Origin: Cyanobacteria bacterium M_surface_10_m2_119
Lineage (GTDB): Bacteria > Cyanobacteriota > Cyanobacteriia > PCC-6307 > Cyanobiaceae
NCBI GenBank assembly: GCA_016882525.1
Contig: VGPU01000001.1
Location: 141,378-191,980 of the forward strand
Reading direction: 5' to 3'
DNA length: 50,603 nucleotides
This document shows, piece after piece, positions 1 through 50,603 of this stretch; position 1 is the stretch's first letter, and each line of letters starts with the position of its first letter. A model generated the notes under the pieces. It made no database searches and was not told the origin of the DNA. It saw only the letters and a list, made by a program, of their open reading frames with translations. A program made the translations under genes and the position numbers.

Positions 1-209
1 CCCGCGGCGAGGCGGGCGGCGACACCATCGACAGCCTGGGTGAGGGCGGGTGCTGCGGCGGCCACTGCACGCTGGGGCTCGCGATCGTTCTCGCAGAAGA
101 GCTCCACCATGGCCTCCGTGGAGAGCTGATCCAGGCCTGTGCTCCGGGGATGGGCCTGTTCGGTGAGCAGATGGCCGCGATCGAAGGCGTCGGGGGAGGA
201 AGGTGGCAT
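1..209 (-). CDS. murQ: N-acetylmuramic acid 6-phosphate etherase, N-terminal part
   Basis: This is the first ~69 residues of a gene that runs off the left edge. MurQ cleaves the lactyl ether of N-acetylmuramic acid 6-phosphate during peptidoglycan recycling in the cytoplasm. The visible part reads RGHLLTEQAHPRSTGLDQLS followed by MVELFCENDREPQRAV, which matches the conserved MurQ N-terminus (LLTEQxNP, DxLS, VxLFxxED, AV repeats). The SIS sugar-binding domain lies outside the window. The ATG overlaps the TGA of the DUF3110 gene upstream as TGATG, so the two are probably translationally coupled. Family call is by recognition of the N-terminal motif only. Confidence 0.85.
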   Translation of the reverse strand, partial: MPPSSPDAFDRGHLLTEQAHPRSTGLDQLSTEAMVELFCENDREPQRAVAAAAPALTQAVDGVAARLAA

Positions 210-628
210 CAGAGCAGCCCCTCCAGCTGACGTCGGAAGGCCTCAAGGGCAGGATCCGTGGACTGGATCGGATCAGGGGAACCTGCGTCAGCGCTGTCCT
301 GGTCCTGCCACTGCGTCACATCCATGTTGCGCTCGGGAGGCGCAATCAGCAGGCGATCCTCCGCGCTCTGGGGGAGAAAACCGGCGGGCACGAAGCGGGC
401 CTCATAGCCAGCCTGGCTGCAGAACAGCTCCATCTCCTCACGGTCAAGGGGCTCCACGGTGGGCACGGGAAAGTCCTGGGCCTCCAGCAGACCGGCGTAG
501 CGCTCCGCGTCATCCCGGTCCTCGAAGAGCAGCACGACGGTGCGTCCCTGGATCTCCAGGGAATGGATGCCCTCCTGGTCGGAACCGGCATCAAAGAGCA
601 GCACATGCACCGGCATCGGCGTAGGCAT
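209..628 (-). CDS. DUF3110 family protein
   Basis: A 139-residue acidic protein starting MPTPMPVHVLLFDAGSDQEG. The first ~80 residues look like one small alpha/beta domain (VLLFDAG, GIHSLEI, VVLLFEDRDDAERYAGLLEAQ), the pattern of the cyanobacterial DUF3110 family found also in plants; its biochemical role is unknown. It sits between dnaJ (39 nt upstream) and murQ (stop-start overlap), so it is probably transcribed with the dnaK-dnaJ pair. The C-terminal ~40 residues are polar and low in complexity, probably disordered. No cofactor or catalytic motif is visible. Confidence 0.8.
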   Translation of the reverse strand: MPTPMPVHVLLFDAGSDQEGIHSLEIQGRTVVLLFEDRDDAERYAGLLEAQDFPVPTVEPLDREEMELFCSQAGYEARFVPAGFLPQSAEDRLLIAPPERNMDVTQWQDQDSADAGSPDPIQSTDPALEAFRRQLEGLL

Positions 629-667
629 CAGGGCAGGAGGGACCTCAGTGTGTCACTCCCCGGCCCT

Positions 668-1606
668 TCAGTCGCGCCCATCGGCCAGCTCCAGCAGCCG
701 CCGGTAGAGGGCCCGCTCGGCCTCACTGGGTTCCTCGGGCACCACGATGCGCAGTTCCACCAGCTGGTCGCCGCGCTGGCTGCCGCCCGCGAGCCCACGG
801 CCCCGCAGGCGCAGCAGGCGGCCACTGGAGGAGCCAGGCGGCACGGTGAGCTGAACGGCACCCTGGAGGGTGGGCACCACGACGCGGCAGCCCAGGGTGG
901 CTTCGGCCGGGGTCACGTCAAGGGTGAAGAGCACCCGCAGCCCATCGATGCGCAGCCCCTCGGCAGTCACCACCCGGAGCTGGAGAAAGTGGTCGGCCCC
1001 TCCAGGTGCCACTCCGGCGAGTCGCAGCCGCCAGCCGTCCCCCGCCATCGGTGGCGTGTCGACCTCCACGACGGTGCCATCGGGAAGCTCGAGTTCCACG
1101 ACGGCACCCTCCAGGGCCTGCTCCGGTGACAGCTCCACGACACTCTCAAGGGCACTGCTGGCCTGCACGGGCGGTGGAGACGCCGCAGCGGGGGAGACGG
1201 AGCCACCCCGATCCACAGGTGGCTGGGAGGCCTGCTCGTCCTCGTCAATCGCTGGATCAGGCCGGCGACGTCCGCCGAAGAGGGCGTCGAGATAGGTTTC
1301 AAAGGAGGGAAAGCCAGTCGCGAAAGGATCCCCCGCGCCATCCTCAGCGCCAGGCTCACCATCCCCCTGCCCGGCCTCCCAGGCCCGCCGACGGCGGGGG
1401 TCGGAGAGCACGGCATAGGCCTCGTTCACCTGCTTGAACCGCTCTTCCGCAACCGGGTCGTTCCCGTTCAGATCGGGATGCCAACGCCGGGCCTGGGCCC
1501 TGAAGGCCCGCTTCAGCGATGCGGTATCGGCTCCGGGATCGAGCCCGAGCACCGCCCAATGATCAATGGCGCCGGCCCGGTCAGCTGCAGAAGAACGCGC
1601 AACCAC
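668..1606 (-). CDS. dnaJ: DnaJ-type co-chaperone (J domain plus C-terminal substrate domain)
   Basis: A 312-residue J-protein. The J domain covers about residues 16-80, with the HPD tripeptide at 43-45 that stimulates the ATPase of Hsp70. A Pro/Ala/Ser-rich linker follows, then a C-terminal domain of DnaJ type (VVELELPDGTVVEVDTPP, LQLRVVTAEG, VPPGSSSGRLLRLRGRGL) typical of CbpA-like type II J-proteins. It has no CxxCxGxG zinc repeats. The start is GTG, 5 nt downstream of the dnaK stop, so this is the cognate partner of that Hsp70. In other cyanobacteria a dnaK3-dnaJ pair is likewise adjacent. Role in a dedicated thylakoid-associated chaperone pair is inferred from that synteny. Confidence 0.88.
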   Translation of the reverse strand: MVARSSAADRAGAIDHWAVLGLDPGADTASLKRAFRAQARRWHPDLNGNDPVAEERFKQVNEAYAVLSDPRRRRAWEAGQGDGEPGAEDGAGDPFATGFPSFETYLDALFGGRRRPDPAIDEDEQASQPPVDRGGSVSPAAASPPPVQASSALESVVELSPEQALEGAVVELELPDGTVVEVDTPPMAGDGWRLRLAGVAPGGADHFLQLRVVTAEGLRIDGLRVLFTLDVTPAEATLGCRVVVPTLQGAVQLTVPPGSSSGRLLRLRGRGLAGGSQRGDQLVELRIVVPEEPSEAERALYRRLLELADGRD

Positions 1607-1611
1607 TGCGG

Positions 1612-3828
1612 TTACAACTCAGACCAGGGATCGCCCCAGGGATCGAGGTCGGCACGACGGTCGACGGGGCGACGATCCATGGGCTCCCGATCCATGGGCT
1701 CCCGATCGATCCGGTCGCGATCGATCCGGTCACGATCGAAGGAGCCCCGATCCAGGACGCCGCGATCGTCGGGATCGGTGTCACGGCTGAAGCGAGCCGG
1801 CCGCGACTCCGGGTAGCGATCGTCCGCCTCCCAGCGATTCAGCACAGGAGCGGCATAGCGCTCCCGTGCCGGGGGCTGCGACCAGGGATCACGGCCGGGC
1901 CGGCTCCAGTCGTCCCAGTCGTCGTCATCGGCAAACAGCTCCTCCTTGAGGGAACCGAGGGTGTTCTTCAAGCCCTGCAGAGGCCCCTGCTCGGAGCGCC
2001 GCTCGCTGAGGAGGCGCCGGTTCAGGCCAAACAGGGCTTCCTGCAGCTGGCTCACAGCCATATCGAGCTCGCCGGCATCGCTGTCACCCCGCTGATCCAG
2101 GGCCAGCAGATCCTGCACATCCCGCACCGCCATCTCCACCGCCCGCTGCTGGCGCTCGGCGCCGTAGGGACCCAGCTCGAGGGCCGCATCGCGCAGCCGC
2201 CGCTCCGCCTGAGAGACGAGGGTCTGGGCCTTGTTGCGGCGATCGATCGCCGCCCGCTTGCGCCGGTCCTCGACCGCCTTCTGCTCAGCCTCCGCAATCA
2301 GCGTCTCGATCTCCTCTGCCGTGAGGTTCGAGCCGCCCTGAATGGAGACACTCTGCTGGCGCCCGGTGGTGCGGTCCATGGCCGATACCTGCAGGAGGCC
2401 GTTGGCGTCGATGTCGAACGACACCTGCACCTGCGGGACACCGCGCGGGGCCGGGGGAATGCCGGAAAGGCGGAAACGGCCCAGGCTCTTGTTGCCTTCA
2501 GCCATCTGGCGTTCACCCTGGAGCACGTGGATCTCCACGGAGCTCTGATTGGCCTCAGAGGTGCTGAACACATCGCTCTTGCGCACCGGAATAGGGGTGT
2601 TCCGCGGAATCAGCACCTTCATCACGCCGCCGATCGTCTCGAGCCCGAGCGAGAGGGGCGTGACGTCGTTGAGCATCAGATCCCGCAGCTCGCCTGTGAG
2701 GATGCCGGCCTGGACGGCAGCGCCGATCGCCACCACCTCATCAGGGTTCACCGACTGGCAGGGCTCCCGGGGTACCAGGGTGCGCACCATCTCCTGCACC
2801 ATCGGCATCCGGGTGGAACCACCCACCAGCACCACATCGTCGATGTCATCGGCTGCCAGGCCCGCATCACGCAGAGCCCGCTGCACCGGGCGCAGCAGCC
2901 GATCCAGGAGGTCGGGGCAGAGCCCCTCGAAGGTGCGCCGCTCGAGGGTGGTCTCGATGTGCAGGGGGCCGTTCTCCCCGGTGGCGATGAACGGGAGAGA
3001 GATCGGGGTGCTCTGGACGCCGCTGAGCTCGATCTTGGCCTTCTCGGCAGCCTCGGTGAGGCGCTGGAGGGCCTGACGGTCGCGGCGCAGCTCGACGCCG
3101 TTGTCCCGCTGGAAGGCATCGGCAAGCCAGTCGACGATGCGGCGATCCCAGTCGTTGCCGCCCAGCTGGGTGTCGCCGCTCGTGGCCTTCACATCAAACA
3201 CACCCTGGGCGATGCGCAGCACCGACACGTCAAAGGTGCCGCCGCCCAGGTCGAACACCAGCACCCGCTTCACGGTGCTGCGGTCAAAGCCGTAGGCGAG
3301 GGCGGCCGCCGTGGGCTCGTTGAGGATGCGCTCCACGCTGATCCCCGCCAGCCGGCCGGCATCGCGGGTGGCCTGCCGCTGGGCGTCGTTGAAGTAGGCG
3401 GGCACGGTGATCACCGCCGCCTCCACCGGCTCTCCGAGGTAGGTGGCAGCGTCGTCACAGAGCTTGCGCAGCACGCTGGCCACCAGTTCCTCAGGCGCGT
3501 ATTCCCGTTCCGTGGCGGGGCACACCACCCGCACGTTGCCCTGATCGTTCGCCCGCACGGTGTAGGGCACCGAGAGGCTGCCCTCATCGAGCTCCTCCCA
3601 CTGGCGCCCCACGAAGCGCTTGAGGTTGGCAAAAGTGTTGCGCGGGTTGAGCACCAACTGGCGCCGGGCCAGCTGGCCCACCAGCAACTCCTGATCCCGG
3701 CTGAAGCCCACCACGGAAGGCGTGGTGCGGCCGCCCTCGGCACTGGCAATCACGGCGGGTCGTCCGCCCTCCAGCACCGCCACCACGGAATTGGTTGTGC
3801 CGAGGTCGATACCGACGATGCGCCCCAT
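1612..3828 (-). CDS. dnaK: Hsp70 chaperone DnaK, extended cyanobacterial type (DnaK3-like)
   Basis: A 738-residue Hsp70. The ATPase domain begins GIDLGTTNSVVAV (from residue 5) and carries VFDLGGGTFDVSVL and VVLVGGSTRMPMV; the substrate-binding domain follows with NDVTPLSLGLET and FDIDANGLLQVSA. Instead of the usual EEVD-like end there is an extra tail of roughly 100 residues, first acidic/aromatic (DDDDWDDW), then Arg/Asp/Pro-rich with tandem DR-x-x-DR units at about residues 690-723. Typical DnaK proteins are ~630-640 residues; a long C-terminal tail and an adjacent dnaJ are features of cyanobacterial DnaK3, reported to associate with thylakoids. The DnaK3 assignment is from length, tail and synteny. 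Confidence 0.93.
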   Translation of the reverse strand: MGRIVGIDLGTTNSVVAVLEGGRPAVIASAEGGRTTPSVVGFSRDQELLVGQLARRQLVLNPRNTFANLKRFVGRQWEELDEGSLSVPYTVRANDQGNVRVVCPATEREYAPEELVASVLRKLCDDAATYLGEPVEAAVITVPAYFNDAQRQATRDAGRLAGISVERILNEPTAAALAYGFDRSTVKRVLVFDLGGGTFDVSVLRIAQGVFDVKATSGDTQLGGNDWDRRIVDWLADAFQRDNGVELRRDRQALQRLTEAAEKAKIELSGVQSTPISLPFIATGENGPLHIETTLERRTFEGLCPDLLDRLLRPVQRALRDAGLAADDIDDVVLVGGSTRMPMVQEMVRTLVPREPCQSVNPDEVVAIGAAVQAGILTGELRDLMLNDVTPLSLGLETIGGVMKVLIPRNTPIPVRKSDVFSTSEANQSSVEIHVLQGERQMAEGNKSLGRFRLSGIPPAPRGVPQVQVSFDIDANGLLQVSAMDRTTGRQQSVSIQGGSNLTAEEIETLIAEAEQKAVEDRRKRAAIDRRNKAQTLVSQAERRLRDAALELGPYGAERQQRAVEMAVRDVQDLLALDQRGDSDAGELDMAVSQLQEALFGLNRRLLSERRSEQGPLQGLKNTLGSLKEELFADDDDWDDWSRPGRDPWSQPPARERYAAPVLNRWEADDRYPESRPARFSRDTDPDDRGVLDRGSFDRDRIDRDRIDREPMDREPMDRRPVDRRADLDPWGDPWSEL
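1673..1747. repeat. Five tandem 15-bp units inside the dnaK 3' end
   Basis: Five head-to-tail 15-bp units, each beginning CGATC, run 1673-1687, 1688-1702, 1703-1717, 1718-1732 and 1733-1747. Units 1 and 2 are identical, units 3 and 4 differ only at the last base. Because the period is a multiple of three they keep the frame and encode pentapeptides of the form DR-x-x-D in the DnaK tail (about residues 695-720). The arrangement points to slippage-type expansion within the coding sequence. Confidence 0.85.
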
Positions 3829-3883
3829 GAACAGCCTGGAGTCGTGGACCGCGCGGCGGCCTCAAGCTACCTGGTCACTCGAC

Positions 3884-3902
3884 GTTAATCACCACTTAAA
3901 CC
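3884..3902 (+). promoter_or_regulatory. Candidate Pho box (PhoB/SphR site) upstream of pstC
   Basis: Two direct repeats, GTTAATCA (3884-3891) and CTTAAACC (3895-3902), are separated by 3 bp, giving the 11-bp periodicity of the cyanobacterial Pho box, whose published consensus is repeats of PyTTAAPyPy(T/A) with 3-bp spacers. The first unit has G instead of Py at position 1. It lies ~100 bp upstream of pstC in the dnaK/pstC divergent region, where phosphate control is expected. A third unit is not clear on either side. Confidence 0.6.
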
Positions 3903-4003
3903 CTGGTGAGCGACGGGGTTCGTAAATTCGCGAGGGCATGGTCGTGGCTTCGTCAAGCCATGCCTGACTCTCTTCGGAGCGTCCCAGCCGTACGTTTCCC
4001 TGC

Positions 4004-4969
4004 ATGACGACGGACTTCCGCCCCTCCGGGGACGCCGATGCCTTCACCCTCCGTCGGCGGCCGCCCGCGGAGAAACTCGTGGACACGGGCTTCCGCCAGC
4101 TCACCCTGGCGCTGGCTTCCCTGGTGGCCGTGGTGCTGCTGGGCATCTTTCTGGTGGTGTTCGACGGAGCCCGGGAGGCGATCGGCCAGTTCGGTCTGCG
4201 CTTTCTCACCACCTCGGCCTGGGATCCGGTGAACGAGGAATACGGGGCCTTCACCGCCATCTACGGCACCCTCGTCACCGCGATTCTATCGCTGGTGATA
4301 GCGGTGCCCCTGGGCCTCGGCACCGCGATCCTGATCACCGAAGACATGCTCCCCAGGGCGCTGCGAGATGGCGTGGGCCTGATGGTGGAGCTGCTGGCCG
4401 CCATTCCTTCGGTGGTGCTCGGCCTCTGGGCCATCTTCGTGATGGAGCCGGCGATTCGACCCGCCCTGCAGCTGATCCACACCCTGCTGGGCTGGTCGCC
4501 TCTGTTCGACACGGTGCCCCAGGGTCCGGGGATGGCCCCAGCCATCCTCATCCTGGTGGTGATGGTGCTTCCGATCATCACTGCCATTTCGCGGGATGCA
4601 CTGAATCAGGTGCCGATCGAGCTGCGCCAGGGGGCCTATGGGGTGGGCACCACCCGCTGGGGGGCGATCTTCAGCGTGATTCTCCCGGCAGCTATTTCGG
4701 CCATCACCGGTGGGGTGATGCTGGCCCTCGGCCGGGCCATGGGCGAAACGATGGCGGTGACGATGATCATCGGGAACGCCATGAATTTCAGCCCGTCGCT
4801 TCTGGCGCCAGGCAACACCATCGCGTCGATGCTCGCCAACCAGTTCGGGGAAGCCGACGGCATTCAGGTGTCAGCCCTGATGTATGCGGCCCTGATCCTC
4901 ATGCTGCTCACCTTCGCCGTGAACGTCATGGCCCAGTGGGTGGTGCGACGGCTGAGCCTGCGCTACTGA
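4004..4969 (+). CDS. pstC: Phosphate ABC transporter permease PstC
   Basis: A 321-residue inner-membrane permease of the high-affinity phosphate importer. It has a ~35-residue cytoplasmic N-terminus, then about six hydrophobic segments (for example LALASLVAVVLLGIFLVVF, AILSLVIAVPLGLGTAILI). The EAA-type loop for contacting PstB is seen as PIELRQGAYGVGTTRWGAI. The sequence WDPVNEEYGAFTAIYGT is a PstC hallmark. It is the first gene of pstC-pstA-pstB; no pstS is in the window, so the periplasmic binding protein must be encoded elsewhere. A candidate Pho box lies ~100 bp upstream. Confidence 0.95.
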   Translation: MTTDFRPSGDADAFTLRRRPPAEKLVDTGFRQLTLALASLVAVVLLGIFLVVFDGAREAIGQFGLRFLTTSAWDPVNEEYGAFTAIYGTLVTAILSLVIAVPLGLGTAILITEDMLPRALRDGVGLMVELLAAIPSVVLGLWAIFVMEPAIRPALQLIHTLLGWSPLFDTVPQGPGMAPAILILVVMVLPIITAISRDALNQVPIELRQGAYGVGTTRWGAIFSVILPAAISAITGGVMLALGRAMGETMAVTMIIGNAMNFSPSLLAPGNTIASMLANQFGEADGIQVSALMYAALILMLLTFAVNVMAQWVVRRLSLRY

Positions 4970-4988
4970 ATCCGCCCTGGAGATTCCG

Positions 4989-5918
4989 ATGACCCCCTCC
5001 AATCCCCGCCAGAGCCTGCAGGGCGCTTCGTTCAACGATCTGTTTGAGCGGCGGCCCCTCACCTTTGACCCCTCCCTCAAGCGCAACCGGCTCAACCGCC
5101 TGTTCACCGGCATCGCCGGCCTGTTCGGGGCCATCGCCGTGCTGCCGCTCTTCCTGGTGCTGATCTACGTGCTGGTGAAGGGCGGCCAGCTCCTGAGCTT
5201 CTCCCTGTTCACCCAGTTGCCACCACCGCCGGGCTTGGATGGGGGCGGCATCGGCAACGCCGTGCTGGGCACGATCGTCGTCACCCTGGTGGCATCAGCC
5301 ATCGCCATTCCCATTGGCGTGGGGGGTGGTGTGTATCTCAACGAATACTCGCAGCGGGGCTGGTTTGCTCAGTTCGTGAGCTTCGGCAATGACGTGCTCG
5401 CCGGGGTGCCCTCGATCATCAGTGGTGTTTTCGTCTACGGCATCGTCGTTGCCACCCGCATCTTCTTCAACCAGAGCTATAGCGCTGTGGCCGGCGGCAT
5501 TGCCCTGGCCGTGCTGATGCTGCCCACCGTGATCAAGACCACCGATGAGGGTCTGAAGCTGGTCCCCCAGGAACTGCGCTGGGGTGCCTATGGCGTCGGC
5601 GCCTCCAAGTTTGTGACCATCACCCGGATCACCCTGCCCGCCGCCTTCACACCAATCGCTACCGGCATCGTGCTCGCCATTGCCCGGGCTGCCGGTGAAA
5701 CAGCCCCCCTGATCTTCACAGCCCTCTTCTCTCCCTTCTGGCCTGAAGGTCTGTTCAATCCGATCGCCACCATGTCGGTGCTGATCTTCAACTTCGCGAT
5801 CATGCCCTATGAGGCCCAGAACGCCCTGGCGTGGGCGGCCTCCTTTGTGCTGGTGATCATGATCCTGGCTGCCAATCTCCTGGCCCGCTGGATCAGCAAG
5901 ATGGCACGTAAGGCCTGA
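4989..5918 (+). CDS. pstA: Phosphate ABC transporter permease PstA
   Basis: A 309-residue second permease of the Pst system, 19 nt downstream of pstC. After a polar N-terminus it shows about six membrane segments; the EAA loop reads [20 protein letters not shown], paralleling that of Pst[12 protein letters not shown] and [12 protein letters not shown] are characteristic of PstA. PstA and PstC form the heterodimeric channel driven by PstB. Length is normal for the family, and the ATG is preceded by GGAGA 5 nt upstream. Confidence 0.95.
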
Positions 5919-5962
5919 CATCCCATTCGTTCCAACCCCCCTCTGAACGCTCCTTTCAGGTC

Positions 5963-6775
5963 ATGACCCAAGCCACCGCCCCCTCGATCCAGCCCGCCGA
6001 CGTCTGCATGGCCCTGCAGAACGTCACCATCTCCTACGGCAAGTTCGAAGCCGTCAAGAATGTCTTCATGGACATTCCCAAAGGGATGGTCACAGCGTTC
6101 ATCGGTCCATCTGGCTGCGGAAAATCCACCGTGCTGCGCGCCCTCAACCGGATGAACGACCTGATTCCCGGTTGCCATCTCAAGGGCCGGGTGATGTTCG
6201 ATGGGGTGGATGTCTACGACCGTTCCGTTGATCCAGTGGAGGTGCGCCGGAGGATCGGCATGGTGTTCCAGAAGCCGAATCCCTTTCCCAAGAGCATCTA
6301 CGAAAACATCGCCTTCGGAGCAAGGATCAACGGCTACAAGGGCGACATGGATGAACTGGTGGAGCGCTCCCTGCGCAAGGCCGCCGTGTGGGACGAGTGC
6401 AAGGACAAACTGAAGGAAAGCGGTCTCGCGCTCTCCGGCGGACAGCAGCAGCGTCTCTGCATTGCCCGGGCCATCGCCACCGAACCGGAGGTGATCCTGA
6501 TGGATGAGCCCTGCTCAGCTCTCGATCCGATCTCCACCCTCAAGATCGAGGAGACCATGCACGAGCTCAAGCGCAGCTACACGATCATCATCGTGACCCA
6601 CAACATGCAGCAAGCCGTACGCGTCGCCGACATGACCGCCTTCTTCAATGCCGAGGCCGTGGAAGGTGGCACAGGCAAGGTGGGCTACCTGGTGGAGTTC
6701 AACAACACCGAGCGCATCTTCAATGCCCCAGGCCAGCAGGCCACCCAGGACTACGTGACGGGCCGCTTCGGCTGA
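5963..6775 (+). CDS. pstB: Phosphate ABC transporter ATPase PstB
   Basis: A 270-residue ABC ATPase that powers phosphate import. Walker A is GPSGCGKST at residues 48-56, the signature is [16 protein letters not shown], Walker B is [13 protein letters not shown] and the H-loop is [26 protein letters not shown] and [16 protein letters not shown] are PstB-specific. It lies 44 nt after pstA and is followed by a strong rho-independent terminator, so pstCAB is a three-gene transcription unit. Confidence 0.96.
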
Positions 6776-6801
6776 ACCTCGGCCGGTTGGGGTTGGCGCT
6801 G

Positions 6802-6832
6802 GCGGCTGCTGGACTACAAGCAGCCGCTTTTT
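6802..6832 (+). terminator. Rho-independent terminator after pstB
   Basis: A perfect 9-bp stem (GCGGCTGCT / AGCAGCCGC) with an 8-nt loop is followed directly by TTTTT. It lies 27 nt after the pstB stop codon and ends the pstCAB transcript. Confidence 0.85.
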
Positions 6833-6850
6833 GCCATGTTTATGACTACA

Positions 6851-6875
6851 AAAAAACCGGCCATTTGGCCGGTTT
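6851..6875 (-). terminator. Rho-independent terminator of tRNA-Ser
   Basis: On the minus strand a perfect 9-bp stem (AAACCGGCC / GGCCGGTTT) with a 4-nt loop runs into a continuous T tract (the A run at 6851-6856 of the plus strand). It begins 9 nt past the tRNA 3' end. It sits only ~20 bp from the pstB terminator, forming a back-to-back convergent pair. Confidence 0.88.
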
Positions 6876-6883
6876 AGGAAGAG

Positions 6884-6970
6884 CGGAGAGGGAGGGATTC
6901 GAACCCTCGATAGAGTTGCCCCTATACAGCATTTCCAGTGCTGCGCCTTCGACCACTCGGCCACCTCTCC
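6884..6970 (-). tRNA. tRNA-Ser (anticodon GGA)
   Basis: An 87-nt tRNA with a 7-bp acceptor stem (GGAGAGG / CCTCTCC), discriminator G, D-arm GGCCGAGTGGTCGAAGGC, anticodon loop CTGGAAA with anticodon GGA, a long variable arm typical of serine tRNAs, and the T-loop GGTTCGAATCC. It decodes TCC/TCT serine codons. CCA is not encoded. Transcribed towards pstB and ended by its own terminator. Confidence 0.96.
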
Positions 6971-7047
6971 AGCGGCAAAATGGGGCAACGTGATGGCAAT
7001 GTAGCAGTCGACCCATCTGCCGACCGCCCCGCTGGTCGACGCAAGCG

Positions 7048-7416
7048 ATGACCCGCCGTTTTCCGATCACCGTTCACTGGCGGCAGGCCGGCCGGGTGAT
7101 CCGCCACGAGGTTCCTGAAGGCGAGACCATCCTGCGGAGCTTCGAGGAGCAGGGCGATCCGTTGCCCTTCAGCTGCCGCAACGGTTGCTGCACGGCCTGT
7201 GCTGTGCGGGTGATCAGCGGTTCGATCGACCACCGGGAGGCCCTGGGCCTGTCGCGTGAGCTGCGCGAGCAGGGCTACGGCCTGCTCTGCGTGGCCAGGG
7301 CGACCGGCCCCCTGGAGGTGGAAACCCAGGATGAGGATGAGGTCTATGACCTGCAGTTCGGTCGCTTCTTCGGGCGTGGTCGGGTGCGACCGGGCCTGCC
7401 CCTCGAGGAAGACTGA
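7048..7416 (+). CDS. Plant-type [2Fe-2S] ferredoxin
   Basis: A 122-residue ferredoxin-fold protein. The cluster ligands follow the plant-type pattern C-x4-C-x2-C in SCRNGCCTACAVRV, with the fourth cysteine in GLLCVA about 30 residues later. It is longer than photosynthetic PetF (~97 residues), with a basic/acidic C-terminal extension (FGRFFGRGRVRPGLPLEED) and none of the acidic surface stretches typical of PetF, so it is probably one of the minor ferredoxins rather than the main photosystem I acceptor. The next gene begins about 30 nt downstream. Confidence 0.88.
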   Translation: MTRRFPITVHWRQAGRVIRHEVPEGETILRSFEEQGDPLPFSCRNGCCTACAVRVISGSIDHREALGLSRELREQGYGLLCVARATGPLEVETQDEDEVYDLQFGRFFGRGRVRPGLPLEED

Positions 7417-7447
7417 GCTGCACCCACTCCACCCTCACGCCCTGCCC

Positions 7448-8404
7448 GTGCATCCCCACTCGCCACTCCCAGGCCCCCACCACGACGCCCCTGAGGGTTG
7501 CAGCAGTCCTGATCAGGGATGCCTCAGCGATCGGGCGCTGGGCCTCTCCGGCCTCCCTGCCGATCGTCTTGAGCAGTTGGTCGGCGTCGCTCGCCGGGCC
7601 TCCCAGGCTGGTGGACGCCAGCTGCAGACCTACTTCGGCAAGCTGGAGCAGGTGCGGGAAAAAGGCCGCTGCGGGGACCTCGTGACGGAGGCCGACCTGG
7701 CCGCCGAGGCCGCCGTGCTGGCGTTGCTGGAGGCCGAAACCCCAGACATCGGTGTGTTGGCCGAAGAGAGCGGCCGCAGACCCAGGGGTGGTGATCTGGA
7801 GTGGTGCGTGGATCCCCTGGATGGCACCACCAACTACGCCCACGGATATCCGTTCTTCGGCACCTCCGTCGGTCTCACCTGGCGCGGACTGCCCCTGCTC
7901 GGGGCCCTGGCCGTGCCGGCCCTCGGCGAGAGCTACTGGGCCGCGCCGGGACTGGGAAGCTGGTGCAACGAACGCCAGCTGGCGGTGAGTCGCTGCAGCC
8001 GACTGGGCGATGCCCTTCTGGTGACGGGATTCGCCTACGACCGCCACAGCCGCCGTGACAACAACTACGCCGAGTTCGCCTACTTCACCCATCGCACCCA
8101 CGGGGTACGCCGGGCCGGTGCCGCCGCCGTGGATCTCGCCTTTGTGGCAGCCGGCCGGGTTGACGGCTACTGGGAGAGGGGACTGGCCCCCTGGGATCTG
8201 GCGGCCGGTGTGGTGCTGGTGGAGCAGGCCGGGGGCGTCGTCAGTGACTACGCAGGTCATCCCCTCGACCTGCTCGGCGGTCGGACCGTGGCCGCCGGAC
8301 CGGCCCTGCATCCCCAGATCCTGACGGGGCTGGCGGCCTGTGAGCCCCTGAGCGGGGCCAGTTACGGCGCCCCGGAGCTGGATGCAGACAGCACCGCTCC
8401 ATAG
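7448..8404 (+). CDS. Inositol monophosphatase family protein
   Basis: A Mg-dependent phosphatase of the IMPase/FBPase-like superfamily. Family motif 1 is WCVDPLDGTTNYAHGYPFF, with LAEESG upstream as the Glu metal ligand; motif 2 is APWDLAAGVVLVEQAGG near the C-terminus. Likely substrates are inositol-, glycerol- or sugar phosphates; this cannot be settled from sequence. The reading frame is open far upstream into the ferredoxin gene with no in-frame ATG before the conserved domain. I chose GTG at 7448 (318 residues), the only reasonable start after the ferredoxin stop; the first ~45 residues are low in conservation and the start is uncertain. Confidence 0.88.
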   Translation: MHPHSPLPGPHHDAPEGCSSPDQGCLSDRALGLSGLPADRLEQLVGVARRASQAGGRQLQTYFGKLEQVREKGRCGDLVTEADLAAEAAVLALLEAETPDIGVLAEESGRRPRGGDLEWCVDPLDGTTNYAHGYPFFGTSVGLTWRGLPLLGALAVPALGESYWAAPGLGSWCNERQLAVSRCSRLGDALLVTGFAYDRHSRRDNNYAEFAYFTHRTHGVRRAGAAAVDLAFVAAGRVDGYWERGLAPWDLAAGVVLVEQAGGVVSDYAGHPLDLLGGRTVAAGPALHPQILTGLAACEPLSGASYGAPELDADSTAP

Positions 8405-8434
8405 GATCGAAGGCCCTGCACTCCAGCGCGCCCC

Positions 8435-9613
8435 ATGGCTCTGCAACCCGCCGCCGGCGCCCGGGATCTCAACCCCCGCGAGGTGGAGCAGAACAGGGCG
8501 ATCCGGACGGCGCTTGCTGAGGTCTACGCCCTGTGGGGCTACCAGGAGGTTGATCCGCCCAGCTTCGAGCGCATTGACACCCTGGAGGCCGGCGGTGGCA
8601 TTGACGCCCGTGAACTGGTGCTGCTGGCCACGGAGGAGCGCCTCGGTCTGCGACCCGAGCTGACCGCCTCGATCGCCAGGGCCGCCAGCACGCGGATGGC
8701 GGAGCGGCCGCGCCCTCTTCGGCTCTGGGCCGATGGAGTCACCTTCCGCAGCAGCACCGGCGACAGTGGCCACCAGCGCATTCAAGAGCAGCTGCAGAGC
8801 GGCGTGGAGCTGCTGGGTGCCCGCGGTGCAGCCGCGGATGCCGAACTGATGCGGCTGCTGCTGGCAGCCAGCGCCCGCCTGGGCCTCGATGCTCGCCACT
8901 GCCCCCGCCTGTTGATCGGCCATCAGGGTCTGCTCAGTAGCCTGCTGGCCCAGGTGCCGGAGCCGCAACGGTTGGAGGCTCGCCGCGCCTTGAGCGAGCT
9001 GAATCCGCTGGCCATCGATGCCCTGCCCCTCAACGGACCCGAGCGGAATCAGCTCCAGCGGGTGATGCGGCTGCGCGGTAAGCCAACTGCCGTTCTGGCG
9101 GCCCTGGAGGAGTGGCTTGGCGCCACCGACCTGCTCACGGAACTGGCCCGAATCCTCGAGGCGGTGCAGCCCGCGGCCGAAGGGGGTGGAGTGACGCTGC
9201 TGCTCGACCCCACGTTCCAACCCCACTTCGACCTCTATGACGGCGTGGTGCTGAAACTCGTGTGCCAGGGCAGGCACGCCCCCGTGGAAGTGGCCAGCGG
9301 TGGCCGCTATGACGGGCTGGTGGGTCGATTCAGTGGCGAAGGCGACCTGGCGGCCGGCGTGGGCTTCGGCTTTGATCTGGAAGCCCTGCGGGAGGTGCTG
9401 GGGTCGGGCCCAGCCCGACCGGTCCAGGGGCCGCCAGTGCTTGTGAGCTATCAGAACGATGGCCAGCTGGGTGCCGCCATAGAGCTGCTGGAGGAACTGC
9501 ATCACATGGGTACACCGGCCGAACTGCATGGACAGCCCCTGCGCAGCCAGGCAGAGGCCGACCAGGTCGCCATGGCCCGGGGAGCCATCCGGGCCAGCTG
9601 GCTCGCTGCCTAG
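8435..9613 (+). CDS. hisZ: ATP phosphoribosyltransferase regulatory subunit
   Basis: A 392-residue HisS-like protein lacking a full aminoacyl-tRNA synthetase active site, as in HisZ, which forms a complex with the short HisG to catalyse and regulate the first step of histidine synthesis. Motif-like elements: YALWGYQEVDPPSFERIDTL, LRPELTASIAR (motif-2 region), DPTFQPHFDLYDGVVLKLVC and ASGGRYDGLVGRF near the C-terminus. There is no anticodon-binding domain, in line with HisZ length. It begins 30 nt after the IMPase gene. No hisG is nearby. Confidence 0.93.
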   Translation: MALQPAAGARDLNPREVEQNRAIRTALAEVYALWGYQEVDPPSFERIDTLEAGGGIDARELVLLATEERLGLRPELTASIARAASTRMAERPRPLRLWADGVTFRSSTGDSGHQRIQEQLQSGVELLGARGAAADAELMRLLLAASARLGLDARHCPRLLIGHQGLLSSLLAQVPEPQRLEARRALSELNPLAIDALPLNGPERNQLQRVMRLRGKPTAVLAALEEWLGATDLLTELARILEAVQPAAEGGGVTLLLDPTFQPHFDLYDGVVLKLVCQGRHAPVEVASGGRYDGLVGRFSGEGDLAAGVGFGFDLEALREVLGSGPARPVQGPPVLVSYQNDGQLGAAIELLEELHHMGTPAELHGQPLRSQAEADQVAMARGAIRASWLAA

Positions 9614-9639
9614 GATCGCCTCGAACGGAAGAGAACAGC

Positions 9640-9864
9640 GTGGCCCACACCATCGTGACCGACGTGTGCGAAGGCGTGGCCGATTGCGTCGACGCCTGCC
9701 CGGTCGCCTGCATCCACCCGGGAAAGGGGGCCAACAGCAAGGGCAGCGCTTTCTACTGGATTGATTTCGACACCTGCATCGACTGCGGCATCTGCCTGCA
9801 GGTGTGTCCGGTCGAGGGCGCGATCCTCCCCGAAGAGCGCGCCGATCTTCAGAAGGCCGGCTGA
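9640..9864 (+). CDS. Bacterial-type (7Fe-like) ferredoxin
   Basis: A 74-residue ferredoxin with eight cysteines at 10, 16, 20, 24, 46, 49, 52 and 56. The C-x5-C-x3-C-x3-C spacing of the first set, without a CxxCxxC, resembles 3Fe-4S ligation in 7Fe ferredoxins, while CIDCGICLQVCP supplies a regular 4Fe-4S site. Likely a low-potential electron carrier in the cytoplasm. The start is GTG, preceded by GGAAGAG about 8 nt upstream. Cluster type is inferred from spacing only. Confidence 0.9.
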   Translation: MAHTIVTDVCEGVADCVDACPVACIHPGKGANSKGSAFYWIDFDTCIDCGICLQVCPVEGAILPEERADLQKAG

Positions 9865-9884
9865 ACGGCCGTCGGCCGTTCCGC

Positions 9885-10625
9885 TCAGATCCGCGTCAGC
9901 ACCTCGTGCGTCGCGGACAGCCAGGCGCCGCTCCCGTCATAGCGCCGCATCAGTCGCTCGAGCCGGTGCGGTGCCGTGAGCCACCCTGCCTCCACGCTGA
10001 AGGACCCACGATGGCTCACCTGGTGGGGCCAGCGGCAATAGCCCCCATCCGGCAGCCACTGGAGGGTCGCCAACATGTCCGGATTGCAGTCCACCGCCAC
10101 AGCCGTGGTGGAGGCTTCCGGCCAATCGGCGGTGATGGTGGAGCTGGTGCCCTGCCAGGAGCCAGCCAGCTGCTCAGCGGAGAGGGGCGGGCATTCCTCA
10201 GGCGCTGTTCCCTCGCGGAATTCCCGGATCAGCACGAGCTGATCCCGGCTGCCGTCCTCGTTGTAGAGCAGCCCCAGCCGGTGGCGCCGATCGCCGTGGA
10301 TGAATCCACATTCCCCGCCGAACACGGTGCCAGGGGCCAGCTGCAGGGACCCATTGCAGAAGGTGCCGGTCTCGAAGAACACCACCTGGCGGCCGAGGCT
10401 GCGGTACTCCTGCTGCAGGTCGCTGCTGGCAGAGCTGCCATCCTCGGCAAAACGCTGCAGCCGGAACCGCACCATCGTGACGGTTCCATCGGCATCCCGC
10501 TCACCGGCCTCCAGGGTGAGCAGAGAGGGGGTGTGTTTCAGGAGCGCACCGGTGGGGCTGATGCCCGTGAAGGTGCCCCGCCAGTCGCCCAGGTTCTGCA
10601 GGAAATTGCGCCACTGGCTGCCCAT
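9885..10625 (-). CDS. DUF3598 family protein
   Basis: A 246-residue protein whose N-terminus (SQWRNFLQNLGDWRGTFTGI) and beta-rich pattern (TVFGGECGFIHGDRRHRLGL, LVLIREFREG) fit DUF3598, a cyanobacterial/plant family with a predicted calycin (lipocalin-like) barrel. Its function is unknown. The frame is open for 32 further codons upstream, but the ATG at 10625 has a good Shine-Dalgarno (GAGGAG, 5 nt upstream) and matches the usual family start, so I prefer it. It is convergent with the ferredoxin gene, whose stop is 20 nt away. Confidence 0.85.
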   Translation of the reverse strand: MGSQWRNFLQNLGDWRGTFTGISPTGALLKHTPSLLTLEAGERDADGTVTMVRFRLQRFAEDGSSASSDLQQEYRSLGRQVVFFETGTFCNGSLQLAPGTVFGGECGFIHGDRRHRLGLLYNEDGSRDQLVLIREFREGTAPEECPPLSAEQLAGSWQGTSSTITADWPEASTTAVAVDCNPDMLATLQWLPDGGYCRWPHQVSHRGSFSVEAGWLTAPHRLERLMRRYDGSGAWLSATHEVLTRI

Positions 10626-10759
10626 GGGGGCTCCTCTCGAGGGACGGACCGCACGTGATCCTATGGAGGGGGCGGAGGGGTCGGTTTCCTGCCCATGGCA
10701 CCCCCTTGGCGGTGCCGCCATGGCTGGGTGACGCTGGAGTTCCCCATGTCCAGTGAGCT

Positions 10760-12685
10760 GTGGTGCTGCAGGCCGAGCAGGGTCAGATCCAGATCCACAC
10801 CGAGAACATCTTTCCGATCATCAAGAAGGCCGTCTACAGCGGCCATGAGGTGTTCCTGCGGGAACTGGTGAGCAACGGCGTCGATGCCATCAGCAAGCGG
10901 CGCATGGCGGCGATGGCCGGCGACTGCAGCGATGGCCCCGAGGGGCTGATCCAGATCCGCATCGACCGGGAGGCCAGGACGCTCACCATCTCCGACAACG
11001 GCATCGGCATGGACGCCGAGGAGGTGAAGCGCTACATCAACCAGGTGGCCTTCTCGAGCGCCGAGGATTTCCTGGAGAAGTACAAGAGCGAGAGCGACGC
11101 CATCATCGGCCATTTCGGCCTGGGCTTCTACTCCAGCTTCATGGTGGCCAAGCAGGTGGAGCTGGTGACCCGCTCCGCCCGCGAGGGCAGCGATGCGGTG
11201 CGCTGGAGCTGCGACGGCTCCCCCAACTTCAGCCTGGAAGCCGCCGAGCGCAGTGAACCTGGCACCGATGTGATCCTCCATCTGATGGAGGAGGAAGAGG
11301 AATACATCGAGCCAGCCCGCATCCGCACCCTGATCACCACCTACTGCGATTTCCTGCCGGTGGCAGTGCAGCTGGAGGGCGAAACGGTGAACAAGCGCGA
11401 GTCGGCCTGGCGCAAGAGCCCGCGCGAGCTCAGCGACAACGACTACATCGAGCTCTACCGCTACCTCTACCCCTTCCAGGGCGACCCGCTGCTGTGGGTG
11501 CACCTCAACACCGACTATCCCTACAACCTGCAGGGCATCCTCTATTTCCCCAAATCCACAGGCCGGGCCGACTGGGAGAAGGGCGAGATCAAGCTCTACT
11601 GCAACAACGTGTTCGTGAGCGACTCGATCAAGGAGGTGGTGCCCCGCTACCTGCTGCCCCTGCGCGGCGTGATCGATTCGCCGGACATTCCTCTCAACGT
11701 GAGCCGCTCGGCCCTGCAGACCGACCGCCGGGTGCGCTCGATCGGCGGCTTCGTGGCGAAGAAGGTTGCCGATCGGCTCAAGCAGCTGCACCGCGACGAA
11801 CCGCAGCGTTACGCCGAGATCTGGGAATCCCTGGCCCCGTTCATCAAGATCGGCGCCATGGAGGACGAGAAGTTCGCCGAGCAGGTGGCGGATCTGGTGC
11901 TGTTCGGGACCACGGCGGCGCCTATGGAAGGCGAGCCTGCCGAGGGTCAGAGCCTCGACCCCATCCCCGGGCCTGATGGAAAGGCCTTCACAACCCTGGC
12001 CGGCTATCGCTCGCGCCTGGAGGCCGGCAACGACAAGCGAATCCTCTACTGCAGCGATGAAGCGGCCCAGGCCGGGGCACTGGCCCTGTGGAAGAGCCAG
12101 GGGGCCGAGGTGCTGCTGGCCGACACCTTCATCGACACCCAGTTCATCCCCTGGCTGGAGTACCGCCACGAGGATCTCAAGTTCCAGCGTGTCGACAGCG
12201 AACTCGACGACTCTCTTCAGGAAAAGGAGAACGAGCTGGCCGATGCCGATGGCAAGGACGCCAGTGAGAAGGTGCGTGAGTTGTTCAAGAAGGCCCTGGC
12301 CAACGACAAGATCACCATTCAGGTGCAGGCCCTCAAGGGCGACAACGCCCCCGCCGCCCTGATCCTGCTGCCGGAGCAGATGCGCCGTCTCAATGACATG
12401 GGAGCCCTGATGGAGCAACGCCTGCCGGGCCTGCCCGACCACCACGTGCTGCTGGTGAACCGCAGGCACCCGCTGGTGGAGGGGCTGCTGAAGCTCTCGG
12501 CCGGATCGGTGATCACCGGCGCCGGCGGCGGCAACTCCCCCAGCCAGCAGCTGGCCGACGACCTCAGCCGCCACCTCTACGCGCTGGCCCGCCTGGCGGT
12601 GGGCGGCCTGGAACCGAACCAGCTGGCTGGCTTCCAGCAGCGCAGCGCCGATGTGATGGGCCGGCTGATGGAGCGGGGGCTCTGA
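10760..12685 (+). CDS. htpG: Hsp90-family chaperone HtpG
   Basis: A 641-residue cytoplasmic Hsp90. The GHKL ATP-binding domain carries FLRELVSNGVDAI, ISDNGIGMDAEEV and GHFGLGFYSSFMVAK; the middle domain has YPYNLQGILYFPKS and PDIPLNVSRSALQ with the catalytic-loop arginine; the C-terminal dimerisation domain is present (LLVNRRHPLVEGLL). The usual SNASDA is SNGVDA, as in other picocyanobacterial HtpG. Full length for the family. Start is GTG (10760); the GTG one codon later is equally possible. HtpG in cyanobacteria is linked to heat and light stress. Confidence 0.96.
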   Translation: MVLQAEQGQIQIHTENIFPIIKKAVYSGHEVFLRELVSNGVDAISKRRMAAMAGDCSDGPEGLIQIRIDREARTLTISDNGIGMDAEEVKRYINQVAFSSAEDFLEKYKSESDAIIGHFGLGFYSSFMVAKQVELVTRSAREGSDAVRWSCDGSPNFSLEAAERSEPGTDVILHLMEEEEEYIEPARIRTLITTYCDFLPVAVQLEGETVNKRESAWRKSPRELSDNDYIELYRYLYPFQGDPLLWVHLNTDYPYNLQGILYFPKSTGRADWEKGEIKLYCNNVFVSDSIKEVVPRYLLPLRGVIDSPDIPLNVSRSALQTDRRVRSIGGFVAKKVADRLKQLHRDEPQRYAEIWESLAPFIKIGAMEDEKFAEQVADLVLFGTTAAPMEGEPAEGQSLDPIPGPDGKAFTTLAGYRSRLEAGNDKRILYCSDEAAQAGALALWKSQGAEVLLADTFIDTQFIPWLEYRHEDLKFQRVDSELDDSLQEKENELADADGKDASEKVRELFKKALANDKITIQVQALKGDNAPAALILLPEQMRRLNDMGALMEQRLPGLPDHHVLLVNRRHPLVEGLLKLSAGSVITGAGGGNSPSQQLADDLSRHLYALARLAVGGLEPNQLAGFQQRSADVMGRLMERGL

Positions 12686-12693
12686 CACCCGCT

Positions 12694-12723
12694 CCAGGGC
12701 TGCAGCCATTGCTGTAGCCCTGG
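12694..12723 (+). terminator. Strong hairpin after htpG, without a T tract
   Basis: A 12-bp stem with one G-U pair (CCAGGGCTGCAG / CTGTAGCCCTGG) and a 6-nt loop begins 8 nt after the htpG stop. It lacks a following T run, so it may be a 3' stabiliser or a weak terminator. Confidence 0.5.
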
Positions 12724-12797
12724 GCATCAATCGCAGGGTGACTGCCTAGTTCTCGCTATACAGTTGGTGCAGCGAAGCGGTAGCAGACAGAACAGCG

Positions 12798-13408
12798 ATG
12801 GGCCTGCGCACGCTGGTGGTCGAAGACCAACTCATGTTTCAGGAGTTGCTGGTCGGGATGCTGCGCAGCCAGACCTCCCTTGGGGACGTGGCCACAGCCG
12901 GCACCGCCGCCGAAGGCATCGCCGCCTGCGCCAGCCTTCGGCCCGACCTGCTGATCTGGACATTGCGCTGCCGGATGCGGAGGGACTCACCGTGGCCAAG
13001 GCCCTGAAGGTGCTCAACCCCGAGGCCAGGGTGATCGTGCTCTCCAGCCATGCGAGCACCTTTCTGCGCCCACCCGAGCTGCGCGACACGATCTGCGCCG
13101 TGATTGACAAGGCCCGGGCCTTCGAGGAACTGCTCCAGGAGATTGCGGCGATCACTGGCATGGCCTACTCGGGCCAGGCGGATGATGGCCAGCTGCCGCG
13201 CGAAGCTCTGGCCCAGCTCACCCAGCGGGAGCGTCAGGTGCTCGAGCGCATGGGGAGGGGAGAGAGCAACAAGACGATGGCCGAGGAGCTGGCCCTTTCA
13301 GTGCGCACGGTGGAATCGCACCGCCGCAATATCGCGACCAAGCTCGGTTGCAGCGGTGCCCGCCTGATCCGTATCGCCACCCTGCTCCAGCAGCGGGTCG
13401 ATTGGTGA
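12798..13408 (+). pseudogene. NarL/LuxR-type response regulator with a frameshift at the phosphoacceptor
   Basis: Two overlapping frames together make one ~204-residue response regulator. Frame A starts at ATG 12798 (MGLRTLVVEDQLMFQELL) and gives the first half of the receiver domain including the acidic pair E9-D10, ending its homology at RPDLLI; it stops at 13007. Frame B, +2 relative to A, continues with LDIALPDAEGL (Asp of LDI is the phosphoacceptor), IVLSSHAS, the conserved Lys in VIDKARAF, and a C-terminal LuxR helix-turn-helix (LTQRERQVLERMGRGES, MAEELALSVRTVESHRR). One base appears to be missing near 12954-12958 (GATCTGG where GATCCTGG would restore the frame). This may be a sequencing error, a real inactivating mutation or a programmed shift. 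Frame B alone has no convincing start. Confidence 0.85.
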
Positions 13409-13493
13409 TCCGGTTCGGGGGAGGGGGCCGATTGATACACTCGACCCCGAGCAGGTTCCCATTGCTCGTCCGTCATTCATCAGGTTGTAGGTC

Positions 13494-13730
13494 ATGTCCC
13501 GGGTCTGCCAGCTCACCGGCAAGCGCGCCAACAACGGCATGGCCGTCTCGCACTCGCACGTGCGCACCAAGAAGCTGCAGCAGGTGAACCTTCAGGAACG
13601 CCGTCTCTGGTGGGCTGAGGGCAATCGTTTCATCAAGCTGCGGGTCTCCACCCGTGCCCTCAAGACCATCCAGAAGAAAGGGCTTGGGGCCTACGCCCGC
13701 GAACTCGGCATCAACCTGGCCAAGATCTGA
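13494..13730 (+). CDS. rpmB: 50S ribosomal protein L28
   Basis: A 78-residue basic protein starting [20 protein letters not shown], the L28 signature of the large ribosomal subunit, with [18 protein letters not shown] and a C-terminus rich in Lys/Arg. Length is typical. A possible promoter element (TTGATACACT, 13431-13440) lies ~55 bp upstream. The peroxiredoxin gene starts 9 nt after its stop and may be co-transcribed. Confidence 0.97.
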
Positions 13731-13739
13731 CCAGCAGCC

Positions 13740-14333
13740 ATGCAACGCCGCGCGATCCTCAATGGTCTGGCGGCCCTAGTCCCGGCTGCAGCCGGGATCT
13801 CCAGCCTGTTGGCCTTTGGCCGGCAGGCTGTTGCACTGGGCGGCACCCTGCCCGAGATCGGGGAGCCGGCACCTGCCTTTGCCCTTCCTGGCGTGATGCC
13901 CAGCAGCAGCGGCGAACCGGCTGAAACCACCCTCTCGCTATCGGATTGGGCAGGCCGATGGCTCGTGCTCTATTTCTACCCCCGCGATTTCACCGGTGGC
14001 TGCACCCTGGAGGCCCGGGGCTTCCAGCAGGATCTGGAGGCTTTCCACCGGGCTGGAGCCGACGTGGTGGGCATCAGCGCCGACGACCCGGACTCCCACG
14101 CCTCGTTCTGCACTGAGGAAGGACTGGTGTTCCCCCTGCTGAGCGATCCCGGAGGTGCCGTGAGCCGCGCCTATGGCTCCTGGATCGCTCCCTTCTCGCA
14201 GCGGCACACCTTCCTGATCGACCCGAAGGGGGTCCTTCAGGCCCGCTGGGTGGCCGTACGGCCGGTGGGGCACAGCCAGGAGGTGCTCAACGCGCTGCGG
14301 GACCTGCAGGCGACCACGGGCGCCAGCGCCTGA
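13740..14333 (+). CDS. PrxQ/Bcp-type peroxiredoxin with export signal
   Basis: A 197-residue thiol peroxidase that reduces hydroperoxides. The N-terminal ~33 residues form a signal peptide with a twin-arginine-like start (QRRAILNGLAALVPAAAG) and a likely cleavage after AVA, so it probably acts in the periplasm or thylakoid lumen. The peroxidatic cysteine is C88 in DFTGGCTLEA. The resolving cysteine of classical PrxQ, five residues on, is absent (EARGF); C124 is the only other candidate. FPLLSDPGGAVSRAYG is a family hallmark. Follows rpmB by 9 nt. Confidence 0.9.
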   Translation: MQRRAILNGLAALVPAAAGISSLLAFGRQAVALGGTLPEIGEPAPAFALPGVMPSSSGEPAETTLSLSDWAGRWLVLYFYPRDFTGGCTLEARGFQQDLEAFHRAGADVVGISADDPDSHASFCTEEGLVFPLLSDPGGAVSRAYGSWIAPFSQRHTFLIDPKGVLQARWVAVRPVGHSQEVLNALRDLQATTGASA

Positions 14334-14364
14334 GCACCCGACCGGTGCCGTGCCGTCCTGCCCT

Positions 14365-15435
14365 TCAGCGCAGGTGCGCTTCGAGGAGCTGGCGATGCAC
14401 TGAAACGCCCTCGCGCAGCTGCTGCAGGCGGGTGGGATCGGGTGCCACGTCCAGCCGAGCCTGCCAGTCGGCCAGGAGGGTATGGGGGTCGGGAGGGCTG
14501 GAGAGCTCCTGGAGTCCGCAACCGAGGGCCTGGGCCGCCGCCGTCACCTTGGGGTCGTAACTGAGGGCGACAACCGGAGCCCCACTCAAGGCTGCCAGGA
14601 TCAGACCGTGCAGCCGCATGGCGAGCACGAGGCCAGCGCTGGCGGCGGCGGCGATCACCTCCTCGGGAGATTCGGGCCTGAGCTCGCGGCTGCGGGCCGC
14701 CAGGGATGCACTGAGCAGCCCCTGGTGGGTGAGCTGATCCAGCAGGCCCCGGTCCTGGTGGGCATGCAGGGGCAACCAGAGGAGTTCACGCTCTGGAGCC
14801 AGTTGTTCGAGGGCTTCGAGCCAGGGCCGCCAGCGGTCACCCTCCAGCAACGGAGTAGGCCGAAAGCAGAGCAGCAGCGGGCCGCCCCTCCCCCGCCAGG
14901 GTTCTCCCGCCAGCGACCAGACCGGATCACTGCCGAGCGCAGCGCCATTGGCCCGCCAGCCCAGCTGCTGGGCCAGGCTCTGCGACTCGGCATCGCGCCA
15001 GCTGCAGGCCGTGCACCGGGCCAGCAGGGCCCCCACCAGCAGCCGGCTGCGGCGGCGCCGCAGGGGTCCCAGTCCCTGGGCCCAGAGCAGAACAGGTTTG
15101 CCCTGCAGCCTGGCCGCCAGGATCAGGGCGGCGTAATACAAGAGGCTGCGGAAACTGGTGCTGTCCTGCAGCAGGCTGCCTCCGCCGAGCACCAGACTGC
15201 TCGCCCCGGCCAGTCCCTGAAGCACGGCTCGCAGACTGGTGCGATCCACGGTGCTTACCGCGAAACGCCCGGCGACCTCCTCCTGATCTCGGGCGGTGAC
15301 CAGGGGCTCCGCTGGCCGGCTCAGGTGCTGCAGTTGCTGGAGCAGCACGGTGAGGAGGGCGTCGTCACCAAGGTTGTGTTCTCCGTAGTAGCCCACCAGC
15401 AGGGGATGCGTCGGGCACGGATCACCGGTGGGCAC
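14365..15435 (-). CDS. csaB: Polysaccharide pyruvyl transferase CsaB
   Basis: A 356-residue enzyme of the CsaB family, which adds ketal-linked pyruvate to cell-wall polysaccharide, a modification recognised by SLH-domain surface proteins. Motifs: GYYGEHNLGDDALL at the N-terminus, LVLGGGSLLQD, and LAMRLHGLILAALSGAPVVALSYDPKV near the C-terminus (the donor-binding region). It is the last gene of the minus-strand run that begins with an ABC-2 exporter, so the exporter may carry the polysaccharide or its anchor. Fold is GT-B like. The ATG start gives a normal family length. Confidence 0.9.
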   Translation of the reverse strand: MPTGDPCPTHPLLVGYYGEHNLGDDALLTVLLQQLQHLSRPAEPLVTARDQEEVAGRFAVSTVDRTSLRAVLQGLAGASSLVLGGGSLLQDSTSFRSLLYYAALILAARLQGKPVLLWAQGLGPLRRRRSRLLVGALLARCTACSWRDAESQSLAQQLGWRANGAALGSDPVWSLAGEPWRGRGGPLLLCFRPTPLLEGDRWRPWLEALEQLAPERELLWLPLHAHQDRGLLDQLTHQGLLSASLAARSRELRPESPEEVIAAAASAGLVLAMRLHGLILAALSGAPVVALSYDPKVTAAAQALGCGLQELSSPPDPHTLLADWQARLDVAPDPTRLQQLREGVSVHRQLLEAHLR

Positions 15436-15492
15436 GGAGGTTGGGGCGGGGCAGGCGACCCATTGCTACCACCGGAAACCCCGCAGCCATCC

Positions 15493-15759
15493 TCAGAAGC
15501 GCAGAGCCGGTGTCCCGGGATCAGGCGGTGGGGCCAACCTCCGGGCTGGCTGCTCAGCCAGCCACGCCAGCAGGGCCGAGAGCAGCACCAGGCCCGTCAG
15601 GGCCCCGCGCAGGCCCGGTGCCGGCCAGGGCCGCCGGCGCAGGGGACGGACCCGGGAGCCACCACCACCTAAGGGACGGCCACAGCGCCGACAGACCATG
15701 CGCCCGGCCAGGGAGCGATCCGCGATCACCGACCAGCTGCCGCAGTGGGGACAGGCCAT
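15493..15759 (-). CDS. Small zinc-ribbon membrane protein
   Basis: An 88-residue protein. A zinc ribbon is formed by CPHC and CRRC (C3, C6, C24 and C27), followed by an Arg-rich linker and one membrane segment (GALTGLVLLSALLAWLA). I do not recognise a named family; the ribbon-plus-TM design suggests a small membrane-anchored protein. It lies between the ABC permease and csaB on the same strand. The frame also allows a TTG start nine bases upstream that would overlap the permease stop; the ATG is preferred. Confidence 0.65.
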   Translation of the reverse strand: MACPHCGSWSVIADRSLAGRMVCRRCGRPLGGGGSRVRPLRRRPWPAPGLRGALTGLVLLSALLAWLAEQPARRLAPPPDPGTPALRF

Positions 15760-15764
15760 GGGAC

Positions 15765-16595
15765 TCAACTGGAGGCGGAGGTGTAGAAGCGCAGGGCCAG
15801 CTGCCAGAAGGCACGGCTGATGGCCAGGGCCCCGCAGGCCACGGCCACACTGCCACCGATCCAGGGAGCTGTGGCCCTCTCCAGGAGCGCTTCGGCCGGA
15901 ACGGTAGTGAGGAAAGCCACCGGCAGCACGAGGGTGAACAGGGTGCGCAGGGCTGGAGGAAAGGCCGCCACGGGATAGCGACCGGCGGTGAGCACTGCCC
16001 GCAGCACCTCCGTGGCGTTCCAGGTCTTCACGAACCAGATCGAGGTGGTGGCGAGCACGAACCAGAGGGCATAGAGGGTGAGGGCGGCCGCCATGAGCAT
16101 GGCCGCCATGAGCAGCACCGCGGCCGGGTTGAGACTGCCGCGCTCCTGGAGCGCAGCCCCCACCATCAGGACCACCCCCAGAACCATCTCCGGAACCCCG
16201 GCCGCACTGACCGTGCGCAGGGAGAGCCAGAACTGGCTGTCGATCGGCTTGAGCAGCACGAAATCAAGAGTGCCCTCCTGCACATGGGTGACGATCCGGC
16301 TGAGGTTCGGTTGCAGCAGGCAGCTGGTGAAACCGGTGAGCACCGTGTAGGCGCCCAGCACCACCAGAGCGCCGGCCCAGCTCCAGCCGCCGAGCGGCAC
16401 GCCCTGGCGGTCAAAGAGCCAGAGCACCAACAGGCTCCCCGCCAGATTGCCGACCATGGCCAGCAGTTCGATGAAGGCGTTGAACTGATATTCCAGCTGG
16501 CTGGCCAGGGAAGTGCCCCAGAACCGTCGCAGGCTGACCAGATGCCGGCGAAGATCGCGAAGCGGGGCGAGGAGCCAGACGACCATCGGTGCCAT
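15765..16595 (-). CDS. ABC-2 type exporter permease (second subunit)
   Basis: A 276-residue polytopic membrane protein of the ABC-2/DUF990-like group, with about six hydrophobic segments. The conserved middle reads VQEGTLDFVLLKPIDSQFW, a family hallmark also present as a variant in the partner permease (EEDTIQGRLSPYLLQPL). The frame is open 41 codons further upstream into the neighbouring gene; ATG 16595 is the sensible start, 4 nt after the stop of the partner. With the ATPase and the other permease it forms a heterodimeric exporter. Substrate unknown. Confidence 0.85.
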   Translation of the reverse strand: MAPMVVWLLAPLRDLRRHLVSLRRFWGTSLASQLEYQFNAFIELLAMVGNLAGSLLVLWLFDRQGVPLGGWSWAGALVVLGAYTVLTGFTSCLLQPNLSRIVTHVQEGTLDFVLLKPIDSQFWLSLRTVSAAGVPEMVLGVVLMVGAALQERGSLNPAAVLLMAAMLMAAALTLYALWFVLATTSIWFVKTWNATEVLRAVLTAGRYPVAAFPPALRTLFTLVLPVAFLTTVPAEALLERATAPWIGGSVAVACGALAISRAFWQLALRFYTSASS

Positions 16596-16599
16596 CTGC

Positions 16600-17421
16600 T
16601 CAGGCCCCCATGGCGCCGTAGCGACGCACGCCGGCACGCCAGAGCAGGGACAGCAGGGGGAGCAACACGGCAATCCAGAGGGCCATGGCCAGGAAGCCAC
16701 CGACCACGGTGAACCCACCCTCCACCGGTAGCGGATCCCCGCTGAGGAGCTGGGCCGGAAAGGCGATCAGGTAGGGGAAGGGCGTCTTCAGGGCAAGGCG
16801 GGCCAGGCCTGGAGGGAAGGCCTGCAGGGGTGCCACCAGCCCGGAGAGAAACAGGGTGGGGATCATCAACAGGCGCTCGAGGGCCGTGGCCCGCTCGCTC
16901 CAGAAACAGAGGCAGGCGATCAGGCTCTGGAGCAGGAAGTTGATGGCAAAGGCCAGGCCCACCGCCAGCACCCCGAGCAGCAGCCTGGGCGGGCTTGGAA
17001 ACGCCAGGGCGGCGGGTTGAAGCAGGAAGAAGGTCGCGATGATCAGCATCACGAAGGGCAGTCGGGTGGCCTGCTCGGCCTGGTGTGCCGCCACATAGCG
17101 CCAGAGGGGATGCAGCGGCTGCAGGAGATAGGGGGAGAGACGCCCCTGGATGGTGTCCTCCTCGAATTGCCACACCACCCACACCACCGTGAACTGGCGC
17201 ACCACGAAGGCACTGAGGAAGTAGCGCCCGAGCATCGGCCCATCGAGACCCAGCCCAGGCAGGGGAGCCGACTGCCAGATCGCCAGCATGATGAACGGCA
17301 CCACCCCGGAGAGGGCCCACAGGGCGATTTCAGCCCGGTATTCCGCCATGTAGGCGAACTGCACACTCCAGAGCACCGCATGGCGACGGGCCCGTCCCAG
17401 CACGTGCATCGTCCAGGTCAT
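16600..17421 (-). CDS. ABC-2 type exporter permease (first subunit)
   Basis: A 273-residue membrane permease with about six transmembrane segments (for example LLLGVLAVGLAFAINFLLQ and GFLAMALWIAVLLPLLSLL). The cytosolic element VVWQFEEDTIQGRLSPYLLQ corresponds to the equivalent stretch of the second permease. Its ATG overlaps the ATPase stop by 4 nt, a sign of translational coupling. Together with the ATPase and second permease this resembles the three-gene ABC-2 exporters of many cyanobacteria, whose substrates are undefined. Confidence 0.87.
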   Translation of the reverse strand: MTWTMHVLGRARRHAVLWSVQFAYMAEYRAEIALWALSGVVPFIMLAIWQSAPLPGLGLDGPMLGRYFLSAFVVRQFTVVWVVWQFEEDTIQGRLSPYLLQPLHPLWRYVAAHQAEQATRLPFVMLIIATFFLLQPAALAFPSPPRLLLGVLAVGLAFAINFLLQSLIACLCFWSERATALERLLMIPTLFLSGLVAPLQAFPPGLARLALKTPFPYLIAFPAQLLSGDPLPVEGGFTVVGGFLAMALWIAVLLPLLSLLWRAGVRRYGAMGA

Positions 17422-18413
17422 GCCGGGGGCTCCTCCAGAAATCCCTGCTGGAAGAGGCGGCCGATCAGCTCCTCGATCGGCGGCTCATTCACCTCCAGAT
17501 CAAGCACAGGGAGATCAGCCAGGAGACGGTTGAGGCAGGCGGGCACCCTGTCGCGACCGATCAACAGCCAGGCTGCCGCGCCATCGAGCCGCTCCACCTC
17601 GCCATACGGAGCCAGCCGCTCGGCCGGGACCGGCTCCGCCAGTTCAAGACGCACCTGGCGCCAGGGAGCCAATCGTTCGCGCAGGGTATCCAGCCCACCG
17701 TCGTAGAAGAGGGCGCCCTGGTGGATGAGCAGAACACGTGGACAGAGGGCGGTGATGTCAGCCATGTAGTGGCTGGTGAGCAGCACCGTGGCACCGGTGC
17801 GCTGGTTGTAGTCGGCCAGGAAACGGCGCACCCGTGCCTGGGCATTGACATCGAGGCCGAGGGTGGGCTCATCGAGGAACAGCACGCGCGGGCGGTGGAG
17901 AAGGGCCGCCATCAGTTCGGCCTTCATCCGCTGCCCCAGCGAGAGCTTGCGCACGGGTCGGGTGAGTTCCTCTCCCAGCTCGAGCATGTCGGCCAGCTCG
18001 GCGATGCGGCGGCGCGCCTCGCTGTCGTCGATGCCGTAGACCGCCGCATTCACCCGCAGGGAATCCAGGGGAGGCAGATCCCAGATCAGTTGCTGTTTCT
18101 GCCCCATCACCAGGGTGATGGCCTCGAGGAAGCGGCGCTGGCGGCGCCAGGGCTGGCAGCCTGCCACCTCCAGCACGCCGCCCGTGGGATGGATCAGACC
18201 ACTCAGCAGTTTGAGGGTCGTGGTCTTGCCTGCCCCGTTGCCCCCGAGAAAGCCCACCACCTCACCGGGCTCGATCTGGAAGCTCACCTGGCGGACGGCC
18301 TCGACGTCCTGCCACCGGCGCCGCAACAGATGACGGAGGGTGCCGGCCAGCCCAGGGTCCTTGGCCGCCACGCGGAACGATTTACGCAGGCCCTGCGCCG
18401 TGACGATCGCCAT
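17418..18413 (-). CDS. ABC-2 type exporter ATPase
   Basis: A 331-residue ABC ATPase. Walker A is GGNGAGKTT, the Q-loop is at VMGQKQQLIW, the signature is the variant KLSLGQRMKAEL, and Walker B is VLFLDEPTLGLD; the H-loop His is in LLTSHYMADI. The C-terminal ~75 residues form an extra domain of the type seen in drug/polysaccharide ABC-2 ATPases. It heads the minus-strand operon ATPase-permease-permease-zinc ribbon-csaB and is divergent from the DUF2499 gene. The context suggests an envelope component as cargo, but that is inference. Confidence 0.92.
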   Translation of the reverse strand: MAIVTAQGLRKSFRVAAKDPGLAGTLRHLLRRRWQDVEAVRQVSFQIEPGEVVGFLGGNGAGKTTTLKLLSGLIHPTGGVLEVAGCQPWRRQRRFLEAITLVMGQKQQLIWDLPPLDSLRVNAAVYGIDDSEARRRIAELADMLELGEELTRPVRKLSLGQRMKAELMAALLHRPRVLFLDEPTLGLDVNAQARVRRFLADYNQRTGATVLLTSHYMADITALCPRVLLIHQGALFYDGGLDTLRERLAPWRQVRLELAEPVPAERLAPYGEVERLDGAAAWLLIGRDRVPACLNRLLADLPVLDLEVNEPPIEELIGRLFQQGFLEEPPA

Positions 18414-18471
18414 GGCCGCAGCCTATCGGCCACGGCCATGCTCCATAGAGTGCGCCCAGCTGTCGCAGCCC

Positions 18472-18789
18472 ATGCACGCCCTCTCGTTGCCCACCTGGTG
18501 GATTCACATCACCTCGGTGCTGGAGTGGGTGGTGGCCATGGCGGCTGTGATGCGCCTGGGCCGCCGGCGCGGCGAGCCCGGCTGGCGCTGGCTCGCCCTC
18601 GCCATGCTCCCGGCCCTGGTGAGTGCCATGTGCGCCTGCACCTGGCATCTCTTCGACAACGCCACCAGCCTCAAGGGGCTGGTGGTGCTCCAGGCGGCGC
18701 TCACCACCGCGGGCAACGGCGCCCTGGCCCTGGCGGCCTGGCGGCTCCTCAAGAATCAACAGCGTGGGGAGGAAGCCGCCCGTGGCTGA
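18472..18789 (+). CDS. DUF2499 (Ycf49-like) membrane protein
   Basis: A 105-residue membrane protein starting MHALSLPTWWIHITSVLEW, the signature start of DUF2499, a family restricted to cyanobacteria and plastids (Ycf49-like). About three hydrophobic segments are visible. Function unknown; probably thylakoid. The open frame extends upstream, but the ATG at 18472 matches the family start. Its stop overlaps the GTG start of the DUF3593 gene, and these two families commonly sit side by side. Confidence 0.87.
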   Translation: MHALSLPTWWIHITSVLEWVVAMAAVMRLGRRRGEPGWRWLALAMLPALVSAMCACTWHLFDNATSLKGLVVLQAALTTAGNGALALAAWRLLKNQQRGEEAARG

Positions 18790-19159
18790 TGTCTCAACCG
18801 GGCTGTCTGGCCTGGGGCTGCTGGCCCGGCTGGCGACGATCGATCCGGCCCCCTTCTTCGTGCTCTCCCTGCTCCCCTACCTGGCCTTCCTCTGGTGGGC
18901 CGGGCGGGTGAAGGCCTTTCCGCGCCTGGCCCTGCGGGGGTTTCAGCTCACCTTGCTGTTTGTGGCCGTGACCATCGCCGCCTCGATCGTGGCGCTGCAG
19001 ACCAGCGGCAAGCAGCTGGCCGATGTGGATGGGCTCCACGGTGGCGCGGAAGCCTTCCTCACCCTGGCCAATCTCCTCGTGGCCCTCGGTTTCAGCCAGG
19101 CCGCCCGTCAGCACTTGCCGCCCGAGAGCACCAGCGCCGATCCGATGAACAAGTCTTAA
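18782..19159 (+). CDS. DUF3593 membrane protein
   Basis: A ~125-residue protein with three hydrophobic segments, starting at GTG 18782, which overlaps the end of the DUF2499 gene by 8 nt. IDPAPFFVLSLLPYLAFLWW is characteristic of DUF3593, found in cyanobacteria and plants. Function unknown. Coupled translation with DUF2499 suggests the two membrane proteins work together. Confidence 0.87.
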   Translation: MADVSTGLSGLGLLARLATIDPAPFFVLSLLPYLAFLWWAGRVKAFPRLALRGFQLTLLFVAVTIAASIVALQTSGKQLADVDGLHGGAEAFLTLANLLVALGFSQAARQHLPPESTSADPMNKS

Positions 19160-19181
19160 GGAGTGGGGAACGGGCCGGAGC

Positions 19182-19200
19182 CGCCCCGGAAGATGGGGCG
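19182..19200 (+). promoter_or_regulatory. Hairpin in the psaK 5' region
   Basis: CGCCCC (19182-19187) and GGGGCG (19195-19200) form a perfect 6-bp GC stem with a 7-nt loop, ending 14 nt before the psaK ATG. It could influence ribosome access or simply be a transcript-end structure of the upstream DUF3593 gene; it is too short of T residues for a terminator. Confidence 0.4.
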
Positions 19201-19214
19201 TCGGCTTGTGCTTC

Positions 19215-19484
19215 ATGATCGCGCCTCTTCTGGCCCTGCCTCTGGCTGTGGCCCCCGCCACGATTACCTGGTCGCCCAAGGTGGCCCTGGTGATGATCGT
19301 CTGCAATGTGATCGCCATAGCCATCGGCAAGGCCACGATCAAGCAACCCAATGTGGGTCTGCAGCTCCCCAGTGCAGCCATGTTCGGTGGCCTCAGCCAC
19401 GGGGCGATGCTGGGCACCCTCAGCCTGGGCCACATCCTGGGCATCGGTGCGATCCTGGGACTGGCCTCCCGCGGGGTGGTCTGA
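19215..19484 (+). CDS. psaK: Photosystem I subunit PsaK
   Basis: An 89-residue thylakoid membrane protein with two transmembrane helices. WSPKVALVMIVCNVIAIAIG and TIKQPNVG followed by LPSAAMFGGLSHGAMLGTLS are the PsaK signature. PsaK binds at the periphery of photosystem I, and in cyanobacteria its isoforms are linked to state transitions and light acclimation. I take ATG 19215; a TTG three codons upstream is also in frame. A strong terminator follows 23 nt after the stop, so the gene appears monocistronic or the end of a short unit. Confidence 0.95.
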   Translation: MIAPLLALPLAVAPATITWSPKVALVMIVCNVIAIAIGKATIKQPNVGLQLPSAAMFGGLSHGAMLGTLSLGHILGIGAILGLASRGVV

Positions 19485-19507
19485 ACCCTCAGCCTTATGA
19501 CGCCTCA

Positions 19508-19544
19508 GGGGGCCCAACGGATCGGTGTCCGTTGGGCCCCCTTT
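19508..19544 (+). terminator. Terminator after psaK
   Basis: A perfect 14-bp stem (GGGGGCCCAACGGA / TCCGTTGGGCCCCC) with a 6-nt loop is followed by a short T run (19542-19544). It lies between the convergent psaK and dxs genes; T residues are on the psaK side only. Confidence 0.82.
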
Positions 19545-19627
19545 CCGTGCTTCCGGTTCAGCTCAGCCCCGTGGGCTGATGGCTGTGATCCCGCGGCAAT
19601 GAGGGATGATGCAGGCCTGAATGCCGC

Positions 19628-21559
19628 TCAGACCCCCAGGGGCTGCTGGACCGTCTCAGCCGCCAGCTGGGGGCTGGCGAGCGGAAAACGTTCCAGGATG
19701 CGCTCACTCATCTGGGGAGGTGTGAGGCCCAGCACCTGCTTGCTCTGGTCGGGGCTGGCGTGGTCGACGAGCACATCGGGGATCCCCAGGCGCAACACGG
19801 GAACGAGCACATCGCGGTCATTGAGGGTTTCAACCACGGCCGCACCGAAACCACCAGCGAGGCACCCCTCTTCCATGGTCACCACCCGGCCGATGCGACG
19901 CGCCATCGGCACGATCAAGGCTTCATCCAGGGGGCGAAGGAAACGGGCATTGATCACTGCCGCCCGCACGCCCCGCTCCTGGAGCAGGCCAGCGGTGGCC
20001 AGGGCGGGGTAGACCATCGCTCCGTAGGCCACGATCAGCAGGTCGTCGCCATCGGTGAGCAGTTCTCCGCGACCCACCTGGAGTGGTTCCCAGCCCTCCT
20101 CCATCAACGGCACCCCCTCTCCCTCGCCACGGGGAATGCGCAGGGCACAGGGGCCGTCATGGTGGATCGCCGTCACCATCATGCGCTGGAGCTCGGCCTC
20201 ATCCTTCGGTGCCATCACCGTGAAGTTGGGCACACAGCGCAGGTAGCTGATGTCGTATTGCCCCTGATGGGTCGGGCCGTCGGCACCGACGATGCCGGCA
20301 CGGTCCATCACAAAGGTGACGGGCAGGTTCTGAATGCCCACATCGTGGATCAGCTGGTCGTAGGCCCGCTGCAGGAACGTGCTGTAGATGGCGCAAACCG
20401 GCCGAAGGCCCTCACAGGCCATGCCGGCGGCCATGGTCACGGCATGCTGCTCGGCGATGCCCACATCGAAGTATTGCTGGGGCCTGGCCTTCTCCAGCAG
20501 GTCGAGACCCGTGCCAGTGGCCATGGCGGCGGTGATGCCCACCACCCGTGGATCCTGCTCACAGAGCTTCACCAGCGTCTGGCCGAAGACCTTGCTGTAG
20601 CTGGGGGGTTTGGGCTTGCTGGAGGGATAGGCCTTGCCGGTGGCGAGGTCGAAGGCACTCTGGGCGTGGTAACCCACCTGGTCGGCCTCGGCATAGGGAT
20701 AGCCCTTGCCCTTGGTGGTCGCCACGTGCACCAGCACCGGCCCCTCATGGGCATGGGCCTGCTGGAAGACCCGCACCATGCCGGCGATGTCGTGACCATC
20801 CACCGGGCCCATGTAGGTGAAGCCCAGCTCTTCGAACACTGCCCCCAGCTTGGGTACGGCCAGGCGCTTCATGCTCTCCTTGAGGTTCTTCAGCTCGGTG
20901 GGCAGCTCCCCATGCATGAAGGGCAGGTGCTTGATCGCCTCCTCGGCGTTGTCCTGCAGGAACTGCAGCGGCTTGCTGTGCCGCATGCGGTTGAGATGGG
21001 TGCTGAGCGCGCCCACGGGCGGGCTGATCGACATGTCGTTGTCGTTGAGCACCACCAGCAGGCGGGTCTTCGGCAGGTGCCCGGCGTGGTTGATCGCCTC
21101 CAGGGCCATGCCACCGGTGAGGGCACCGTCGCCGATCACGGCGACGCACTTGAAGTCTTCACCCCGTTGATCGCGGGCCAGGGCCATGCCCAGGGCCGCT
21201 GAGATCGACGTGCTGGCGTGGCCGGCACCGAAGTGGTCGAAGGGGCTCTCACAACGCTTCAGGTAGCCGGCCACCCCGCCCTGCTGGCGCAGGGTGTCGA
21301 AATCGTTGTAGCGGCCCGTGATCAGCTTGTGGGGGTAGGCCTGGTGACCCACGTCCCACACAACCTTGTCGTGGTCGAGATCGAGAGTCTGATAGAGGGC
21401 CAGGGTGAGCTCCACCACCCCCAGCCCCGGTCCGAGATGGCCACCGCTGGTGCTCACCACCTCTAGGTGCCGTTCCCGGATCTGGCGGGCAATGCCTTCG
21501 AGCTCGGCAATGCTGAGGCCGTGCAGCTGATTCGGGTGACTCAGCTCGCGGAGATGCAT
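19628..21559 (-). CDS. dxs: 1-deoxy-D-xylulose-5-phosphate synthase
   Basis: A 643-residue thiamine-diphosphate enzyme that condenses pyruvate and glyceraldehyde 3-phosphate, the first step of the MEP isoprenoid pathway feeding carotenoids, phytol and quinones. Visible motifs: [17 protein letters not shown], the ThDP-binding [18 protein letters not shown], the central [17 protein letters not shown] with the catalytic Glu, and [14 protein letters not shown]. The open frame continues 263 codons upstream across ilvA, but [12 protein letters not shown] at 21559 is the normal start. Divergent from ilvA. Confidence 0.97.
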
Positions 21560-21631
21560 CACGACCCTTGAAGTGGCGTGCAATCTAGGCCTTGCGATCC
21601 TCCCGCTGGTGCCGATTGCGACACTGGGAGC

Positions 21632-23182
21632 ATGAGCGACTACCTGCAACGGATCCTGCGGGCGCGGGTCTACGACGTGGCGATCGAATCGCCCCTCGAT
21701 CCGGCGCCCAACCTCTCGGCCCGGCTGGGCAACACCGTGCTGCTCAAGCGGGAGGACCTGCAGCCGGTGTTCAGCTTCAAGCTGCGGGGGGCCTACAACA
21801 AGATGGCTGGCCTCTCGACAGCTGAGCTGGAGAGGGGGGTGATCGCGGCCAGTGCGGGAAACCACGCCCAGGGTGTGGCGCTGGCAGGCCAGAAGCTGGG
21901 CTGTCGGGCCGTGATCGTGATGCCGGTCACCACACCGGAGATGAAGGTGAAAGCGGTGGCAGCGCGGGGAGCCGAGGTGGTGCTGCATGGCGACACCTAC
22001 GACGCGGCCTGCGCCGAGGCGACCCGGTTGGCCAGTGAGCGCGGACTCACCTTCATCCACCCGTTCGACGACCCGGAGGTGATCGCGGGCCAGGGCACGA
22101 TCGGCATGGAGATCCTCCGCCAGTGCTCCAGTACCCCGGAGGTGATCTACCTGGCCGTGGGGGGTGGCGGCCTGATCACCGGCGTGGCGGCATTCGTGAA
22201 GAGCGTCTGGCCCCAGGTGGAGATCGTGGGGGTCGAACCGGTGGACGCGGACGCCATGGCCCGCTCCCTGGCGGCTGGAGAGCGAGTGCGTCTCGAGCAG
22301 GTGGGCCTGTTCGCCGATGGGGTGGCGGTGCGGCAGGTGGGGGAGCACACCTTCGCCCTGGCCCAGCGCTATGTGGACCGCATGGTGACGGTGGACACCG
22401 ACGCCATCTGTGCCGCGATCAAGGACGTGTTCGAGGACACCCGCTCGATCCTGGAGCCTGCCGGCGCCCTGGCGGTGGCGGGGATGAAGGCGGATGTGGC
22501 CGCCCGGGGACTGCAGGGGCAGACCCTGGTGGCGGTGGCCTGCGGCGCCAACATGAACTTCGACCGGCTGCGCTTCGTGGCCGAGCGCACCGAGATCGGC
22601 GAGGACCGCGAGGCGATGCTGGCGGTGGAGATCCCGGAGCGGCCAGGCAGCCTACGGGAGTTCTGCACCCTGCTGGGTACCCGCAACCTCACCGAATTCA
22701 GCTATCGACTGGCCGACCCGCGCCGGGCCCACATCTTTGTGGGGGTGCAGACCAGTGGCAGCCGCGATGAGCAGGACCTGATCCACGACGTGCAGGCCGC
22801 CGGCTTCGCCTGCCTCGATCTCTCCAACGACGAGCTCTCGAAGCTGCACCTGCGCCACATGGTGGGTGGCCGCCTGCCCACCACTGCCCTGGCACCCGAC
22901 GTGCGGGAACTGCTCTATCGCTTTGAGTTTCCGGAGCGGCCGGGGGCGCTGATGCGCTTCCTCACCAGCCTGCACCCTAACTGGAACATCAGCATTTTTC
23001 ATTACCGCAACCACGGGGCTGACGTGGGCCGGATCGTGGTGGGCGTACAGGTTCCAGAGGCGGAGCAGCAGGGCTGGCAGGCCTTTCTCGACGGCCTGGG
23101 CTATCGCTGGGTGGATGAATCGGCCAATCCGGCCTATCAGCTGTTTCTTGGGGCCGTACCCGCCAACGAAGGCCTGCGTTAG
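21632..23182 (+). CDS. ilvA: Threonine ammonia-lyase (threonine deaminase), biosynthetic
   Basis: A 516-residue PLP enzyme that converts threonine to 2-oxobutanoate, the committed step to isoleucine. The PLP lysine is K50 in [11 protein letters not shown]; the phosphate-binding glycine loop is VGGGGLITG. Two C-terminal ACT-like regulatory repeats are present ([17 protein letters not shown] and [16 protein letters not shown]), as in feedback-regulated IlvA. I chose ATG 21632 ([17 protein letters not shown]), the usual start; the frame is open 18 codons further up. Confidence 0.96.
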
Positions 23183-23212
23183 CTTGCGGCCGAAGGCTCA
23201 GGGGAGGGATCG

Positions 23213-23761
23213 ATGCCAGACGGCGAGGTCCAGTCCAGCGCGACCGTGGCCGCTGATCGAGCCCCCTGGGAGGCTGCCCAGGTCTCCCTGGCTGCCCGCC
23301 TGGAAGCCATCCTCTATCTCAAGGGCAAGCCCCTCAGCCTCGGCGATCTGGCCAGCCTGGCGGGAGAAGAGCGCGACGCGGTGGAGCTGGCCCTGATCAC
23401 CCTCATGGCCGATTACGCCCACCGGGACACGGCCCTCGAGATCCGCCAGGAGGGCAACCACTACAGCCTCCAGCTCCGCGACAGCCTGGCCGGCCTCGTG
23501 CAGAGCCTGCTGCCCGTGGATCTCTCCACCGCCGCCCTGCGCACCCTGGCGACCATCGCCCTGCGCAAGCGCATCCTGCAGTCGGATCTGGTGGATCTGC
23601 GCGGCTCGGGCGCCTACGACCACATCAAGGAGTTGCTGGCCCAGAACTTCATTGAGCGCCGCCGCCAGAGCGACGGCCGCTCCTTCTGGATCAGTCCGAG
23701 CGAGAAGTTCCACCGCACCTTCGCCGTGCGGCCCGATCTGGAGCCAGGGGAGGCTGCCTAA
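23213..23761 (+). CDS. scpB: Segregation and condensation protein B
   Basis: A 182-residue ScpB, the winged-helix partner of ScpA in the SMC chromosome-condensation complex. Motifs: LEAILYLKGKPLSLGDLA (first winged helix), LSTAALRTLATIALRKRILQ and RGSGAYDHIKELLAQNFI (second), near-diagnostic for ScpB. A good Shine-Dalgarno (GGAGGG) precedes the ATG. It lies between ilvA and yggT on the same strand. ScpA is not in the window. Confidence 0.93.
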   Translation: MPDGEVQSSATVAADRAPWEAAQVSLAARLEAILYLKGKPLSLGDLASLAGEERDAVELALITLMADYAHRDTALEIRQEGNHYSLQLRDSLAGLVQSLLPVDLSTAALRTLATIALRKRILQSDLVDLRGSGAYDHIKELLAQNFIERRRQSDGRSFWISPSEKFHRTFAVRPDLEPGEAA

Positions 23762-23785
23762 AGTGGCCTCACAATCCGGCACCCC

Positions 23786-24073
23786 ATGGAAGTTCTCGCC
23801 ACCCTGCTGAGCGTGCTGGCGCGCACGCTGGAGATCTATTCGCTGATCCTGCTGGTGCGGGTGCTGCTCAGCTGGTTCCCGAATCTGGACTGGGGGAATC
23901 CTCTGCTGGCGACGATGAGCTCGATCACTGACCCTTACCTCAATGCCTTCCGCGGCCTGATTCCGCCGATCGGGGGCCTGGATCTCTCGGCCATCCTGGC
24001 CTTCCTGGCCCTCAACCTCGGCCAGCAGGTGCTGGGGAGCGCCAGCATGAGCGTGATGGCCGGGCTCTACTGA
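23786..24073 (+). CDS. YggT family membrane protein
   Basis: A 95-residue protein with two hydrophobic segments (YSLILLVRVLLSWFP and ILAFLALNLGQQVLG) separated by the YggT loop TDPYLNAFRGLIPPIGGLDL. YggT/Ycf19/YlmG proteins are found in bacteria and plastids; the plastid members take part in nucleoid distribution and thylakoid biogenesis. Begins 24 nt after scpB. Confidence 0.9.
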   Translation: MEVLATLLSVLARTLEIYSLILLVRVLLSWFPNLDWGNPLLATMSSITDPYLNAFRGLIPPIGGLDLSAILAFLALNLGQQVLGSASMSVMAGLY

Positions 24074-24077
24074 TCGG

Positions 24078-24602
24078 CTAGCTCAATCCGTCGGCCAGGC
24101 TCTGCTCCAGGGGGAGCAGTTCATCCTCCTCACCGGCGCGGGTGCGAACCGGCGCGTTGAACCCCCGCGCCTTCACGTTGGTGAAACGCAGCGGTCCGGG
24201 GGTGCCGGCGGGAACCGACAGCCGAAGGGCAAAGGCGGAGCGGCCCGGGGGCACATCGCCGATGCCCCCCACCCGGGTGCGGTTCTGCAGCACCGGCTCG
24301 CCACTGGCATCGAGGATTCGGGCGAAGACATCCGCATCCACCACCGGGCGGCGACCCGGATTCTCGACCACCCCCCGCAAGGCATAACAGCTGGCTCCAC
24401 TGGGGCGGCGCAGCTCAGGCTGGGCAGCCACATCCTCGGCGGGGCAGGGCTCCAGGGACACCTCCGACACCCCCAGCTCCGCTGCCCAGGCCTGGGTAGG
24501 CAGGGCCAGGAGCACCACCAGCAGCAGGGGGACCAACCACCAGCTGGCAGGCCGCATTGGGAGCCCGGACCACCGCCCCCATCCCCCAGCCTTGACGGTC
24601 AT
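24078..24602 (-). CDS. Secreted or lipoprotein-like hypothetical protein
   Basis: A 174-residue exported protein. The hydrophobic core WWLVPLLLVVLLALPTQAWA ends in a signal-peptidase site (AWA|AE). The mature part is beta-rich with two cysteines (C53 and C72) and resembles a single immunoglobulin-like or FxLYD-like domain (LRGVVENPGRRPVVDADVFA), but I do not recognise the family firmly. Its ATG overlaps the TGA of the MazG gene (ATGA), suggesting translational coupling; a second ATG at 24557 would also keep the signal peptide. It is convergent with yggT, 4 nt away. Confidence 0.7.
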   Translation of the reverse strand: MTVKAGGWGRWSGLPMRPASWWLVPLLLVVLLALPTQAWAAELGVSEVSLEPCPAEDVAAQPELRRPSGASCYALRGVVENPGRRPVVDADVFARILDASGEPVLQNRTRVGGIGDVPPGRSAFALRLSVPAGTPGPLRFTNVKARGFNAPVRTRAGEEDELLPLEQSLADGLS

Positions 24603-24928
24603 CGGTGGTCTCCGCTGCCAGCGATCACGTTACGGGCGGCGCGGCTGGCGAGCTTGTCGAGATTGGCCTGAGCCACGGCCTCCAGCTCCAGCCCCAGCTC
24701 ACTCGCCAACTGGGCCACGTACCAGAGCACATCCCCCAGCTCGAGCTGCAGGGCATCGATCACCTCCGGGCTGAACGCCCCGCCACGATCCCGGATCACC
24801 TTCTTCACCTTGTCGGCCACCTCGCCGGCTTCACCGCACAGGCCCAGGGTGGGATAGATGGGATTGCTGCCGACGCCGGGATAGCGGGCCGTCTCCCGTG
24901 CCCGGCTCTGATAGGTGCTCAGGTCCAT
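24599..24928 (-). CDS. MazG-type nucleoside triphosphate pyrophosphohydrolase
   Basis: A 109-residue all-alpha NTP pyrophosphatase. The metal-binding EXXE...EXXD pattern is present: E33 and E36 in CGEAGEV, E63 and D66 in ELGDVL. Proteins of this size act on non-canonical or excess NTPs as house-cleaning enzymes; MazG itself can also lower ppGpp, but this short form lacks the second domain. The start MDLSTYQSRARETA is typical. The frame stays open through the divergent pyk gene. Overlaps the secreted-protein gene by 4 nt. Confidence 0.88.
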   Translation of the reverse strand: MDLSTYQSRARETARYPGVGSNPIYPTLGLCGEAGEVADKVKKVIRDRGGAFSPEVIDALQLELGDVLWYVAQLASELGLELEAVAQANLDKLASRAARNVIAGSGDHR

Positions 24929-24986
24929 GCCGGTCAACCCCTGGGAGAGGGCCGATGGTAGTTTCGGCCTCACCCATGGCGTGCCG

Positions 24987-26771
24987 ATGCTCCAGCCCGA
25001 TCTCATGCGTCGCACCAAGATCGTGGCCACGATCGGGCCCGCCACCGAATCGCCGGAGCGCCTGCGGGAACTGGTCGCCGCCGGCGCCACCACCTTCCGG
25101 CTCAACTTCTCCCATGGCGACCACAGCGAGCACGCTGCCCGCATCGCCACCATCCGCCAGGTTTCCAATGAGCTGGGGGTGCACCTGGGCATCCTCCAGG
25201 ATCTCCAGGGCCCGAAGATCCGTCTCGGCCGTTTTGTGGATGGCCCCATCACCCTGGCGAAGGGGGATGCCTTCACCCTCACCTCCCGCGACGTGCCCTG
25301 TGACCGCACGATCGCCACGGTCACCTACGACAAGCTGGCCGATGAGGTGACGGCCCGAAGCCGGATCCTTCTCGACGACGGCCGGGTGGAGATGGTCGTC
25401 GAGACCGTGGATCAGCCCAGCCAGACCCTCCACTGCCGCGTGACCGTGGGCGGGGTGCTCTCCAACAACAAAGGGGTGAATTTCCCGGATGTGCAGCTCT
25501 CCATCCGGGCCCTCACCGACAAGGACAAGATCGATCTGGCGTTCGGCCTTCAGCAGGACGTCGACTGGGTGGCGCTCAGCTTTGTGCGAAATCCCTCCGA
25601 TCTGATCGAGATCAAGGAGTTGATCGCCAGCCAGGGAGCCAACACGCCGGTGGTGGCCAAGATCGAGAAGTTCGAGGCGATCGATCAGATCGACGACATC
25701 CTGCTGCTCTGCGACGGCGTGATGGTGGCCCGGGGCGATCTGGGCGTGGAGATGCCGGCGGAGGAAGTGCCGCTGCTCCAGAAGGAGCTGATCCGCAAGG
25801 CCAACAGCCTGGGCATTCCGGTGATCACGGCCACCCAGATGCTTGATTCGATGGTGAGCTGCCCCCGGCCCACCCGGGCCGAGGTGAGTGACGTGGCCAA
25901 TGCGATCCTCGACGGCACCGACGCGGTGATGCTGTCCAACGAGAGTGCGGTGGGCGACTTCCCCGTCGAAGCCGTTGACACGATGGCCACCATCGCCCGG
26001 CGCATCGAGCGCGATTACCCCCAGCGGGTGATCGACAGCCGAATGGCCACCACGATTCCCAATGCCATCTGCCAGGCGGTGAGCTCCATCGCGCGCAACC
26101 TCAATGCCGCGGCGATTCTTCCCCTCACCAAGAGCGGCGCCACAGCCCGCAACGTGAGCAAGTTCCGGCCCAGCACGCCGATCCTGGCGATCACCAGTGA
26201 GAAGCGGGTGGCACGCCAGCTGCAGCTCTGCTGGGGAGTCAATCCGCTTCTGGTGAAGGAGCAGACCTCCAGCACGAGCACGTTCAGCCTGGCGATGGCC
26301 ATGGCCCGCGAACTGGGATTCCTCACCGACGGCGACCTGGTGGTGCAGACGGCCGGCACCCTGGCCGGGGTGAGCGGCTCCACGGATTTCATCAAGGTGG
26401 GCATCGTGTCAGCCGTGCTCTCCAAGGGGCTGGGCATCGGCAGCGGCTCGGTGAGCGGCCGGGTGCGCGTGGTCGACAGCCCGGAGGCTGCCGCCGCCAT
26501 CCAGACCGGCGAGATCCTGGTGGTGCGGGAGACCAGCGCCGACTATGTGGACGCCTTCCGGCGCGCCAAGGGGGTGATCGCCGAGGTCGGCGGCGCCGAG
26601 AGCCATGCGGCCGTGATCGCCCAGCGCACCGGCATCCCGGCGATCGTGGGGGTCACCAATGCCATGACCAGCCTGCGCCAGGGGGAGATCGTGACCCTCG
26701 ACCTGCATCGTGGTGAGGTGCACCTCGGTGCGCGCAGCCACAACGCGGACGCCACGGGCGCCATCGTTTAA
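24987..26771 (+). CDS. pyk: Pyruvate kinase with C-terminal PEP-utiliser domain
   Basis: A 594-residue pyruvate kinase making pyruvate and ATP from phosphoenolpyruvate and ADP. Active-site elements: RTKIVATIGPAT, RLNFSHGDHSEH, ILQDLQGPKIRLG, the catalytic Lys in VVAKIEKFEAI and VARGDLGVEMP. Beyond the allosteric domain there is a swivelling PEP-utiliser domain (GGAESHAAVIAQRTGIPAIVG), seen in cyanobacterial and some Gram-positive enzymes. Starts at 24987 or 25005 are both possible. Divergent from the MazG gene. Confidence 0.96.
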   Translation: MLQPDLMRRTKIVATIGPATESPERLRELVAAGATTFRLNFSHGDHSEHAARIATIRQVSNELGVHLGILQDLQGPKIRLGRFVDGPITLAKGDAFTLTSRDVPCDRTIATVTYDKLADEVTARSRILLDDGRVEMVVETVDQPSQTLHCRVTVGGVLSNNKGVNFPDVQLSIRALTDKDKIDLAFGLQQDVDWVALSFVRNPSDLIEIKELIASQGANTPVVAKIEKFEAIDQIDDILLLCDGVMVARGDLGVEMPAEEVPLLQKELIRKANSLGIPVITATQMLDSMVSCPRPTRAEVSDVANAILDGTDAVMLSNESAVGDFPVEAVDTMATIARRIERDYPQRVIDSRMATTIPNAICQAVSSIARNLNAAAILPLTKSGATARNVSKFRPSTPILAITSEKRVARQLQLCWGVNPLLVKEQTSSTSTFSLAMAMARELGFLTDGDLVVQTAGTLAGVSGSTDFIKVGIVSAVLSKGLGIGSGSVSGRVRVVDSPEAAAAIQTGEILVVRETSADYVDAFRRAKGVIAEVGGAESHAAVIAQRTGIPAIVGVTNAMTSLRQGEIVTLDLHRGEVHLGARSHNADATGAIV

Positions 26772-26792
26772 AGCAAGCGTTCGCCGCCCTCG

Positions 26793-28022
26793 ATGGCCTC
26801 CAAACTGCCCCTGCGGGAAACCGTGGGGATGGCCCTCTCCACCCTGCGGGCCAACCGGCTGCGCAGCCTGCTCACGATGCTCGGCATCGTGATCGGCAAT
26901 GCCTCGGTGATCACCCTGGTGGGGGTGGGGCGCGGCGCCCAGAACCTGGCTGAGGGCCAGCTCAGCAATCTCGGCGCCAATGTGCTGTTCGTGGTGCCGG
27001 GCAACAACGACACCCGGCGCCAGGGGATCGACTTCCCGAAGACCCTGGTGCTGGAAGATGCGCTGGCCATCGCCGAACAGGTGCCCAGCGTGCGCCGGGT
27101 GGCCCCCCAGATCACCCTGAGCGAGGTGGTGCAGGCAGGCGGCCAGAGCAGCAGTGCCTCGGTGAACGGTGTCACCCCGGAATTTCTGGCCGTGCGCCAG
27201 TTCGAAGTCGCCCAGGGGCGATTCTTCAGCGCCAGTGACGAGGAGGCGGCCCGCAGTGTCGCCGTGGTCGGTCCGGATCTGGCCAGCAAGATGTTTCCCG
27301 GCCAACGGGCCGTGGGCCGCACGCTGCGCATCCGCAACCAGGCCTTCGAGGTGATCGGCGTGCTGGAGCCCAAGGGAGCCGTGTTCGGCCAGAACCAGGA
27401 CGAGAACGCCTACGTGCCCCTGAGCGCGATGGTCAGCAAACTCTCCGGTCGCGATCCCACCTATGGAGTCAGCCTGAACTTCATCAGCGTTGAGGCCCGC
27501 GATGAGAAAAGCACCAATGCCGCCTCCTTCCAGATCAACAACCTGCTGCGCCAGCGCCACCGCATCCTGCGGGAGGACGACTTCGCCGTGCGCTCCCAGA
27601 AGGATGCCCTGACGATCGTGAGCACGATCACCGGCGGCCTCACCCTGATGCTGGCCGCCATCGGCGGCGTGTCGCTGCTGGTGGGCGGCATCGGCATCAT
27701 GAACATCATGCTGGTGTCGGTGAGTGAGCGCACCGCCGAGATCGGTCTGCGCAAGGCCCTCGGTGCCCGCAGCAGCGATGTGCTGCTCCAGTTCCTGGTG
27801 GAGTCGCTGGTGCTCGCCAGCCTTGGTGGGGCGATCGGCACTGTGCTCGGTATCGGCACCGTGGCTCTGGTGGGCGTGCTCACCCCCCTGCCGGCCAGCA
27901 TCGGCACGGCCACCGTGCTGGTGACCGTGGGCCTCTCGGGGTCGATCGGTCTCTTCTTCGGCGTGGTGCCGGCCCGTCGGGCAGCCCGCCTGGATCCGAT
28001 CGTGGCCCTGCGCAGCCTCTGA
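26793..28022 (+). CDS. MacB/FtsX-type ABC transporter permease
   Basis: A 409-residue permease with one N-terminal transmembrane helix (around LRSLLTMLGIVIGNASVITL), a large periplasmic domain of about 220 residues, and three C-terminal helices (GGVSLLVGGIGIMNIMLV, LASLGGAIGTVLGIGTV, SGSIGLFFGVVPARRA). ERTAEIGLRKALGAR is the MacB-family coupling motif. MacB-type systems work as mechanotransmitters for export or envelope stress. No ATPase or membrane-fusion partner gene is adjacent. Follows pyk by 21 nt. Confidence 0.9.
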   Translation: MASKLPLRETVGMALSTLRANRLRSLLTMLGIVIGNASVITLVGVGRGAQNLAEGQLSNLGANVLFVVPGNNDTRRQGIDFPKTLVLEDALAIAEQVPSVRRVAPQITLSEVVQAGGQSSSASVNGVTPEFLAVRQFEVAQGRFFSASDEEAARSVAVVGPDLASKMFPGQRAVGRTLRIRNQAFEVIGVLEPKGAVFGQNQDENAYVPLSAMVSKLSGRDPTYGVSLNFISVEARDEKSTNAASFQINNLLRQRHRILREDDFAVRSQKDALTIVSTITGGLTLMLAAIGGVSLLVGGIGIMNIMLVSVSERTAEIGLRKALGARSSDVLLQFLVESLVLASLGGAIGTVLGIGTVALVGVLTPLPASIGTATVLVTVGLSGSIGLFFGVVPARRAARLDPIVALRSL

Positions 28023-28038
28023 CCTGCGCAGCCTCTGA
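28007..28038. repeat. Perfect 16-bp tandem duplication at the end of the MacB-type gene
   Basis: CCTGCGCAGCCTCTGA occurs twice head to tail (28007-28022 and 28023-28038). The first copy contains the last codons and the TGA stop of the permease gene; the second is 3' of it, so the protein is not changed. Confidence 0.9.
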
Positions 28039-28088
28039 ACCGGCCGCCCCAGCAGCAATGAGAAGAAAGCCTTAAGGCTGGTGGTCAG

Positions 28089-28478
28089 ATGGTCAAAGGG
28101 TCGCCAAAGGCACCAATGGCCAGCGGGGATCAATGGCTTATTGGATGCACTGAAAAGGAAGGGGCCTTGAACCTGCTCTACTGTGGCTACCGCAACGGCA
28201 GCGATCGCATGGTGATCGTCCGCTGCGTGACCGATGCCCCCTTCTTTCTGGAGCGGGTGGTGTTCCCTTTCGAGCTGCTCAGCTTCAGCTGCCCGGTCGA
28301 TGCCCAGGTGGAGATCTGGACCCACGGCCTGGGTGGTGCCGAATTGCTGGAGACCATTCCAGCGCGTGAGCTCAGCCTGCTCGACACCGATCCCGCACCA
28401 TTGCCAGGCCCCCAACTGGAAGCGCTTGGGGGCGGCGCCCAGGACGATCTCCTGGAATCCTGGATCGCCGCCGGCTGA
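28089..28478 (+). CDS. DUF1830 family protein
   Basis: A ~129-residue cytosolic protein with the DUF1830 core: CGYRNGSDRMVIVRC, then FFLERVVFPFELLSFSCP and VEIWTHG. The family is cyanobacterial and of unknown function. The residues after ~95 are acidic and proline-rich. The start is uncertain: 28089 or the Met nine codons later; conservation begins around LIGCTEKEG. Lies between the MacB-type permease and ftsH. Confidence 0.78.
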   Translation: MVKGSPKAPMASGDQWLIGCTEKEGALNLLYCGYRNGSDRMVIVRCVTDAPFFLERVVFPFELLSFSCPVDAQVEIWTHGLGGAELLETIPARELSLLDTDPAPLPGPQLEALGGGAQDDLLESWIAAG

Positions 28479-28550
28479 GGACCCCAGGACGGCTGCGGAC
28501 CTCCCGCCGGTCCCGGGCGCCGTTACAGTTGTTAAGAATTTCTCTCAGCC

Positions 28551-30473
28551 ATGAATCAGCGCTGGCGCGTCCTTGCTCTCTGGCTCCTGCCGGTTGCCGT
28601 TGTCGCTTTTCTCGGCTGGCAGGTTCTGCGCAGCGGCAACCTCGGGCCCAATGGTCCCACCACCGCTCCCCGCAATGCCGCTGTGGCGCGCATGAGCTAC
28701 GGCCGCTTCCTCGACTATGTGGATGCGGGTCGGGTCACCGCCGTCGACGTCTATGACGGGGGGCGCAGTGCGGTGATTGAGGCCGTTGATCCCGACCTCG
28801 ACAACCGCGTGCAGCGGCTGCGGGTGGACCTGCCCGGGCTGGCGCCGGAACTGGTGAACAACCTCAAGGAGCAGGGCATCAGCTTTGACATCCACCCCCC
28901 GCGCCAGACCCCGCCCGTGCTGGGCATCCTGGGCAATCTCCTCTTCCCCCTGCTCCTGATCGGCTCACTGATCTTCCTGGCCCGCCGCGGCAACGGCATG
29001 CCCGGCGGCCCCGGCCAAGCAATGCAGTTCGGCAAGACCAAGGCCCGCTTCCTCATGGAGGCTGAGACGGGCGTGAAATTCGAGGATGTAGCCGGCGTCG
29101 AAGAGGCCAAGCAGGATCTCCAGGAAGTGGTCACCTTCCTGAAGACCCCCGAGCGCTTCACCTCCGTGGGAGCCAAGATTCCCAAGGGTGTGCTCCTTGT
29201 GGGCCCCCCCGGCACCGGCAAGACCCTCCTGGCCAAGGCCATTGCCGGAGAGGCCGGCGTGCCCTTCTTCTCCCTCTCCGGTTCGGAGTTCGTGGAGATG
29301 TTCGTGGGTGTGGGCGCCAGCCGCGTGCGCGACCTCTTCAAGCGGGCCAAGGAGAACAGCCCCTGCCTGATCTTCATCGACGAAATCGATGCCGTCGGCC
29401 GCCAGCGCGGCGCCGGTGTGGGCGGCGGCAATGACGAGCGCGAACAGACCCTCAACCAGCTCCTCACGGAGATGGATGGTTTTGAGGGCAATAGCGGCAT
29501 TATCATCATCGCCGCCACCAACCGGGCCGACGTGCTCGATTCAGCCCTGCTGCGCCCCGGTCGCTTCGACCGCCAGGTGCAGGTCGATGTTCCTGACATC
29601 AAGGGGCGCCTCTCGATCCTCAAGGTGCACAGCCGCAACAAGAAGCTGGCTGAGGATGTGAGCCTCGAGGCCATCGCCCGCCGCACCCCGGGCTTCTCCG
29701 GCGCCGATCTGGCCAATCTGCTCAACGAAGCGGCGATTCTCACGGCTCGCCGCCGCAAGGAGGCCACCACCCTCGCCGAGATTGACGACGCCGTGGATCG
29801 GGTGATCGCCGGCATGGAGGGCAAACCCCTCACCGATGGTCGCAGCAAGCGTCTGATCGCCTATCACGAGGTCGGCCACGCCCTTGTGGGCACCCTGGTG
29901 CAGGCGCACGATCCGGTCCAGAAGGTCACCCTGATCCCCAGGGGTCAGGCCCAGGGCCTCACCTGGTTCTCCCCGGATGAGGAGCAGATGCTGGTGAGCC
30001 GTGCCCAGCTGCGGGCCCGGATCATGGGAGCCCTGGGTGGCCGTGCTGCCGAAGACGTTGTGTTCGGCCGAGAGGAAGTCACCACCGGGGCCGGCGGCGA
30101 CATCCAGCAGGTGGCCTCGATCGCCCGCCAGATGGTGACCCGTTTCGGCATGAGCGACATTGGCCAGTTCTCCCTGGAGGCCGGCAACCAGGAGGTGTTC
30201 CTCGGCCGCGATCTGATTACCCGCAGTGATGCGTCTGATCGAATGGCAAGCCGGATTGATGAAGCTGTTCGGCACATTGTGCAGAGCTGCTACGTCGACA
30301 CCGTCAAACTTGTGGCTGAACATCGCGAGGCCATGGATCGTGTCGTTGAGGTTCTGATTGAGAAGGAAACTCTCGACGGCGATGAGTTTCGAGCGATCGT
30401 GTCTGAGTACACCCCCATTCCCGAAAAGGAGCGATTCTCGCCCCTCATCGCCGAACAGGTCCTGCTGCCCTGA
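28551..30473 (+). CDS. ftsH: ATP-dependent zinc metalloprotease FtsH
   Basis: A 640-residue membrane-bound AAA+ protease. Two membrane segments (residues ~8-25 and ~123-142) bracket a lumenal/periplasmic domain. The AAA domain has Walker A GPPGTGKT near residue 217, Walker [13 protein letters not shown] and the SRH with RPGRFDRQV. The zinc site is HEVGH near 440, with the third ligand in a later Asp. In cyanobacteria FtsH hexamers degrade damaged photosystem II D1 protein; several paralogues exist, and the window does not say which one this is. A terminator follows. Confidence 0.97.
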
Positions 30474-30514
30474 GGCGTTCCCAACGCACACCCTTCTCAA
30501 GAAATAGACCAGCG

Positions 30515-30551
30515 AGCCCCAGGTTTCCTCCAAGGAATCCTGGGGCTTTTT
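30515..30551 (+). terminator. Terminator after ftsH
   Basis: A perfect 9-bp stem (AGCCCCAGG / CCTGGGGCT), with a smaller internal TTCC/GGAA pairing in the loop, is followed by TTTTT. It lies 41 nt after the ftsH stop, facing the convergent nitroreductase gene. Confidence 0.85.
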
Positions 30552-30584
30552 GTTGACCTCCTGCCAGGGCCGGGGGGGCTGACT

Positions 30585-31199
30585 TCAGCGGTGCTCAATC
30601 AACTGCGAAGCCGGATAGCACACCTTCGCCAGGCTGGCGTACTTGTCGTCACCACTGCGGTAGCCACAGGCGCACACCACCCGGGCGCCATAGTCGCCCT
30701 GCTCGAGACCAAGAATGCGGTCGTAGTCGGGCGGCGAGAAGCCCTCAATCGCACAGGTGTCGATGCCCAGCAAGGCCGCGCAGGTCATCAGATTACCGAA
30801 GGCGATATAGAGCTGATTGGAGGCCCAACGCTCGATCTCCAGACGCCGTGGCCTATCGATCAGGTCCACTTGAATCATCTGGCGGTAGCCCTCCAGATCG
30901 GTGAGCTGCTGCTCACGGGTCTCAGCGATCGCCGCCACGAATCGATCGGCATCAGCTGCCGTGATCGTGCGCTTGGCCAGCAGCACGACGAGATGGGAGC
31001 AGTCGGTGACCTGGGGCTGATTCCAGGAGTGGGGGCGCAGGGCCCGACGCAGGTCGGGATCCTGAACCACCAGGAACCTCCAGGGCTGGAGCCCATAGGA
31101 GGACGGGGTCAGCACCAGGGCCTGCTCCAGGGCCTCCCACAGAGGGGCAGGGATCGAGCGGTCGCCATCGAAGAGTTTCGTGGCATAGCGACAGCGCAA
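30585..31199 (-). CDS. Nitroreductase-family NAD(P)H flavoprotein
   Basis: About 204 residues of an FMN-dependent nitroreductase (NfsB-like). Motifs: RYATKLFDGDRSIP, LTPSSYGLQPWRFLVV (FMN contact), NLMTCAALLGIDTCAIEGF and VVCACGYRSGDDKYA. The annotated start at 31199 is TTG with no proper spacing to a ribosome site. In-frame codons upstream read on as LLEAL, the usual start of such proteins, back to a TGA at about 31227, with no ATG or GTG. The true start is therefore unclear and the 5' end may be damaged. Same strand as clpP, 58 nt downstream. Confidence 0.82.
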   Translation of the reverse strand: MRCRYATKLFDGDRSIPAPLWEALEQALVLTPSSYGLQPWRFLVVQDPDLRRALRPHSWNQPQVTDCSHLVVLLAKRTITAADADRFVAAIAETREQQLTDLEGYRQMIQVDLIDRPRRLEIERWASNQLYIAFGNLMTCAALLGIDTCAIEGFSPPDYDRILGLEQGDYGARVVCACGYRSGDDKYASLAKVCYPASQLIEHR

Positions 31200-31257
31200 C
31201 GCCTCCAGGAGAGCGTCATCGCCGGGTCGTCAGGTGCGTGAACAGCAATGGCCCCGG

Positions 31258-31854
31258 CTACACGGGACGCACGGGGCGCTTCTCGATCACCTTGTCGATC
31301 AGGCCGTACTGCACAGCCTCCGCCGGGGACATGAAGAAATCGCGATCGGTGTCCTCTTCAATGCGGCTGAGGGGTTGACCGGTGCGATCGGCCAGCTCTT
31401 GGTTGAGCTTTTTCTTCAGGTACAGGATCTCGTCGGCCTGGATGCGGATGTCACTGGCCTGACCGCGGGCACCACCGAGGGGCTGGTGGATCATGATCCG
31501 CGAGTGGGTGAGACTGCTGCGCTTCCCCTGGGTACCTGCGCAGAGCAGGAACGCGCCCATGGAAGCCGCCAGGCCCACGCACACGGTCTGCACATCGGGT
31601 TTGATGTGCTGCATGGTGTCGAAGATGCCCAGGCCGTCGTACACCGAACCCCCAGGGGAGTTGATGTAGAGGTAGATGTCCTTGTCGGGATCTTCCGCTT
31701 CGAGGAACAGGAGCTGCGCCACGATGCGGTTGGCCGATTCGGCCGTCACGGGCTCTCCCAGGAAGACGATGCGCTCCCGCAACAGACGGGAGTAGATATC
31801 GAAAGCCCGCTCTCCCCGTCCCGACTCCTCAATCACTATCGGGATGGTCGTCAC
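31258..31854 (-). CDS. clpP: ATP-dependent Clp protease proteolytic subunit
   Basis: A 198-residue serine peptidase with the full catalytic triad: S98 in [10 protein letters not shown]123 in [10 protein letters not shown] and D172 in RDFFMS. It forms the barrel that degrades proteins delivered by ClpC or ClpX. Cyanobacteria carry several paralogues (ClpP1, P2, P3 and inactive ClpR); the intact triad excludes ClpR, but there is no clpX or clpR neighbour to tell which. The start [20 protein letters not shown] is typical. Divergent from thf1. Confidence 0.96.
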
Positions 31855-31929
31855 TGGGGTGCTGGGGTTGCTGGGATCGATCCTACTGAGGTCCGGTCGC
31901 TAAGGTCGCTGGATTCCGGATCGAGCAGC

Positions 31930-32634
31930 GTGAGCGCCGCCCTCACCGTCTCAGACAGCAAGCGCGCCTTTCACCGCGCCTTCCCCCACGTGATTGCGCC
32001 GCTCTACCGGCGCATGGTGGACGAGCTGCTGGTCGAACTCCACCTGCTCAGCCGCCAGCGGGGATTCCAGAGCGATCCGCTGTTCGCCTGTGGACTGATT
32101 CAGGTCTTCGACAGCTTCGCCCGCGGCTACCGACCCGACCACCAGCGCGAGCCCCTGCTGGCTGCTCTGTGCTGCGCGACGGGCTTTGACGCCACCCACC
32201 TGCGCCAGCAGCGGGATACCGCCATTGCGGCCATCGGCCGGCACAGCGTCGACGAGGTGAAGCAGTGGATCGAGGGCCAGGGGGAGGGAGCGCCGGAACC
32301 GGTGGCCACCGCTCTGGCGAACATCCGCCGGCCCGACTTCCACTACTCCCGCCTGGTGGCCGTCGGGCTGCTGTGCCTGCTGGAGCAGGCCCGGGGTGCC
32401 GATGGCATGGACCCCGCCAGCCTGCGCTCCTATGCCCACGAGCTGGGCGAGGCCATGGGCCTGCTGCGCGACCGGCTTGACAAGGATCTGAGCCTCTACA
32501 GCTCAAACCTGGAAAAGCTGGCCCAGGCAGTGGAACTGATGGAAGAGACCATCGCCGCTGAACGGCGCAAGCGGGAACGCCAGCAGGGAGCGGTCAGCGA
32601 GCCGGCAACTCCAGCCGACCCTGCAGCCGACTAG
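31930..32634 (+). CDS. thf1: Photosystem II biogenesis protein Thf1/Psb29
   Basis: A 234-residue largely alpha-helical protein. TVSDSKRAFHRAFPHVIAPL, YRRMVDELLVELHLLSRQ and VFDSFARGYRP are the Thf1 signature. In cyanobacteria and plants Thf1 supports photosystem II biogenesis and stabilises FtsH complexes; the nearby ftsH and clpP make a fitting context. The start is GTG 31930, which gives family length. The last ~25 residues (Lys/Arg/Ala-rich) overlap the 3' end of the convergent gene by 41 nt. Confidence 0.93.
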   Translation: MSAALTVSDSKRAFHRAFPHVIAPLYRRMVDELLVELHLLSRQRGFQSDPLFACGLIQVFDSFARGYRPDHQREPLLAALCCATGFDATHLRQQRDTAIAAIGRHSVDEVKQWIEGQGEGAPEPVATALANIRRPDFHYSRLVAVGLLCLLEQARGADGMDPASLRSYAHELGEAMGLLRDRLDKDLSLYSSNLEKLAQAVELMEETIAAERRKRERQQGAVSEPATPADPAAD

Positions 32635-33895
32635 GGGCGGAGTCGCGCCGCTCGAACGGCCCGGCAACGGCGGCAAACTGATCAGCCTGGAGCAGGGGCC
32701 TGGGGAGCATCTCGGGCAACAGACCCAGGCGCGTCAGGGCAGAGGGGCGGGCCTGAAGTTGCAACGGCTGCAGCCCCCTCCAGGCCAGGGGCTGCGTCCA
32801 GGGGCCGCTGAGCGGCCTGGGATCCGGGCCGAGATAGAGCTGCAGCAGGGTGTGGTTCGGGGAGGGCGTCAGCCAGCGCCAGCCCCCCACCTGGCGTCCT
32901 TCACCGTCCTGCCAGCTGCCGGGCTGAGCGGGGTTTGGAACAAGGCCGCCGGCCACCAGCCGATCGGCGATCCCCTCCAGCATCCGATCCCAACGCTGGC
33001 GTGGACCAGGCACGGCGAGCACGAGTTCCAGCCCAGCATGGAACGGGCCGCTGGCCTGGGGCCGCAGCCGCAGCAGAAAGGCGCTTCCCTGCAGCAAGCG
33101 CAGGTCATCGTCGCTGAGTCCATAGGCCGTCACCAGGGGTTCCCGAATCAGCTGGCGGGCGAGCAAGCCCCGCAGGAGCGGCTCCAGAGCACGGCCACTG
33201 GCCTGCAGCAGGAGGCTGGAATCCAGGGGCGCCGGCGGTGCACCCCACTCCACGGGTGCGGGGCCCATCGGAGCCACCAGGCCGGCAATGGCGGCGGCCT
33301 CACCGGCGAAGCTGACACCGCCCCGATCGAGGGTGAGGGCGATACAGCCCTCCTGCATGGTGAGAAACAGGGGGGCGAGGGGGCCTGCCATGGCCGCGAG
33401 GCCGTCGGCACTCCAGAAGGCCGACTGGCGGGCCTGGAGCTGGGCGAGGCAGCGCTGCTGCAGGCCCCGCTGGGGGCGGGGAGCTGTCTTCAGCTGGTCG
33501 CGCAGCAGGCGCTCGGCCAGGGGATTGGCAGCGACAACCAGCAGACCATCCACCTCCAGGCTGTGGGGAGGACGCGGCAGGACACCGGTGCGCAGGGGCC
33601 GGGGCAGGGGCAGCACCAGGTAGGCGCCGCCGGCGCCATCCCGGCCCCAGAGCTGCCACCAGAGCTGGCGTTGCTGCTGCCACAGGGCCCTGGCGGAAGC
33701 CGCCGGCAGGCGCTGCTGCCAGAGCTGGGGAGGCTGGCGCTGCGGCGATGCGGGAAAACTCTGCAGCAGCGCGGCGTGGGGGAGCAGCCGGCCCAGGCCC
33801 TCGGCGCGGGGACGCGGCAGGCGGCTGAGGGCCCAGAGGGGAAGGACCAGCAGGGCGGCGGTGGCCAGCAGGGTGCAGCGCAGGGGGAAGCGCAT
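32594..33895 (-). CDS. Hypothetical exported/membrane-anchored protein (433 aa)
   Basis: A 433-residue protein with an N-terminal hydrophobic stretch (CTLLATAALLVLPLWAL) that looks like a signal anchor; the rest is Leu/Pro/Arg/Gln-rich without clear motifs. It may be a lineage-specific relative of the DUF3352-type proteins of cyanobacteria, but I cannot confirm this. Its ATG overlaps the TGA of cofH (TGATG), making it the last gene of the petN-orf65-cofH run. It overlaps thf1 tail-to-tail by 41 nt. Confidence 0.65.
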   Translation of the reverse strand: MRFPLRCTLLATAALLVLPLWALSRLPRPRAEGLGRLLPHAALLQSFPASPQRQPPQLWQQRLPAASARALWQQQRQLWWQLWGRDGAGGAYLVLPLPRPLRTGVLPRPPHSLEVDGLLVVAANPLAERLLRDQLKTAPRPQRGLQQRCLAQLQARQSAFWSADGLAAMAGPLAPLFLTMQEGCIALTLDRGGVSFAGEAAAIAGLVAPMGPAPVEWGAPPAPLDSSLLLQASGRALEPLLRGLLARQLIREPLVTAYGLSDDDLRLLQGSAFLLRLRPQASGPFHAGLELVLAVPGPRQRWDRMLEGIADRLVAGGLVPNPAQPGSWQDGEGRQVGGWRWLTPSPNHTLLQLYLGPDPRPLSGPWTQPLAWRGLQPLQLQARPSALTRLGLLPEMLPRPLLQADQFAAVAGPFERRDSAPSRLQGRLELPAR

Positions 33896-35136
33896 CAGGG
33901 ATGGCCGTAGAGCGTGGTGCGGCGGCGAACCGGCCGGCCCAGGGAACGGGCTGCCGCCTCCAGCGCTTCAGGGGTCTGGGCGGTGCCGCCGCGGGCACCG
34001 GCCATGGTGGTGATGTGCTCCTCCATGAGCGTGCCTCCCAGGTCGTTGCAGCCCCAGCGCAGAGCCTCCGTGGCGCCATCGAGACCGAGCTTCACCCAGC
34101 TGGGCTGGTGGTTGGGGATCCAGTGGCCGAGGATCAGACGGGCCAGGGCCGTGAGCTCGAGCATGGCTGAGCGATCGGGTTGATCCCGGCTTACGCGCTG
34201 GCGCAACACGGTCGGAGCCGCCTGGCCGACGAAGGGGAGGAGCACGAATTCACTGAACCCTGGCAACCCCTTCGCCGCAGCGGCCGCCTGCACCTCCACC
34301 AGGGTGAGCAGGTGGGCGGCGAGATCGGCGGGCTGCTCCAGGTGACCGGCCATCAGGGTGCTGGTGCTGGGCAGGCCGGCGGCGTGAACCTGCAGCACAA
34401 CCGCCACCCAGCTGCGGGCACTGAGCTTTTCGGGACAGAGCCGCTGGCGCACCCGCTCGCTGAGCACCTCCGCTGCCGTCCCAGGCACCGAGCCGAGGCC
34501 GCTGGCCTGGAGCCGCCGGAGCACCTGGGCGAGAGGCAGCTGGTCCTGATCGGCGAAGAACAGCAGCTCCTGGGGAGAAAAGGCATGCAGATGCAGGCCA
34601 GGGGCCAGGCGGAGGAAGCCTTGCAGCAGCTGCTCGGCATAGGCGGTCTGACTTCCTTCCAGGGTGGCGGCGGGATTGAGCCCCCCCTGGAGACACAACT
34701 CACAGGCCCCGGCGTGGACGGCCGCCAGCGCCCTGTGCTCAAGGTCCTCGGCCTGAAGCCAGTAGGCACCGTCTTCATCTGGATCCCGACGGAAAGCGCA
34801 GAAGGAGCAGTGCTGAACGCAGTGGTTGGATACGTTGATGTTGCGATTCACCACGTAGGTGACCGTTTCGCCGCAAAGCCGCTGGCGCAGGCTGTCGGCG
34901 GCCTCCCGCAGGTGCATCAGCGCTTCCCCCTGCCAGGGAGCCGTGAGCAATGCCAGGGTGAGACCCGGGTCAGGGCGGTGGGGCGGCACCACTGCTGTGA
35001 ACGCTTCCAGCAGTTGGGCAGTGGACCAGCCGCTGTAGGGGGTTGCCGCCTCGACGGCCGGGGGGGCGACCAGGCGCTCACCGGCTTCCTGCCAGGCCCA
35101 GGTGGCCAGGGGGGCTGGAGCCGCGCAGACGCTCAC
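33895..35136 (-). CDS. cofH: FO synthase subunit 2 (radical SAM)
   Basis: A 413-residue radical-SAM enzyme. The 4Fe-4S cluster motif is CVQHCSFC (C-x3-C-x2-C) preceded by YVVNRNINVSNH, which is CofH-like; other conserved parts are CLQGGLNP, SGLGSVPGTAAEVLS, and WGCNDLGGTLMEEHI. CofH acts with CofG to make the deazaflavin FO, the F420 chromophore and the antenna pigment of some photolyases. No cofG is in the window. The start is GTG, overlapping the TGA of orf65 by 4 nt. Confidence 0.92.
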   Translation of the reverse strand: MSVCAAPAPLATWAWQEAGERLVAPPAVEAATPYSGWSTAQLLEAFTAVVPPHRPDPGLTLALLTAPWQGEALMHLREAADSLRQRLCGETVTYVVNRNINVSNHCVQHCSFCAFRRDPDEDGAYWLQAEDLEHRALAAVHAGACELCLQGGLNPAATLEGSQTAYAEQLLQGFLRLAPGLHLHAFSPQELLFFADQDQLPLAQVLRRLQASGLGSVPGTAAEVLSERVRQRLCPEKLSARSWVAVVLQVHAAGLPSTSTLMAGHLEQPADLAAHLLTLVEVQAAAAAKGLPGFSEFVLLPFVGQAAPTVLRQRVSRDQPDRSAMLELTALARLILGHWIPNHQPSWVKLGLDGATEALRWGCNDLGGTLMEEHITTMAGARGGTAQTPEALEAAARSLGRPVRRRTTLYGHP

Positions 35137-35330
35137 GGGCGACGCCTGGACTGCCCACCGGACTTCTCAGCCCGGGCACGCCGGCGACGATCACGCCATT
35201 CGGCCGCGGAGAGGTAGATCACTCCTCCACTCACAAACACGAGCAGAACGCCCGCCACCGCCGACAGGAGTTGGGAGCCCGTGAGCGCCAGGTCTGGCGT
35301 TGCCAGGTCAGCCACGCCGAACACCGGCAA
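35133..35330 (-). CDS. Small single-span membrane protein (orf65)
   Basis: A 65-residue protein with one transmembrane helix (LLSAVAGVLLVFVSGGVIYL) and a strongly basic C-terminus (WRDRRRRARAEKSGGQSRRR). It lies 7 nt downstream of petN and its stop overlaps the cofH start. I do not recognise it as a known photosystem subunit; topology would place the basic tail on the cytoplasmic side. Expected to be co-expressed with the cytochrome b6f subunit PetN. Confidence 0.72.
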   Translation of the reverse strand: MPVFGVADLATPDLALTGSQLLSAVAGVLLVFVSGGVIYLSAAEWRDRRRRARAEKSGGQSRRRP

Positions 35331-35337
35331 CCCTCCC

Positions 35338-35439
35338 TCAGAAATTGATGCTGCCGTCGCCGTGACGGCCCCACACCACCATCGCGATCGAGAAGCTGAA
35401 CAGTGCGGCGAGCGAGGCCCAACCCAGGGTGATCAGCAT
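35338..35439 (-). CDS. petN: Cytochrome b6f complex subunit PetN
   Basis: A 33-residue single-helix subunit ([20 protein letters not shown], ending [13 protein letters not shown]) of the cytochrome b6f complex, which moves electrons from plastoquinol to plastocyanin. The sequence is very close to PetN of other cyanobacteria and plastids. The open frame runs further upstream, but the true start is the internal ATG at 35439. It heads the petN-orf65-cofH-orf433 run on the minus strand and is divergent from clpS. Confidence 0.95.
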
Positions 35440-35491
35440 GGTGGATGTGAAAAGCTGCGGCGGCACTGTACCTAGGCTCGAACACAAGCGC

Positions 35492-35866
35492 ATGGCTGTC
35501 GCGATGTCCTCCCCCCGGCCGATCACCCCAAGGGCCACCCGGATGACGCCCCTGTTGGCGATGCGACTGGCTGCCCCGGGTGTGGCGGCGCCGACTGCCG
35601 TGCAGGAGCGCGAACAGCTGCGCCAGTCCTACCCCGACTTCAAGGTGGTGGTGCTCGACGACGATGTGAACACCTTCCAGCACGTGGTGGAGTGCCTGGT
35701 GCGTTACATCCCCGGGGTGAATCCGGATCAGGCCTGGGCCCTGGCTCACCGGATCGATGGGGAGGGATCGGCGGTGGTGTGGTGCGGGCCCCAGGAACAG
35801 GCGGAGCTGTACCACCAGCAACTTGCTGCCGAGGGCCTGTCGATGGCCCCCCTGGAGCCCGCCTGA
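35492..35866 (+). CDS. clpS: Clp protease adaptor ClpS
   Basis: A ~124-residue adaptor that delivers N-degron substrates to ClpC/ClpP. The conserved core is [20 protein letters not shown] (the DDD-x-N element forms part of the N-end residue pocket), then CLVRYIPGV and [21 protein letters not shown] ~45-residue N-terminal tail is Ala/Pro/Arg-rich; the start is uncertain (35492, 35504 or 35543). Divergent from petN; followed with a stop-start overlap by a DUF2103 gene. Confidence 0.93.
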
Positions 35867-36144
35867 TGGGTCGGGTGGTGATCACCCACAGCACGTATCT
35901 GGAGGGGTTGATCCCCCTGCTCAAGCGGCTGGCCACCCAGCCGGGGATCGACACGGTCACCCCGGCGGTGATCAGCAGGGTGCGGGGACGCTGCCCTGAC
36001 CTGCGCCTGCGGGTCTCGACGCCCACGATCGGCGGCTACAAGCTCCTGGCTCGCCGGGGTACCAGTGCCCAGGAGGTGTTCGTGGTCACCCGTTGGACGC
36101 GGGAGGAGCTGGAGCGGGCTCTGGAGCAGCTCCTCGGGGGCTGA
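35866..36144 (+). CDS. DUF2103 family protein
   Basis: A 92-residue protein reading GRVVITHSTYLEGLIPLLKR, then VISRVRGRCPDLRLRVSTPT. It resembles DUF2103, small cyanobacterial/archaeal proteins of unknown function with possible metal- or nucleic-acid-binding. Its ATG overlaps the clpS stop as TGATG, so it is coupled to clpS. Its 3' end overlaps the convergent orf171 by 59 nt. Confidence 0.82.
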   Translation: MGRVVITHSTYLEGLIPLLKRLATQPGIDTVTPAVISRVRGRCPDLRLRVSTPTIGGYKLLARRGTSAQEVFVVTRWTREELERALEQLLGG

Positions 36145-36601
36145 TCCGCACCCAGGCGCCCCCGTCGCGGAACCAACTCTCGGCCATGGGCTGCAACTCG
36201 GCCGCTTCGAGCTGCCAGTGCTGCTCCAGGTAGCGGATGGCGGCATCGAGATCGATCTCGGCCGCTTGCCAGTGCACCAGAGCCAGGGCTGCGATGGCAG
36301 GGGCTCCGACCCCTTCTGTCCCGTCGTCCCCGGGGGTGGCCACGGCCGGATCAGCCGCAGACGGTGGCTCCTCCACCGCCGGTGGAACCTCGCTCAGCAC
36401 GAAGGTGCGGAACGGGGACGCCTGGACATCGGCTGCGAGCTGATCAGGGTGACCCTCGAGGGGGTATTTGTCGAAATAGAGGCGACGCGCCCGGGGAAAC
36501 AGCTGCGCCGGAGCACGGCTGAACAGGTCGCTGAGGGCCGCTTCCAGGCGCGCGGAGAGAGGGATTGCTGCGGACGAGAACGGTGCAGCGCTGCTCTCCA
36601 T
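36086..36601 (-). CDS. Hypothetical protein (171 aa)
   Basis: A 171-residue protein, not recognised. The N-terminal ~75 residues are mixed (PLSARLEAALSDLFSRAPAQ, YFDKYPLEGHPDQL), the middle is acidic/Ala/Pro-rich, and the C-terminal part has aromatic residues (LVHWQAAEIDLDAAIRYLEQ, HWQLEAAEL) that look folded. It overlaps the DUF2103 gene tail-to-tail by 59 nt. Codon use is that of its neighbours. The 222-nt gap upstream to purK shows no gene or RNA I can identify. Confidence 0.6.
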   Translation of the reverse strand: MESSAAPFSSAAIPLSARLEAALSDLFSRAPAQLFPRARRLYFDKYPLEGHPDQLAADVQASPFRTFVLSEVPPAVEEPPSAADPAVATPGDDGTEGVGAPAIAALALVHWQAAEIDLDAAIRYLEQHWQLEAAELQPMAESWFRDGGAWVRISPRGAAPEPAPAPPASNG

Positions 36602-36823
36602 GGAATCGCCGACGTGGATGGGAAATGGGGGTGGACCGCCATGCCGTCTTGCCCCAGTGTTCGACCTGGTGGAACCAGAAGGGGGTCAAAGGCGGGGCGT
36701 CGTTTCCGGCTACAGGGCCGGCCTACGTTGCTTCCGCTGCAGACCCCCGTGTCGAAGAAGGAGTCAGATCAGAAAACTGTAGAAGGCAGTCACCAACACA
36801 GCAGTCCGGGTGCACTCTAGGGC

Positions 36824-38038
36824 TCAGGAACCGCTGTGGGCCTCCTCTGGGAGGGGCCAGATGCTCCGCACCGCAGCCAGGCGCTCCCGGGCCAGCTGCT
36901 GCCGGCCCGTCGGGGTGGGGTCATCGAGCAGGAGCGTCACGTGGCCGAGCTTGCGACCTGGGCTGGACTGGCGTTTGCCGTACCAGTGCAGGGTGGCTCC
37001 GGGCAGGTCCGCCAGCTGCCGGCGGCGATCGAGGTAGTCATCGGAGCTGTGCTCGAAACCCAGAAGATTCACCATCAGGGCGCCAGGAACCTGGAGATCC
37101 ACAGGCCCCGTGGGCAGGCCGGCGACGATGCGGGCCTGCTGGGCGAACTGGCTGGTGCGGCAGGCCTCGATGGTGACGTGGCCGGAATTGTGGGTGCGTG
37201 GGGCGATCTCGTTCACGACCAGACCGGCGGGTCCGTGGAAGAGCTCGATGGAGAGCACCCCGACGTAGTCGAGGGCGGTGAGCAGCGAGGCGGCGATGTT
37301 GCGGGCGAAGGCCTGCACCGCGTGGGGGACGACCGCGGGGCTGAGCACCCAGTCACACACCTGCTGATGCTGGTGGGTCTGCACAAGCGGGTAGCAGACC
37401 ACGTTCCCCTCCCGGTCTCGGCAGGCCAGCTGGGAGAGCTCGCAGTCGAAGCTGACGAAGGCCTCGAGGATCCAATCCTCGGGATCGATCTGATCCCAGA
37501 GGTCAAGGAGGTCCTGCTGGCCGTTGAGCAGACGGGTTCCCTTTCCGTCGTAGCCACCGGTGGCCGCCTTGGCCATCACAGGGAAGGTCCAGTCCTCCGG
37601 CAGGACCGGATCGGCGCTCTCGAGGGGCTGGAGGGCGCCAAGCGGCAACCAGGCGGGAGAGGGAAGCCCGAGCCGCTGCAGCAGCAGCCGCTGCTCATGC
37701 TTGGACACGAGCGGTGCAAGGGCATCGAGGCTGGGGTAGAAGGTCACGCCCTCCTCCACCAGGGATGCCAGAGCCTGCAGATCCACCCACTCATTCTCGA
37801 AGGTGATGGCCTGGCAGGTGGCGGCCAACCGGCGGGTGGCCGCCACGTCGTCGAGCGGCGCCTGGATCACCCCGGCGGCGAGGGCAACGGCGGGGTCGTC
37901 AGCGCAGGGCGTCTGCACGTGCAAGGGCAGGCTGAGCTCCTGGGCTGCAGCGGCGAGCATCCAGGCCAGCTGGCCGCCCCCCACCACCCCGATCGCAGAC
38001 GGTGCACTGGCGGGGGAGGCGGTGCGAGGTGGGGCCAT
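36824..38038 (-). CDS. purK: N5-carboxyaminoimidazole ribonucleotide synthase
   Basis: A 404-residue ATP-grasp enzyme that carboxylates AIR at N5 using bicarbonate and ATP in purine synthesis. Motifs: IGVVGGGQLAWML at the N-terminus, VMAKAATGGYDGKGTRLL (ATP-binding loop), GVLSIELFHG and NEIAPRTHNSGHVTIEAC. PurE, its partner, is not in the window. It ends 12 nt after the J-domain protein gene's stop, same strand, so they may share a transcript. Confidence 0.95.
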   Translation of the reverse strand: MAPPRTASPASAPSAIGVVGGGQLAWMLAAAAQELSLPLHVQTPCADDPAVALAAGVIQAPLDDVAATRRLAATCQAITFENEWVDLQALASLVEEGVTFYPSLDALAPLVSKHEQRLLLQRLGLPSPAWLPLGALQPLESADPVLPEDWTFPVMAKAATGGYDGKGTRLLNGQQDLLDLWDQIDPEDWILEAFVSFDCELSQLACRDREGNVVCYPLVQTHQHQQVCDWVLSPAVVPHAVQAFARNIAASLLTALDYVGVLSIELFHGPAGLVVNEIAPRTHNSGHVTIEACRTSQFAQQARIVAGLPTGPVDLQVPGALMVNLLGFEHSSDDYLDRRRQLADLPGATLHWYGKRQSSPGRKLGHVTLLLDDPTPTGRQQLARERLAAVRSIWPLPEEAHSGS

Positions 38039-38050
38039 GAACGCTTGAAC

Positions 38051-39469
38051 TCAGAAACGGCCGCCGCCGGGGGGCGTTGGATCGTCGACAACGGAGGAGG
38101 GCGACGGGCTCCCCGGCGAGGGCGGCGCGGCGGCCGAAAAGGTGTGCCAGGCCTCCAGCAGCTGGTAGGCCGCATGACGCCGGGCCCAGCGGCCCGCATC
38201 ACCCCCCTGATCGGGATGCCAACGCAGCAGATTACGGCGCCAGCTCGCCCGCACCTCCGGCCAGGTGGCGCCCGCGAGCACCCCGAGCTCCGCACAGGCC
38301 TCCTGGTAGGCGGCAGCAGAGATGGTGGAAGGGGCTGCCAGGGGCGTCCTGGGCACCCCGGCATCCTGGCGCTCGAGGTCATCGAGCTGGTGGCGAACCT
38401 CGCGGCTGGCCTGCTGCACAGCAGCGAGCTGACGACCCAGGAGCGCGAGGCGGCTCTCGAACGAACCGGCCACCTCCTCCAGGCGGCTGCCGGTCATCTC
38501 ACTGCGGGAGCGCAGGTCAGCCTGGTTGCGGGAGGCCGCCTGGAGGGCCTCCGCCAGATCCCTCTCCACGGCCATGCGGGCCCGTTGGGCGGCCTCCACC
38601 TGTTCCCCCAGCGCTCCCAGCTGGGCTTGAACCCCGTCGGCCGCCGCCAGGCTTCGGGCCGTATCGGCCTTGAGCGGCAGCAGATCCGTCTGCAGCCAAC
38701 CCTGTAGACGCCCTTCGAGTGATGCCAGTTCCGCGCTGGCGCTGCCGCTGAACTGCTCGAGCCTGTCCCAGGCCTCCTCCGCCTCGGCCGAGGCCCGCTC
38801 CAGCCGCTGGCGCAGCTCAGCCAGGGGCCCCTCAGCGCCGAGGCGACGGCGCAGGGCTTCCGCCTGCTCCAGGCCCGCATGCACCTGAGCCTCCAAGGTG
38901 AGCAGCCGCTCCTGGGTGGTCTGGGCCAGGCCCCGGGCCATCGCAGCCCCAGGATCCGGCAGGGCCGCGTCGTTCTGCAGGGCCTGCAGCTGGAGCTCCA
39001 GTTCAGAGAGACGCTGCGCCGTGCTGCCCCGCAGGGTCTCCAGCTCCCGATCGCTGGCGGCGGCGGCCTCCTGGGCAACCCTGGCTTCGACACGCAGACG
39101 CTCGATGACCTGCTCCTGGTCCCGGCGGCTGCGCTCCAGCTGCGCCTGGAGTTCATCACTCGCCTGCAGGGAACGCTCCACCCCTTGGGCCACGGCCTGC
39201 CGTACCGCCTGCCGCTGCCCAGCCAGGGGGGAGCGGACCGGCGCACTCCGCCCCCCCCGCAGCAGTGAAAGCCCGAAGGCCGAAAACACCAGCGGCGACA
39301 CCAGAACCCAATAGCTGTCGTTGCGCAGCTCCTGGTTGCCATCGCGGGCCGCCTGCTGGCCGCGCAGCAGGATGAGGGCAAAGAGCACGACGCCGATCCC
39401 CAGGCTGAACAGCCCCAGCAGACGCCGCTCCTGGAAAGGGGACGGGGGGCGGGCGCCGGGCGGGGTCAT
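38051..39469 (-). CDS. Membrane-anchored coiled-coil protein with C-terminal J domain
   Basis: A 472-residue protein of unusual design. Two membrane segments lie at residues ~17-35 (GLFSLGIGVVLFALILL) and ~53-70 (YWVLVSPLVFSAFGLSLL). A long Gln/Glu/Leu/Arg-rich coiled coil covers ~80-370 with no clear breaks. A divergent J domain is at ~390-450, with HPD in LLRWHPDQGGDAG. J domains are usually N-terminal. It is probably a membrane tether that recruits an Hsp70 (perhaps the DnaK3-like protein at the window's start). I do not recognise a named family. Confidence 0.75.
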   Translation of the reverse strand: MTPPGARPPSPFQERRLLGLFSLGIGVVLFALILLRGQQAARDGNQELRNDSYWVLVSPLVFSAFGLSLLRGGRSAPVRSPLAGQRQAVRQAVAQGVERSLQASDELQAQLERSRRDQEQVIERLRVEARVAQEAAAASDRELETLRGSTAQRLSELELQLQALQNDAALPDPGAAMARGLAQTTQERLLTLEAQVHAGLEQAEALRRRLGAEGPLAELRQRLERASAEAEEAWDRLEQFSGSASAELASLEGRLQGWLQTDLLPLKADTARSLAAADGVQAQLGALGEQVEAAQRARMAVERDLAEALQAASRNQADLRSRSEMTGSRLEEVAGSFESRLALLGRQLAAVQQASREVRHQLDDLERQDAGVPRTPLAAPSTISAAAYQEACAELGVLAGATWPEVRASWRRNLLRWHPDQGGDAGRWARRHAAYQLLEAWHTFSAAAPPSPGSPSPSSVVDDPTPPGGGRF

Positions 39470-39558
39470 TGGCCTGAGCTGGGCTGGGCGAACGCTAGGG
39501 GCACTCTCCAGAGCCGGCCATTGATGGTGGCTGGGTACCCACCAGCCTGGATGCCGTG

Positions 39559-40443
39559 TCAGCTGAAGCCCTTGTCGCCGGCGAAGGCGTAGCGCACCAG
39601 GCTCAGCAGCAGCACCGCCAGAAACAGGGCCAGACCCACGGTGCAGGCATAGCTGATCTCCAGCTCGGCAAAGGCCTGGTCGTAGACGTAATAGACGATG
39701 GTGCGGGTGGCATCGGCGGGCCCGCCCTGGGTCATCAGGAACACCTCCTCGAACACCTTGGTGGCCGCAATTGCCGAGATCACGGCCACCAGGGTGAGAT
39801 AGGGGCGCAGCAGGGGCAGGGTGATGTCGAGGTGCTTGCGCCAGCCCTCGCTGCCGTCGAGGGCGGCGGCCTCGTACAGCTCCGGAGAGATCCCCTGGAG
39901 CCCGGCCAGGAAGATCACCATGTAGTAACCCAGTCCCTTCCAGAGGGTGACGACCATCACCGAGGGCAGGGCCAGCAGCGGCGAGGTGAGAAAGCCAATT
40001 GGGCTGAAGCGATCACCGAGCAGCGCCGCCAGCCAACCATTGACCAGGCCGTTCTCCGCATAGAGCCAGCGGAAGGCGATCGCGGCCACCACGATCGACA
40101 CGAGCACCGGCGTGTAGAAGGCACCGCGGAACCAGTGGATACCGGGCAGCTGGCGGTTCACCAACACGGCCAGGGCCAGGGCCCCGAGCACGATCGGGGG
40201 CACCACGCCAATGAGATAGAGAAACGTGGTGGCACTCACCCGGGCGAACATCGGGTCAGCCAGCAGGCGGCGGATGTTGGCGAGCCCGATGAAGCGCAGG
40301 GGTTCGCTCACATCGAGACCGCTCTGGCTGAAGCTCATGACCAGGGCCATCGCCGCCGGGATCAGCACCGAAACAGCGAGCAGGACAAGGGCCGGGGCCA
40401 GAAACCCCCAGGCGGTGCTGCTGCGGGGGGCGGAAGCAGACAT
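39559..40443 (-). CDS. Sugar/osmolyte ABC transporter permease (MalF-like)
   Basis: A 294-residue inner-membrane permease of the carbohydrate importer family, six hydrophobic segments. The EAA loop reads YEAAALDGSEGWRKHLDITL, as in MalF/UgpA-type permeases. In cyanobacteria such proteins import glucosylglycerol, sucrose or trehalose (GgtC). No second permease, binding protein or ATPase is adjacent, so the substrate is open. The open frame extends far upstream antisense to recQ; ATG 40443 is the correct start. Confidence 0.88.
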   Translation of the reverse strand: MSASAPRSSTAWGFLAPALVLLAVSVLIPAAMALVMSFSQSGLDVSEPLRFIGLANIRRLLADPMFARVSATTFLYLIGVVPPIVLGALALAVLVNRQLPGIHWFRGAFYTPVLVSIVVAAIAFRWLYAENGLVNGWLAALLGDRFSPIGFLTSPLLALPSVMVVTLWKGLGYYMVIFLAGLQGISPELYEAAALDGSEGWRKHLDITLPLLRPYLTLVAVISAIAATKVFEEVFLMTQGGPADATRTIVYYVYDQAFAELEISYACTVGLALFLAVLLLSLVRYAFAGDKGFS

Positions 40444-40497
40444 CGCGGCACGCGGGATGGGGCCATTGTGGGGGCTCCGGGCCCATCCCCTGCGCGC

Positions 40498-42347
<1,850 letters not shown>

Positions 42348-42351
<4 letters not shown>

Positions 42352-42542
42352 GCGCCCAGGCCTGCAAACAGTTCACCCTGCACCACCCCCACCGATGGGG
42401 CCCGGCGTCGGGCACGGGAGGCGTGGGGAGCCAACGGCAGAGACCACGGTACCGCCGCTGGCTCCGGATCCCCAGCACAGGGGGGCTGGGGCCAGGCGAA
42501 ATCCGCCGCGCGGAAGACGGCGTAGGGAGAGGCAACGATCAC
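42348..42542 (-). CDS. Candidate SOS-regulated small protein with C-terminal QGELF motif
   Basis: A 64-residue frame from GTG 42542 to TAG 42350. It starts MIVASPYAVFRAADFAWPQP, is Pro/Ala/Arg-rich, and ends GVVQGELFAGLGA. QGELF resembles the Q-x-x-L-F clamp-binding pentapeptide of DNA polymerases and repair proteins. A perfect LexA box lies 14 nt upstream. It overlaps the last 4 nt of recQ tail-to-tail. There is no clear Shine-Dalgarno. No family was recognised. Evidence for being a gene: LexA box, clean frame, and otherwise empty convergent gap. Could be spurious. Confidence 0.4.
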
Positions 42543-42555
42543 AGAAGCACGGAGA

Positions 42556-42569
42556 AGTACACCTGTACT
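42556..42569 (-). promoter_or_regulatory. LexA (SOS) box
   Basis: AGTACACCTGTACT matches the published cyanobacterial LexA box RGTACNNNDGTWCB at every position. It lies between the convergent ends of recQ and the ClC gene, so neither of these is its likely target; the small frame at 42348-42542 starts 14 nt away. Confidence 0.7.
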
Positions 42570-42715
42570 AGACGGGTTGGTGCTGCTTGTCAAGCAGTCG
42601 CGGCACCTTCTCCCCGCCGGCCCCTTCGCCGTTCTGCGTGGACACACCCTGGAGATGGGGCAGGTCCCCATGGCCTGCGGCGATCAGCGCGGTGATCCCT
42701 TCGGCTGCATGGGTC
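42570..42715. other. Interval between LexA box and ClC gene
   Basis: About 150 nt with no confident gene. An alternative minus frame (reading HAAEGITALIAAGHGDLPHL, ending at 42568-42570) and a plus frame starting near 42577 are open here, but neither has a good start nor recognisable homology. The interval may carry the promoter of the SOS small ORF. Confidence 0.5.
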
Positions 42716-44032
42716 TCAAGGAGACGCGGAGGTGCCAGGGATCGCAGCGAGCAGGCTCTCCACCTGATGGTCATTCCAGCCCTCGCCACGCCAACGATCG
42801 CCGAGGGCCGTGGCCAGGGCCGCCACCAGCAGGAGCAGGGGCAGCAGGGCCGGATCCCCCTGAAGCGTGAACACGAACACCGCGCAGAACACCGGGCAGC
42901 CACGGGCCCCGGCAAACAGGGCAGTGGCCGCCACAGCGGCGAGCTGGGCCAGATCGCTCCCGTCGAGACCGCGCAGGCCCTGCAGAGGGCTGATCAGCAG
43001 AGCCCCGAGACTCATGCTGTCGTGCATCAAGCCCCCGGGCGCTCCCAGCGCGAGGCTGAGCACGCTGGCGATCAGGCGCCAGAGCCAGAGGAGCGACCCA
43101 CCCACAGGTTCACCTGAAAGGGCTGCCGCCAGCGACAGGGAGCCGTCGTTGAGGCTGAGACCGCCACTGGCCACGGCAAGAAGACTGAGGCATGCCCCCA
43201 GCAACAGGGCCCCGGGCAGACGCCGGGCCCCCAGCAGGGACTTCACCCAGGCAGCGACCGGCAGCAACAGCCGCACAAACAGGGCGCCTCCGGCTGCCCC
43301 CATCAGGGTGAGGAGCGCGGCCCAGCCCCAGAGGTGGGGCTCCAGGGGCCCGAGGTCGAGGCCTGGCAGGCGCGCTGGCTGACCCATGCGGGTCGCGAGC
43401 AGGGTGCCACTGCCAGCCAGCAACAGGGCCGGCAGCACCAGGGGAAGTCCACTGCGACGCCCCAACTCCTCCAGGCCGTAGGCAGCAGCCAGCAACGGGG
43501 AGCGGAACGCCGCTCCCAGGCCGGCAGCACCGCCGATCACCGCCACCAGCTGGGGCGGGAGAGAGGCGAGCAGGAGAAGCCCGGGCCAGCGCCGGCGGAT
43601 CGCCAGCAGCACGCTCGCCCCCAGTGCCACCGAGGGTGACTCCACACCCACGGCCAGCCCCCCCAGGTGGGTGAGCAGCATCAGCGGAAGGCGCCGCAGC
43701 TGGCTGGCAAGGCTGAGTTGCAGCAGCCAGAGCGCCTCAGCCGCCTGCCGCTGGGCCTCGGGGGCGCGATCAAGGGCAAGCAGCGGACCGGTGCCCCCTC
43801 CCCGGCCGGGAGCCAGGGGGCCCCACGCCAGGAGCACCAGCGCCACCGTGGCCGAAAACACCAGCACGGCACCGAGCAGGGGCTGGGGCTGGGGCGCCAG
43901 CCACAGCGCGCGCTGCAGGCGGAAGCCCAGGTCCGAGAGCGCTTGATAGGGCCAGAGGAGCAGCCCGAGCAACAACCCCAGCAGCAGCCAGCCCAGGAGG
44001 GCCGCCAGCCGGGGGAACCGTTGAGGGCCCAT
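42716..44032 (-). CDS. ClC-family chloride channel/transporter
   Basis: A 438-residue polytopic membrane protein with ~10-12 hydrophobic segments. ClC signatures: GVESPSVALGASV (the GxExP element with the gating Glu) and GLGAAFRSPLLAAAYGLEEL. The GSGIP selectivity element near the N-terminus is degenerate (GRGGGTGPLL), which may alter ion preference. Probably a Cl-/H+ exchanger or anion channel of plasma or thylakoid membrane. Divergent from the 78-residue ORF. Confidence 0.87.
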   Translation of the reverse strand: MGPQRFPRLAALLGWLLLGLLLGLLLWPYQALSDLGFRLQRALWLAPQPQPLLGAVLVFSATVALVLLAWGPLAPGRGGGTGPLLALDRAPEAQRQAAEALWLLQLSLASQLRRLPLMLLTHLGGLAVGVESPSVALGASVLLAIRRRWPGLLLLASLPPQLVAVIGGAAGLGAAFRSPLLAAAYGLEELGRRSGLPLVLPALLLAGSGTLLATRMGQPARLPGLDLGPLEPHLWGWAALLTLMGAAGGALFVRLLLPVAAWVKSLLGARRLPGALLLGACLSLLAVASGGLSLNDGSLSLAAALSGEPVGGSLLWLWRLIASVLSLALGAPGGLMHDSMSLGALLISPLQGLRGLDGSDLAQLAAVAATALFAGARGCPVFCAVFVFTLQGDPALLPLLLLVAALATALGDRWRGEGWNDHQVESLLAAIPGTSASP

Positions 44033-44109
44033 GGAGCGGCCGGGATGGCAGCAACTTCCAGAAACCTCATGAGCACGGCCCCGATCGTCAGGCGCGGAGC
44101 TGTGCCACT

Positions 44110-44346
44110 ATGCAGTCCGTCCACAGCATGACGGCCATGGCCCCCCTGTCCCCTGAGTCGGCGATGGCGCTGTGGTGGCTGGAGCGTCGCCGGGCCCTGG
44201 CTGAGCGGATCACCGTGCTGGAGGAGCAGCTCTCGGAGCAGATCCAATCCCTGGGTCTGCAGGAGTCCGCGTGGCAACGCACCGAACGGGAACTGGCCGC
44301 CGCGCAGAACGCCCTGGCCTGGCTGCCGATGGATCGGCTGGGGTGA
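44110..44346 (+). CDS. Small coiled-coil protein
   Basis: A 78-residue mostly helical protein, rich in Glu/Gln/Leu, with heptad-like spacing in LERRRALAERITVLEEQLSE and LAAAQNALAWLP. No family recognised. The start may be 44110 or the Met codons at 44128 and 44137. Convergent with the hydrolase gene and divergent from ClC. Confidence 0.6.
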   Translation: MQSVHSMTAMAPLSPESAMALWWLERRRALAERITVLEEQLSEQIQSLGLQESAWQRTERELAAAQNALAWLPMDRLG

Positions 44347-44389
44347 TGAACTCCCCCAGGCCAGGCAGACCTCAGCCGGGCTGCAGCCG

Positions 44390-45067
44390 TCACCCGGGGT
44401 GGCGAGTGAGCTGCTGACGGATGAACTGATCACAGGCGGCGATTGCCAGGGCCCGGTTGCCCTCTTCCGTGCGACCGGAGCTGCGGGTGGGTTTGAAGCT
44501 GTGGTCACCGGCGGGGATCCAGGCCAGTTCGATGGCCCTGGAGAGCGAATAACCCTCCACCTCGTCCCGTTTGCCGAAGCTGTCGCGCTCACCCTGCAGG
44601 ATCAGGGTGGGGGTGTGCAGCCCATGCAGGTGTTCCGTGCGCAGTTGCTCGGGCCGGCCAGGCGGGTGGAAGGGGTAGCCCAGGCAGAGGCCACACAACA
44701 CCTCGGCGCGGCCGGGTCGCTCGGCTGCCAGCCCATCGAGCAACAGGCTGGCCACCCGGCCGCCCAGCGACTTGCCACCGAGCACGATGGGGCAGCCGGA
44801 CTCATTCTCCAGCTCGAGCAGGGCCTGCTGGCGGAAGCACTCCAGGAGCCTGGGCAACGGGTCAGGGGCACGTCGCTGACCGCTGAGCCGCGACTTCGCC
44901 ATGTAAGGGAACTCGAACCGCACCACCCGCCAGCCGCACGCAGCCAGCCCGGTGGCGATCGCCGCCATGAAGGGACTGTCCATCGGCGCACCGGCGCCGT
45001 GGGCCAGCAGGAGGGTGGCCGGCGCCCTGTGCGGTCCATCGATCAGCCTGGGTGTGTCGTCATCCAT
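44390..45067 (-). CDS. Alpha/beta hydrolase (KANL3/Tex30-like)
   Basis: A 225-residue alpha/beta hydrolase. The nucleophile elbow is GGKSLGGRVA with Ser100; the acid is likely D162 in GERDSFG and the base H189 in AGDHSFK. LLLAHGAGAPMDSPFMA forms the oxyanion region. It resembles the KANL3/Tex30-type hydrolases of bacteria and eukaryotes; substrate unknown. A strong Shine-Dalgarno (GGAGGA, 8 nt upstream) supports ATG 45067. Divergent from the membrane-protein gene. Confidence 0.87.
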   Translation of the reverse strand: MDDDTPRLIDGPHRAPATLLLAHGAGAPMDSPFMAAIATGLAACGWRVVRFEFPYMAKSRLSGQRRAPDPLPRLLECFRQQALLELENESGCPIVLGGKSLGGRVASLLLDGLAAERPGRAEVLCGLCLGYPFHPPGRPEQLRTEHLHGLHTPTLILQGERDSFGKRDEVEGYSLSRAIELAWIPAGDHSFKPTRSSGRTEEGNRALAIAACDQFIRQQLTRHPG

Positions 45068-45133
45068 GGGGCGATCCTCCCAGGGGCCAGGAACGCGAGC
45101 GACCAAGGTGGGAGCAGGAAAAGGGATCAACCG

Positions 45134-46069
45134 GTGGGCCGACTCCTCACCCTGCTGATGGCCGGCATGGTGCTGGCCTTCTACATCGATGCGTTCCTGG
45201 TGGGCGCCCCCGTGCCCCTGGCCGTGGCGTTTGCTCTCGTGGGGGTGGTGGTGCTGCTCGGATTCCGGCATCACGCCGAACACCGGCCGGCCGAGGCGAT
45301 CCGGAGGTCGACACCGCTGCTGGCGGCCCTGGGTGCCCTTGCGGTGCTGGGCCTCACCCGCGGCCTGACCCTGCCGGTGGTGGTGAGCGCCGCCATGGTG
45401 GGCAGCGTCGCCAGCCTGGCCGAGGCGGCCAGCAAAGGGCGCTGGGCTGGGATCGGCCCCGCGCTCTACTGCGGAGCCTTTGCGGGCATGACCTCCGAAC
45501 GGGTCCTGCTGCACCCCGCCGGCATCGTGCTGGCCGGTGCCCTGGCCGGGTTGCTGCTGGAGCTGCTCCAGGGCAGCTGGGCTGGCATCGGCGGCAAACT
45601 CGGCAGCACGGCATTTCTGGGGGTGCTGGGCGTCTGTGGGATGGCGTTCGCCCTCGACAGACTCGGCCCCGGAGCGCAGTTGCACAGCTACAGCCAGGCT
45701 GAACGTGCTGCGGTGCTCCTGCTGGCGCTACTGGCACCGGCAACGACCCAGTGGCTCAGTTATGGAGGCAACGGCCGACAGGGAACCGGGGTGGTGCTGG
45801 GATCGGCGGCACCGTCCCTGGCGGCTGGTCTGCTGTTGCCTCCGGCCCTGGCGTCGGTGTGGCTGGGGGGCAGTTTCGTGGGGATGACCGCACCGGCACG
45901 TCTGGAACCCCACCCGTACCGGCAGCTGCTGCTGATGGGACTGGTGTTCGGGCTGTTCAGCCTCGGCTTCGAACCCACCCTCGCGGGGGTCGGCGGCGAG
46001 CTGGGAGCGACCGCCGCCATGGCGGTGTTCGCTGTGCTCGGCCTGCGCGGGCCGAAACGCGGCGGGTGA
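45134..46069 (+). CDS. Polytopic membrane protein, unknown function
   Basis: A 311-residue, very hydrophobic protein with about nine transmembrane segments and no cytosolic domain. I do not recognise the family. The internal glycines (AGALAGLLLELLQGSWAGIG, FVGMTAPARLEP) suggest packed helices like a transporter. The start is GTG 45134, preceded by GGAGCAGGAAAAGG; ATG 45158 is an alternative. Divergent from the hydrolase. Confidence 0.75.
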   Translation: MGRLLTLLMAGMVLAFYIDAFLVGAPVPLAVAFALVGVVVLLGFRHHAEHRPAEAIRRSTPLLAALGALAVLGLTRGLTLPVVVSAAMVGSVASLAEAASKGRWAGIGPALYCGAFAGMTSERVLLHPAGIVLAGALAGLLLELLQGSWAGIGGKLGSTAFLGVLGVCGMAFALDRLGPGAQLHSYSQAERAAVLLLALLAPATTQWLSYGGNGRQGTGVVLGSAAPSLAAGLLLPPALASVWLGGSFVGMTAPARLEPHPYRQLLLMGLVFGLFSLGFEPTLAGVGGELGATAAMAVFAVLGLRGPKRGG

Positions 46070-46074
46070 AGGCC

Positions 46075-46284
46075 TCACGCCTCAGGGTTGAGGAAACGGC
46101 CGGACAGCCGCACCGCCAGCACCACAGCGGCCATGCCGTAGGAGGCAAAGGTGATCACCTGGCCAGCCGTACCCGCCGCGTACGCCCCACGCTCCAGCAA
46201 CACGAAATCGGCCAGGGACGCCGCCGTGCCCCAGAGCATCACCCACACGCTCACGTAGGCGATTCCTTTGGTTGTGGGGTTCAT
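46075..46284 (-). CDS. Small two-span membrane protein
   Basis: A 69-residue protein with two hydrophobic segments (AYVSVWVMLWGTAASLADFV and VITFASYGMAAVVLAVRL). No family recognised. It is convergent with the polytopic membrane protein gene, whose stop is 5 nt away. The ATG and length are reasonable for a picocyanobacterial small membrane protein. Confidence 0.65.
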   Translation of the reverse strand: MNPTTKGIAYVSVWVMLWGTAASLADFVLLERGAYAAGTAGQVITFASYGMAAVVLAVRLSGRFLNPEA

Positions 46285-46335
46285 GGGTGTCTGACGGCGG
46301 CTTGGGCTGGTTCAGTTTCGCTGGCGAGCCCGCCC

Positions 46336-46500
46336 CTAGCCGGGTTCCTCCTCGATCCGGTAGTACTCCCGCTCATCGGAGCAGCACAGGTCGGCGTAGT
46401 AGCGCTCCAGCTCGGCATGGGCCTCGTCGTACGTGGCATAACGGCGGCCAGCGATGCTGTCGCTGAGCCCGTCGTCGCGCCGGATCCGATAGGTGCTCAC
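46336..46500 (-). CDS. Small acidic hypothetical protein
   Basis: A 54-residue acidic protein starting at GTG 46500 (STYRIRRDDGLSDSIAGRRY), then YDEAHAELERYYADLCCSDE. The alpha/beta pattern and two adjacent cysteines resemble short proteins common in marine and freshwater Synechococcus; function unknown. The longer open frame upstream is not protein-like, so I keep only this part. Confidence 0.6.
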   Translation of the reverse strand: MSTYRIRRDDGLSDSIAGRRYATYDEAHAELERYYADLCCSDEREYYRIEEEPG

Positions 46501-46554
46501 CGCACAGGCATTGAGTCGGCGTCCGTAGGGTAGGCAGGAGAACGGATCGGGCCG

Positions 46555-46698
46555 ATGAAAGAGGTGAGCGTGGCTGAGATGCTGGGAAAGGCAGTCGCTC
46601 GCGTCGCTGCCGTCTCCGGCGGCATTGCCGTGCTGGTGTGGGTCACCTGGGTGATGCTTGACCTGAAGCATCTGCAGTCAGGGTTCACCCTGCCGTAG
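46555..46698 (+). CDS. 47-residue single-span membrane miniprotein
   Basis: A 47-residue frame starting MKEVSVAEMLGKAVARVAAV with one hydrophobic segment (VAAVSGGIAVLVWVTWVML) and a short polar tail ending GFTLP. It has an amphipathic, basic lead-in and a single helix like many thylakoid small subunits. The ATG is preceded by GGAGAACGGATCGG (weak GGAG, about 14 nt). Divergent from the acidic 54-residue gene. No family recognised; could be a real small ORF. Confidence 0.5.
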   Translation: MKEVSVAEMLGKAVARVAAVSGGIAVLVWVTWVMLDLKHLQSGFTLP

Positions 46699-46745
46699 TC
46701 AACCTGCAGTCTTGATCGTCATCCCCGGCGCTGGATCGGGGCCGC

Positions 46746-47072
46746 TCAGAACCGGGCCATCGCAGCCACCTTGCCCAGCTTTTCCGCATCGAGACCATCC
46801 AGCTCCTCGAGCTCCAGCAGACCTTCCTTCACGAAGCTGGCCAACACGAACAGGATTCCGTCGAGACGGAACTCCGAGCGGCCCTCGATCGCATGCCGCT
46901 GGATGCTCAGGAAGTCGTGCAGCTGCCAGAGGTCGTCGAGCGATCCCAGCAGGCCGGCCTGATGCTGCACAGCCAGGATCAGGGCCTCACCGCTTCGCCT
47001 GCAGGCCCGCTCGAAAGCGTCCCGGGCCAGCGCCTGCTCCTGATCGGTCCAAAGAGCGGTTGTGCTGTCCAT
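46746..47072 (-). CDS. frp: Fluorescence recovery protein
   Basis: A 108-residue all-alpha protein. DDLWQLHDFLSIQRHAIEG, ILFVLASFVKEGLLELEEL and KVAAMAR align closely with FRP. Residues shown to be important in Synechocystis FRP (W50, H53, D54, R60) appear here at W49, H52, D53 and R59. FRP binds the photoactivated red OCP at its C-terminal domain, speeds its return to the orange form and detaches it from the phycobilisome. It is the third gene of ocp-crtW-frp, 10 nt after crtW. Confidence 0.92.
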   Translation of the reverse strand: MDSTTALWTDQEQALARDAFERACRRSGEALILAVQHQAGLLGSLDDLWQLHDFLSIQRHAIEGRSEFRLDGILFVLASFVKEGLLELEELDGLDAEKLGKVAAMARF

Positions 47073-47082
47073 GGCAGAGACG

Positions 47083-47871
47083 CTAATGGGGGGCTTCCGC
47101 TGTCGCGAGCGACACCACCCGGTTGCGTCGCCGCTGGGCCGGCAGCTGGTGCCAGCCCAGCTGCGGAGCCTGGTGGTGCTCCCGGTGGTAGCCGAAGTGA
47201 AAACAGGCCAGGAGGGACAACCACTCCGGCAGCGCGAGGCTGATCACCGCCTGATCAGCCATGGAACCGTCCAACGTGGAACCGTCCCAATCGTGAGCCT
47301 GGCGCCGGTGGGGGAGATAGGTGCCCACCACGAAAAGCTGCAGGGAACTGAGCAGCAACGGCAGGGTGCACACCAGCAACACCGCCTGGATGGACGTGGC
47401 CCAGGCCAGCAGGCCCCAGGCGACCAACAGCAGGGCCATCTGGCCGGGATTGAGATAACGGCCCATGAACCGGCCGTACCAGGCCGGCAGCCAGGGGGAG
47501 CCGACGCCCGGCCCGTCAGGGTCGTGAGGACCGCCGGCATGGTGGTGGTGCAACCCGTGCTGGCGCCGGCACTGCCCGTAGGGCAGAGCGCCATAGAGGG
47601 CGAGCGCAAGGGCACCCAGCCTGTCGTTGAGGGGTTCTCTGCGGGGCACCAGCAGACGATGCATCGCATCGTGGGCAACGATGAACAGACCGGTCTGCAG
47701 CAGGGTGCGCACCGGCACCACCACCAGCACGAGCACAGCAAGCTCCCCCAGCGGCAGGTGCCGCCAGGGGAGCCACAGGCCGACGGCCAGGCTGGTGAAC
47801 CAGGCGGCAGCGATCAGGAGCGCGAGGATCTGGCCCCGACGCACCTGGGGGGCGAGGGGGCCCGGCCTCAA
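47083..47871 (-). CDS. crtW: Beta-carotene ketolase CrtW
   Basis: A 262-residue membrane di-iron enzyme that adds 4-keto groups to beta-carotene, giving echinenone and canthaxanthin, the chromophores used by OCP. Histidine motifs: HDAMH (67-71), HGLHHHH (105-111) and HFGYHREHHQ (225-234); VVGTYLPHR is a CrtW hallmark. The start is a TTG at 47871 whose last bases overlap the ocp stop by 4 nt; GTG 47844 is an alternative. Lying between ocp and frp strongly supports the ketolase role. Confidence 0.9.
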   Translation of the reverse strand: MRPGPLAPQVRRGQILALLIAAAWFTSLAVGLWLPWRHLPLGELAVLVLVVVPVRTLLQTGLFIVAHDAMHRLLVPRREPLNDRLGALALALYGALPYGQCRRQHGLHHHHAGGPHDPDGPGVGSPWLPAWYGRFMGRYLNPGQMALLLVAWGLLAWATSIQAVLLVCTLPLLLSSLQLFVVGTYLPHRRQAHDWDGSTLDGSMADQAVISLALPEWLSLLACFHFGYHREHHQAPQLGWHQLPAQRRRNRVVSLATAEAPH

Positions 47872-48821
47872 CGGGCAAACTTGAGCAGCTCGGCCGGGGA
47901 GGCCAGCAGATCGATGGCCACGAAGTAGATCTTGCCTTCAGGATTGAGCAGGAAGCGCCAGGCCACGTTCATGCCGATACCGGCCCCGAACCAGGGGGTC
48001 TGGACCTTGCCCGTCACCTTGATCTGGGTGAAGCCGCCATCGGCCGGTTCGGCATAGCCGCGCTCCGGCAGCAGGCGCAGGTTCTGGCAGTCTTCGCGGA
48101 AGAAGCGCAGCACGGCGTCGCGACCGACGATCGGCTTCTGGAACGGGGGCTGGAGAGCACCGTCCGGGAGAAACAACTCAATCAGGTTGTCGAAGTCATT
48201 GGCGTTCAGGAGGTCCATGTAGCTGGTCACCGTGGGGTTGAGCACCCCTTCGATGAAGACCTTCCGGCGTTGCGATTCAGGCGTGGGGGCCACCACCGGC
48301 TCAGCCACGCGCTGGGTGTCGCCCTTCGCCGGGTCGTAGCCCATGTCCACCACGAAGTTGCGCAGCAGGGTGATCTGTTGACCCTGGTCGACCGCCTTGA
48401 CCGAGCTCAGCACAGCCGAGGCGTTGGCAGAGAGCTGATACCCCTCGGGAATCGGGGCCACGATGCCGGAGGCCATCCACTGGCCCAGCTGATACCAGAA
48501 GCCCAGCTTGATGTTCACCGACCAGCAGGAGTAGGTGCGGCCGATGGCGGTGTCGGTGCGGTTGGCGAGGTCGCACATCAGCTGGCTCTGCTCGGCAAAG
48601 TTCATTGCCTTGATCTGGTTGAGCACCGGCTCCGCAAACTGCATGCGCGCCGCGCCGGGCGCCGCCACGGTGATCGTGCTGCCCATCTCCAGGTAGGCGT
48701 ACCAGATCAGGGCAAGCTGGTCCTCAGCACTGAGGAGCTGGAAGCGAGCCGTGATCGCCGGCACCACATCCGCGGAACGGGTTTCAGGAAAGATCTGCTT
48801 GGCCCGTTCCAGGGTGAACAT
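47868..48821 (-). CDS. ocp: Orange carotenoid protein
   Basis: A 317-residue photoactive carotenoprotein that quenches phycobilisome energy under strong light. The N-terminal helical domain (residues ~1-165) and C-terminal NTF2-like domain (~195-317) are both present. Carotenoid contacts Y201 and W288 match Synechocystis OCP numbering; Y43 and W109 correspond to Y44 and W110. The inter-domain salt bridge R155-E244 appears as R154 with D244. The length equals canonical OCP. ATG 48821. Clade (OCP1 vs OCP2) is not settled here, but the linked frp suggests OCP1-like. Heads the ocp-crtW-frp operon. Confidence 0.97.
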   Translation of the reverse strand: MFTLERAKQIFPETRSADVVPAITARFQLLSAEDQLALIWYAYLEMGSTITVAAPGAARMQFAEPVLNQIKAMNFAEQSQLMCDLANRTDTAIGRTYSCWSVNIKLGFWYQLGQWMASGIVAPIPEGYQLSANASAVLSSVKAVDQGQQITLLRNFVVDMGYDPAKGDTQRVAEPVVAPTPESQRRKVFIEGVLNPTVTSYMDLLNANDFDNLIELFLPDGALQPPFQKPIVGRDAVLRFFREDCQNLRLLPERGYAEPADGGFTQIKVTGKVQTPWFGAGIGMNVAWRFLLNPEGKIYFVAIDLLASPAELLKFAR

Positions 48822-48832
48822 GGAGTACTGCC

Positions 48833-48889
48833 GTTTGTGAAGGTGTTTTACAAACCCTAGGCGGACCCGGTCGATATCCCGATATCGGG
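48833..48889 (-). promoter_or_regulatory. Inverted repeats upstream of ocp
   Basis: Two symmetrical elements lie in the 162-nt ocp/aroB divergent gap: GTTTGT...ACAAAC (48833-48855), starting 12 nt upstream of the ocp ATG, and the perfect palindrome CCCGATATCGGG (48878-48889). Either could be a regulator site or a 5'UTR structure. No factor can be assigned from sequence. Confidence 0.45.
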
Positions 48890-48983
48890 TGGTACGGGTT
48901 CCACCCGCCTTCCCCTGCCACCGGGTGTCGCACCCGGGGCGGAATGCGCCAGCCGTAGCCTCCCCCCCAGCTCCTGGCCTGCC

Positions 48984-50105
48984 ATGACCGCCGCCCCCGC
49001 CGCTTCGCTGCAGACCATCGAGGTGGCCCTCACGACCCATCCCTACCCGGTGGTGATCGGCAACGGTGCCCTTCAGCAGCTCGGCGACTGGATCCGGGAG
49101 AGGGGTTTCAAGCCGGGCACCAAGGTGCTGGTGGTGACCAACCCGGTGGTGCATGGGCACTATGGAGAGGCGGCGCTGGGCAGCCTTGCGGCGGTGGGGC
49201 TGGATGCCTCAGCCCTGGTGATCGAGGCCGGCGAAGACCAGAAGACTCCGGCCACCGTGGCCCGCATCCACGATGCAGCCTTTGAGCGCAGGCTGGAGCG
49301 CGGGTCGCTGATCGTGGCCCTGGGTGGTGGCGTGGTGGGCGACATGGCCGGCTTCGCGGCTGCCACCTGGCTGCGGGGCATTGCCGTGGTGCAGGTGCCC
49401 ACCACCCTGCTGGCGATGGTGGATGCGGCGATCGGCGGCAAGACCGGTGTGAACCACCCGGGTGGCAAGAACCTGATCGGCGCCTTCCACCAGCCGCGGC
49501 TGGTGCTGATCGACCCCGCCACCCTGGCGACCCTGCCGGAACGGGAGTTCCGCGCCGGCATGGCCGAGGTGATCAAATACGGCGTGATTGGCGACCCCGA
49601 ACTCTTCTCCCGACTGGAGACGGCGGGCCCGATCAGCACCCAGGCCTCCGTGGGACCGGCACTGCTGCAGGCCCTGCTGGAGCGCTCCGCCGCCGCCAAG
49701 GCCAAGGTGGTGGCGGCCGATGAACGCGAGGGTGGCCTGCGGGCGATCCTCAACTACGGCCACACCCTCGGTCACGTGGTGGAAACCCTCTGTGGCTATG
49801 GCACGTGGCTCCATGGTGAGGCGGTGGCGATCGGCATGGCCGCCGCGGGCGAGATCGCCCTGGCCATGGGCCTGTGGACGGCCGGCGAACAGCAGCGCCA
49901 ACTGGCCCTGATCGAGGCCGCAGGCCTGCCCCACCGCTGGCCCGATCTGGATCAGGACGCCGTGCTGACCTGTCTGCAGGGCGACAAGAAGGTGCGGGAT
50001 GGGAGCGTGCGCTTCGTGCTGCCCACCGCCATCGGTCAGGTCGAGATCCGCAGCGATGTCACCGCTGCGACGATTGCCACGGCCCTGGCTCGGCGGGCGG
50101 ACTGA
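48984..50105 (+). CDS. aroB: 3-dehydroquinate synthase
   Basis: A 373-residue NAD- and zinc/cobalt-dependent enzyme that cyclises DAHP to 3-dehydroquinate, the second step of the shikimate pathway. Motifs: [28 protein letters not shown] (NAD-binding), [30 protein letters not shown] and the metal-binding [13 protein letters not shown] and [10 protein letters not shown]. Full length. Divergent from ocp. Confidence 0.97.
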
Positions 50106-50117
50106 ACCCGCTGCCGT

Positions 50118-50489
50118 TCAGGCCCCGGGGGGCTCAGGATCGTTGTCAAGGCCGTTGTCGAGGCCGTCCTCCAGGGCCGTCTCCAGGGTGGTGAGGAGCA
50201 GCACCAGGGCGGCCCGGGCATCCAGTTCAGAGGTGTTGGCCCGGCTCACCACCTGGATCCAGCGCCAGCAGAGGGCCTCGATCGCCTGAAACACCTCACC
50301 ACCCTCCCGCAAGGCCGCCATCACCCGCTCCACGCTCTGCTCATCGAGCTCGGGAGAAAGCCCGACGACGTAGCGGCGGCCGTCATCGCCCACATAGGTG
50401 AGCCGACCCTGCTCATCCAGGATCGGCGTGGCGTGGGGAGTGATCGGCTCGTCGGGCCCTGGCGGGCCTGGCTCGGCGGCGGCCATCAC
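50118..50489 (-). CDS. Hypothetical protein (123 aa)
   Basis: A 123-residue acidic protein. A folded-looking middle (ILDEQGRLTYVGDDGRRYVV, then SPELDEQSVERVMAALREG and IEALCWRWIQVVSRA) is flanked by Pro/Gly-rich ends. No family recognised, although the pattern is familiar from picocyanobacterial conserved hypotheticals. Start 50489 or the next Met. Its stop lies 12 nt from the convergent aroB stop. The last 114 nt of the window (50490-50603) show no gene. Confidence 0.65.
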   Translation of the reverse strand: MMAAAEPGPPGPDEPITPHATPILDEQGRLTYVGDDGRRYVVGLSPELDEQSVERVMAALREGGEVFQAIEALCWRWIQVVSRANTSELDARAALVLLLTTLETALEDGLDNGLDNDPEPPGA

Positions 50490-50603
50490 GGATCCATCGA
50501 CCTACCTCCCTGCTAGGTCAGCCCGGGGACCTTGCCAAGCCAGCGGGCGCTGCGATCAGCAGGGCTGATCCATAGGGGGACCGTCAGAGGCGATTGCGGG
50601 GCG

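Follow-up and report, generated by a model that had tools for sequence, protein, structure and literature searches.

Probable recent inactivation of an accessory NarL/FixJ-type response regulator gene by a one-base loss in a Cyanobiaceae genome

The window analysed here, a 50,603-nucleotide stretch of contig VGPU01000001.1 from Cyanobacteria bacterium M_surface_10_m2_119, carries between htpG and rpmB a NarL/FixJ-type response regulator gene whose two halves lie in different reading frames. We consider it probable (about 0.6) that this is an accessory regulator without an adjacent kinase gene that was inactivated very recently, in this strain or population, by the loss of one base. Both this figure and the lower weight that we give to a sequencing or assembly error are judgements with no computation behind them. 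The features of the locus are listed below.

10760..12685, + strand: htpG (Hsp90), the upstream neighbour
12798..12956, + strand: 5′ half of the response regulator, 53 codons, with the acidic pair E9/D10; 87%, 77% and 72% identical to the orthologues in genomes G212, G180 and G140, respectively
12957..12958, + strand: the break, 2 nt in place of the one codon found in three intact orthologues
12959..13408, + strand: 3′ half, 149 codons plus stop, with the phospho-acceptor Asp, the remainder of the receiver and a GerE (LuxR-type) helix-turn-helix
12992..12994, + strand: possible internal GTG start in the frame of the 3′ half, with GGAGG (12979–12983) 8 nt upstream; speculative, from sequence only
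13005..13007, + strand: premature TGA stop of the frame that begins at ATG 12798, giving a 69-aa product
13494..13730, + strand: rpmB (ribosomal protein L28), the downstream neighbour, 85 nt from the regulator
13740..14333, + strand: AhpC/TSA-family peroxiredoxin (bcp-like)

A regulator gene divided between two frames

From the ATG at 12798 the 5′ half reads MGLRTLVVEDQLMF...RPDLLI, with its last base at 12956, and the 3′ half reads DIALPDAEGL...QQRVDW in another frame (12959–13405, stop codon 13406–13408), its first residue being the phospho-acceptor Asp. Both halves are open except at the break, and the window copy has no single open frame running from the start codon into the helix-turn-helix. 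The active-site residues are nevertheless all encoded across the two frames, namely E9, D10, the Asp, the Ser of the VLSS run and the Lys of IDK. The GerE/LuxR-type helix-turn-helix (PF00196) was matched in the 3′ half at 4.6e-16 (58.6 bits, cut-off 23.5), and the receiver (PF00072) matched this half alone only in part (26.2 bits against a Pfam cut-off of 30.2); the 5′ half alone gave no Pfam match at E ≤ 0.001. The preliminary description had placed the halves of a NarL/LuxR-type regulator in different frames, with the break just before the Asp and the remaining receiver and helix-turn-helix residues kept, and both statements were borne out.

The comparison with close relatives that had been proposed there was carried out using the 3′ half as a query on 300 genomes of the family, the source genome included. 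Relatives at about 80% identity were found in three other genomes (G212, G140 and G180), the next best being at 56% and below. The window copy is 79–81% identical to these orthologues in the 3′ half and 72–87% in the 5′ half, and the tblastn E-values for the 5′ and 3′ halves, respectively, were so low (1.4e-26 and 1.8e-72 in G212, 1.8e-23 and 2.3e-76 in G140, 7e-25 and 1.7e-72 in G180) that the two-half match is not due to chance. In all three orthologues a single open frame spans the gene, the gap between the two halves measuring exactly one codon, and the ancestral frame from which a frameshift pseudogene would depart was therefore seen in every intact close orthologue. The G212 orthologue has a receiver domain (PF00072) at 4.4e-16, and its best NCBIfam matches (MctR, a PRK15369 model, FixJ and NarL) all score well under the curated cut-offs of these models. 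G180 and G212 were taken to correspond to L052 and L053, respectively, and both named records with a close relative of the gene are Cyanobium MAGs.

A ribosome starting at ATG 12798 would add 16 out-of-frame residues to 53 native ones before reaching the stop at 13005. The predicted 69-aa product would lack the phospho-acceptor Asp, the active-site Ser and Lys and the whole DNA-binding domain, for which reason the regulator would be null. Most likely, then, the window copy makes no working protein. Programmed −1 (or +2) ribosomal frameshifting, an option raised in the preliminary description, would instead join the halves into a full regulator. The two frames do overlap, the 3′ frame being open from 12686 and the ATG frame to 13005, and the 91 nt at 12945–13035 fold slightly better than shuffled sequences, if not significantly so (z −1.57, 16 of 200 shuffles at least as good). 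However, an X_XXY_YYZ heptamer is absent from 12764–13007, homology to the orthologues confines the shift to a single codon, the shift occurs in none of these three, and 12600–13600 contains no Rfam match at gathering score. The missing slippery site and the open frames of all three orthologues contradict recoding, which we regard as very improbable.

The 3′ half might still be translated, either from GTG 12992 as an internal start or by re-initiation close to the premature stop, into a protein with the DNA-binding domain and no phospho-acceptor Asp, but this is unlikely. GTG 12992 is preceded by the GGAGG motif and has its first base 13 nt ahead of the premature stop; a further GTG at 13010 lies 2 nt after that stop. 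On the other hand, the same stretch in G180 also reads GCGGAGGGG, and the motif may merely follow from Ala-Glu-Gly codons; no promoter-like match was found in 12600–13560 by scans that are weak for cyanobacteria; and the lesion was found in one genome. It is doubtful that the frameshift cuts the gene in two, into a receiver stub ending at 13005 and a 138-residue DNA-binding protein from the overlapping GTG 12992, although such a two-part gene would be a case of a regulator without an adjacent kinase turning constitutive in one step. A terminator-like match at 12817–12829 (chance mean 0.3) was disregarded.

Age of the lesion and history of the htpG–rpmB slot

Selection was compared between the window copy and the intact copies by a test that is weak, in that YN00 gave a value for one pair only and the NG86 dS of 0.58–1.25 is high for short sequences. 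Pairs with the window copy had NG86 dN/dS values of 0.16, 0.26 and 0.22 in the 5′ half and 0.19, 0.17 and 0.12 in the 3′ half, against 0.19, 0.21 and 0.45 (5′ half) and 0.28, 0.22 and 0.22 (3′ half) among the intact copies. The window pairs (0.12–0.26) therefore fall within or below the range of the intact pairs (0.19–0.45), although individual values overlap, the window–G180 value for the 5′ half (0.26) exceeding two of the three intact pairs. In a regulator tree of 32 rows, in which the grouping of the four copies was supported (99/98) and the order inside the group was unsupported, the window branch was the shortest of the four (0.062, compared with 0.17, 0.31 and 0.34 for the orthologues). 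Neither relaxed selection nor a further lesion was seen in the window copy (NG86 dN/dS; both halves). An old pseudogene is rejected on account of the low dN/dS and the short branch, and the lack of relaxed selection together with that branch means that the break, if real at all, arose very recently. This agrees with the earlier view that decay, if real, was very recent, as do the three intact orthologues. Missing relaxed selection and the missing second lesion are to be expected if a real lesion is very recent, and a sequencing error would look equally so.

The regulator stands between htpG and rpmB in 4 of the 13 genomes of the genus, the source genome included, and can be called accessory because its presence in the slot is limited to these four. 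Eight of the 13 have htpG and rpmB with no regulator between them, and G203 gave no rpmB match. The order in G140 and G180 (htpG, regulator, rpmB, bcp-like gene) is identical to that in the window. In G212 the regulator has company in the slot, a ParA-like gene on its htpG side and a kinase gene on its rpmB side. The slot appears to be a place where genes come and go.

Three further observations were made on these genomes. The G212 slot (L053 378–4212) holds all three genes, the ParA/CbiA-like gene in antisense orientation, the regulator and the histidine kinase gene. The slot of G221 (78% complete; among the eight genomes without the regulator) is occupied by another, apparently broken gene at L095 1734–2600, split over two frames, which we take to resemble a small mechanosensitive channel gene. 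G140 has a paralogous regulator (L054 about 18348–18722) in which the receiver is kept and a stop precedes the helix-turn-helix, with a kinase of the family about 2.3 kb away.

The gene directly after the G212 regulator encodes a 788-aa protein with an HATPase_c match (1.5e-16) and a HisKA match below cut-off. No histidine kinase gene is found beside the window regulator, where the 85 nt gap to rpmB leaves no room for a kinase of the G212 type. Neither this difference from G212 nor the accessory status of the gene had been noted in the preliminary description. Outside the genus, a matching kinase domain was present within 1.5-kb flanks at 8 of 13 tested regulator loci (from 23 fetched), misses meaning little with flanks of this length; the regulator–kinase pair is thus probably ancestral, and the adjacent kinase would have been lost here rather than gained in G212. 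The source genome has other kinases of the family at C8, C3, C42 and C14, of which the C42 kinase adjoins an intact paralogous regulator and the C14 candidate matches the sensor part only. A cognate kinase among these was not accepted, since in the kinase tree no firm grouping joins any of them to the G212 kinase (82/79, open fork).

The C3 orphan kinase is interrupted between sensor and transmitter by an in-frame TGA with an ATG directly after it (L142 4091–4093), and its relative in G180 (on C90) is also broken, by a frameshift. Matches to the C3-type sensor occurred in 2 of the 13 genus genomes, G000 and G180, both of which carry the regulator. That the C3-type kinase is broken by different lesions in both is suggestive only in its bearing on the cognate kinase. 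The in-frame stop in the C3 kinase, a second signalling gene of the same family, supports recent loss of the regulator. Since G140 and G180 retain an intact regulator with no adjacent kinase gene, orphaning alone does not doom the regulator; orphaning may have made its loss tolerable. Real loss also fits an accessory gene, as that is where loss is expected.

Sequence error as an alternative

An assembly error had likewise been suggested in the preliminary description. The gene would then be whole in the cell and the base simply dropped from the draft sequence, which we hold to be possible rather than probable. It is favoured by the state of the assembly, a draft of 118 contigs (2.62 Mb, 99.9% complete, 2.66% contamination), and by the intact and constrained remainder of the regulator gene. 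The part of PMC12007338 available to us describes long-read deletion errors that occur mostly after homopolymers of 2–8 nt and, in a small share of cases, at bases that are not repeated. However, 12930–12990 contains no homopolymer of 4 nt or longer, and the break hits an accessory gene.

The frequency of frame changes was surveyed by comparing 430,603 bases of the source genome (the window and 19 other stretches) with ORFs, picked by tblastn score, in 800 kb of G140, a relative whose genome is complete. This covers genes common to the source genome and the sampled quarter of G140, and favours breaks well within shared genes, so that those near gene ends may be missed. Among 190 genes (60,619 aa) there were seven candidate frame changes, two of them genuine, in the regulator gene and in cobN. 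The latter is broken outside the window at an 18-C run (L079 12528–12545; C1:92528–92545 of the source genome), which is the only run of at least 14 C in the source genome, G140 having none. The cobN break reflects an error or else a tract of unstable length, and is more easily read as one of these than as a real loss; as a second frameshift in the same assembly it counts in favour of error at the regulator as well. With this one other genuine frameshift in 190 genes, and that at an 18-C run, the assembly is not riddled with indels as a whole. In the compared part, ordinary sites rarely carry an indel, the regulator break being the only genuine one of its kind, and an error-ridden assembly is rejected. 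The suggestion of an assembly error therefore keeps its place, at a probability lowered by the scarcity of other frameshifts and by a site with no homopolymer of 4 nt or longer.

The other five candidates (L061/L090, L186/L085, L173/L091, the rpmB–bcp junction and window 36.7–37.1 kb) were artefacts of ORF choice, caused by antisense ORFs or by stop-to-stop extension upstream of the real gene; that at L173/L091 was recognised as such because the break lies upstream of the LysR helix-turn-helix. A first survey, with ORFs chosen by length, yielded six candidate frame changes among 47 genes but not the regulator break, and the other places that it flagged were again ORF-choice artefacts. Thirteen candidates obtained against five other genomes included the regulator once, the rest being better-conserved continuous opposite-strand ORFs or gene junctions. 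Comparisons among other genomes produced similar raw candidate counts, the G155-to-G072 comparison, for example, yielding 6 among 51 genes. Separately, we noted at window 36.7–36.85 kb a conservation that extends across reading frames in both G140 and G155; this stretch may be non-coding RNA, and the gene before it is presumably purK-like.

Significance and comparison with known systems

Taken as recent loss, in which the base would be truly missing in the cell, the break would be a snapshot of a regulator being lost, with other stages visible in the genus: a regulator with a kinase gene (G212), an intact orphan (G140 and G180) and a broken orphan (the window). Should the sequence be wrong instead, the case is a warning for automatic pseudogene calls. 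Neither outcome would surprise a specialist. Literature searches turned up nothing that we recognised as dealing with this regulator gene.

The window gene shares with NarL/FixJ (LuxR-type) response regulators a GerE helix-turn-helix and the encoded active-site residues, with a receiver match that stays partial and below cut-off in the 3′ half, and differs from them in a coding frame that is broken before the phospho-acceptor Asp. The Cyanobium orthologues in G140, G180 and G212 occupy the same htpG–rpmB slot, with the frame open where that of the window copy is broken. Many orphan two-component genes are reported from marine bacteria, Prochlorococcus included, in the accessible part of PMC6365647; the orphan response regulators described there have no adjacent kinase gene, like the window regulator, but are discussed in that part as functional genes, whereas the window regulator is frame-broken. 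As in ordinary single-base frameshift pseudogenes, and in the gene-fragmenting indel errors treated in the available portion of PMC12007338, a single gene is split here by one base with both halves conserved; the indel errors of that source are linked to homopolymers, and the window site has none of 4 nt or longer.
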